This document shows, piece after piece, positions 1 through 35,020 of a stretch of 35,020 bases of DNA; within the stretch, counting starts at the first letter, position 1, and every line of letters begins with the position of its first letter. The DNA is taken from NCBI GenBank assembly GCA_003021975.1, contig PXRR01000053.1:34381-69400 (forward strand). Reading direction: 5' to 3'. The stretch comes from Halobacteriales archaeon QS_5_70_17. Lineage in GTDB: Archaea; Halobacteriota; Halobacteria; Halobacteriales; Haloarculaceae. The notes under the pieces were generated by a model. That model saw nothing but the letters and a program-made list of their open reading frames with translations, was not told the origin of the DNA and made no database searches. Both the position numbers and the translations under genes were made by a program.

Positions 1-2
1 CG

Positions 3-452
3 GAGTTCGACGACGAGTGGCTCTACCGGATGCAGTAGGTCGAGCAGATCGACCTGGTGGCGCACGCGCTCCTCGAACACGACGCGACCGTCTTCGAGGC
101 CATCGCCACCCACGACGACTGGTACCTCCGGCTGTTCTTCCCCGACCGGGAGGGGCTCTCGACGACCAGCGACTTCGCCGACGCCCGCTCGCTGTCGATG
201 GACGTCGAGAGGATGTACGAACTCTTCCGGGGCGAGCGCGACCACTACGGCCTCACCGACGAGCAACACGAGACCCTGGTGGCCGCCTTCGAGGACGGCT
301 ACTACGAGTTCCCCCACAGCGCCACAACCGAGGAACTCGGCGAGCGGTTCGGCATCTCCGCGCAGGCCGTCGCCGACCGCTTCCGCCGGGGCCACGGCAG
401 CCTCGTCGAGGAGACCGTCGTCGTCGGCCGGTCGGCGGACGCGGACACGTAG
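3..452 (+). pseudogene. HTH-10 (bacterio-opsin activator-like) regulator, 3' part, with in-frame amber stop
   Basis: The reading frame enters from outside the window, meets TAG at 36-38, and continues in the same frame to the stop at 450-452. The two halves read as one protein: before the stop it ends WLYRMQ, after it continues VEQIDLVAHALLEHDATVF. The C-terminal part (LTDEQHETLVAAFEDGYYEF through the SAQAVADRFRRGH region) matches the HTH-10 DNA-binding domain of haloarchaeal Bat-like transcription regulators, which end in this domain and usually have about 210-220 residues. The simplest reading is a CAG-to-TAG change in a Gln-Gln pair. A GTG at 57 could in principle restart a 131-residue fragment with the DNA-binding domain, but no promoter or ribosome site is evident there. 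The target genes cannot be told from this sequence. Confidence 0.75.
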
Positions 453-502
453 CCCGGAGCGCTTCCGACATCCACAAGCGGCCGGTCCGCCTACCCGCGG
501 CC

Positions 503-1081
503 ATGATAACGAACCTGGCCGCGGGCGTGCAGGCGTTCACGAGCAACGTCTTCCTGGTCGCCGGCGATCGGACCGTCGTCGTCGATCCCGGCAGCGAGTT
601 CGACGCGGTCGCCGCGATCCGCGACCGCGTCGACGACCTCGACGCGGTCGTGCTCACCCACACCCATCCCGACCACGTCGGCAACCTCCCCGCGGTGAAA
701 GACGCCTTCGGCGTCGACGCCTGGGGGTTCGACGCCGGGGAACCGGGCGTGGACCGCGAGATCGGGGACGGCGACGCCCTGGGACTGGGCGACCACGAGT
801 ACGTCGCCCTCCACACGCCCGGCCACAAGGACGACCACCTCTGTTTCTACGCCGACGGGCCGGAGGTCCTCTTCGCGGGCGACCTGATCTTCGCCAACGG
901 GAGCTTCGGCCGGACGGACCTCGAGGAGGGCGACCGCCCGACGCTGATCGAGAGCATCGACTACGTGCGCGAGACCGTGAGCGAGGGCCTCGCGGAGATG
1001 CACACCGGACACGGCCCGAGCGTCACGACCGACCCCTACCACGACGTCGAACTCGCGGCGCAGGCCGCCCGGATGGGCTAG
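503..1081 (+). CDS. Metallo-beta-lactamase-fold hydrolase (glyoxalase II-like)
   Basis: A 192-residue protein with the metallo-beta-lactamase fold. It has the metal-binding motif HTHPDH at about residues 53-58, a second conserved block HTPGHKDDH near residue 110, GDLIF near residue 129 with the bridging Asp, and a final HTGHGP near residue 166. This pattern and the short length fit the glyoxalase II/hydroxyacylglutathione-hydrolase-like branch, which binds two metal ions and hydrolyses thioesters or similar esters in the cytoplasm; the substrate cannot be read from sequence. The ATG at 503 is chosen because the conserved fold begins immediately after it; the open frame further upstream is an antisense-like, arginine-rich shadow of the preceding gene. 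It lies 50 nt after the damaged regulator and looks intact. Confidence 0.88.
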   Translation: MITNLAAGVQAFTSNVFLVAGDRTVVVDPGSEFDAVAAIRDRVDDLDAVVLTHTHPDHVGNLPAVKDAFGVDAWGFDAGEPGVDREIGDGDALGLGDHEYVALHTPGHKDDHLCFYADGPEVLFAGDLIFANGSFGRTDLEEGDRPTLIESIDYVRETVSEGLAEMHTGHGPSVTTDPYHDVELAAQAARMG

Positions 1082-1328
1082 GTTCAAGTACTGACGCGGG
1101 ACCACCGGGCCCGGGTGACCCCGACCGTGCTCTGAGGACCGTCCCGGGACGTCTCGCGGGGGCGCCGGTCCGGCCCAGCGGTGAGGGCCGTCCGGCCGGC
1201 GTCTCCGGCCCGCGAGCGACGCTGCGCCGACCCGAGCGACGCCTCTCCGCTCGTCACGGCGCGCCCCGTCGCCGCGGAGCGCGGCGCGCCGTCCCGGGTC
1301 CCGGATTCGTCGAAGCGCCGCCCGTTCG

Positions 1329-2144
1329 CTACTCGAGCGCCGTCGCGATCAGCGCTTCGTAGGCCGGTTCGTAGGCGTCGGCGACCGCCGCCGGGTCGCC
1401 CCGTCGCTCGCCGGCCAGCGGGGGCAGCGACACGCGGGCGCGGGGTTCGACGAGTTCGAGCACCGCCTCGACGCGCTCCTCGAGGCGGCCCTCGCGGGCG
1501 CTCCCGCTGGCGACCGAACAGGCGTTGGCGTACCGCTCGCCGTCGTAGAGCCGCGCCCGTCCCGGTTCGACGACCGCGACGCCGTCCGGCTCGAACCCCG
1601 CGATCGGTCGCGCGATGTCGGCGTAGGACTCTACGACCGCCCGGTCGAGGGCCCCGATCCGGTCGGCGGCCTCGTCGAGCGCCCGGCGGTGGAGCCGCCC
1701 CATCACGTCGTTGAACTCGGGGAGGGACTCGACGACCGTCGCGTCCGACAGCGGCAGCGCCGCCTCGACCGGCCGGGGGAGCTCTCGGCGGCCGTTGACG
1801 ACGTACCGTTCGTCCCCGCCGACGGTCACCCGATCGACGAGGAACGCGCGGTCCCGGCGGCCGAGCACCCCCGTCCCGCTCCCCGGCGCCGGCGTCCACA
1901 GCCGGTGGATCGGGTTGAGCGCCTCCGGGCGCGCGCCGGTCGCTCCCGCCGCCGCCAGCCGGCGGGCGTCCTTTCCGTAGAGGCGGCCCTCGCCGGCGGC
2001 CGCGAGGTAGTCGTCGTGGTCGAACCAGTAGTCGTTGCCCGCCCGAGGCTTGGCGACCCCGGCCTCGGCGTGTTCGAGGAGGCCGACCGCGAACGTCGTC
2101 TTCCCGGCGTCGACGCGGTCGCTCCCGGCGACGAGCAGCCTCAT
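1329..2144 (-). CDS. P-loop ATPase/GTPase of unknown function
   Basis: A 271-residue protein starting MRLLVAGSDRVDAGKTT. The Walker A-type motif GSDRVDAGKTT sits at about residues 7-17, close to the N-terminus, as in haloarchaeal proteins annotated as predicted P-loop ATPase/GTPase. The loop resembles that of dethiobiotin synthetase and related SIMIBI-class proteins (DAGKTT). I cannot identify a substrate. The remainder is acidic and contains no membrane segment, so a cytoplasmic nucleotide-dependent enzyme or switch is likely. Its ATG overlaps the stop of the preceding minus-strand gene by the four bases ATGA, so the two are probably translated together. The start is well fixed by this overlap and by the P-loop position. 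Confidence 0.8.
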   Translation of the reverse strand: MRLLVAGSDRVDAGKTTFAVGLLEHAEAGVAKPRAGNDYWFDHDDYLAAAGEGRLYGKDARRLAAAGATGARPEALNPIHRLWTPAPGSGTGVLGRRDRAFLVDRVTVGGDERYVVNGRRELPRPVEAALPLSDATVVESLPEFNDVMGRLHRRALDEAADRIGALDRAVVESYADIARPIAGFEPDGVAVVEPGRARLYDGERYANACSVASGSAREGRLEERVEAVLELVEPRARVSLPPLAGERRGDPAAVADAYEPAYEALIATALE

Positions 2145-2413
2145 TCGGGGTCCGCCAGCCCGTAGTAGCCCGGCTCGTCGTCGGCGTCCGGTTCCGCGAA
2201 GACGAACGACTCGGCGTTGAGCAGCATCCAGGGGATCGCCCAGTCGAGCAGGACGTTCTCGGTGGCCGGATCGAGTTCCCGGTCGGGTTCCAGCCCCTGA
2301 AGCAGGCGGGCGATCTCGGAGACGGTGTACATCCGCTCGCCGTCGAGGACCTCCTCGGGGTCCCGGAAGTCGAGCGGCCGGAGGCGATCGAACTCGGATC
2401 TGGGACGCGGCAT
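2141..2413 (-). CDS. Small conserved haloarchaeal protein (DUF5827-like)
   Basis: A 90-residue acidic protein starting MPRPRSEFDRLRPLDFRDPE. It contains MYTVSEIARLLQGLEPDREL and an ENVLLDWAIPWMLLNAESFV block, which I associate with the haloarchaeal family DUF5827; that assignment is from memory and was not searched. There are no cysteines, metal motifs or membrane helices. The MYTVSEIARLLQG stretch could form a short helix-turn-helix-like unit, but this is weak. It is the first gene of a two-gene minus-strand unit and its stop codon overlaps the start of the P-loop ATPase gene (ATGA), which suggests the two proteins work together. The function is unknown. Confidence 0.78.
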   Translation of the reverse strand: MPRPRSEFDRLRPLDFRDPEEVLDGERMYTVSEIARLLQGLEPDRELDPATENVLLDWAIPWMLLNAESFVFAEPDADDEPGYYGLADPE

Positions 2414-2470
2414 ACGCGGCCCTAGTCCCGAGGGGGTCGTAAGTACCTCGACACGTGCTCCGCGCTCGCC

Positions 2471-2477
2471 AAAAAAA
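2471..2477 (-). terminator. T-tract terminator after sod
   Basis: Seven consecutive A on the plus strand, hence TTTTTTT in the sod transcript sense, 18 nt after the sod stop codon. Short oligo-T runs end transcription by archaeal RNA polymerase; this is one of very few such runs in this GC-rich window. Confidence 0.6.
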
Positions 2478-2494
2478 CGGAAGGTGGACTGACT

Positions 2495-3106
2495 CTACTC
2501 GTAGGTGGAGACGACGTTGTCGTACTCCTGGGCCGTCTTCTCCCAGTCGACGACCTCGAAGAACGCGTCGATGAAGTCGCCCCGCGCCGGCCCGTAGTCG
2601 TAGTAGTAGGAGTGCTCCCACACGTCCAGCGCGAGGACGGGGTGGCTGCCCCAGAGCGCGCCCTGGTCGTGCTTGTCGACCACGAGGTTGCGCAGTTGCT
2701 TGGCGACGGGGTCGTAGACCAGCAGCGCCCAGCCGCTGGCGTCCTTCGCGGCGGCCTCGAACTCGCCCTTCCAGCCCTCGTAGGAGCCGAAGTCCTCCTC
2801 GATGCGGTCGGCGAGTTCGCCGGACGGCTCGCCGCCGCCGTCGGGGGACATGTTCTCCCAGAACAGCGTGTGAAGGTAGTGGCCACAGCCGTTGTGGGTG
2901 ACGTTCCGGATGGCGGCGCCGGACGAGCCGAAGTCGCCGGACTCGCGGTTCTCCGCGAGCGTCTCCTCGGCGTCCCCGAGACCGTTTACGTACCCCTGGT
3001 GGTGGGTGTCGTGGTGCCACGTCAGCACCTGCTCGGAGATGTGTGGTTCCAGAGCGTCGTAGTCATACGGGAGCGGCGGGAGTTCGGGATTGGAGTGTTC
3101 AGACAT
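2495..3106 (-). CDS. sod: Superoxide dismutase (Fe/Mn type)
   Basis: A 203-residue enzyme that converts superoxide to oxygen and hydrogen peroxide in the cytoplasm. The family signature is clear: the N-terminal helix motif LTWHHDTHHQGYVNGL with the first His ligand around residue 31-32, His79 in YLHTLFWENM, and Asp161 and His165 in DVWEHSYYYDYG. Haloarchaeal members of this family are usually manganese enzymes, but metal choice cannot be proven from these motifs. The ATG at 3106 is preferred over an in-frame one at 3121 because a Shine-Dalgarno-like GAGGTG lies about eight bases before it. It is monocistronic, with a TATA-like element upstream and a T-tract just after the stop. Confidence 0.97.
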   Translation of the reverse strand: MSEHSNPELPPLPYDYDALEPHISEQVLTWHHDTHHQGYVNGLGDAEETLAENRESGDFGSSGAAIRNVTHNGCGHYLHTLFWENMSPDGGGEPSGELADRIEEDFGSYEGWKGEFEAAAKDASGWALLVYDPVAKQLRNLVVDKHDQGALWGSHPVLALDVWEHSYYYDYGPARGDFIDAFFEVVDWEKTAQEYDNVVSTYE

Positions 3107-3142
3107 GGCTTGGCACCTCAAAGGAAATCTGGCCCGCGAAGC

Positions 3143-3150
3143 TGTTAAAG
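3143..3150 (-). promoter_or_regulatory. TATA-like promoter element of sod
   Basis: On the minus strand the bases read CTTTAACA about 40 nt before the sod ATG, in an otherwise GC-rich stretch. Archaeal TATA boxes lie about 26 nt before the transcription start, so this would place the start near 3120 and give a short leader that holds the GAGGTG ribosome-binding site. Inferred from position and base composition only. Confidence 0.4.
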
Positions 3151-3217
3151 GTTGAGGAGATGGGTGCGGATCCCCGCTACTCGATTTAGGGAGGATTGCC
3201 GATATACCTCCCGCCGG

Positions 3218-4651
3218 TCAGCCGTCCCCGCTCGCGCCCTCGCCCTCGCCGCGTGCGCGCTCGAACGTCGCGAGCGCTCGCTCGCGGCGCTCGCCGTGGT
3301 CGACGATCGGCGCGGGGTACTCCGGGGCGGCCTCCGTCCGTGCAGCCGGGTCCAGTTCGTGCCACGAGTGGATCGTCTCGGGATCGACGCCCGCGAGTTC
3401 CGGCACGTGCTCCCGGATGTACGCCGCCTCCGGGTCGTACTCCTCGCCCTGGCGCATCGGGTTGAAGATCCGGAAGTACGGCTGGGCGTCGGTGCCCGTC
3501 GAGGCCGCCCACTGCCAGCCGCCGGCGTCGCTCGCGGCGTCGTGGTCGGCGAGATGCCGCCGGAAGTGGGCGTATCCCTCGCGCCAGTCGAGCAGGAGGT
3601 CCTTCGTCAGGAAGGACGCGACGATCATCCGGACCCGGTTGTGCACGTACGCCTCCGCGCGGAGCTGTCGCATCCCCGCGTCGACGATCGGATACCCCGT
3701 CTCGCCGGCCTTCCACGCCCGGAGTTCCTCGTCGTCCTCGCGCCACTCGATGGGCCGCTCGTACTCGTCGAAGTTCTCCGCGACGAACTCGGGGTTGAAG
3801 CGCAGCACGTGGGCGTAGAACTCCCGCCAGGCGAGCTGCGACCGGAACTCCTCGACGGACTCGCGGTCGCTGTCGCCGTCGCTCGCGGCCATCGCCTCCT
3901 CGGTGGCGGCGTAGACCTCCCGGACGCCGACGGTCCCCCACTTGAGGTGCGCCGAGAGCCGCGAGGTGCAGCCGTCGGCCGGGTAGTCCCGGCGGTCCTC
4001 GTAGTCGTAGATGTCGCCCGCGCAGAAGGACTCGAGGCGCTCGCGGCCCGCCTCGCGCCCGCCCGGTTCGACGGTCGCCTCGGGGGCGTCGAACCCTAGC
4101 GCGGCGAGGTCCGGGACCGCGTCGAACTCCCCGGGCCCGGCGTCTTCGAGCGCGCCGGCGGGCGGCGGGTCGTGGGGATCGGCCTTCTCTCGGTCGCGCC
4201 ACTTCCGCCAGAAGTAGGTGAACACGGAGTAGTGCTCGCCCTCGTTGGTGGTGATCGACCCCGGTTCGTGGTGGAGCGCGTCGCCGTGGTCGCGGTGGTC
4301 GATCCCCGCGTCGTCGAGGGCCGCCCGCACCGCCTCGTCGCGCTCGCGGGCCAGCCCCGAGTAGCCGCGGTTCCAGACGACGCCCTCGGCCCCGAGTCGC
4401 TCACAGAGGTCCGGCAGGACGGCGCTCGGGTCGCCGGCCGCGAGGTAGAGGTCGCCGCCCCGCTCGCGGTACCACGACCGGAGCGACCGGAGGGCGTCGA
4501 GCATGAACGCCACGCGGGGCGGGGAGCCGTACGACAGCACCTCCTCGTCGAAGACAAAGAGGGGGACCACGCCGTCGGCGCGCTCGGCGGCCCGGCGGAG
4601 CCCCTCGTTGTCCGGCGCCCGGAGGTCCGACCGGTGCCAGTGGACCAGCAT
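3218..4651 (-). CDS. phr: Deoxyribodipyrimidine photolyase (class I cryptochrome/photolyase family)
   Basis: A 477-residue light-driven DNA repair enzyme, the usual length for the family. The N-terminal alpha/beta antenna domain starts MLVHWHRSDLRAPDNEGL and includes WNRGYSGLARERD. The C-terminal helical FAD domain has SRLSAHLKWGTVG, the SQLAWREFYAHVL segment, and the long conserved block YPIVDAGMRQL, YVHNRVRMIVASFLTKDLL and DAASDAGGWQWAASTGTDAQ, which form the FAD pocket. The WQWAASTG motif is typical of CPD-repairing class I photolyases, so repair of cyclobutane pyrimidine dimers is the likely role. It is divergent from the next gene with only 70 nt between starts. The C-terminal tail is a short acidic, glycine-rich extension. 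Confidence 0.95.
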   Translation of the reverse strand: MLVHWHRSDLRAPDNEGLRRAAERADGVVPLFVFDEEVLSYGSPPRVAFMLDALRSLRSWYRERGGDLYLAAGDPSAVLPDLCERLGAEGVVWNRGYSGLARERDEAVRAALDDAGIDHRDHGDALHHEPGSITTNEGEHYSVFTYFWRKWRDREKADPHDPPPAGALEDAGPGEFDAVPDLAALGFDAPEATVEPGGREAGRERLESFCAGDIYDYEDRRDYPADGCTSRLSAHLKWGTVGVREVYAATEEAMAASDGDSDRESVEEFRSQLAWREFYAHVLRFNPEFVAENFDEYERPIEWREDDEELRAWKAGETGYPIVDAGMRQLRAEAYVHNRVRMIVASFLTKDLLLDWREGYAHFRRHLADHDAASDAGGWQWAASTGTDAQPYFRIFNPMRQGEEYDPEAAYIREHVPELAGVDPETIHSWHELDPAARTEAAPEYPAPIVDHGERRERALATFERARGEGEGASGDG

Positions 4652-4721
4652 ACCGGGCGGAAGGACTGGACCGCCGTATAGCCCGGGGTACGCTTACGAC
4701 GCCGGCCGCCCTACGGGGCGT

Positions 4722-5126
4722 ATGTTCGAAGCCTGCGAGCGGGAGGCGCGGGAGTTCCACGAGTTCCTCGAGGGGTGGCTCTCGGGTGCGGCCCCGGAGA
4801 CCGACGCGGCGTTCGATCGGACGGACGCCCTCGCGGCCCCCTTCGAGATCGTCGGCCCGGACGGCGACCGCCGCGACCGGGCGGCACTGCTGGCGGACCT
4901 GCGGGCCGCCCACGGGAGTCGGCCCTCGCTGACCGTCGAGGTCCGGGACGTGCGCCGCCGGGTCGCGGAGGGCGACCTGGCGCTCGTGACCTACCGCGAG
5001 CGCCAGGCCGACGACGAGGGGACGGCGGTCCGCCTCGCGAGCGCACTGTTCGGAAACGACCCGGGCGCGCCCAACGGCGTGTCGTGGCTCCACGTCCACG
5101 AGACGTGGCTCGACGGCGGGGGGTGA
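4722..5126 (+). CDS. NTF2-like (DUF4440/SnoaL-type) protein
   Basis: A 134-residue protein with the cone-shaped NTF2-like fold pattern: an N-terminal helix (EREAREFHEFLEGWL), a middle block APFEIVGPDG, then RAALLADLRAAHGSR, LALVTYRERQ and a final WLHVHETWL strand. Proteins of this fold in haloarchaea are mostly uncharacterised, and the pocket residues do not point to a particular reaction. The ATG at 4722 follows a short AT-richer stretch and is the only good start in the frame near the N-terminal helix. The stop TGA at 5124-5126 is followed, in the same frame and without another stop, by the coding remains of a short-chain dehydrogenase, so an old gene junction has been rearranged here. Confidence 0.75.
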   Translation: MFEACEREAREFHEFLEGWLSGAAPETDAAFDRTDALAAPFEIVGPDGDRRDRAALLADLRAAHGSRPSLTVEVRDVRRRVAEGDLALVTYRERQADDEGTAVRLASALFGNDPGAPNGVSWLHVHETWLDGGG

Positions 5127-5837
5127 GCCGGTCCCCGTCGGCGTCCCCCGATCGGCCTCGCGGAGGCCGGCGCGACGGTCGTCCCGACCGCGCGCACCGC
5201 CAAGGACGTCGAGGCCACCGTCGAGACCATCGAGGCCGCGGGCGGCGACGCGGTCGCCGAGACCGTCGACGTGGCCGAACCGGACGACGTCGAAGCGCTG
5301 TTCGAGCGCGTCGCCGCCGACTGCGGGGGCGTCGACGTCGTCGTGAACAACGCCGGCATCAACCCCGGCGCGGCGCTGGGATCGCCCGAGCGGGTCGATC
5401 CCGAGGGGTTCGACGCCGTCGCCGACGTGAACCTGCGCGGGGCCTTCCTCTGTGCCCGCGCGGCCGCCGAACACCTCCACGAGTCCGGCGGGTCGGTGAT
5501 CAACGTCGCCAGCGTCGGCGGGCTCGTCGGCCTCCCCCGCCAGCATCCCTACGTCGCTTCGAAGCACGGGCTGGTCGGCCTCACCAAGAGCATGGCGCTG
5601 GACTGGGCGCCCGACGTCCGGGTGAACTGCCTGGCGCCCGGCTACGTCGCCACCGACCTGACCGAGGACCTGCGCGACGACGAGGACCTCCGGGAGTCGA
5701 TCGTCGACCGGACGCCCCTCGACCGGTTCGCCGACCCCGAGGAGGTCGCCGGGCCGGCCGTCTTCCTCGCCAGCGACGCCGCGACCTACGTCACGGGCGC
5801 CACGCTGGCCGTCGACGGCGGCTGGACGGCCCGCTGA
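5127..5837 (+). pseudogene. Short-chain dehydrogenase/reductase lacking its N-terminal cofactor-binding motif
   Basis: From about 5151 the frame encodes a classical SDR: LAEAGATVVPTAR, then VVVNNAGIN (NNAG motif), VINVASVGG with the catalytic Ser region, YVASKHG (YxxxK catalytic pair), LAPGYVATDL and a C-terminal YVTGATLAVDGGW. A classical SDR is about 250 residues and begins with a TGxxxGIG NAD(P)-binding loop. Here that first beta strand and glycine loop, about 25 residues, are missing, and there is no start codon in frame before the GTG at 5271, which would lose about 60 more expected residues. The remnant follows in frame directly after the TGA of the NTF2-like gene. The simplest reading is a deletion that removed the gene boundary and SDR start. 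It is probably not a working oxidoreductase as written. Confidence 0.8.
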
Positions 5838-5873
5838 CGCGTCACGGACACGCCGTGTGGCGTTTCCTCAAGA

Positions 5874-5879
5874 TTTATA
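5874..5879 (+). promoter_or_regulatory. TATA box of the liv-type operon
   Basis: TTTATA in the context AGATTTATACCG, 28-33 nt before the ATG at 5907. This is one of the best archaeal TATA boxes in the window and indicates a leaderless or nearly leaderless transcript for the transporter operon. Confidence 0.65.
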
Positions 5880-5906
5880 CCGATCCTGCGGAAACTCCAC
5901 TCCGTA

Positions 5907-7237
5907 ATGGTTAACGATGGTAGTGGCGGGAAGAGTGACGCGAATCGTGGTAGTGATGGTAGCGATACCGGAAACGATGGAAGGGCGGTCCGTCGCCGCT
6001 CCCTCCTGAAGACCTCGGGTGCCGGCGTCGTCGGCCTGTACGTCGAGACAACGAGACCGACTCCGACGGCGGTTCCGGGGGAGACTTCCCGGACACGATC
6101 TCCGTCGGCGTGCTCGCGCCCGAGCCCTCGGACAACCCGATCGGCGCCTCCATCGCCAACGGGGCGCAACTCGCCGTCGACGAACTCAACGCCGACGGCG
6201 GCATCGGCGGCGCCGATGTCGAGATCAGCGTCAAGGACACCAAGGAGGACCCGGCGACCGGCCGCTCGCGGTACCAGGAGCTGACGGTCAACGAGGGGGT
6301 CGACGTCACGACCGGCGTGTTCACCAGCGAGGTCCTGTTGAACATCATGGACGACATCGCCCAGCAGCAGACCCTCCACATGACCGCGGGGGCGGCGACG
6401 CCCGAGGCGAGCGCCCGCGTCGCCGAGAACTACGAGCAGTACAAGTACCACTTCCGGACCGGACCGACCAACGCCAGGCACCTCGGACAGAACATGGTCG
6501 ACTTCGTCGAGGCCAAGTCTGGCGACCTCGGCTGGGAGTCGGTGGCAGTCCTCGTGGAGGACTACGCCTGGACTGAACCGGTCTCGGCGGTCCTCGACGA
6601 GAAGCTCGGGGACACCGGCGTCGAGGTGGCGATGAGCCAGCGCTACGCCTCCGGCACCGAGAACTTCGGGCCGGTCTACGACGAGGTCGAGAACTCCGGG
6701 GCCGACGCGGCGTTCGTCGCGATGGCCCACACGGGGACGCCGGCGGTCGTCCAGTGGGCCAGCCAGCAGCGGCCCTTCGAGTTCGGGGGCATCCACGTCC
6801 CCATGCAGCTGCCCTCCTACTACGAGGCGACCGACGGCGCGGTCAACTACGGCGTCACCCAGAACTCCGCGACCCCCCAGAGCGAAGTGACCGACAAGAC
6901 GGTCCCGTTCGCGGAGAACTACAACGAGGAGTTCGGCAGCTATCCGGTCTACACGGGCTACATCGCCTACGACGCCGTCCACCAGTTCGCCTCCGTCGCC
7001 GAGGAGGTCGGGAGCGTGGCCAGCGACGACCTCGTCTCCGGACTCGAGGAGAGTTCCTACACCGGTACCGCCGGCACCATCGAGTACTACGGCCCCGACG
7101 ACCAGTTCGCCCACGACGTGGTCTACGAGGAGGGGAAGGTCTGGCCGATCTTCATGCAGTGGCAGGACGGCAACCAGGAGGTCATCTACCCCGACGACCT
7201 CGCGACCGCCGACTACCAGACGCCCCCATGGGTCTGA
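5907..7237 (+). CDS. Branched-chain amino-acid-type ABC transporter binding protein, frameshifted at the lipobox
   Basis: The mature part is a complete periplasmic-binding-protein type I (Leu/Ile/Val, HAAT family) domain: ISVGVLAPEPSDNPIGASIA, GAQLAVDELNADGGIGGADV, an RYASGTENFGPV hinge region and a C-terminal YPDDLATADYQTPPW. It captures substrate outside the membrane for the permeases that follow. The N-terminus (5907 to about 6035) has a 27-residue polar lead and a Tat signal RRRSLLKTSGAGVVG in frame 0. A lipobox-like CTS is encoded in a second frame at 6037-6045, and from 6047 (DNETDSDGG onward) the coding is in the third frame. Two losses of two bases (or equivalent) around 6036 and 6046 would explain this. 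As written no secreted protein can be made. The stop overlaps the first permease gene by 10 nt. Confidence 0.8.
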
Positions 7238-8157
7238 ACCTCCTGGCGGTCGCCGCCGTCGGAGGGGCGGGCGCGCCCGCCGCGATCCTCCAGTCGGGAG
7301 TCTCGAACATCGTCGTCAACGGGCTGATCATCAGCGCGCTGTACGCCGTCGTCGCGATCGGGTTCACGCTGATCTTCGGCGTCGGGGGCGTGTTGAACCT
7401 CGCCCACGGCGCCTCGATCACCGTCGGCGCCTTCGGGGCGTACTACGTCGCCCGCGTGTTCGGAATGGGCGCCTGGGCCGGCCTCGTCGCGGGCGTACTC
7501 GTCGCGGCAGCCTTCGGCGCCGCGCTGTACCTGGCGATGATCCGGCGCATGGAAGACGAGCCGATCATGGTGATGATCCTGACGCTGGTGACCGCCGTCG
7601 CCGTCGAGCAGTTCGTGCTCACCGTCGAGGGCTCCCAGCCGAAGGCGATCCCGGCGCTCGTCGGAGGAGTCACACGGGTGGCGGGGACGAACCTCCAGCA
7701 CAACCTGGTGGTAGTGTTCGCCGTCTCCTGGGCGATCATCCTCGCACTGTTCCTGTTCGTCAACTACACCGACGCGGGGAAGGCGCTGATCGCAACGAGC
7801 ATGAGCCGGAAGGGGGCCGCGCTCGTCGGCATCGAGTCCGACCGGGTCAACCTCGCGACGTGGGTCATCGCCGGCGCGCTGGCCGGACTCGCTGGCGTGT
7901 TCCTCGGCTCGTTCCAGACCGCCCACTGGGCGATGGGGCGCGCGCCGCTCGTCCTCTCGTTCACCATCGTCGTCCTCGGCGGCGTCGGGTCGATCAAGGG
8001 GAGCGTCGTCGGCGCGTACCTCATCGGCTTCTTGGAGGTGATCACGACGCGCGTGTTCGACCCCCGGCTCCAGACGCTCGTCCCGCTGGTGGTGTTGCTG
8101 CTCGTGTTGCTCGTCAAGCCCGAGGGGCTGTTCGGCCGCGAACTGGCGGAGGCCTGA
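7228..8157 (+). CDS. livH: LivH-type branched-chain amino-acid ABC transporter permease
   Basis: A 309-residue membrane protein with about eight hydrophobic segments, matching the LivH permease family in length and in motifs: LYAVVAIGFTLIFGVGGVLN followed by LAHG near the N-terminus, and the C-terminal FTIVVLGGVGSIKGSVVGAY and VKPEGLFG. It forms one half of the membrane channel of the HAAT importer. The ATG at 7228 lies inside the end of the binding-protein gene (10-nt overlap), which supports translational coupling and fixes the start. The gene looks intact, in contrast with the binding-protein gene upstream. Confidence 0.92.
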   Translation: MGLNLLAVAAVGGAGAPAAILQSGVSNIVVNGLIISALYAVVAIGFTLIFGVGGVLNLAHGASITVGAFGAYYVARVFGMGAWAGLVAGVLVAAAFGAALYLAMIRRMEDEPIMVMILTLVTAVAVEQFVLTVEGSQPKAIPALVGGVTRVAGTNLQHNLVVVFAVSWAIILALFLFVNYTDAGKALIATSMSRKGAALVGIESDRVNLATWVIAGALAGLAGVFLGSFQTAHWAMGRAPLVLSFTIVVLGGVGSIKGSVVGAYLIGFLEVITTRVFDPRLQTLVPLVVLLLVLLVKPEGLFGRELAEA

Positions 8158-8160
8158 CCC

Positions 8161-9468
8161 GTGAGCGACGACACGCTCGGCGAGGACGCCGCGGTCGAGC
8201 AGTCCTCGCCCGCGACCGGTCGGTCGCTCCCGGCCCGGTACGTCGCGGGGCTGATCGGGCTCGCGCTGCTCGCGGTCCTGCCCGTGCCGAGCCTGCTCGG
8301 CGTCGAGTCGGTGACGCTGTTCGGGACCGTGACGATCACCTTCGGCCTCAGCAGCTACCAGCTACTGCAGGTCGCCGGGGCGTTCTACTTCGCGATGTTC
8401 GCGATGAGCTGGGACGTCGTCTCGGGGTACACCGGTCAGATCAGCTTCGGTCACGGGTTCTTCTTCGCGCTCGGGGGGTACACCTCGGCGCTGTTGAACC
8501 TCACCTACGGCGTCGCCCCGCTCGCGGCCATCCCGGCGGGCGTCGCCGTGGCCGCGCTCGGCGGCGTCGTCATCGGGGTCCCCGCGCTCCGCCTTCGGGG
8601 ACCGTATCTCTCGCTCGTGACGCTGGTCGCGCCGCAGGTGCTGCTCAGCGTCTTCATCCTGTTCAGCGGGACCTTCGGGGGCGAACTCGGGCTGTCGAGT
8701 CCCGACAACCTGCTGGGTGTCGGGCTCGGTAACCCCGTGCTGGTCTACTACATCGCCTTCGCGCTGTTCGTGGCCATCCTGGCGGTGCTGCTGGCCGTGA
8801 CCCGATCGAGCGCCGGCGCGGTGTTCACCGCGATCCGCGAGGACGAGGACGCGGTGGCCGCCGCGGGGCTGAACCCGGCGAAGTTCAAGACCTTCGCGTT
8901 CGTCCTCAGCGCGGCCGTCGGCGGGCTGGCGGGCGCGGTGCTCGTCCACACCCCCGTCGGCAACCCCCAGCCCAGCCAGCTACTGGCCACGCAGGTGAGC
9001 ATCGAGGTCATCATCGCCGCCATCCTCGGCGGCATGGGGACCATCGTCGGGGCGGCCATCGGGGGGCTGATCGTCTACCTCCTCCCGGAGTACCTCAACA
9101 CGGTCGAGTACGTCGTCCCGGTGCTCGATGCGCCGGTCTCGGAGATCGACTTCCTGCTGTTCGCGGTGATCGCGCTCGTCCTGCTGTTCGTCATGCCCGG
9201 GGGAGTCCTCCGGGCGGCGCTCCGGATCGCCCGGGACCGGCTCTCGGATCGCCGCGGGGAGGGCGTGGCCGCCGACGGCGGTCGCCGTGCGCGCACCCCG
9301 GTCGAACAGGTCCGCGAGCGGTGGCGCTCGGCCGTCGAGCGAACGCTCGGGCGAGGTCCGGACCGGGAGCGACGAACGACAGACGGCCGCCGATCCGACG
9401 GCCGCCGAGCGGACGACCGAGACGCGAACCGCGGTCACGAGAACGGAGGCGACACGGATGAGCACTGA
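8161..9468 (+). CDS. livM: LivM-type branched-chain amino-acid ABC transporter permease
   Basis: A 435-residue membrane protein that would pair with the LivH-type permease. Family features are the AMSWDVVSGYTGQISFGHGF block, PALRLRGPYLSLVTL, an AIREDEDAVAAAGLNPAKFK cytoplasmic loop that contacts the ATPases, and AAILGGMGTIVGAAIGG. It starts with GTG at 8161, three bases after the livH stop. The transmembrane core ends near residue 355 (LFVMPGGVLRAALRIARD); the last 80 or so residues are a hydrophilic, arginine- and aspartate-rich tail not usual for the family, which runs over the start of the next gene by 11 nt. Confidence 0.9.
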   Translation: MSDDTLGEDAAVEQSSPATGRSLPARYVAGLIGLALLAVLPVPSLLGVESVTLFGTVTITFGLSSYQLLQVAGAFYFAMFAMSWDVVSGYTGQISFGHGFFFALGGYTSALLNLTYGVAPLAAIPAGVAVAALGGVVIGVPALRLRGPYLSLVTLVAPQVLLSVFILFSGTFGGELGLSSPDNLLGVGLGNPVLVYYIAFALFVAILAVLLAVTRSSAGAVFTAIREDEDAVAAAGLNPAKFKTFAFVLSAAVGGLAGAVLVHTPVGNPQPSQLLATQVSIEVIIAAILGGMGTIVGAAIGGLIVYLLPEYLNTVEYVVPVLDAPVSEIDFLLFAVIALVLLFVMPGGVLRAALRIARDRLSDRRGEGVAADGGRRARTPVEQVRERWRSAVERTLGRGPDRERRTTDGRRSDGRRADDRDANRGHENGGDTDEH

Positions 9469-10252
9469 ACCAGACGCGGCGGGCGCGACCGGCGAGGGGA
9501 CTGTGGGGTACGGCCCCGACGACGGCGTGCTCGTCATCGAGAACCTGACGAAGCGCTTCGGGGGACTGACCGCCGTCGACGACCTCTCCTTCGCGGTCCG
9601 GGAGCGGGAGATCCTGGGGTTCATCGGACCGAACGGAGCGGGCAAGTCGACGACGTTCAACTGCGTCACCGGCCGGTACCCGCCGACCTCGGGGACGGTC
9701 TGGTACCGCGGGGAGGACGTCACCGGCGAGTCGGCCCACGAGATGGTCAACAGTGGGCTCGCGCGGACCTTCCAGGAGTTCCGCCCGCTGCACGACCGCA
9801 CCGTCGTCGAGAACGTCGCCATCGGGCTGGTGCCCGACCGGCTGTTCTCGCTGGCGGGGCTGCGCGGCGAGACCGGACAGCGCGCGGCGTCGATCTGCCG
9901 GCGGGTCGGGCTGGGCGACCGGCTCGAACTCACCCCGGACGAACTCCCCCACGCCGGCCTGCTGCGCCTCGAACTGGGCCGGGCGCTGGCGACCGATCCG
10001 GACATGCTGCTGGTCGACGAGCCCTTCGCGGGCCTCTCGGGGCCGGAGGTCGAGAGCGTCTCCGGGCTGCTCCGGGAACTGCGCGACGAGGGGCTCACCC
10101 TCGCGGTCGTCGATCACAACATGCGGGGCCTGCTCTCGCTGATCGACCGCGCCGTCGTCATCAACTTCGGCGCGAAGATCGCCGAGGGCGCTCCCGAGGA
10201 GATCCGGCAGGACCCGGAGGTCCAGCGCGCCTACCTCGGAGGTGACCTCTGA
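9458..10252 (+). CDS. livG: LivG-type ABC transporter ATP-binding protein with unusual signature motif
   Basis: A 264-residue ATPase subunit. Walker A is GPNGAGKST, Walker B is MLLVDEP, and the switch histidine is in AVVDHNM. The ABC signature, normally an LSxGQ-like motif before the RLE(I/L)xRAL helix, is replaced by LPHAGLLRLELGRAL, so the conserved Ser-Gly-Gly/Gln is missing. The order of motifs and the RTFQEFRPLHDRTVVENVAIG segment place it in the LivG branch. The ATG at 9458 overlaps livM by 11 nt, giving an acidic 20-residue lead before the core; an upstream extension in the same frame runs antiparallel to the livM tail and is unlikely to be translated. Confidence 0.9.
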   Translation: MSTEPDAAGATGEGTVGYGPDDGVLVIENLTKRFGGLTAVDDLSFAVREREILGFIGPNGAGKSTTFNCVTGRYPPTSGTVWYRGEDVTGESAHEMVNSGLARTFQEFRPLHDRTVVENVAIGLVPDRLFSLAGLRGETGQRAASICRRVGLGDRLELTPDELPHAGLLRLELGRALATDPDMLLVDEPFAGLSGPEVESVSGLLRELRDEGLTLAVVDHNMRGLLSLIDRAVVINFGAKIAEGAPEEIRQDPEVQRAYLGGDL

Positions 10253-10989
10253 TGGCGACGACCGACGCCGCCGCCCCCGAGTCCGCCCCGGACGTGCTCT
10301 CGACGGACGACCTGCGGGTGACCTACGGGAAGGTCCTCGCGCTGCGCGAGATCGACCTCACAGTCCGCGAGGGCGAGGTCGTCTCGGTCATCGGGCCGAA
10401 CGGCGCGGGCAAGACGACGCTCGCGAACACGGTCTCGGGCTTTCTCGACTACGAGGGCAGCGCCGAGTACCGCGGCCGAGAGGTCGCCGACCGGTCGGTC
10501 AGCGACCTCGTCTCGGAGGGGCTGATCCACTGTACCGAGAAGCGGGACCTCTTCGGGTACATGACCGTCGACGACAACCTCAGGCTCGGGGCCTACCGCC
10601 ACGGCGAGGACGCCGACGAGCGCCTCGAGTACGTCTACGACCTCTTCCCCGCGCTGGCCGAGCGCACCGAGCAGAACGCCCGGACGATGAGCGGCGGCGA
10701 GCAGCAGATGCTCGCCATCGGCCGGGCGCTGATGGGCGCCCCCGACCTGCTCGTGCTCGACGAACCGACGCTCGGCCTCGCGCCGGTCATATTAGAGGAC
10801 ATCAGCGACGCCATCGAGGAGATCAACGACGAGGGCGTCACCGTCCTGCTCTTCGAGCAGAACGTCACGTTCGCGATGAACCACGCCGACCGGATCTACC
10901 TGCTGGAGAACGGCGAGGTCGTCCGAGAGGGTTCCCCCGGGGAGCTCCGCGGGGACGACTACATCCGGGAGTCGTACCTCGGCGGGTGA
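10252..10989 (+). CDS. livF: LivF-type ABC transporter ATP-binding protein
   Basis: A 245-residue ATPase with GPNGAGKTT (Walker A), a normal ABC signature MSGGEQQML, LLVLDEP (Walker B) and the EQN motif that replaces the switch histidine in LivF proteins. The ATG at 10252 shares one base with the livG stop (TGATG), so the gene is translated with livG. It is the last gene of the transporter operon; the stop codon lies in a short GC hairpin (10981-10997). With livG it powers the importer, and the presence of a normal signature here may compensate for the changed one in livG. Confidence 0.94.
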   Translation: MATTDAAAPESAPDVLSTDDLRVTYGKVLALREIDLTVREGEVVSVIGPNGAGKTTLANTVSGFLDYEGSAEYRGREVADRSVSDLVSEGLIHCTEKRDLFGYMTVDDNLRLGAYRHGEDADERLEYVYDLFPALAERTEQNARTMSGGEQQMLAIGRALMGAPDLLVLDEPTLGLAPVILEDISDAIEEINDEGVTVLLFEQNVTFAMNHADRIYLLENGEVVREGSPGELRGDDYIRESYLGG

Positions 10990-11084
10990 CGCCCGCCTCG
11001 CGGTAAACGGGGAGGCTCCCCCGCGTGGAGAGTAGGTCGCCGGACCCCGCGCTTCCCGGCGGTTCCGGGGATCCCAAACAGCTA

Positions 11085-11102
11085 AACCACTCCGGAGTGG
11101 TT
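11085..11102 (+). promoter_or_regulatory. 18-bp perfect palindrome, likely operator of the acyl-CoA synthetase gene
   Basis: AACCACTCCGGAGTGGTT is a perfect inverted repeat that ends 13 nt before the ATG at 11116. In a leaderless archaeal promoter this position falls on the TATA/BRE region, so a bound dimeric regulator would block transcription. No copy was noticed elsewhere in the window. The regulator is not known. Confidence 0.6.
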
Positions 11103-11115
11103 GTTTCCCTCAGGC

Positions 11116-12684
11116 ATGGCGAATCTGGTAGTAGACGTCGGCGAGACTGCGGAGCGACGCCCCGACGCGACGGCCATCGGGTTCCGGGACCGCGAGATCA
11201 CCTACGGCGCGTTCTGGTCACGGGTCGGGCGGTTCGCGGCCGCCCTCCGGGAGCGCGGCGCGGGGGCCGGCGACCGGGTGGGGATCTACCTCCCGAACCT
11301 GCCGCAGTTCGTGACCGCCTTCCACGGGACGCTCCGGGCCGGCGGGATCGTCGTCCCGATGAACCCCCAGTACAAGAGCCGCGAGGTCGGCCACCTACTG
11401 GCTGACAGCGGGGCGACGGCCGTCGTCACGCTCGCGGACCTCGTTCCCGTCGTCCAGCAGGCCCGCGAGGAGAGCGGGACGGACGTCGAGACGGTCGTCG
11501 CCGTCGGCGAGGGCGCGGCCGACGCCGAGGGGGCGACCGACTTCGAGGCGTTCCTCGCCGACGAGGAACTCGACGTCGTCGAGCGCGACCCCGACGACGT
11601 CGCCTGTCAGCCGTACACCTCCGGGACCACCGGCAAGCCCAAGGGCGTGTTGCTCACCCACGAGAACCTCGGGTCGAACGCCCGCGCGACGGGCGACCTG
11701 ATGCCCGGCGGGTTCCGCGAGGACGACAAGATGCTGGGGGTCCTCCCGCTCTTCCACATCTACGGGATGACCGTCACGATGCTCGGCACGCTGTTCAACG
11801 GCGCGGCCTACTACCCGATGCCCGCGTGGGACGCCCGGGAAGCCGTCGACCTCATCGAGTCCGAGGGCATCACTATCATGCACGGCGTGCCCGCAATGTA
11901 CAACGATCTGATCAACCAGCCCGACGCCGAGGAGTTCGACCCCTCCTCGGTTCGATTCGCCAACTCCGGGGGGAGCAGCCTGCCGATCGAGGTGATGCGG
12001 CGCTTCGAGGAGCTGTACGACGTCGAACTCTACGAGGGCTACGGGCTGACCGAGACCAGCCCCGTCACCCACGCCAACCGCCCCGGGGAGCGCCGTCCCG
12101 GATCTATCGGCAAGCCCATCGACGGCGTCGAGGCGACGATCGTCGACAGGGACTTCGAGCCGGTCGCCCCGGTCGAGGAAGGCCCCGTCGACGAGGAGGA
12201 GGTGGACCTCGACGAGATCACGGGCGAACTCGTCGTCGCCGGTCCGAACGTGATGAAGGGGTACTACGAACTCCCCGAGGCCAACGAGGCGGCGTTCACC
12301 GAGCGCGACGGGACGCGGTGGTTCCAGACCGGGGACGTCGGCTACCGCGACGAGGACGGCTACTACTACGTCGTCGACCGCGAGAAGCACATGATCAACA
12401 CCGCGGGGTACAACGTCTACCCCCGGGAAATCGAGGAGCTGCTCTTCGAGCACCCCGCGGTCGCCGACGCCGCCGTCGTCGGCGTCCCCGACGAGCGCCG
12501 GGGGGAGACCGTCAAGGCGTTCGTGGTGCCGGCGCCCGACGCCGACGTGACCGCCGACGGGATCCGGGAGTACTGCCTGGAGAACCTCGCGGAGTACAAA
12601 CACCCCCGCGAGGTCGAGTTCGTCGAGGAACTCCCGCGGACGACGACGGGGAAGGTCCAGAAGTTCGAACTGCGCGGGGAGTGA
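11116..12684 (+). CDS. Long/medium-chain acyl-CoA synthetase (AMP-forming)
   Basis: A 522-residue member of the ANL adenylate-forming superfamily that activates a carboxylic acid to its CoA thioester using ATP. The P-loop-like motif YTSGTTGKPKG is at about residues 167-177, followed by the YEGYGLTETSP adenine-binding motif, the WFQTGDVGYRDEDGYYYVVD block and hinge, and the C-terminal PRTTTGKVQKFELRG with the catalytic Lys. The full set of motifs indicates a working enzyme. The similarity is to fatty-acyl/long-chain CoA ligases rather than acetyl-CoA synthetase (which is longer). It lies directly after the liv-type operon with its own palindromic operator-like site, and the window holds several other beta-oxidation genes. 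Confidence 0.93.
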   Translation: MANLVVDVGETAERRPDATAIGFRDREITYGAFWSRVGRFAAALRERGAGAGDRVGIYLPNLPQFVTAFHGTLRAGGIVVPMNPQYKSREVGHLLADSGATAVVTLADLVPVVQQAREESGTDVETVVAVGEGAADAEGATDFEAFLADEELDVVERDPDDVACQPYTSGTTGKPKGVLLTHENLGSNARATGDLMPGGFREDDKMLGVLPLFHIYGMTVTMLGTLFNGAAYYPMPAWDAREAVDLIESEGITIMHGVPAMYNDLINQPDAEEFDPSSVRFANSGGSSLPIEVMRRFEELYDVELYEGYGLTETSPVTHANRPGERRPGSIGKPIDGVEATIVDRDFEPVAPVEEGPVDEEEVDLDEITGELVVAGPNVMKGYYELPEANEAAFTERDGTRWFQTGDVGYRDEDGYYYVVDREKHMINTAGYNVYPREIEELLFEHPAVADAAVVGVPDERRGETVKAFVVPAPDADVTADGIREYCLENLAEYKHPREVEFVEELPRTTTGKVQKFELRGE

Positions 12685-12707
12685 CGACCGCGGCTACCGC
12701 CCCCGGA

Positions 12708-12782
12708 TCACTGCTCCGTGACCTCCTCGGCCCGGACGTCGAGATCGTTCAGCCCGATAGTGATCACAGCGAATAGTTTCAC
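12708..12782 (-). other. Possible 24-residue ORF or gene remnant downstream of the HPP gene
   Basis: On the minus strand a GTG at 12782 opens a frame encoding about 24 residues, ending in ITIGLNDLDVRAEEVTEQ before a TGA. The acidic composition and codon pattern look like haloarchaeal coding sequence, and it lies 36 nt after the HPP stop on the same strand. It may be a micro-protein, or the tail of a lost gene. No family is recognised. Confidence 0.25.
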
Positions 12783-12818
12783 CGGCGGTGCCGAAAGACG
12801 CCAGGAGAGCGGCTCTCA

Positions 12819-13328
12819 TCACCGGCACGGATCGTCACGGCGGTAAAGACTCGCAGTAATCACCATGAGGATCGCCCGCTGGAGCGCGATAAGACCGACC
12901 ACGGCGACGATCATCAGAACGCCGTCGGAGAGCCGCGGCAACAGCCCCAGCGCGACGATCAGCGTCGTCGCGCACGCCGGCGGGTGGCGGATATCGAAGT
13001 GGAGCATCCCCGAGACCGTCAGGACGATCGCCAGGACGCTGCTGACCGTCAGCCGGAGCCCCGGCAGGGATAGGGGGGCGATCTGCTCGGTGACGATGAT
13101 CCCCGGCGCGACGAGGTAGTACGCGAGGAGGCCGGCGGCGACCCCCAGGGCGTGACTGCCGATCACCCGCCGGGGGTTGCTCGCCTCGCTGGTGGGAAAC
13201 ATGGCGAGGACGAACGCCGACGGCCCGAGGCTGGGAAACAGCGCGGGCAGCCCCGTCGCCCACGCGAACAGGCCGACGGCGGCGATATGCAGGCCCGTGT
13301 GGAGACTCGTCGCGATCCGGGTGTCCAT
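12819..13328 (-). CDS. HPP family integral membrane protein
   Basis: A 169-residue membrane protein with four to five hydrophobic segments. It carries the family's name-giving motif in the context DIRHPPACATTLI (about residues 113-125), and the N-terminal segment ALFPSLGPSAFVLAMFP that is typical of HPP proteins. Related proteins have been linked to nitrite transport in plants, but in archaea the role is unknown. The ATG at 13328 lies 78 nt after the stop of the universal stress protein gene on the same strand, so the two may be cotranscribed, though the gap makes that uncertain. Confidence 0.88.
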   Translation of the reverse strand: MDTRIATSLHTGLHIAAVGLFAWATGLPALFPSLGPSAFVLAMFPTSEASNPRRVIGSHALGVAAGLLAYYLVAPGIIVTEQIAPLSLPGLRLTVSSVLAIVLTVSGMLHFDIRHPPACATTLIVALGLLPRLSDGVLMIVAVVGLIALQRAILMVITASLYRRDDPCR

Positions 13329-13406
13329 CGCGGATGGAGTTCGCCATCCGTCCTCAAAACGCCCCCGTTTCGGGGTCGAAAGCCGGGTCCGGACGCTGGC
13401 GGCCGG

Positions 13407-13796
13407 TCAGGGGACGACTGTGACCGGGACCGGGGAGTTCTGGACCACTGTCCCCGCGACGCTCCCGAGGACGACCCGGGAGACGCCCGTCCGGCCGCGG
13501 CTCCCCATGACGATGGTGTCGGCGCCGCGCTCCTCGGCGACCTCGACGATTGCGTCGGCCGGCCGGCCCTCGACGACCGCCGCGTCGAACTCGCGGCCGC
13601 CGGCGCGCTCGCGGGCGGCGTCGAACAGTTCCTCCGCGCGCCGGTCGGCCTCGGTTCGCTCCCCGTAGCCCGACCCGGCCGGGTCGACGACGTTGACCAG
13701 CGTGATCTCGGCCTCCGGGAAGTACTCGAGGGCGTACTCCAGCCCGGGCCAGGAGTGCTCGTCGTCGGTCATCGGCACCAGTAGGTGCGGGGCCAT
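13407..13796 (-). CDS. Universal stress protein (UspA family)
   Basis: A 129-residue single-domain Usp. It begins MAPHLLVPMTDDEHSWPGLE with the first strand and ends with the ATP-type loop: ADTIVMGSRGRTGVSRVVLG SVA then PVPVTVV, which matches the G-2x-G-9x-G-(S/T) nucleotide-binding signature. Such proteins bind ATP and modulate stress responses or partner transporters. It stands between a potassium-channel-like gene and an HPP membrane protein gene on the same strand, in keeping with the frequent pairing of Usp proteins with transporters and channels in haloarchaea. The gene to its 5' side ends 24 nt upstream, so cotranscription is likely. Confidence 0.93.
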   Translation of the reverse strand: MAPHLLVPMTDDEHSWPGLEYALEYFPEAEITLVNVVDPAGSGYGERTEADRRAEELFDAARERAGGREFDAAVVEGRPADAIVEVAEERGADTIVMGSRGRTGVSRVVLGSVAGTVVQNSPVPVTVVP

Positions 13797-13820
13797 GGAG
13801 GCGGTACCGCCGGCCGGCAG

Positions 13821-14900
13821 TTAAGGGTGCTTCCGGTCCGCGGTCGCCGCCTCCTCGCGCCGATCCGTGCCCGTGTCCGTGTCGTCGTCCCGGGATTCAG
13901 GCCCCTCGCCCGGCCACTCCCGCTCGTCGTTTCTGACGCCCGCCAGGAGCTTCCGGCGGACCTCCCGGCGGTCGGCCGCGGCGTCGCCGAACTCGTCGCC
14001 GCGGACCGTCGGCACGCCCGCCTCGCGGAGGCGGTCGAGGTCCGGCGGCGGGGGCGCCCGGTCGGCCGGTTCGATGAACGCCGCGTCGAGCGTCCGCGCG
14101 TAGCTGGCGACACTCGCGTGGAGGCTCTCCAGCAGCGCCTCGTTGGGACGGTGGGCCTCGGGCACCCCGAACCGGAGGATCGTCACCGCCTCCTCGAGGA
14201 CGGCGACGGCCACCGGCGACGCGTCGTCGATCCCCTCGCTGTGGTAGTAGTGGAGGATGGGATAGGAGAGGTGCTGTTCGGCCAGCGCGTCGAGCTGGTC
14301 GCCGAGCGGGTTCAGCGGGAGGTCGAGGTCGTGGAAGTCCCCGCGGCGCTCGTCCCAGCCGCTCCGGACCAGCGCCTCGCCGCGCTTCCCGAGGCCGGTG
14401 ACGCCGCTGGCGAACGACCGCTTCTCCGAGACCGCCCCCAGGACCGTCAGCAGGTAGGTGACGGACATCGTGGCGATGAGCATCCCCGTCGCGGTCGTGA
14501 ACGCGGTGGCGATCTGCCAGGGCTCGCCGGCGGGCGCGAAGTCGCCGTTGCCCATCGTGAACATCGAGTAGGCGACGTAGTAGAACCGGCCGGACCACGT
14601 CACGGGCTCGGCGTTCCGGGTGTCGATCAGCCCCGGGTCGCCGGCGGCGAACAGCACCGTCCACCCCAGCCACAGCAGGCCGATCCACAGCGAGAGGCTG
14701 AGCGCGGTGATGACCGGACCGGAGAGGCTGAGCGCGCGCGGGTGATCCCCGGAGAGCCGCCTGATCCCCGCCCAGGTACCACTCATCAGCGGGGCCGACA
14801 GCGGCCCGGCGCCGCCGTCGATCCAGAGGGCGGTCCAGAGAATATCGACGACAGCGGCGAGAAGCAGCGCCGCGCCCACGAGGAGGTAGAGTTCGTTCAC
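13821..14900 (-). CDS. Ion channel protein, potassium-channel-like (Ion_trans_2 type)
   Basis: A 359-residue protein starting with GTG. Hydrophobic helices lie at about residues 4-25 and 60-86, then a pore helix and filter FYYVAYSMFTMGNGDF (filter TMGNGD at 115-120), then a helix at about 127-155. This is the pore-loop pattern of potassium channels, although the canonical filter is TVGYGD. The remaining 200 residues are cytoplasmic, helical and acidic (for example LDLPLNPLGDQLDALAEQHL); no RCK/TrkA NAD-binding motif is visible. The tail is highly charged. With the downstream universal stress protein it may form a stress-linked ion-efflux unit, but that is inference from position. Confidence 0.82.
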   Translation of the reverse strand: MNELYLLVGAALLLAAVVDILWTALWIDGGAGPLSAPLMSGTWAGIRRLSGDHPRALSLSGPVITALSLSLWIGLLWLGWTVLFAAGDPGLIDTRNAEPVTWSGRFYYVAYSMFTMGNGDFAPAGEPWQIATAFTTATGMLIATMSVTYLLTVLGAVSEKRSFASGVTGLGKRGEALVRSGWDERRGDFHDLDLPLNPLGDQLDALAEQHLSYPILHYYHSEGIDDASPVAVAVLEEAVTILRFGVPEAHRPNEALLESLHASVASYARTLDAAFIEPADRAPPPPDLDRLREAGVPTVRGDEFGDAAADRREVRRKLLAGVRNDEREWPGEGPESRDDDTDTGTDRREEAATADRKHP

Positions 14901-15139
14901 GGCGGCGTGCCGGCGGTGCGGTCGCCGGCCGCCCTGGGGATTGCGGTTGCGGCCGACCGCCGACGGGCGCGCCCGGCAGCGGTCGGCGTTCCTCGGTCGA
15001 TCATACGAACGGTACTCATGGCTGCCGGTTCAGTTCCCGCCTTTCGTGCGAAGCCCGGGGTCGGCACCGACGCCGAATCGACTCGGATCGGTGTCGGCCC
15101 GCGGCCGCCGCGTCGCACCGGGCGCGTTCGCGTGCGAAC

Positions 15140-15147
15140 CTATTTGC
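15140..15147 (+). promoter_or_regulatory. TATA-like element of the crotonase-family gene
   Basis: CTATTTGC, 24-31 nt before the ATG at 15171, the right distance for a leaderless archaeal transcript. Confidence 0.45.
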
Positions 15148-15170
15148 TCTCCGGCCCTCGTGTGCCTCTC

Positions 15171-15968
15171 ATGAGCGAACCCGACGACGCGGTCGACCTC
15201 GCCGTCGAGGACGGCGTCGCGACGGTGACGCTGAACCGGCCGGACGTGCGCAACGCCCTGACCGACGAGGTCTCGGCGGGAATCCTCGACGCGCTCGACG
15301 AGATCGAGGACAGCGACGCCCGCGCGGTGGTGCTCACCGGTACCGAGGGGAGCTTCTCGGCGGGCGGGGACATCAGCGCGATGACCGAGCGGCTCTCGGG
15401 GGACGTGCCCCTGGCGGAGTCCGTCCGTCACATCCACCGCGACACGAGCCGCGCCATCGAGCGGGTCGCGAAGTTCTACCTGCCGACGGTCGCCAGGATC
15501 GACGGCGCGGCCTTCGGCGCCGGGGCGAACCTCGCGCTGGCCTGTGACGTCCAGCTGGCGGGCGCCGACGCGCGGATCGGGTTCGGCTTCCGGCAGGTCG
15601 GCCTCGCGGTCGACACCGGTACCTCCTACTTCCTGCCCCGGATCGTCGGTCTCAACAAGGCCAAGGAGCTCGTGTTCACCGGCGAGTTGCTCGACGCCGA
15701 CGAGGCCGCCGACCTCGGGCTGTTCAACCACGTCTTCGAGGAGGACTTCGAGGCCGAGGTCGAGGCGTTCGTCGAGCGGATCGCACAGGGCCCGACGGTC
15801 GCCCTCGAGACGTCCAAGCGCGCGCTCAACCAGGGCTTCGAGCAGTCCCTCGATCAGGCGATGACCCGCGAGGCGGCCCACCAGGCGGCGGTCTTCGAGA
15901 GCCGCGACCACGAGGAGGGGGCGACGGCGTTTCTGGAGGGCCGCGATCCCGACTTCGAGGGGCGCTGA
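15171..15968 (+). CDS. Enoyl-CoA hydratase/isomerase (crotonase) family protein, hydratase glutamates absent
   Basis: A 265-residue crotonase-fold protein. The CoA-binding and oxyanion-hole segments are present: GTEGSFSAGGDISAM (about 57-71) and GAAFGAGANLALACD (about 112-126). The two catalytic glutamates of true enoyl-CoA hydratases are not: the first position is Asn120 in GAGANLALACD, and the second falls on Phe140 in IGFGFRQVGL. Instead GLAVDTGTSYFLPR resembles the VPDSG-type segment of PaaG-like isomerases, with an Asp at 148. An isomerase or other crotonase reaction is therefore more likely than water addition. It precedes an acyl-CoA dehydrogenase gene by about 110 nt. Confidence 0.88.
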   Translation: MSEPDDAVDLAVEDGVATVTLNRPDVRNALTDEVSAGILDALDEIEDSDARAVVLTGTEGSFSAGGDISAMTERLSGDVPLAESVRHIHRDTSRAIERVAKFYLPTVARIDGAAFGAGANLALACDVQLAGADARIGFGFRQVGLAVDTGTSYFLPRIVGLNKAKELVFTGELLDADEAADLGLFNHVFEEDFEAEVEAFVERIAQGPTVALETSKRALNQGFEQSLDQAMTREAAHQAAVFESRDHEEGATAFLEGRDPDFEGR

Positions 15969-16048
15969 CGCCCGCGATTCCGGCCGATCGGCGCACTGCA
16001 CGCCGGCCCGTCCCGTCGAGTTACGGTCGTTCGTGATATTCCGGAGGC

Positions 16049-16055
16049 TACTTTT
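16049..16055 (+). promoter_or_regulatory. TATA-like element of the acyl-CoA dehydrogenase operon
   Basis: TACTTTT in GGCTACTTTTCGG, 23-29 nt before the ATG at 16078; an AT-rich island in a GC-rich spacer. Confidence 0.5.
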
Positions 16056-16077
16056 CGGTGGAAACCGAGAGGCCGGT

Positions 16078-17217
16078 ATGTCGTTCCAGCTGACGTCAGA
16101 GCAGGAAGCCATCCGCGAGGCCGTCCGCGAGTTCGGCGAGAACGAGATCGAACCGGTCGCGCGCGAGCACGACGAGAACAAGGAGTACCCCGAGGGGATC
16201 CGCCGAGAGGCCGCGAAGTACGACCTCGTCGCGCCGACCATCGACCAGGAGTACGGCGGCGCGGGGATGGACCTGCTCGACAGCGTTATCGTCACGGAGG
16301 AGCTCTGGCGGGCCGACCCCGGAATCGGGTCGGCCGTCGGCAGCGCCGGGTTCGGGACCTCCATGATCCAGCGGTTCGGCGCCGAGTGGATGAAAGAGGA
16401 GTGGCTGCCGCCCATCGCCGCCGGCGACGCCGTCTCCTGTTCGTGCATCTCGGAGCCGGCCCACGGGTCGAACGTCGCGGGCATGGAGACCCGCGCCGAG
16501 CGCGACGGCGACGAGTGGGTCATCGACGGCACCAAGATGTGGATCACCAACGGCACCGTCGCCGACGTGGCCGTCGTGATGGCCAAGACCACGCCCGACG
16601 CCGGCCGGAAGGGGATCTCGGCGATCCTCGTCCCAACCGACACCGAGGGGTTCGAGCCGACCAAGATCGACAACAAACTCGGCATCCGCGCCTCCGACCT
16701 CGCGGAGATCAACCTCGACGGCGTGCGCGTGCCCGACGAGAACCTCATCGGCGAGGAGGACGAGGGGTTCTACCAGCTGATGAACTTCTTCGCCGGCGGG
16801 CGCGCCGGCGTCGCGGCCCAGGCGGTCGGCGCGGCCCAGGGGGCGCTCGACGCCGCCGTCGAGTACGCCGGCGAGCGCGAGCAGTTCGACCAGCCCATCA
16901 GCGAGTTCCAGGCCATCCAGCACAAGATCGCCGAAATGGCGACGAGCGTCGAGGCGGCCCGGTCGCTGACCTACCGGGCGGCCGGCTACGCCGAGGAGGG
17001 CGACCGCGAACTCGGGATGAAGTACGCCAGCATGGCGAAGCTGTTCGCCTCCGAGCGGGCCGTCGAGGTCGCCGACGAGGCGATCCAGGTGTTCGGCGGT
17101 GCCGGCTACGTCACCGACCACCCCGTCGAGCGCTACTACCGCGACGCCCGGATCACGAAGATCTACGAGGGGACCAGCGAGATCCAGAAGAACATCATCG
17201 CCGACCGCCTGTTATGA
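16078..17217 (+). CDS. Acyl-CoA dehydrogenase
   Basis: A 379-residue flavoenzyme of the normal family length, which oxidises acyl-CoA to trans-2-enoyl-CoA and passes electrons to electron-transfer flavoprotein. It has the FAD-binding segments SCSCISEPAHGSNVAG and KMWITNGTVADVAVV, the dimer/FAD segment RAGVAAQAVGAAQGALDAAV, and the C-terminal VFGGAGYVTDHPVERYYRDA followed by ITKIYEGTSEIQ, where the Glu of IYEGT is the catalytic base of the short/medium-chain type. The start ATG is placed by the conserved FQLTSEQEAIREAVREF opening and the TATA-like box upstream. It overlaps the following hydrolase gene by ATGA. Confidence 0.96.
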   Translation: MSFQLTSEQEAIREAVREFGENEIEPVAREHDENKEYPEGIRREAAKYDLVAPTIDQEYGGAGMDLLDSVIVTEELWRADPGIGSAVGSAGFGTSMIQRFGAEWMKEEWLPPIAAGDAVSCSCISEPAHGSNVAGMETRAERDGDEWVIDGTKMWITNGTVADVAVVMAKTTPDAGRKGISAILVPTDTEGFEPTKIDNKLGIRASDLAEINLDGVRVPDENLIGEEDEGFYQLMNFFAGGRAGVAAQAVGAAQGALDAAVEYAGEREQFDQPISEFQAIQHKIAEMATSVEAARSLTYRAAGYAEEGDRELGMKYASMAKLFASERAVEVADEAIQVFGGAGYVTDHPVERYYRDARITKIYEGTSEIQKNIIADRLL

Positions 17218-18068
17218 GCGGCGCGGACGTCGACCACGAGACCTGGAGCGACCAGCAGGAGACCGCCGTCGTCGAGGTCGACGGTCACGCCCTCGAGATG
17301 GCCTACCGCGACAGCGCGGCGCTGGGCGGCCAGGGCGAGGCGCCCGTGGTCTTCCTGCACGGCATCCCGACGTGGTCGTACCTCTGGCGGCGGATCGCGC
17401 CGCCCCTGGCGTCGGAGGTGCGGACCATCGTCCCCGACCTCGTGGGCTACGGCGGGAGTTCCCGCGGCGAGGGGTTCGACCGGTCGATCCGCGCCCAGGA
17501 GCAGGCGCTCGCGGGCCTGCTCGACGAACTCGATCTCGACTCGGTCTCGCTGGTCGCCCACGACATCGGCGGCGGCGTCGCCCTGCGCTACGCGGCGCAC
17601 AACCCCGACGCCGTCGAGAAACTGGTCGTCTCGAACGCCGTCTGCTACGACTCCTGGCCCGTGGAGTTCATCTCCGGGCTGGGGCTCCCGGGCACGGAGG
17701 ACCTCGACGAGGAGTTCGAGGGGAAACTCGACTACGCCTTCGCCGAGGGGACCTACGGCGACGCCGACCCCGCGTTCGTCGAGGGGATGAAAGCACCCTG
17801 GCTCGTCCCGGAGGGCAAGCGGGCGCTGGCCCGCGCGGCGGTCGCGACCAACACCAACCACACCACCGAGATCGACTACGGCGCGATCGACGCCGACCTC
17901 CTGTGTCTCTGGGGGGAAGACGACGTCCTCCAGCCCATCGAGTACGGCGAGCGCCTCGCCGAGGAGGTCGGCGGCGACCTCCACCCGCTGGCGGACTCCT
18001 ATCACTGGGTCGTCGAGGACCGCCCGGAGGCCTACCGGACGGCCTGCCGGGAGTTCCTCGTGGACTGA
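17214..18068 (+). CDS. Alpha/beta hydrolase with Asp nucleophile (haloalkane-dehalogenase/epoxide-hydrolase-like)
   Basis: A 284-residue alpha/beta hydrolase. The oxyanion-hole motif HGIPTWSYLWRR lies at about residue 49, the nucleophile elbow is AHDIGGGVALRYA with Asp117 in the nucleophile position, and the catalytic His is His264 in DSYHWVVEDRPE. An Asp nucleophile is typical of haloalkane dehalogenases and epoxide hydrolases rather than esterases; however the residue after it is Ile, not the Trp usual in both groups, so the substrate is open. The ATG is inside the stop of the acyl-CoA dehydrogenase gene (ATGA), so the two are made together, which suggests that the hydrolase acts on an intermediate or precursor of the same acyl pathway. 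Confidence 0.85.
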   Translation: MSGADVDHETWSDQQETAVVEVDGHALEMAYRDSAALGGQGEAPVVFLHGIPTWSYLWRRIAPPLASEVRTIVPDLVGYGGSSRGEGFDRSIRAQEQALAGLLDELDLDSVSLVAHDIGGGVALRYAAHNPDAVEKLVVSNAVCYDSWPVEFISGLGLPGTEDLDEEFEGKLDYAFAEGTYGDADPAFVEGMKAPWLVPEGKRALARAAVATNTNHTTEIDYGAIDADLLCLWGEDDVLQPIEYGERLAEEVGGDLHPLADSYHWVVEDRPEAYRTACREFLVD

Positions 18069-18122
18069 CAGGACCTCCGGACGATCGAAACAGGAAGGAG
18101 GGCCGGGCCGCATGGCCTGCCT

Positions 18123-18674
18123 ATGAGTTCCCCCGAGAACGGCGACCGCGAGGACGGCCAGACGCCGCCCGACTGGGAGTTCAAGCAACGCGACGTCTAC
18201 ATCCTCCAGGAGCTGTCCAACGACCCACAGCTGTCGCTGCGCGACCTCGCGGACATCCTCGAGGAGAAGTACGACATCGACGTCTCCCACGTCACCGTCA
18301 GCGAGTCGATCCGGGGGATGCGCGAGGAGGGAGTCTTCCGGGAGGCGATCGTCCCCAACGAGGAGTACTTCATCTTCGGGATGTTCGAGTTCAAGCTCAA
18401 CCCGGAGCACTTCGACGAGACGTGGCGCGAGGCCCTGAAGGCGATCCGGAGTTCGCCGAACACGCTGTTCATGTTCCTCTCGGACGGGGAGTACCAGTGG
18501 AAGTCGATCATGATGTTCCCCGACCGGCGCTCCGAGTCGAAGTGGATCCACGACTTCTACAAAGAACACGGCGACTCGGTCCAGAACATCCGCAACAGCG
18601 TCGTCCACAACGTCCTCAAGTTCCGGACCGACCCCGAGATCCTCGGATCGCTCTACGAGGGGCCCCCGGACTGA
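18123..18674 (+). CDS. Winged-helix transcription regulator (Lrp-like)
   Basis: A 183-residue protein with an N-terminal winged helix-turn-helix: RDVYILQELSNDPQLSLRDL, then a second part with VSHVTVSESIRGMREEGVF as recognition helix and wing. The C-terminal half (YFIFGMFEFKLNPEHFDETW, FMFLSDGEYQWKSIMMFP) resembles a small effector or dimer domain like those of Lrp/AsnC proteins, although not closely. It lies 54 nt after the hydrolase gene on the same strand and is a candidate regulator of the acyl-CoA dehydrogenase unit or of the acyl-CoA synthetase palindrome. That link is inference. Confidence 0.85.
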   Translation: MSSPENGDREDGQTPPDWEFKQRDVYILQELSNDPQLSLRDLADILEEKYDIDVSHVTVSESIRGMREEGVFREAIVPNEEYFIFGMFEFKLNPEHFDETWREALKAIRSSPNTLFMFLSDGEYQWKSIMMFPDRRSESKWIHDFYKEHGDSVQNIRNSVVHNVLKFRTDPEILGSLYEGPPD

Positions 18675-18712
18675 GGCAGCCGTCCTCGCGGCTCGCTGCC
18701 GCCGTCACGGGA

Positions 18713-18720
18713 AGCTTTTG
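18713..18720 (+). promoter_or_regulatory. TATA-like element of the CPBP protease gene
   Basis: AGCTTTTG, 25-32 nt before the ATG at 18745; consistent with leaderless transcription. Confidence 0.4.
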
Positions 18721-18744
18721 CGGGCGCCGGCCGAACTGGTCGGT

Positions 18745-19524
18745 ATGGCAACCGCCTCGCGGTTCGACCGGTTCAGCGACCGGCTGGTGACAGTCGTCGC
18801 CATGGCGCTGCTCGGGTTCGGCGGGCTCGCCGTCGGCATCGTCTCGCTGACGGCCGCCGCCGTTGGACTCCAGTCCGCCGGCGTCGAACTGACGCCCCTC
18901 CGGCAGATCGTCCTCTCGCTGACGTTCATTCAGGGTGTCGGTCTCGCCGTCGTCGGCCTGGCCTACGTCGCCGTCCGGGACCGGGCGGGACTGATCGGGG
19001 TCCGGGTCCCGACCGGGAGGGACCTGCTGTGGGTCGCTGCCGGCGTCGTCGCCCTGTTCGTGCTCGTGTTCGCCGCCGGCCTCCTGCTGCAGGCGCTCGG
19101 CCTCGAGTCCAACCAGAACGCCGTCGTCGACCTGGCCCGGCAGGACCCCTCGATCCTGCTGGTGATGATCCCCGCGGCCTTCCTCGTGATCGGCCCCGCC
19201 GAGGAACTGCTCTTCCGCGGGATCATCCAGGGGCGGCTCCGGACGGTGTTCGGACCGGCCCCGGCCATCCTCGTCGCCAGCGTCATCTTCGGACTCGCCC
19301 ACCTCCCCGCCTACGCCGGCGGGTCGGGCGACGTCTCGGCCGTCGCCGTTCCGGTGGGACTGCTGTCGGTGCTCTCGGTGATCTTCGGAGTCGCCTACGA
19401 GCGGACCGGCAACCTCGTCGTCCCGGCGCTGATCCACGGCGCCTACGACGCCATCCTGTTCAGCCTGCTGTACTTCGTCCTCCGGTACGGCGGCGGAGCG
19501 ACCGCGGGCGCGCTGGCGGTCTGA
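18745..19524 (+). CDS. CPBP family intramembrane glutamic endopeptidase
   Basis: A 259-residue protein with about seven to eight hydrophobic segments, of the CAAX-protease and bacteriocin-processing (CPBP, Abi) family. The active-site motifs are present in order: EELLFRG (EExxxR, from about residue 153), FGLAHLP (His near 189) and LIHGAYDA (His near 232), all in the C-terminal half. These form the Glu/His site within the membrane. Natural substrates of archaeal members are not known. The ATG at 18745 is favoured by the TATA-like box upstream and by the position of the first hydrophobic helix. It is a single gene with a regulator upstream and an oxidoreductase gene downstream. Confidence 0.92.
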   Translation: MATASRFDRFSDRLVTVVAMALLGFGGLAVGIVSLTAAAVGLQSAGVELTPLRQIVLSLTFIQGVGLAVVGLAYVAVRDRAGLIGVRVPTGRDLLWVAAGVVALFVLVFAAGLLLQALGLESNQNAVVDLARQDPSILLVMIPAAFLVIGPAEELLFRGIIQGRLRTVFGPAPAILVASVIFGLAHLPAYAGGSGDVSAVAVPVGLLSVLSVIFGVAYERTGNLVVPALIHGAYDAILFSLLYFVLRYGGGATAGALAV

Positions 19525-19638
19525 GCGCCGGACCGAGACCGCGTGGCCATCGAGCGGCGGGAGACAGGAGACGGGGCCGCCGATCCGAAACCACGGGCGT
19601 GTGTATCCTTATCACAGTCCCGTCCTAACCGGCCACTC

Positions 19639-20136
19639 ATGCACGACGTGATCGTGGTCGGCGGCGGCCCCGCCGGCCTGAGCGCGGCGCTGTTCACCGC
19701 GAAGAACGGCCTCGACACGGTCGTCTTCGACACCGACGACACCTGGATGCACAAGGCCCACCTGTTCAACTACCTGGGGATCGGCTCGGTCGGCGGCGAC
19801 GCCTTCCTGGACGCGACCGGCGGCGGCGACCACGGGGCGTCGTACCTCGTGCTGGCGACCGGCACCGACCGCGGCCTCGCCGAGGACCTGGGCTGTGCGT
19901 TCACGGATCAAAGTGTCGTCGACGTGGACGTGACCATGGAGACGAGCGTCGAGGACGCGTACGCGACCGGCGCGATGGTCCGCGCCGAGGAGTGGCAGGC
20001 GATCATCTCGGCGGGCGACGGGGCGGCCGCGGCGCTGAACGTCCTCACGAAGGAGCGCGGCGAGCACTTCCACGACTTCGACACGCCCGGCGACGCCGAC
20101 GAACTGTTCGGCGACCTCGCCGCGGGCGGCGAGTAG
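19639..20136 (+). CDS. FAD-dependent oxidoreductase (thioredoxin-reductase-like), apparently with internal in-frame deletion
   Basis: A 165-residue protein that begins with the FAD-binding MHDVIVVGGGPAGLSAALFT (GxGxxG) and ends with the second FAD motif region, VEDAYATGAMVRAEEWQAII. The NADPH domain and CxxC motif of classical thioredoxin reductase are absent, as in the haloarchaeal single-domain relatives of about 200-210 residues. Here GDAFLDATGGGDH is followed at once by GASYLVLATGTDRG; the helix-strand region that normally lies between these two blocks, about 40 residues, is missing. The frame stays open, so a shortened protein could be made, but it would lack part of the FAD fold. A TATA-like CCTTATCA lies about 30 nt before the ATG. 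Confidence 0.75.
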   Translation: MHDVIVVGGGPAGLSAALFTAKNGLDTVVFDTDDTWMHKAHLFNYLGIGSVGGDAFLDATGGGDHGASYLVLATGTDRGLAEDLGCAFTDQSVVDVDVTMETSVEDAYATGAMVRAEEWQAIISAGDGAAAALNVLTKERGEHFHDFDTPGDADELFGDLAAGGE

Positions 20137-20178
20137 CGTCCGGGGGTGCGACCCCGGAGCGGTCGGACCGCTCGGCGC

Positions 20179-20637
20179 TCAGACGAGCAGCGACTTGAGC
20201 TGACAGGAGAGGACGACCTCGCCGTCCTGGGTGGCCACCTCGGCGTCGTAGGTGACGACGCCGTTGCCCACGGGGTGGTCGCGGGGCTCCTTGTCGGCGA
20301 CCTCCAGTTCCGCGTGAACGGTGTCCCCGATGAACGTCGGCGCGCGGAACCGCAGGCGATCGACCCCGTAGAAGGCGACGACGGCCTCCTGCTCGCGGTC
20401 GCTGCGGTTCTGCCAGAGCAGCCCTGTCATGATCGAGAACACCAGCGCGCCGTGGACGATCCGCTCGCCGTACTCCGAGTCGGCCATCGCCTCCGCGTCG
20501 GTGTGGAGGTGGTTGAAGTCGCCGCTGACGCCGGCGAAGTTCGTCACGTCGGCCTCCGTGATCGTGCGCCCGCGGGTGACCGTCCGGTCGCCGACCTCGG
20601 TGGTCGCGAAGACGCCGTCCGCTTCGGAGTCGCTCAC
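20179..20637 (-). CDS. MaoC-like (R)-specific enoyl-CoA hydratase
   Basis: A 152-residue hot-dog-fold protein. The hydratase-2 signature FAGVSGDFNHLHTD (about residues 34-47) contains the catalytic Asp and His, and GERIVHGALVFSIMTGLL is the second conserved block. It hydrates trans-2-enoyl-CoA to the (R)-3-hydroxyacyl-CoA, a step that can feed polyhydroxyalkanoate synthesis or act in an alternative beta-oxidation loop. It starts with GTG at 20637, overlapping the thioesterase stop by GTGA, so it is the third member of a coupled three-gene operon. Confidence 0.92.
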   Translation of the reverse strand: MSDSEADGVFATTEVGDRTVTRGRTITEADVTNFAGVSGDFNHLHTDAEAMADSEYGERIVHGALVFSIMTGLLWQNRSDREQEAVVAFYGVDRLRFRAPTFIGDTVHAELEVADKEPRDHPVGNGVVTYDAEVATQDGEVVLSCQLKSLLV

Positions 20638-21122
20638 GCGTCGTCACCTCCGTCGGCGTCGTCGCCGTCGCCCTCGCTGTCGTCGCTCCGGAACAGCCGG
20701 TACGTGGTCCCGCCGGTCGCGACGGTCACCTCGTCGCCGTGGGGGTCGACCCCGGTCACCGTCGACTCGGTGACGCCCATCGTTCCGCCGGCCCGGACCA
20801 CGCGCGCCTCGGCGTGCAGGTCGCCGGTCGCCGGCCGGACGTACCGCACGTTGAGGTCCGTCGTCGAGAGGCGCGCGTCGGCGCCCAGTTGCGACCGGAG
20901 CGCGAACCCGCTGGCCGTGTCGATCAGCGTCGCCGCGATGCCGCCGTGCATCGACTCGTTGGCGACGTTCGTGAACTCCTCGTCGAACGGGATCCGGACC
21001 GTCGCCCTGCCGTCCCCGACGGACACGAGTTCGAGGTCGAGCAGTCGGAAGAGCCCGTGGTCCGCGGCCTCCGCCCGGAGGTCCGCGGCCAGGGGTCCGT
21101 CGTCGGCGTCGGCCACGCTCAC
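20634..21122 (-). CDS. PaaI-type acyl-CoA thioesterase (hot-dog fold)
   Basis: A 162-residue hot-dog-fold protein. The 4HBT/PaaI block NESMHGGIAATLIDTASGFA (about residues 54-73) includes the conserved HGG, and DLNVRYVRPATG is the next strand. It would hydrolyse acyl-CoA to free acid and CoA. The last 16 residues are almost all Asp, Gly, Glu and Ser, a low-complexity acidic tail. It starts with GTG and overlaps the stop of the bifunctional dehydrogenase gene by GTGA, while its own stop overlaps the MaoC start in the same way. This places a thioesterase, which may prevent CoA being trapped, between two beta-oxidation enzymes. Confidence 0.9.
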   Translation of the reverse strand: MSVADADDGPLAADLRAEAADHGLFRLLDLELVSVGDGRATVRIPFDEEFTNVANESMHGGIAATLIDTASGFALRSQLGADARLSTTDLNVRYVRPATGDLHAEARVVRAGGTMGVTESTVTGVDPHGDEVTVATGGTTYRLFRSDDSEGDGDDADGGDDA

Positions 21123-23068
21123 TTCCCCTCGAAGTCGGGGTCGCGGTCCTCGGCGAACGCCGCGGCGCCCTCCTCGTGGTCCTCGGTGCCCAGGAGCAGC
21201 CCGAACGCCTGAGCCTCCATCTCCAGGCCCGACCGGAGGTCGGCCTCGCGGCCGGCGTCCATGACCCGCTTTGCCTTCCGGAGCGCGACCGGCGGCCCCG
21301 CCAGCAGGTCCTCAAGGAACTCCTCGACGGTCGCATCGAACTCGTCGTCCGGGACCGCGCGGTTGATCAGCCCCCAGTCCTCGGCGGTCGCGGCGTCGAT
21401 GCGCTCGCCCCGGAAGACGAGTTCCTTCGCGCGGGCGTCGGTGAGCATCCGCATCGCGCGCTGGGTGCCGCCGCCGCCGGGGATCAGGCCGAGGTCGATC
21501 TCCGGGAAGCCGAACTCCGACCCCTCGGTGGCGATCCGCAGGTCGCAGGCCAGCGCGAGTTCGTGGCCGCCGCCCAGGCAGTAGCCGTCGATCTTCGCCA
21601 GCGTCGGCCGCGGGTAGTTCGCGACGGCCTCGAACAGCTCCGTGACCTCCTTCTCGTGGGGCTCGATCCCCGAGAACCCGGAGATGTCCGCGCCCGCCGA
21701 GAACGCCCGGTCGCCGGCCCCCTCGAAGGTGACCGCGCGGACCTCCTCCTCGGGGGTCGTCTCCAGCAGGTGGACGACCTCGTCCATCAGGTCCCGGTTG
21801 AGCGCGTTGAGCCGCTCGGGACGGTCGAGGACGACCGCGAGGTGCCCGTCTTCCAGTTCGTAGTCGATCGCGTGGTAGCTGCGATCGCCGCCGTCGCCGT
21901 ACTCGTAGAACCCCTTCCCGGCGTCCTCGCCGGTCTCGCCCGACTCGACGAGGCCGACGAGGTAGCCGGCTGGCTCGTAGCGGTCCTCGCCGGTCTCCTC
22001 GTGGAGCGCCCGGAGCTTCTCGAGGATCGCGTCGAGGCCCTCCCTGTCGGCCCGCCGGCAGGGTCCCTCGGGGAAGCCGGCGCCGAGGCGCATCCCCGTG
22101 TCGACGGCCTCGGCGGTGGCGACGTCGTCGCCGATGAGCTTCGCCGCCTCGTTGACCATCCGGGCCTCGATACGCAGCGTGTCGAAGCCCTCGCCGTCGC
22201 CTTTCTCGTAGTCGGGGCCGTCGCCGTCCTCGTAGTCGTAGTAGCCGCTCCCGGTCTTCCGGCCGAGTTCGTCGGCCTCGACTTTCCCCTCGACGATCGG
22301 CGGGATCGGCCGACCGGCCTCCTTGCGGACGTTGTAGCCGATGTCGATGCCGGTGAGGTCGCTCAGTTCGAACGGTCCCATCGGGTAGCCCCGCCGGTGG
22401 ACCATCGCGGCGTCTGCCTCCCGGACCGTCGCCTCGTCGGCCGAGACCATCCAGGCGGCCTCGTCCATGAACGGGCCGAGCACGGAGTTGACGACGAAAC
22501 CGTTGACGTCCTTCCGGACGTAGATCGGCGTCTTGCCCAGCGACTCGACGAACTCGTAGGCCGTCTCGGCGGTCTCGTCGCTGGTCTCCTCGCCGTAGAT
22601 CACCTCGACGAGGTCCATCTTCACCGGCGGATTGAAGTAGTGAGTGCCGACGACCTTCTCGGGGCGGGAGGTGACGCTCGCGATCTCCGTGATCGACAGC
22701 GAGGAGGTGTTGGTCGCCAGGATCGCCCCCTCGGACGCCAGTTCGTCGAGGTCGTCGAAGACGTCCTTCTTGAGGTCCATCTGCTCGGGGGCGGCCTCGA
22801 CGACGAAGTCGGCGTCCTCGACGGCCGCCTCGAGGTCAACCGCCGTCGAGACCCGGGCCAGCACGTCCTCGGGGGACTCCTCGAGGACGCCGTTGTCCTC
22901 GAGCTTCTCGAGGCTCCACTCGATCTCCTCGTAGCCCTCCTCGACGATCTCCTCCTCGATGTCGCGCATCACCACGTCGTAGCCCGCCAGGGCGACGACC
23001 TCGGTGATTCCGTGACCCATGTTACCGGACCCCAATACGGCGACGCGCTCGATGTCGTCAACCTCCAT
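21119..23068 (-). CDS. Bifunctional 3-hydroxyacyl-CoA dehydrogenase / enoyl-CoA hydratase
   Basis: A 649-residue fusion. The N-terminal half is a 3-hydroxyacyl-CoA dehydrogenase: NAD-binding VLGSGNMGHG (residues 11-20), catalytic His143 in VVGTHYFNPPVK, and the C-terminal helical domain with a repeat ending in GRKTGSGYYDYEDG and a second near DAGKGFYEYGDG. From about residue 400 comes a complete crotonase domain with both hydratase glutamates, in GGGHELALACD and FGFPEIDLGLIPGGGGTQ. The domain order, dehydrogenase first, is the reverse of bacterial FadB and is typical of archaeal enzymes. It would do hydration and oxidation of the beta-oxidation cycle. It leads a coupled operon with the thioesterase and MaoC genes. 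A thiolase is not present in the window. Confidence 0.96.
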   Translation of the reverse strand: MEVDDIERVAVLGSGNMGHGITEVVALAGYDVVMRDIEEEIVEEGYEEIEWSLEKLEDNGVLEESPEDVLARVSTAVDLEAAVEDADFVVEAAPEQMDLKKDVFDDLDELASEGAILATNTSSLSITEIASVTSRPEKVVGTHYFNPPVKMDLVEVIYGEETSDETAETAYEFVESLGKTPIYVRKDVNGFVVNSVLGPFMDEAAWMVSADEATVREADAAMVHRRGYPMGPFELSDLTGIDIGYNVRKEAGRPIPPIVEGKVEADELGRKTGSGYYDYEDGDGPDYEKGDGEGFDTLRIEARMVNEAAKLIGDDVATAEAVDTGMRLGAGFPEGPCRRADREGLDAILEKLRALHEETGEDRYEPAGYLVGLVESGETGEDAGKGFYEYGDGGDRSYHAIDYELEDGHLAVVLDRPERLNALNRDLMDEVVHLLETTPEEEVRAVTFEGAGDRAFSAGADISGFSGIEPHEKEVTELFEAVANYPRPTLAKIDGYCLGGGHELALACDLRIATEGSEFGFPEIDLGLIPGGGGTQRAMRMLTDARAKELVFRGERIDAATAEDWGLINRAVPDDEFDATVEEFLEDLLAGPPVALRKAKRVMDAGREADLRSGLEMEAQAFGLLLGTEDHEEGAAAFAEDRDPDFEGK

Positions 23069-23092
23069 AGAGCGAGGGGGCGCCGCGGGCGG

Positions 23093-23098
23093 CTTAAT
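23093..23098 (-). promoter_or_regulatory. TATA-like element of the bifunctional dehydrogenase operon
   Basis: On the minus strand the bases read TATTAA within GTATTAAGCC, 25-30 nt before the ATG at 23068. This is an AT island in a GC-rich spacer and fits a leaderless transcript for the three-gene operon. Confidence 0.55.
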
Positions 23099-23313
23099 AC
23101 CACCGGGGACGCTTTCAGGTGACAGCCCGACGTCCCCCTGCGGTAACGCTGGCAGGCGACGGACCGGAGAGCCGAACGACGGAAGGACCGGACCAGGCGG
23201 GTCGGCGATCGGCCGGCGCTCGCGCGGACCCGGGCTCGGATCGCGTCCTCCGGGACGCGGGCCGCGGGGCGCCCTTCGAAACGTTGAAACCCGCTTTCCG
23301 ACTCTATTCGTCC

Positions 23314-23598
23314 ATGGAACTCCGGGTCATCGACAACGAGCCGACGGAGCTCTCGATCGAGATCACCGACGAGGACCACACGTTCATGAACGTCCTGAAG
23401 GGGGCGCTCCTCGAGACCGAGGGCGTCGACGCCGCGACCTACGACGTCAACCCCGAGCAGTCGGGCGGTCAGACCGAGCCCATCCTCACGATCAAGACCG
23501 AGGAGGGGACGGACCCGCTCGACGCGCTGGGCGACGCCGCGAACAACGTGAAGGAGAAGGCCTCGTCGTTCCGCGAGAGCTTCGAGGCGGCGGCCTGA
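23314..23598 (+). CDS. rpoL: DNA-directed RNA polymerase subunit L
   Basis: A 94-residue protein matching archaeal RpoL (eukaryotic Rpb11 relative), which forms the assembly platform of RNA polymerase with subunit D. The diagnostic block [19 protein letters not shown] lies at about residues 16-34 and the end has the long helix [20 protein letters not shown]. The length is normal. The ATG at 23314 is chosen because the conserved opening [17 protein letters not shown] starts there; the frame upstream lacks conserved features. It is a single gene, convergent with the zinc-finger pair that follows. Confidence 0.96.
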
Positions 23599-23655
23599 CC
23601 GACCGCTCGCGCCCGGTATCGTTGTAGCTGTTCTGCCGGTCCGCGCGACCCGCGC

Positions 23656-23841
23656 TTACCCGGACGCCGACACGGTCCACGCCCCGTGGTTGGGGCACCA
23701 GAAGGTGGCCTTCCGGACGCGCGGCGAGTCGTCCCCGCAGTCCGGACAGTCGAGCGTGTCGGCCTCGTAGTCGGTGGACGCGCCCATCTCGCCGTAGACG
23801 GTCCGCCAGCCGGCGCTGGGGGAGGTGCGCTCGTCAGGCAT
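23656..23841 (-). CDS. Small zinc-finger protein (C-x2-C … C-x2-H)
   Basis: A 61-residue protein with LDCPDCGDDSPRV and FWCPNHGAWTV, that is CPDC followed 14 residues later by CPNH, a four-ligand zinc ribbon. The rest has no recognised domain. Haloarchaea carry many such zinc-finger micro-proteins, some of which affect swarming and biofilm formation; a DNA- or protein-binding role is possible but not shown. Its ATG overlaps the end of the preceding small zinc-finger gene by 8 nt, so the two are probably made from one transcript. Confidence 0.75.
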   Translation of the reverse strand: MPDERTSPSAGWRTVYGEMGASTDYEADTLDCPDCGDDSPRVRKATFWCPNHGAWTVSASG

Positions 23842-24019
23842 CCGCTCGCCCGCAGCGCCAGCACCCCTCGCGGAGGGCGCTGTCGGTCGATTCGAGGCCG
23901 CACCGCTCGCAGCGGTAGTAGTAGTGATCCAGGCGGCCGTGGCGGTCGTACCCGGGATGCGGGCCGCTGATCCGGGGGGAACCTGTCGGCTCGTGGCCGT
24001 GTGCGGTGTCTGCGTGCAT
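23834..24019 (-). CDS. Small zinc-finger protein (C-x2-C … C-x2-C)
   Basis: A 61-residue protein, histidine-rich at its start (MHADTAHGHEPTG) and ending with YYYRCERCGLESTDSALREG followed by CWRCGRADA: two CxxC pairs 14 residues apart, a typical zinc ribbon. The ATG at 24019 is my choice; a GTG at 24097 would add 26 residues, including another CHQH. A TATA-like TTTTACAC (minus strand, 24153-24160) would suit either start, with the longer start giving a shorter leader. The stop region overlaps the start of the second zinc-finger gene. Function unknown. Confidence 0.65.
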   Translation of the reverse strand: MHADTAHGHEPTGSPRISGPHPGYDRHGRLDHYYYRCERCGLESTDSALREGCWRCGRADA

Positions 24020-24160
24020 GGTGAAAGTCGGGTGCTGGTGACACCCGGATGCGGACTCGTGATCTCCCGTCCCCCGGCGGAGGCGCGACGCCACCACCGT
24101 CCAGTTCGGCCCCTCCGGGCGTCGGGGAGACAGGCGAAGGGAGGGGTCTGACGTGTAAAA

Positions 24161-24640
24161 GGGGGCGGCTAGCTCGGTGAAAGTGAAACGTGGGAAGGCG
24201 TCAGAAGCGTCCCAGAGCGCGGCCTGGACTTCGTACGGTCAGTTCCACCGGGAGGAGAGAGACCGGTGGAGCGCGCCGCGGGGTCGTCCGACCGGGAGAT
24301 CCGCCCGCTCGTTCGGCCCCTCACTCCCGGACGACCCGACAGGTGTCGCCCCCTCGCGGGCGATGTCCCGGACTCGCGATCGGTGCTCTCGCCGGGCGCC
24401 CGGGTCGAACTGCGGGCGGACGCGGTCTCGGTCTCGGCCTCGGCCTCGGTCGCCTCGCCGACGTCGATCCCGAGGTCGTCGGTCGCCCGCTCTAAGTCGG
24501 CCGCGTCGGGCGGGACGTCCTCGTCGGTCCGTCTCGGCCGCCGGTTCCTTCTCCAAGACGCGAGCGCCGCGGAATACGTCCGCGTGCGAACACCGGCGGA
24601 GCCCGCCGGAACGAACAGGATCCTTCGAGAAAGCCCCCGC
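24161..24640 (-). other. Stretch without an intact gene; possible degraded acidic protein gene
   Basis: Between the zinc-finger pair and hisF no intact gene is found. On the minus strand, pieces in different frames look like haloarchaeal protein: FRGARVLEKEPAAETD (about 24515-24575), then PPDAADLERATDDLGIDVGE and an EAEAETETASAR run (about 24415-24520), then QFDPGARREHRSRVRDIARE (about 24350-24415). If joined they would form one acidic protein broken by two frame changes. No family is recognised, no start codon is in frame for the middle piece, and the repeated GCCTCG/GTCTCG hexamers at about 24423-24455 alone would give the acidic run. Treat as a candidate gene remnant. Confidence 0.3.
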
Positions 24641-24647
24641 GCCCCCG

Positions 24648-25463
24648 CTACAGCCGGATCGGGAGTCCTCGGTCGGCGAGGTATTCCTTGGTCTCGCGGA
24701 TCGAGTACTCGCCGAAGTGGAAGATGGAGGCGGCGAGGCCGGCGTCCGCACCGGCCTCGGTGAACACCTCGTACATGTCCTCCGGACCGCCACACCCCGA
24801 TGAGGCGATGACCGGCGTGGAGACGGACTCGCAGACCGACCGGGTCAGCGGGATGTCGTAGCCGTCCTTGGTCCCGTCGGCGTCGATGGAGTTGACGAAC
24901 AGTTCGCCCGCGCCGCGCCTCTCGGCCTCGCGGGCCCACTCGACGACGTCGACGCCGGTGCCCTCGCGGCCCCCCTTGACGGTGCACTCGAACCAGCACG
25001 ACTCCCCGTCGACGGTCGCGTAGTGCTCGCCGCCCTCGTCGTAGCGTCGGCGCGCGTCGACGCTGATGACGATACACTGGCTGCCGAAGGCGCCCGCGCC
25101 CTCCGTGATCAGCTCCGGGCGCTCCAGCGCGCCGGTGTTGATCGACACCTTGTCCGCGCCCGCCCGCAGCGTCTCCTTGACGTCGGCCCGGGTCCGGATC
25201 CCGCCCCCGACGGTCAGCGGGATGAACACCTCGTCGGCGACCCCTTCGACGACGCCGAGCATCGTCTCGCGGCCCTCGGCGCTCGCGGTGATGTCGAGGA
25301 GGACGAACTCGTCGGCGCCGGCCTCGTTGTACCGGCGGGCCATCTCGACCGGATCGCCGGTGTACTGGAGATCCTCGAAGTTGACGCCCGTGTAGACGGC
25401 GGCGTTCCCGTCCTCGTCGAGGTCGACGTCGATACACGGGATGATCCGCTTGGTCAGGGTCAT
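24648..25463 (-). CDS. hisF: Imidazole glycerol phosphate synthase, cyclase subunit
   Basis: A 271-residue TIM barrel that, with the glutaminase HisH, makes imidazole glycerol phosphate and AICAR in histidine synthesis. It begins [20 protein letters not shown] with the catalytic Asp (in CIDVD), has [36 protein letters not shown], the [16 protein letters not shown] block with the second catalytic Asp (NSIDADGT), and a C-terminal [13 protein letters not shown] phosphate-binding segment. The length is slightly above the bacterial norm (about 255) because of small acidic insertions. The gene is intact and stands alone; no other his genes are in the window. Confidence 0.97.
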
Positions 25464-25602
25464 CTGATGGGACCGGGTACGCGGTCTGCCCTCAAATGGG
25501 GTCCGATCGGGCGCGAACTCCCGTCGCGGCCTCGAACCGCCGCGGCGACCGCCTCGACGGACGCGCGAGCCCCGATCCCGTCTCGTACCGGATTATTTCT
25601 AT

Positions 25603-25612
25603 CGTAATTACG
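25603..25612 (+). repeat. AT-rich palindrome upstream of the secreted-protein gene
   Basis: CGTAATTACG is a perfect 10-bp inverted repeat, itself flanked by a less perfect one (ATCGT … ACGAT, 25601-25618). It is the most AT-rich spot between hisF and the gene at 25668 and may be a regulator-binding or promoter element. Confidence 0.3.
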
Positions 25613-25667
25613 CACGATCGGTCCTTGCTTGTGCATAACTAACACCGTGTCGGGAGAGCGCGGGTGC

Positions 25668-26627
25668 ATGCGGACTGACTACTCACGATTCGCCGCCGTA
25701 CTGATCGCCGCCCTCGTCGTCGCCTCGTTCGGCGTGGCCACGGCGAGCGGACTCCCGCAGGCCGGGCCCGGTCAGAGTACGGGCGCGAGCGCCGAGGCTG
25801 CGGGCGCCGTCCAGGACGACGATAGCGATAACGACCCGCTGCGCGTCGTCGGTATCGACCTCGACCAGCGGACGGTAGCGCAGGGCGAGACCGTGACGGG
25901 CGAGGTGACGATATCGAACCGGGGCAGCGAGGCCGACACCAGCGACGTCGAGGTAACCTTCGGACAGTTCCTGGGAGAAGAGGGAGAGTTCGCGGGCAGA
26001 GCGGAGCACACGGCCACCCGCGAGGTGTCGCTCGACCCCGGCGAGGAGACGACTTTCGAGTTCGAACTCTCGACCGAGAACCTCCCGCCTTCCGACGCTC
26101 CCGCGGAGTACGGGGTCTTCGCCATGGTCGAGGAGGGCGGCCACATGGAGTTCACGGCCCTCGACGTCGTGCCCGGCGGTGACGGGACGGTCCACTACCA
26201 GGTCGACTTCATCCAGGGCACCAACCAGAACTACCTCGGGCCGGCGGGTGCGAACCAGTTGACGAACGCCTTCTACGGCGATCAGGACCGGCTGATCCGC
26301 TACCTCCACGGCTCGACCGACGAGGCCGTCACCCGCGGCGGGTCGCCGGGGCCGGACGCCCTCGCCGACGAGTACGACGACTGCGTCGACAGCGGTTACA
26401 TCTCCGTGAACAACGGCACCGCGTCGGTCACCTTTACGGTCGAGGAGGGCTGCGAACTGCGGCTGACGCTGGTGGCCTACGTCAAGCCGGGACCGGGGTT
26501 CGACGAGGCGTATCTCCAGCGGTCCTTCGACCGCGGCACGGAGGTCTTCGGACCGGGGACGCACACGCTGACGGCCCAGCTCCCGACGGAGGACAACTAC
26601 TCGGAGCTACGCCTGAGAGACTCGTAG
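25668..26627 (+). CDS. Secreted protein with CARDB-like domain, function unknown
   Basis: A 319-residue exported protein. Residues 1-28 form a Sec-type signal (MRTDYSRFAAVLIAALVVAS followed by an Ala-rich end), then an acidic, Gln/Gly/Ala-rich linker. At about residues 60-170 there is an Ig-like CARDB-type domain: VVGIDLDQRTVAQGETVTGE, VTISNRGSEADTSDVEV and SLDPGEETTFEFEL. The second half (VHYQVDFIQGTNQNYLGPAG, two cysteines in DDCVDS and EEGCELR, then LVAYVKPGPGFDE) is not recognised; the cysteines may form a disulphide. No anchor is seen at the end. A TATA-like GCATAACT lies about 30 nt upstream of the ATG. It stands alone between hisF and a small membrane protein. Confidence 0.75.
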   Translation: MRTDYSRFAAVLIAALVVASFGVATASGLPQAGPGQSTGASAEAAGAVQDDDSDNDPLRVVGIDLDQRTVAQGETVTGEVTISNRGSEADTSDVEVTFGQFLGEEGEFAGRAEHTATREVSLDPGEETTFEFELSTENLPPSDAPAEYGVFAMVEEGGHMEFTALDVVPGGDGTVHYQVDFIQGTNQNYLGPAGANQLTNAFYGDQDRLIRYLHGSTDEAVTRGGSPGPDALADEYDDCVDSGYISVNNGTASVTFTVEEGCELRLTLVAYVKPGPGFDEAYLQRSFDRGTEVFGPGTHTLTAQLPTEDNYSELRLRDS

Positions 26628-26749
26628 CTGAGTCTCCGCGCCGTCGCTCCGACTCGTACCGGACGCGTCCTCCCGGCGGTCCGGTCCGGGACGGCCGCGG
26701 GCGCGGGCACTCCGACAGGGCAAAGTAGCCGCCCCCGCGAGAGGTTCGT

Positions 26750-27001
26750 ATGGCCGAAGACAGCGCGGCGAGCGACCCGCGGACGAGCGAGGAGGGCGGC
26801 GCCGACGCGCCCGGCGAGAGCGAAGCGCTCGAGACCGACGACCACTCCGATCCCCACGAGCAGACGCCCGAACCCCGTCCGGACCACCGCCAGACCGCCC
26901 CGCAGGGACCGTACACGTCCCGACAGACCGGGATCGGCTCCCTCATCGTGGTCCTCGGGATGGTGCTCGTCTTCGTCGTCCCCGTCGTCCTGACGCTGTG
27001 A
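26750..27001 (+). CDS. Small acidic protein with one C-terminal membrane helix
   Basis: An 83-residue protein. The first 55 residues are highly acidic and low in complexity (Asp, Glu, Ser, Pro, His), then PYTSRQTGIG leads into a single hydrophobic helix SLIVVLGMVLVFVVPVVLTL at the very end. The helix-then-stop layout and the PYTSRxxGIG lead are typical of short haloarchaeal membrane proteins of unknown role. The start fits because upstream in-frame sequence is not acidic. No partner can be named; it is 122 nt after the secreted protein gene and 191 nt before the next gene. Confidence 0.7.
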   Translation: MAEDSAASDPRTSEEGGADAPGESEALETDDHSDPHEQTPEPRPDHRQTAPQGPYTSRQTGIGSLIVVLGMVLVFVVPVVLTL

Positions 27002-27159
27002 GCCGAGCAGTGAGCGGGGGTCTCGCTCGCGCCCGCGGACGGGACTGCCGCTTCTACCGCCGCTGCCACTGACGGGCCGGCCGGCGCGTCCGCCAGTCGC
27101 TGGCCGCCCGCGCCCGCTCGACGCCGGAGCCGTCGCTCGATCCCCGGGCGGCCCGCAGG

Positions 27160-27166
27160 TATTTGT
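27160..27166 (+). promoter_or_regulatory. TATA-like element before the large membrane protein gene
   Basis: TATTTGT in CAGGTATTTGTTCGG, 27-33 nt before the ATG at 27193 (or 21-27 before an in-frame GTG at 27187). Confidence 0.45.
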
Positions 27167-27192
27167 TCGGGGGTCGCCAACCCGGAGTGAAG

Positions 27193-28434
27193 ATGGCCGA
27201 GGGACCGGAGTGGTTCGCGGTGGGGTTGCTCGTCGCCGCCTTTCTCCTCGTCGCGGGGACGGTCGGCGGGGTCACGTCGCCCTCGCCCGGGGAGACGTCC
27301 CCGCCGAGTTCTCACGCGGTGTCCGACGACCCGCTGCTCGTCGAACTGCGCGACGACGGGGAGCCCGCCCACCACCTCTGGCCGTACACCAGCAGGCGGA
27401 AGACCTTCGACAGCAGGACGCTGGGGATCAACGTCGTCGTCTACGAGGACCCCGTCATCGTCCGGCGGGCGATGGCCGGGGGGACCGCCATCGAGTGGAT
27501 CCCGGCCAACAACACGACGACCGACGCCGACGCCGAGACCCACTCTATCGAGATCGACGGGCGGGGGATCGCGTGGAGCGACGCCGAGGGCGCGGTGCGG
27601 TACACCTACGTCGAGACGAGCGACGGCGAGAAGCGGTGGCTGCGCGAACGCTTCCAGGTCCGGGACGGCCCCTACCTCGGCTCGCGGGACCACATCCGCG
27701 CCTACGGGGTCCGCGACGGCGGCTGGACGGCCATGCAGGCCCACACCGAACACTGGGACTGGTTCCGCCTGCGCCACAGCGTCTCGGGAGTGACGGACGC
27801 ACAGCAGCGCGTCGAGATGGACTTCATGGAGGCGCGGTTCGTCGACGACGTCGCCCGGAGCTACTACGGCAACGGCGACACCGCCGACGACGACGGCTGG
27901 GTGACGGTCGTCTCGCTGGACGGGCGGCTGGCGGTCCTGGGGGCGGTCCTGGGGGCCGTCGCCCTCCCCTCGCGGCGGGAACTCCGCGAGCGGTTCGACG
28001 TCACCGACCTCCGAGAGGTCGCCGACGCGCTCGCGCCGCTGCTCGTTCCCGGGGCCCTGTATCTCGGCGTCCGCCTCGGCGGAATCGCGCTGGAGACGAC
28101 CACCGGCGCGCCGCCGAAACTCATCGCCGCCACGCTCTACCCGGTGATCGCCGTCGGCGTCCCGGGGTTCGCGTTCGTCCTCCCGCGACGGCGGGCCCGG
28201 ATCACTGCCTTCGTGCTGGTCGCCGCCGGCCTCAGCGCCGCGTTCTTCGCGGACTACCTCCTGTTGGGCATCGACGTGCTCTCGCTGCGGTCGATCCACT
28301 ACCGCGGCGCCGTGGTGCTCTCGGCGGGGCTGGTCGCCGCCGGCGGCGCGGACGGACGCGACCGCGAGATCGCCGCCACGGGCGTCGTCTGCTGGTTAGC
28401 GACCCTCGTCGCCCCGCTGGTCGGCGCGGTCTGA
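27193..28434 (+). CDS. Membrane protein with large extracytoplasmic domain (distantly LssY_C-like), unknown function
   Basis: A 413-residue protein. An N-terminal helix (about 6-27, WFAVGLLVAAFLLVAGTVGG) anchors a domain of about 200 residues that is outside the membrane: LWPYTSRRKTFDSRTLGINV, IAWSDAEGAVRYTYVETSDG, RDHIRAYGVRDGGWTAMQAH, then WDWFRLRHSV and QRVEMDFMEARFVDDV. From about residue 240 there are six or so further hydrophobic segments. The middle domain recalls the LssY C-terminal domain, which in bacteria is often fused to PAP2 or DedA membrane domains; I could not verify this. That resemblance is notable because a PAP2-type phosphatase gene lies two genes downstream. An in-frame GTG at 27187 is an alternative start. 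Confidence 0.7.
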   Translation: MAEGPEWFAVGLLVAAFLLVAGTVGGVTSPSPGETSPPSSHAVSDDPLLVELRDDGEPAHHLWPYTSRRKTFDSRTLGINVVVYEDPVIVRRAMAGGTAIEWIPANNTTTDADAETHSIEIDGRGIAWSDAEGAVRYTYVETSDGEKRWLRERFQVRDGPYLGSRDHIRAYGVRDGGWTAMQAHTEHWDWFRLRHSVSGVTDAQQRVEMDFMEARFVDDVARSYYGNGDTADDDGWVTVVSLDGRLAVLGAVLGAVALPSRRELRERFDVTDLREVADALAPLLVPGALYLGVRLGGIALETTTGAPPKLIAATLYPVIAVGVPGFAFVLPRRRARITAFVLVAAGLSAAFFADYLLLGIDVLSLRSIHYRGAVVLSAGLVAAGGADGRDREIAATGVVCWLATLVAPLVGAV

Positions 28435-28453
28435 GACCGCACGACCACACGAG

Positions 28454-28460
28454 TTATATT
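28454..28460 (+). promoter_or_regulatory. TATA box of the permuted binding-protein/PAP2 operon
   Basis: TTATATT in GAGTTATATTTCC. It would place transcription start near 28484, leaving a leader of about 23 nt that contains GGAG at 28496-28499, seven bases before the GTG at 28507. Confidence 0.6.
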
Positions 28461-28506
28461 TCCAGGTGATCTCGTTTCGTGACGGTCGACGATTCGGAGT
28501 CCATCT

Positions 28507-30312
28507 GTGGGTACTGTACACATGGAATTGAAGACGCAGACGACGACGCGCCGAGCCCTCCTTCGCGGCGCCGCGAGCCTCTCGCTCGCAGCGACGGCCG
28601 GGTGCGTGGGCGACCTCCGGAACGTGGTCGGTCGCGACCAGTCCGACCGCGTCTCGCTGCGCGTCAAGACGCTCCCGACTGACTCGGACCCCCACGCGAT
28701 CCACGTGGCCCGCCGGCTCACGAACGCGCTCGAGGCGGTGGGCGCGGAGGTGGAACTGCTCCCGATGGTCGAGGAGGAACTCTACCGCGACGTGCTGATC
28801 AACCACCAGTTCGACCTCTACGTCGCGCCGTTTCACGGCGAGCGGGACCCGGACTTCCTCCGGCCGCTGTTTCACTCCCGGTACGCCAGCGAGCGCGGCT
28901 GGCAGAACCCTTTCGGCTACTCCGATCTCGAACTCGACGACCTCCTGGAGCGCCAGCGCCGGACCGCCGGCGACACGCGCCGGTCGATCGTCGCAGACGC
29001 CCAGACGGCCGTCGCGGAGGCCCAGCCTTGCACCGTCGTCGCGTTCGCCGACGAGATCCTCGCGGCCCGCGACGACCGGTTCGCCGGCTGGCGGCACGTG
29101 CGCCCGACGCGTTCGCTGGCCTACCTGGCGGTCCGATCCGTCGACGGGGCCGGTGAGGCCGGCGAGGCCGACGGGCAGTCGACTCTGACCGCGCTGTTGC
29201 GCGACAAGCGGCCGACGCGCAACCTCAATCCGATCGCCGTCGAGCACCGCCGCCGGGGGACCGTCACTGGACTGCTCTACGACGCCCTCGGGACGTGGTA
29301 CGGCGGCGACGTCGAACCGTGGCTGGCCGCCGACTGGCGCTGGGACGTGCACGACGACGGCGGCCAGCACGCCACTATCCCGCTGCGGGAGGCGCGGTGG
29401 CACGACGGCGAACCGGTGACGGCCGGCGACGTCGCGTTCACCTACCGGTTCCTCTCCGACACCTCTCTCGGCCGGGCGGACTCTCCGGTCCCGACCGAGC
29501 GCTTCCGCGGGGAGGCCTCGCTCGTCGAGGGGGTCTCGGCGATCGACGAGCGGACCGTCGGGATCGCCTTCGGGGAGACCACCAAGGCGGTCGCCCGGCG
29601 GGCGCTGACGGTGCCGATCCTCCCCGAACACGTCTGGAGCGAGCGGACGGGGTCGGCGTCGGTCGCCGGCGTCGAGGTCGACGAGGGGACGACGACCGCC
29701 CTCGTCACCGACAACCTCGAGGCCGTCGGCAGCGGCCCCTTCGAGGTCCGAGAGGTCGAGACCGACCGCAGGGTCGTCCTGACGGCCGCCGCCGAGCACT
29801 TCTCGGAATCGATCGGCGGTTCACTCGGGACGGTCGTCGGCGCCGTCCCCTACGATCGACTGGTCTTCCGGCCGCTGCCCTCCGACGAGGTCGCCGTCGA
29901 GACGCTCGCGGCCGGCGACGCCGACGTCGTCGCGAGTTCGCTCGGTCCGGGCGCCGTCCCCCAGGTGGGCTACGCCGACGCCGTGAACCTGATCGTCAAG
30001 CCCTCCCGGACGTTCTACCACGTCGGGTACAACACGCGGCGGGCGCCGCTGTCGAACCCCCGATTCCGGCGTGCGGTCGCGCGCCTGATCGACAAGGGGG
30101 CCGTCGTCGACGACGTCTTCGACGGCTACTCCCGCCCCACCGCCAGCCCCGTCGCGGACCGGGACTGGATCGCGCCCGCCCTCGAGTGGTCGGGGGAGGA
30201 CCCGGTGCTCCCGTTCGCGGGCGAGAACGGGGAACTCGACGTCGAGAGCGCCCGCCAGGAGTTCGTCGACGCGGGCTACAGCTACCACGACGGCGGGCTC
30301 TACGCCCGGTGA
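28507..30312 (+). CDS. Substrate-binding lipoprotein of the SBP_bac_5 (peptide/nickel) family with circularly permuted domain order
   Basis: A 601-residue Tat lipoprotein: twin arginine at residues 15-16 (TTTRRALLRGAASLSL) and lipobox Cys33. After the signal, residues 49-200 match what is normally the C-terminal part of the family: VSLRVKTLPTDSDPHAIHVA, LINHQFDLYVAPFHGERDPD and NPFGYSDLELDDLLERQRRT. Following a Gly/Ala/Glu linker (about 211-224), the usual N-terminal part appears: STLTALLRDKRPTRNLNPI, LYDALGTWYGGDVEPWLAAD and LREARWHDGEPVTAGDVAFT. The protein ends at ARQEFVDAGYSYHDGG, exactly where normal members go on into the segment found here at the N-terminus. The GTG start fits a GGAG ribosome site seven bases before it; ATG at 28522 is the alternative. 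It overlaps the PAP2 gene by GTGA. No ABC permease or ATPase is adjacent. Confidence 0.88.
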   Translation: MGTVHMELKTQTTTRRALLRGAASLSLAATAGCVGDLRNVVGRDQSDRVSLRVKTLPTDSDPHAIHVARRLTNALEAVGAEVELLPMVEEELYRDVLINHQFDLYVAPFHGERDPDFLRPLFHSRYASERGWQNPFGYSDLELDDLLERQRRTAGDTRRSIVADAQTAVAEAQPCTVVAFADEILAARDDRFAGWRHVRPTRSLAYLAVRSVDGAGEAGEADGQSTLTALLRDKRPTRNLNPIAVEHRRRGTVTGLLYDALGTWYGGDVEPWLAADWRWDVHDDGGQHATIPLREARWHDGEPVTAGDVAFTYRFLSDTSLGRADSPVPTERFRGEASLVEGVSAIDERTVGIAFGETTKAVARRALTVPILPEHVWSERTGSASVAGVEVDEGTTTALVTDNLEAVGSGPFEVREVETDRRVVLTAAAEHFSESIGGSLGTVVGAVPYDRLVFRPLPSDEVAVETLAAGDADVVASSLGPGAVPQVGYADAVNLIVKPSRTFYHVGYNTRRAPLSNPRFRRAVARLIDKGAVVDDVFDGYSRPTASPVADRDWIAPALEWSGEDPVLPFAGENGELDVESARQEFVDAGYSYHDGGLYAR

Positions 30313-31181
30313 TCCCCGTGCAGTTGGGCGACGTCCCCGTCGGACTGCTCGCCGTCCTCCTGCAGGTCGTCGCCATCTGCGGGGCGATGCTGGCGGCGGC
30401 GGCGCTGCTCGTCGTCGGACCCCGCCGACTCGTCCGGACTGGCCGGGAGGTCCCCGATCGACTGCGGGCGGTCGCACCCAGCCTCGTCCTGCTCGGCGCC
30501 GTCCTGCTGGTGAACAAGGTCGCCCGCGACTACGGGCCGGGGGTCTCCTGGACCATCGGCTGGAACGTCACCGGGATCATCTTCGGGATCGAGGGGACCT
30601 TCGTCGCGTGGGTCCAGTCGCTTGCGACGCCGCCGCTGACGGCGTACTTCTCGTTCGCGTACGTCTACGGCTACGTGTTCCTGCTGGTCTTCCCGCTGAT
30701 CGCGTACCTCTCGCTGTCGGACCCGGACCCGCTGCGCCGGACGGCGGTGGCCTACGCGCTCAACTACGCCATCGGACTGGCCTGTTACGTCGTCTTCGTC
30801 TCCTACGGGCCGCGCAACCTGATCCCGGACCTCGTCGATCCGTTGCTGTACAGCAACTACCCGACCTCGCGGCTGCTCACGCAGGAGGTGAACCGGAACA
30901 CGAACGTCTTCCCCTCGCTGCACACCTCGCTGTCGGTGACCGTCGCCCTGCTGGCCCGGGAGACCCGCGATCGCTACCCGCTGTGGACGCCGATCGCGGT
31001 CGCGCTGGCCGCGAGCATCGTGATCGCGACCGTCTACCTGGGCATCCACTGGGGGATCGACGTGCTCGCCGGGATCGCGCTCGCAGTCGGCAGCGTCAGG
31101 GGCGCGCGCGCCCTCGTCGACCAGAACGCCCCCGGCGAGCGCCCGGCGTGGCTGGACGCGCTCGTCGCCCGCTTCGGGTAG
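30309..31181 (+). CDS. PAP2 superfamily phosphatase/phosphotransferase, integral membrane
   Basis: A 290-residue protein with about six to seven hydrophobic helices. The PAP2 motifs are in order: KVARDYGPG (first motif, Lys/Arg), FPSLHTSLSVTVALL (second motif with His) and HWGIDVLAGIAL (third motif with His and Asp). The FPSLHT and HWGxDVLAG forms resemble the PAP2_3/inositol phosphoryl-transferase branch (Aur1-like) rather than classical PgpB. It probably hydrolyses or transfers a phosphate group of a lipid at the outer face of the membrane. The GTG at 30309 overlaps the stop of the binding-protein gene (GTGA); a second GTG at 30318 is possible. It is convergent with purL, with 18 nt between. 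Confidence 0.88.
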   Translation: MIPVQLGDVPVGLLAVLLQVVAICGAMLAAAALLVVGPRRLVRTGREVPDRLRAVAPSLVLLGAVLLVNKVARDYGPGVSWTIGWNVTGIIFGIEGTFVAWVQSLATPPLTAYFSFAYVYGYVFLLVFPLIAYLSLSDPDPLRRTAVAYALNYAIGLACYVVFVSYGPRNLIPDLVDPLLYSNYPTSRLLTQEVNRNTNVFPSLHTSLSVTVALLARETRDRYPLWTPIAVALAASIVIATVYLGIHWGIDVLAGIALAVGSVRGARALVDQNAPGERPAWLDALVARFG

Positions 31182-31199
31182 TCCGGCCGGCGGCCCGCG

Positions 31200-33340
31200 C
31201 TAGTCGAGTTCCCGTTCGAGGACCCTCCGCAGGTCGCGGATCTCCGCGGCGTCGTAGGAGAGGTGCTCCCCGCCGACCGTCAGTGCGAGCCGTCCGGACC
31301 TGTCGGCCTTGCCGACGGCGGCCACCGGCGCGATTCCCCCGAAGGCCGCCCGGACCGCCCCGGGGTCGGTCGTCTCGATCACCGCGCGTCCCGGGCGCTC
31401 GTTGAAGAGTAGCTCCGCCGGGGAGGCGGCGCCCGCCAGTTCGACCGCCGCGCCCGCCTCGCCGACCATCTCGGCGAGGGTCACCGCGAGGCCGCCGTGG
31501 CTGACGTCGTGGACGGCGAGGGTCCCCTCGTCGGTCGCCGCGTCGGCGAGCGCGTCGACGAGCGCCGGGGGGCGTCGGGCCGATCGGTCCCGTCCTCGGC
31601 CGCGTCGGCCAGCGCCGGGTCGCCGACGACCAGCACCGTCCCGCTGCCGTCGAATGCCGCCGACGGGGCGTCGTAGCCCGGCCGCGTCCCGACCATCGCC
31701 ACCGTCGGGGTCGGCGGGATCGGGCCGCTGGCGGAGTCGTTGTACAGCGAGACGTTACCGCCGACGACCGGCACGTCGAGGTCGGCGCACATCTCGGCGA
31801 GGCCGTCGACGACCGCCCGGAAGCCGCCGTAGACCTCCGGCTTCTCGGGGTTACCGCCGTTGAGGCAGTCGACTGCCGCGAGCGGCCGCGCCCCGACCGA
31901 CGCGAGGTTCGTCGCGTTCTCCAGGGCGACGGCGCGCGCGCCGTCGTAGGGGGCGGCGGTCGTCCAGTTCGGGTCCGCGCCGGCCGACAGCGCCAGGCCC
32001 ACGCCGGTTCCCTCGACCGCCCCGGGGACGGCCTCCCGGAGCGCGAGCAGGGCCGCGTCGTCGCCGGGGGGAACGGCCGTCCGCATGCCGACCTCGTGGT
32101 CGTACTGGCGGTAGACCCAGCGCTTGCTCGCGGGGGAGGGGCTGGCGACGACGGCCTCGAAGGCCGTCGCGACGGCCGGCGCGGGGTCGGGCAGGGCCCG
32201 GTCGGGCCGGGTCGGCTCCTCGCTCGCGAGGTCGTTGGTCGGCGCACCGTCGGCGAGGAACTCGGCGGGCGCGTCGACGACCGTCTCGCGCTCGCCCTCC
32301 CCGCCGGCGAACGTGCAGACGTAGTTGCCCTCGGTCACCTCGCCGATGACCGAACAGCCGAGGTCGAACCGCTCGGCCAGTTCCCGCACGCGGTCGACGT
32401 CCCCCGGGCGGACCTCGTAGCACATCCGCTCCTGGGACTCCGCGAGCAGGATCTCGAGGGCGTTCATGTTCGGTTCGCGCTGATGGACCCGGTCGAGATC
32501 GATCCGCGCGCCCAGTCCGCCCTTCGCGACGAGTTCCGAGGAGGCGCCCCCGAGGCCGGCCGCGCCGAGGTCGCGGGCCGACTCGACGAGCGACTCGTCG
32601 ATCAGCGCCTCGTTGCACTCGATCAGGCGCTTCTCGGCGTAGGGGTCGCCGACCTGCACCGCCGGGCGGTCCTCGGTCTCGGCGTCCTCGCCGAGGTCCT
32701 CGCTGGCGAAACTCGCCCCGCCGAGGCCGTCCCGGCCGGTCGCGTTGCCGACGAGCACCAGCTCGTTCCCCGGGCGCTTCGCCTCGGCGGTGACCAGCCG
32801 GTCCGGCGAGAGCAGGCCGACGCAGGCGACGTTCACCAGCGGGTTTCCCTCGTAGCGCTCGTGGAAGGCGACGCTGCCCGCGACGGTGGGGACGCCGATG
32901 GAGTTGCCGTAGTCCGCGATGCCCTCGACGACCCCCTCGAAGAGGTACCGGGAGTGCTCGCGGTCGAACTCGCCGAAGTACAGCGAGTCCGCCAGCGCGA
33001 TCGGGTACGCGCCCATGCTCATGGTGTCCCGGACGATGCCGCCGACGCCGGTCGCCGCGCCGTCGTAGGGGTCGACGTACGAGGGGTGGTTATGGCTCTC
33101 GACGCCGAGAGTCACGTAGACGTCGTCGTCGCGACAGGGGACGGCGACGACGGCGGCGTCGTCGCCCGGTCCGACGACGACCCGCTCGCTCTCGCTCTCG
33201 AAGGCGGTCAGCAGGGGCCGCGAGGAACGGTACGCGCAGTGCTCGCTCCAGAGGTTCTCGAAGAGCGCCGCCTCGGCCGGGGTCGGCTCCCGTCCGAGCT
33301 CCTCGTCGACGAGCGCGCGGTCGTCCGGTGAGAGGCTCAT
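31200..33340 (-). CDS. purL: Phosphoribosylformylglycinamidine synthase subunit PurL, with one-base frameshift
   Basis: Encodes the synthetase subunit that converts FGAR to FGAM in purine synthesis (with PurS and PurQ). From the ATG at 33340 the frame has the family blocks [55 protein letters not shown] and [20 protein letters not shown]. At about 31573 it goes out of frame (reading [10 protein letters not shown]) and stops at 31481. The neighbouring frame continues the protein perfectly ([34 protein letters not shown]) to the stop at 31200-31202. The change falls in a run of six G (31567-31572; C in the gene sense); one more base restores a protein of 713 residues, the normal archaeal length. 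Such runs are common sites of sequencing error, so the gene is probably functional. Confidence 0.92.
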
Positions 33341-33488
33341 TCACTTCCCTGGTGGTGGACCCCGGATTTGTGCGTTTCTATGTGCACGTTCGTGTATGGA
33401 TACTCGTCGGGCACCGGCCGACGCCGGTCGGCCCTCGACGGGCGATCCGTCGGGCGCGTCGTGCCCCCGAAGCGCCGATACCGGACCG

Positions 33489-33496
33489 CTTTTTTC
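33489..33496 (+). promoter_or_regulatory. T-rich promoter element of the PHP gene
   Basis: CTTTTTTC, 23-30 nt before the GTG at 33519, the position of a TATA box in a leaderless archaeal promoter. It is the reason for preferring that start over the ATG at 33396. Confidence 0.45.
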
Positions 33497-33518
33497 GGTG
33501 GTTGCCGAAGGGTCACGC

Positions 33519-34205
33519 GTGCTATCGGTCGAGCTCCACTCCCACTCGGACCTGTCCTACGACGGCCGCGACCCGATAGAACTCCTCCTCGAACAGGCCG
33601 CGGCCGTCGGCCTCGACGCGCTGGCGGTCACCGATCACGACGAGATCGACGCTAGCCTCCGGGCCGCCGAGATCGCCCCGGAGCACGGGCTGGTCGGAAT
33701 CCCGGGCATGGAGATCACCTCCGAGGCCGGTCACGTCCTCGGGTTCGGCCTCTCGGAGCGGGTCCCCGCGGGGCTGCCCTTCTCGGAGACGCTCGACCGG
33801 ATCCGCGACCAGGGGGGCATCGCCGTCGTCCCGCACCCCTTCCAGCGCTCCCGGCACGGCGTCGCCCCGAACGTGAGCTACGCGGAACTGGCCGACGCCG
33901 ACGCCATCGAGGTGTACAACTCGCGGCTGTTCACGGGCCGATCGAACCGCCGTGCCGAGCGCTTCGCCGAGCGGCGCGACCTCCCGAAAACGGCCGGCAG
34001 CGACGCCCACATCGCGGAGATGGTCGGGCAGGCGGTCACGCAGGTCGGCACCGACAACCGCAGCGTCGAGGGGATCCTGGAGGCCGTCGCCGCCGGCGAC
34101 ACCTCCGCGATCGGGAACCGGACGCCCTGGCGGATCAGCGTCCGGCAGTTCGGGGGCGGCATCAAGCGCCGCGTGAAGATGGCGGCGGCGGGCGTCCTGC
34201 CGTGA
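33519..34205 (+). CDS. PHP-domain metal-dependent phosphoesterase
   Basis: A 228-residue enzyme of the polymerase and histidinol phosphatase (PHP) superfamily. All four metal-binding motifs are present: VELHSHSDLSYDG (HxH, near residue 7), LAVTDHDEID (near 38), GIPGMEITSE with its Glu (near 64), VVPHPFQRSRHG (near 106), and the C-terminal TAGSDAHIAEM (near 160). This is the TrpH/YciV-like type, which in other organisms acts on nucleoside 3',5'-bisphosphates or short RNA; the substrate here is not known. The GTG start is used because the fold begins immediately with HSHSD and a T-rich promoter element is at the right distance; sequence upstream in frame lacks conserved features. Confidence 0.88.
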   Translation: MLSVELHSHSDLSYDGRDPIELLLEQAAAVGLDALAVTDHDEIDASLRAAEIAPEHGLVGIPGMEITSEAGHVLGFGLSERVPAGLPFSETLDRIRDQGGIAVVPHPFQRSRHGVAPNVSYAELADADAIEVYNSRLFTGRSNRRAERFAERRDLPKTAGSDAHIAEMVGQAVTQVGTDNRSVEGILEAVAAGDTSAIGNRTPWRISVRQFGGGIKRRVKMAAAGVLP

Positions 34206-34212
34206 CGGCGCT

Positions 34213-34461
34213 CTAGACCTCCGACGGCGAGACGACGCCCTCCCGGAGGGCGACGAGGAGGCGGTCGCGGACCGACCGCTCGTCCCAGTCGTCGGGGCGG
34301 TCGGCCTCGGGGACGTCGCCGACGGCCGCCAGCAGGTCCTCGCGGACGTGGTGGTCGAACTCGCAGCCCCGGTCGCAGGTGCGCATCACGGACGCGGTGT
34401 GAAACGGTCGATCGACGGTGGCGCCGCAGGCCGGACAGACGTACGTGTAGGATCGGACCAT
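34213..34461 (-). CDS. Small zinc-ribbon protein coupled to TFB
   Basis: An 82-residue protein. The N-terminal half holds YVCPACGATV and MRTCDRGCEFDHHV, giving CPAC and CDRGC, a four-cysteine zinc site with an adjacent His pair. The C-terminal half is an acidic helical segment (DWDERSVRDRLLVALREGVV). Its ATG shares one base with the TGA of the TFB gene (TGATG), so translation is coupled to that of a basal transcription factor. This suggests, but does not show, a part in transcription. The gene ends 7 nt from the convergent PHP gene. Confidence 0.75.
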   Translation of the reverse strand: MVRSYTYVCPACGATVDRPFHTASVMRTCDRGCEFDHHVREDLLAAVGDVPEADRPDDWDERSVRDRLLVALREGVVSPSEV

Positions 34462-35020
34462 CAGAGCGTGGTCGCGTTCTCCTCGGCCTCGAGGAGTTCG
34501 TGGTACCGGTTGCGGATCGTGACCTCGGAGATGTTGGCGACCTCGCTGACCTCGTTCTGGGTGACCTTCTCGTTGGTCAGCAGGGCGGCGGCGTAGATGG
34601 CCGCGGCCGCCAGCCCCACCGGCGACTTGCCCGAGTGGATGCCCGCGTTCTTGGCGCCCTGGAGCAGTTCCCGGGCGCGGCGCTCGACCTCGTCGCTCAT
34701 CTCGAGGTCGCTGGCGAACCGCGGGACGTAGCTCTCGGGGTCGGCCGGCTCGATCTCGAGGTTGAGCTGTCGAACGACGTAGCGGTAGGTGCGGGCGATC
34801 TCGCTCTTCTCGACGCGGCTCACGCCCGTGATCTCGTCGAGGCTGCGGGGGGTTCCGGCCTGCCGGGCGGCGGCGTAGAGGGCGGCGGTGGCGACGCCCT
34901 CGATGGAGCGGCCGGGCAGGAGGTTCTCGTCGAGCGCCCGGCGGTAGATGACGCTGGCGGTCTCCCGGACGTTTTCGGGGAGGCCCAGCGCGGAGGCCAT
35001 GCGGTCGATCTCGCCGAGCG
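34461..35020 (-). CDS. tfb: Transcription initiation factor IIB (TFB), 3' part
   Basis: The 3' end of a TFB gene; the start lies beyond the window. It covers most of the two cyclin-like repeats of the core domain. The first includes RSIEGVATAALYAAARQAGT and PRSLDEITGVSRVEKSEI, the second GIHSGKSPVGLAAAAIYAAA and VTQNEVSEVANISEVTIRNR, whose helix-turn-helix contacts the BRE. TFB bridges the TATA-binding protein and RNA polymerase. Haloarchaea have several TFBs, and the number cannot be assigned from this part. The N-terminal zinc ribbon and B-finger are not in view. Confidence 0.96.
   Translation of the reverse strand, partial: LGEIDRMASALGLPENVRETASVIYRRALDENLLPGRSIEGVATAALYAAARQAGTPRSLDEITGVSRVEKSEIARTYRYVVRQLNLEIEPADPESYVPRFASDLEMSDEVERRARELLQGAKNAGIHSGKSPVGLAAAAIYAAALLTNEKVTQNEVSEVANISEVTIRNRYHELLEAEENATTL

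Follow-up and report, generated by a model that had tools for sequence, protein, structure and literature searches.

The window analysed here is a stretch of 35,020 nucleotides from Halobacteriales archaeon QS_5_70_17 (contig PXRR01000053.1), whose genome assembly is 73% complete and consists of 78 contigs. Three consecutive genes on the forward strand of the window were located exactly where the original prediction had placed them. Gene A (27193–28434, ATG start) encodes a membrane protein of 413 amino acids, gene B (28522–30312, ATG start) a binding lipoprotein of 596 amino acids, and gene C (30309–31181, GTG start) a PAP2-type membrane enzyme of 290 amino acids. The stop codon of B and the start codon of C share four bases, GTGA (30309–30312, forward strand). 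This coupling, noticed in the original prediction, recurs across relatives – in most of them the two genes overlap or adjoin, with gaps mostly of −4 or of −1 to +6.

The predicted TATA box ahead of B is also present, as the TATA-like sequence TTATAT at 28454–28459 on the forward strand. Of 124 relatives, 46 carry such a box 5’ of B, while 12.5 were expected from shuffling (maximum 22), and this enrichment makes it a trait of the family. In the relatives the box is almost always 30–39 nt ahead of the start codon; the spacing in the window, 68 nt to the ATG of B, is longer. No TATA-like box was found 5’ of C in any of 116 relatives. The promoter pattern, a box at B and none at C, fits transcription of B and C as a single transcript.

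The three genes are flanked by what we take, from their sequences, to be hisF and purL. The purL gene (31200–33340, reverse strand) is seemingly split in two: a 619-aa frame runs out into unrelated low-complexity sequence, and another frame, of 94 aa, resembles the C-terminal end of purL. This points to a frameshift, or to an error of assembly, at about 31.5–31.6 kb. Two other genes lie 5’ of A on the forward strand: one for a protein that is predicted to be secreted and shows weak CARDB-like similarity (25629–26627) and one for a DUF7550 protein (26750–27001). Neither turned up as a partner that is conserved with the module.

A circularly permuted binding lipoprotein

B belongs to the SBP_bac_5 family of DppA/OppA-type binding proteins by Pfam search, structure comparison and profile alignment. 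It matched PF00496 with 155.5 bits (Pfam cut-off 32.4), and all 60 of its relatives matched SBP_bac_5 at E 1e-3. The N terminus carries the signal of a Tat lipoprotein, reaching from a twin-arginine pair at residues 10–11 to the lipobox cysteine at residue 28 (28549–28605, forward strand); R10, R11, G27 and C28 are invariant in the 60 relatives.

The native protein does not follow the N-to-C order of the canonical fold. Its first piece (residues ~45–205; 28654–29136, forward strand) is the C-terminal part of a canonical SBP_5 protein, and its second piece (residues ~219–596; 29176–30309, forward strand) is the N-terminal and middle part. Alignment to PDB 5isu paired residues 211–545 of B with 9–307 and residues 66–195 with 360–486; the profile of the 60 relatives gave the same swapped order, with positions 62–197 corresponding to 353–485. 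The pieces are in identical order in all 60 relatives, which align end to end. In the native sequence, residues 264–592 cover only positions 2–284 of the 368 in PF00496. When the N-terminal piece was moved to the end of the protein and the sequence was rescored, a single continuous match to positions 2–364 was obtained, and the score rose to 168 bits. An AlphaFold2 model of B (pLDDT 89) matched SBP_5 structures with a Foldseek E-value of 2.6e-14. Residues 214–596 of the model superposed on the N-terminal two-thirds of these structures with Z-scores of ~20–22 in VIA (21.9 for residues 2–327 of PDB 4oeu). B is thus a genuine circular permutant of the SBP_bac_5 fold, and the permuted lipoprotein of the original prediction is borne out on both counts, by the continuous match after reordering and by the invariant lipoprotein signal.

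Another natural circular permutant among membrane-tethered binding lipoproteins is TpMglB-2 (Tp0684) of Treponema pallidum, a glucose-binding protein whose authors suggest that tethering favoured permutation and a new N terminus (PMC4990184). Unlike B, it has a type I (cluster B) fold rather than that of SBP_5, presumably works with a sugar ABC transporter, and has no link to a PAP2 enzyme. In B, by analogy, the permutation shifts the anchor to a different part of the clamp, and the cleft could in this way face a new partner.

The membrane enzyme encoded by C

C matched the PAP2_3 profile PF14378 with 72 bits (cut-off 27; E 7e-20) and the PAP2 profile PF01569 with 38.3 bits (cut-off 27.2; E 1e-9). 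The catalytic C2 and C3 residues are in place: the histidine of a PSLH motif (H205), H247 and D251 are invariant in 54 relatives. The assignment of C to the PAP2 enzymes in the original prediction therefore stands, since both cut-offs are passed and the catalytic residues do not vary. Its sequence relatives with solved structures are PgpB (7e-7), LpxE (1e-3), AUR1 (3e-3) and YodM.

Compared with the PAP2_3, PgpB, LpxE and AUR1 proteins, with which it has the fold, the PSLH motif and the invariant histidine and aspartate in common, C is unusual in three respects. The classical C3 motif of PAP2 enzymes is SRxxxxxHxxxD; in C the arginine is replaced, with ST(M/V)YLGIHW in the alignment and STMYLGIHWxxD in the window. 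The classical C1 motif was not found in C, where YGPRN is conserved instead. Lastly, C is coupled to a binding protein. With the C3 arginine replaced, hydrolysis and an AUR1-like phosphotransferase chemistry are equally likely, and C is best described as a PAP2_3-type membrane phosphatase or phosphotransferase.

A new family of membrane proteins

A consists of an N-terminal helix (residues 5–28), an ectodomain (residues ~43–245) and C-terminal membrane helices (residues 273–409). The protein of the window had no match in Pfam. Fourteen residues are invariant in its 45 homologues: N80, W128, R136, W149, G159, Y161, R165, H167, R169, Q182, H184, D189, F191 and H195. An AlphaFold2 model (pLDDT 80) gave no significant fold match, with nothing below E 0.6 in Foldseek; several chains of the START/SRPBCC lipid-binding fold aligned to the ectodomain by VIA-align with Z-scores of 3.5–4.1 (2lgh, 4xrw, 4xrt and 2ffs), which is noise level.

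The original prediction likened A to LssY_C, and the profile search, a custom HMM and a profile comparison all went against this. The PF14067 search that it had proposed gave no match for A at the cut-off of 25 bits, the consensus sequence of the family had no LssY_C match, and a scan of 196 genomes from the phylum found no match above the cut-off. Among the 45 members of A, three gave LssY_C matches (best E 0.014), and no other Pfam family was matched by more than one of them. A match to PF14067 in genome G362 was discarded, as that protein looks instead like a PAPS-reductase-type protein, which implies that PF14067 matches of 18 bits are noise. As a reference set, 16 genuine LssY_C domains were collected from plasmid-encoded proteins of bacteria in which the domains follow the order VTT-PAP2-LssY_C. 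The HMM built from them scored the ectodomains of A at −0.1 bits at best, below the 5.5 bits reached by shuffled sequences, and hhalign gave a probability of 0.1–0.2%. On this sequence evidence the identification of A as an LssY_C protein is rejected; a lack of profile similarity was one of the two outcomes that the original prediction had named as refuting it. The 16 domains represent one proteobacterial branch, and a remote tie of A to another branch is for this reason possible.

Other archaea do encode relatives of the A ectodomain that are predicted to be secreted, at 23–67 bits compared with at most 7.5 for shuffled sequences. These stand-alone ectodomains are found in non-halobacterial archaea of the phylum, all on the reverse strand: L218 (5767–6315), L219 (5805–6626) and L220 (3885–4766 and 5994–6875). 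They have no significant Pfam match. Each of these genes adjoins a gene for a small multi-helix membrane protein, and Reprolysin-like metalloproteases are encoded near those of L218 and L220. An origin of A from such a pair, an ectodomain and a separate membrane protein, was considered and discarded: the membrane parts match no better than shuffled sequences.

Linkage and co-occurrence of the three genes

In 107 of 108 loci, an HMM search located C directly 3’ of B. A lies directly 5’ of B in 38 of the 108, many of these loci being short, and is often encoded away from B and C. The presence of A nevertheless follows that of B closely. Among 195 genomes of the order, 102 have both A and B, six have A only, seven have B only, and 80 have neither (Fisher 1.5e-38, with shared ancestry only partly corrected). 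For B and C the distribution is 108 genomes with both, 1 and 0 with a single one of the two, and 86 with neither. Fisher values for co-occurrence range from 1e-37 to 1e-55, with the same partial correction for shared ancestry. A second sample, of 392 genomes from the phylum, had A in all 50 genomes that carry B; the only cases of A without B were distant ectodomains in three non-halobacterial archaea.

The same picture holds at a finer scale. All 27 genomes of the family to which the window belongs are concordant for A, B and C, and in each of the four genera of this family with mixed presence the three genes are jointly present or jointly absent. The probability of an identical subset arising by chance is 7e-4. 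Shared ancestry by itself can hardly account for joint presence and joint absence that recur in this way. The conserved neighbourhood that the original prediction anticipated is found for B and C in nearly all loci and for A as a near-perfect co-occurrence, with direct adjacency in about a third of loci. The module is patchy, occurring in about half of the order; genera that carry it include Haloferax and Haloarcula. Beside A, or beside B and C, no further partner cluster recurred, apart from a small protein that adjoins A at seven loci.

Proposed function

The genome of the window encodes five SBP_5 proteins. Four of them have the canonical profile order and are each encoded beside a DppB-type permease; B alone has neither the order nor the permease. 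No homologue of DppB or DppC was found near B in 100 B loci of other genomes. B thus lacks the genomic mark of the substrate-binding proteins of ABC transporters, a permease gene next to its own, and on the best reading it has apparently left transport and is no longer an uptake protein.

A, B and C probably constitute a haloarchaeal envelope system in which B is a ligand clamp, C is its lipid-phosphate enzyme partner, and A is a third component. B would most likely be a membrane-tethered, permuted SBP_5 clamp with no ABC transporter of its own, binding an extracytoplasmic ligand that it would pass to the co-translated C, or whose binding would switch C on; B and C would be in physical contact. 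PAP2 enzymes of this kind have outward-facing active sites, so that of C would be exposed on the outside of the cytoplasmic membrane. The PAP2 fold of C is the reason for assigning it a lipid phosphate as substrate, and C may hydrolyse or transfer the phosphate of a polyprenyl or dolichyl phosphate or diphosphate, or of a phospholipid head group. A, with its ectodomain and membrane helices, may work with B and C even where it is encoded elsewhere, a role suggested by its co-occurrence with them. A more specific version is put forward only tentatively: the permuted, transporter-less B might be the receptor or loader of an outward-facing lipid phosphatase or phosphotransferase and might form with A a three-part machine for recycling lipid carriers or editing head groups. 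The original prediction had placed such a function at the outer membrane face. The lipid-phosphate part of this idea is retained, and the site should read the outer face of the cytoplasmic membrane because, to our knowledge, haloarchaea have no outer membrane.

It is unlikely that B is still an uptake protein, serving a Dpp-type ABC transporter in trans while C dephosphorylates surface nutrients before or after their capture. The modelled SBP_5 clamp of B is complete but for the rearrangement of its pieces, the genome encodes four Dpp-type permeases, and some SBP_5 proteins bind phosphorylated sugars – AccA, which binds agrocinopine and glucose-2-phosphate, is among the fold matches of B. However, every permease gene already has an adjacent canonical binding protein, no permease lies near B in any of the 100 loci, and the co-occurrence of B with the membrane protein A would be left unexplained.

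Another reading, which we regard as doubtful, would make A a distant member of LssY_C and the module a split archaeal counterpart of the bacterial DedA-PAP2-LssY_C fusions, acting in polyprenyl-phosphate recycling. The fusion of these domains in bacteria, as the original prediction stated, was seen in six plasmid-encoded proteins (in the order VTT-PAP2-LssY_C), and they likewise join PAP2 to a domain without an assigned role. DedA and PAP2 proteins have been linked with undecaprenyl phosphate recycling (PMC9876793). Three members of A gave the marginal LssY_C matches described above, and three motifs can be picked out by eye in the same order in A and LssY_C: a hydrophobic strand followed by G..L..W; R-x-H/V-I/L-R-L-W/Y; and W-x(3)-H/S-x-E. 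This correspondence is loose, though, and does not count as evidence. The profile, HMM and hhalign results for A speak against the idea, no DedA-type (VTT) gene was identified in the module, and the fusions have no counterpart of B.

A third reading, with B purely sensing a ligand and C as its effector or a passenger, so that the pair reports an environmental signal and carries out no lipid chemistry, is improbable. Tethered binding proteins without transporters serve as sensors in other systems, and the patchy distribution agrees with an accessory function; against it, the catalytic residues of C are invariant, and no regulator gene is conserved beside B and C in 40 neighbourhoods. That the genes are chance neighbours with no functional link is hardly credible, even though many genomes encode A away from B and C, since the conserved order of B and C already refutes it for this pair and the co-occurrence of the three genes is far beyond chance.

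Comparison with known systems

B has the fold, sequence family and lipoprotein signal of the SBP_bac_5 transport proteins (PF00496; DppA, OppA, NikZ and AppA). It differs from them in being permuted, in having no permease nearby and in being co-translated with a PAP2 enzyme. A closer functional parallel to the envelope system proposed here may be LpqW (2grv), a lipoprotein of mycobacteria and corynebacteria that is among the fold matches of B (Z 19.7). In place of transport, LpqW controls a mannosyltransferase step of lipoglycan synthesis at the membrane (PMC7261415). By analogy, it could be a precedent for B acting on a membrane enzyme rather than in transport, the fold being what the two have in common. 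B is permuted while LpqW is not, the partner of B is a PAP2 enzyme rather than a mannosyltransferase, and transport binding proteins resemble B at least as closely as LpqW does.

No description of a permuted SBP_5 protein or of the A-B-C module was found in the open-licence literature, nor was a described archaeal equivalent of a three-part lipid machine. B and C come from known families and A from a new one, and the combination appears to be undescribed. In plasmid records B is named “ABC transporter substrate-binding protein” and A “hypothetical protein”, automatic names that have hidden a widespread system. B offers a natural circular permutant of SBP_5 and a binding protein that has apparently gone from transport, and the module may carry out archaeal lipid-phosphate chemistry on the outer leaflet of the membrane. 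The coordinated presence or absence of three genes in about half of the haloarchaea provides a comparative handle, and the genera Haloferax and Haloarcula include genetically tractable species.

Variation among loci

A few loci depart from the common arrangement. The single B locus of the 108 without C behind it is in Halogeometricum pallidum (L155, 3929–5740); another B locus in this species (L144) does have C. Tandem copies of B flank a C gene in L076 (G055:C1:214346–218843) and in further genomes of family f7. The small protein beside A, of ~80 amino acids with hydrophobic stretches, is encoded divergently next to A genes that lie away from B and C (L084, L085, L087, L088, L093, L094 and L095). 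In three genomes (G023, G054 and G070) A lies beside a paralogue of C without B. In two others A is truncated (G044:C8:57590–57811 and G110:C1:1555933–1556253) while the adjoining B and C are apparently complete, which indicates that A can decay while B and C stay.
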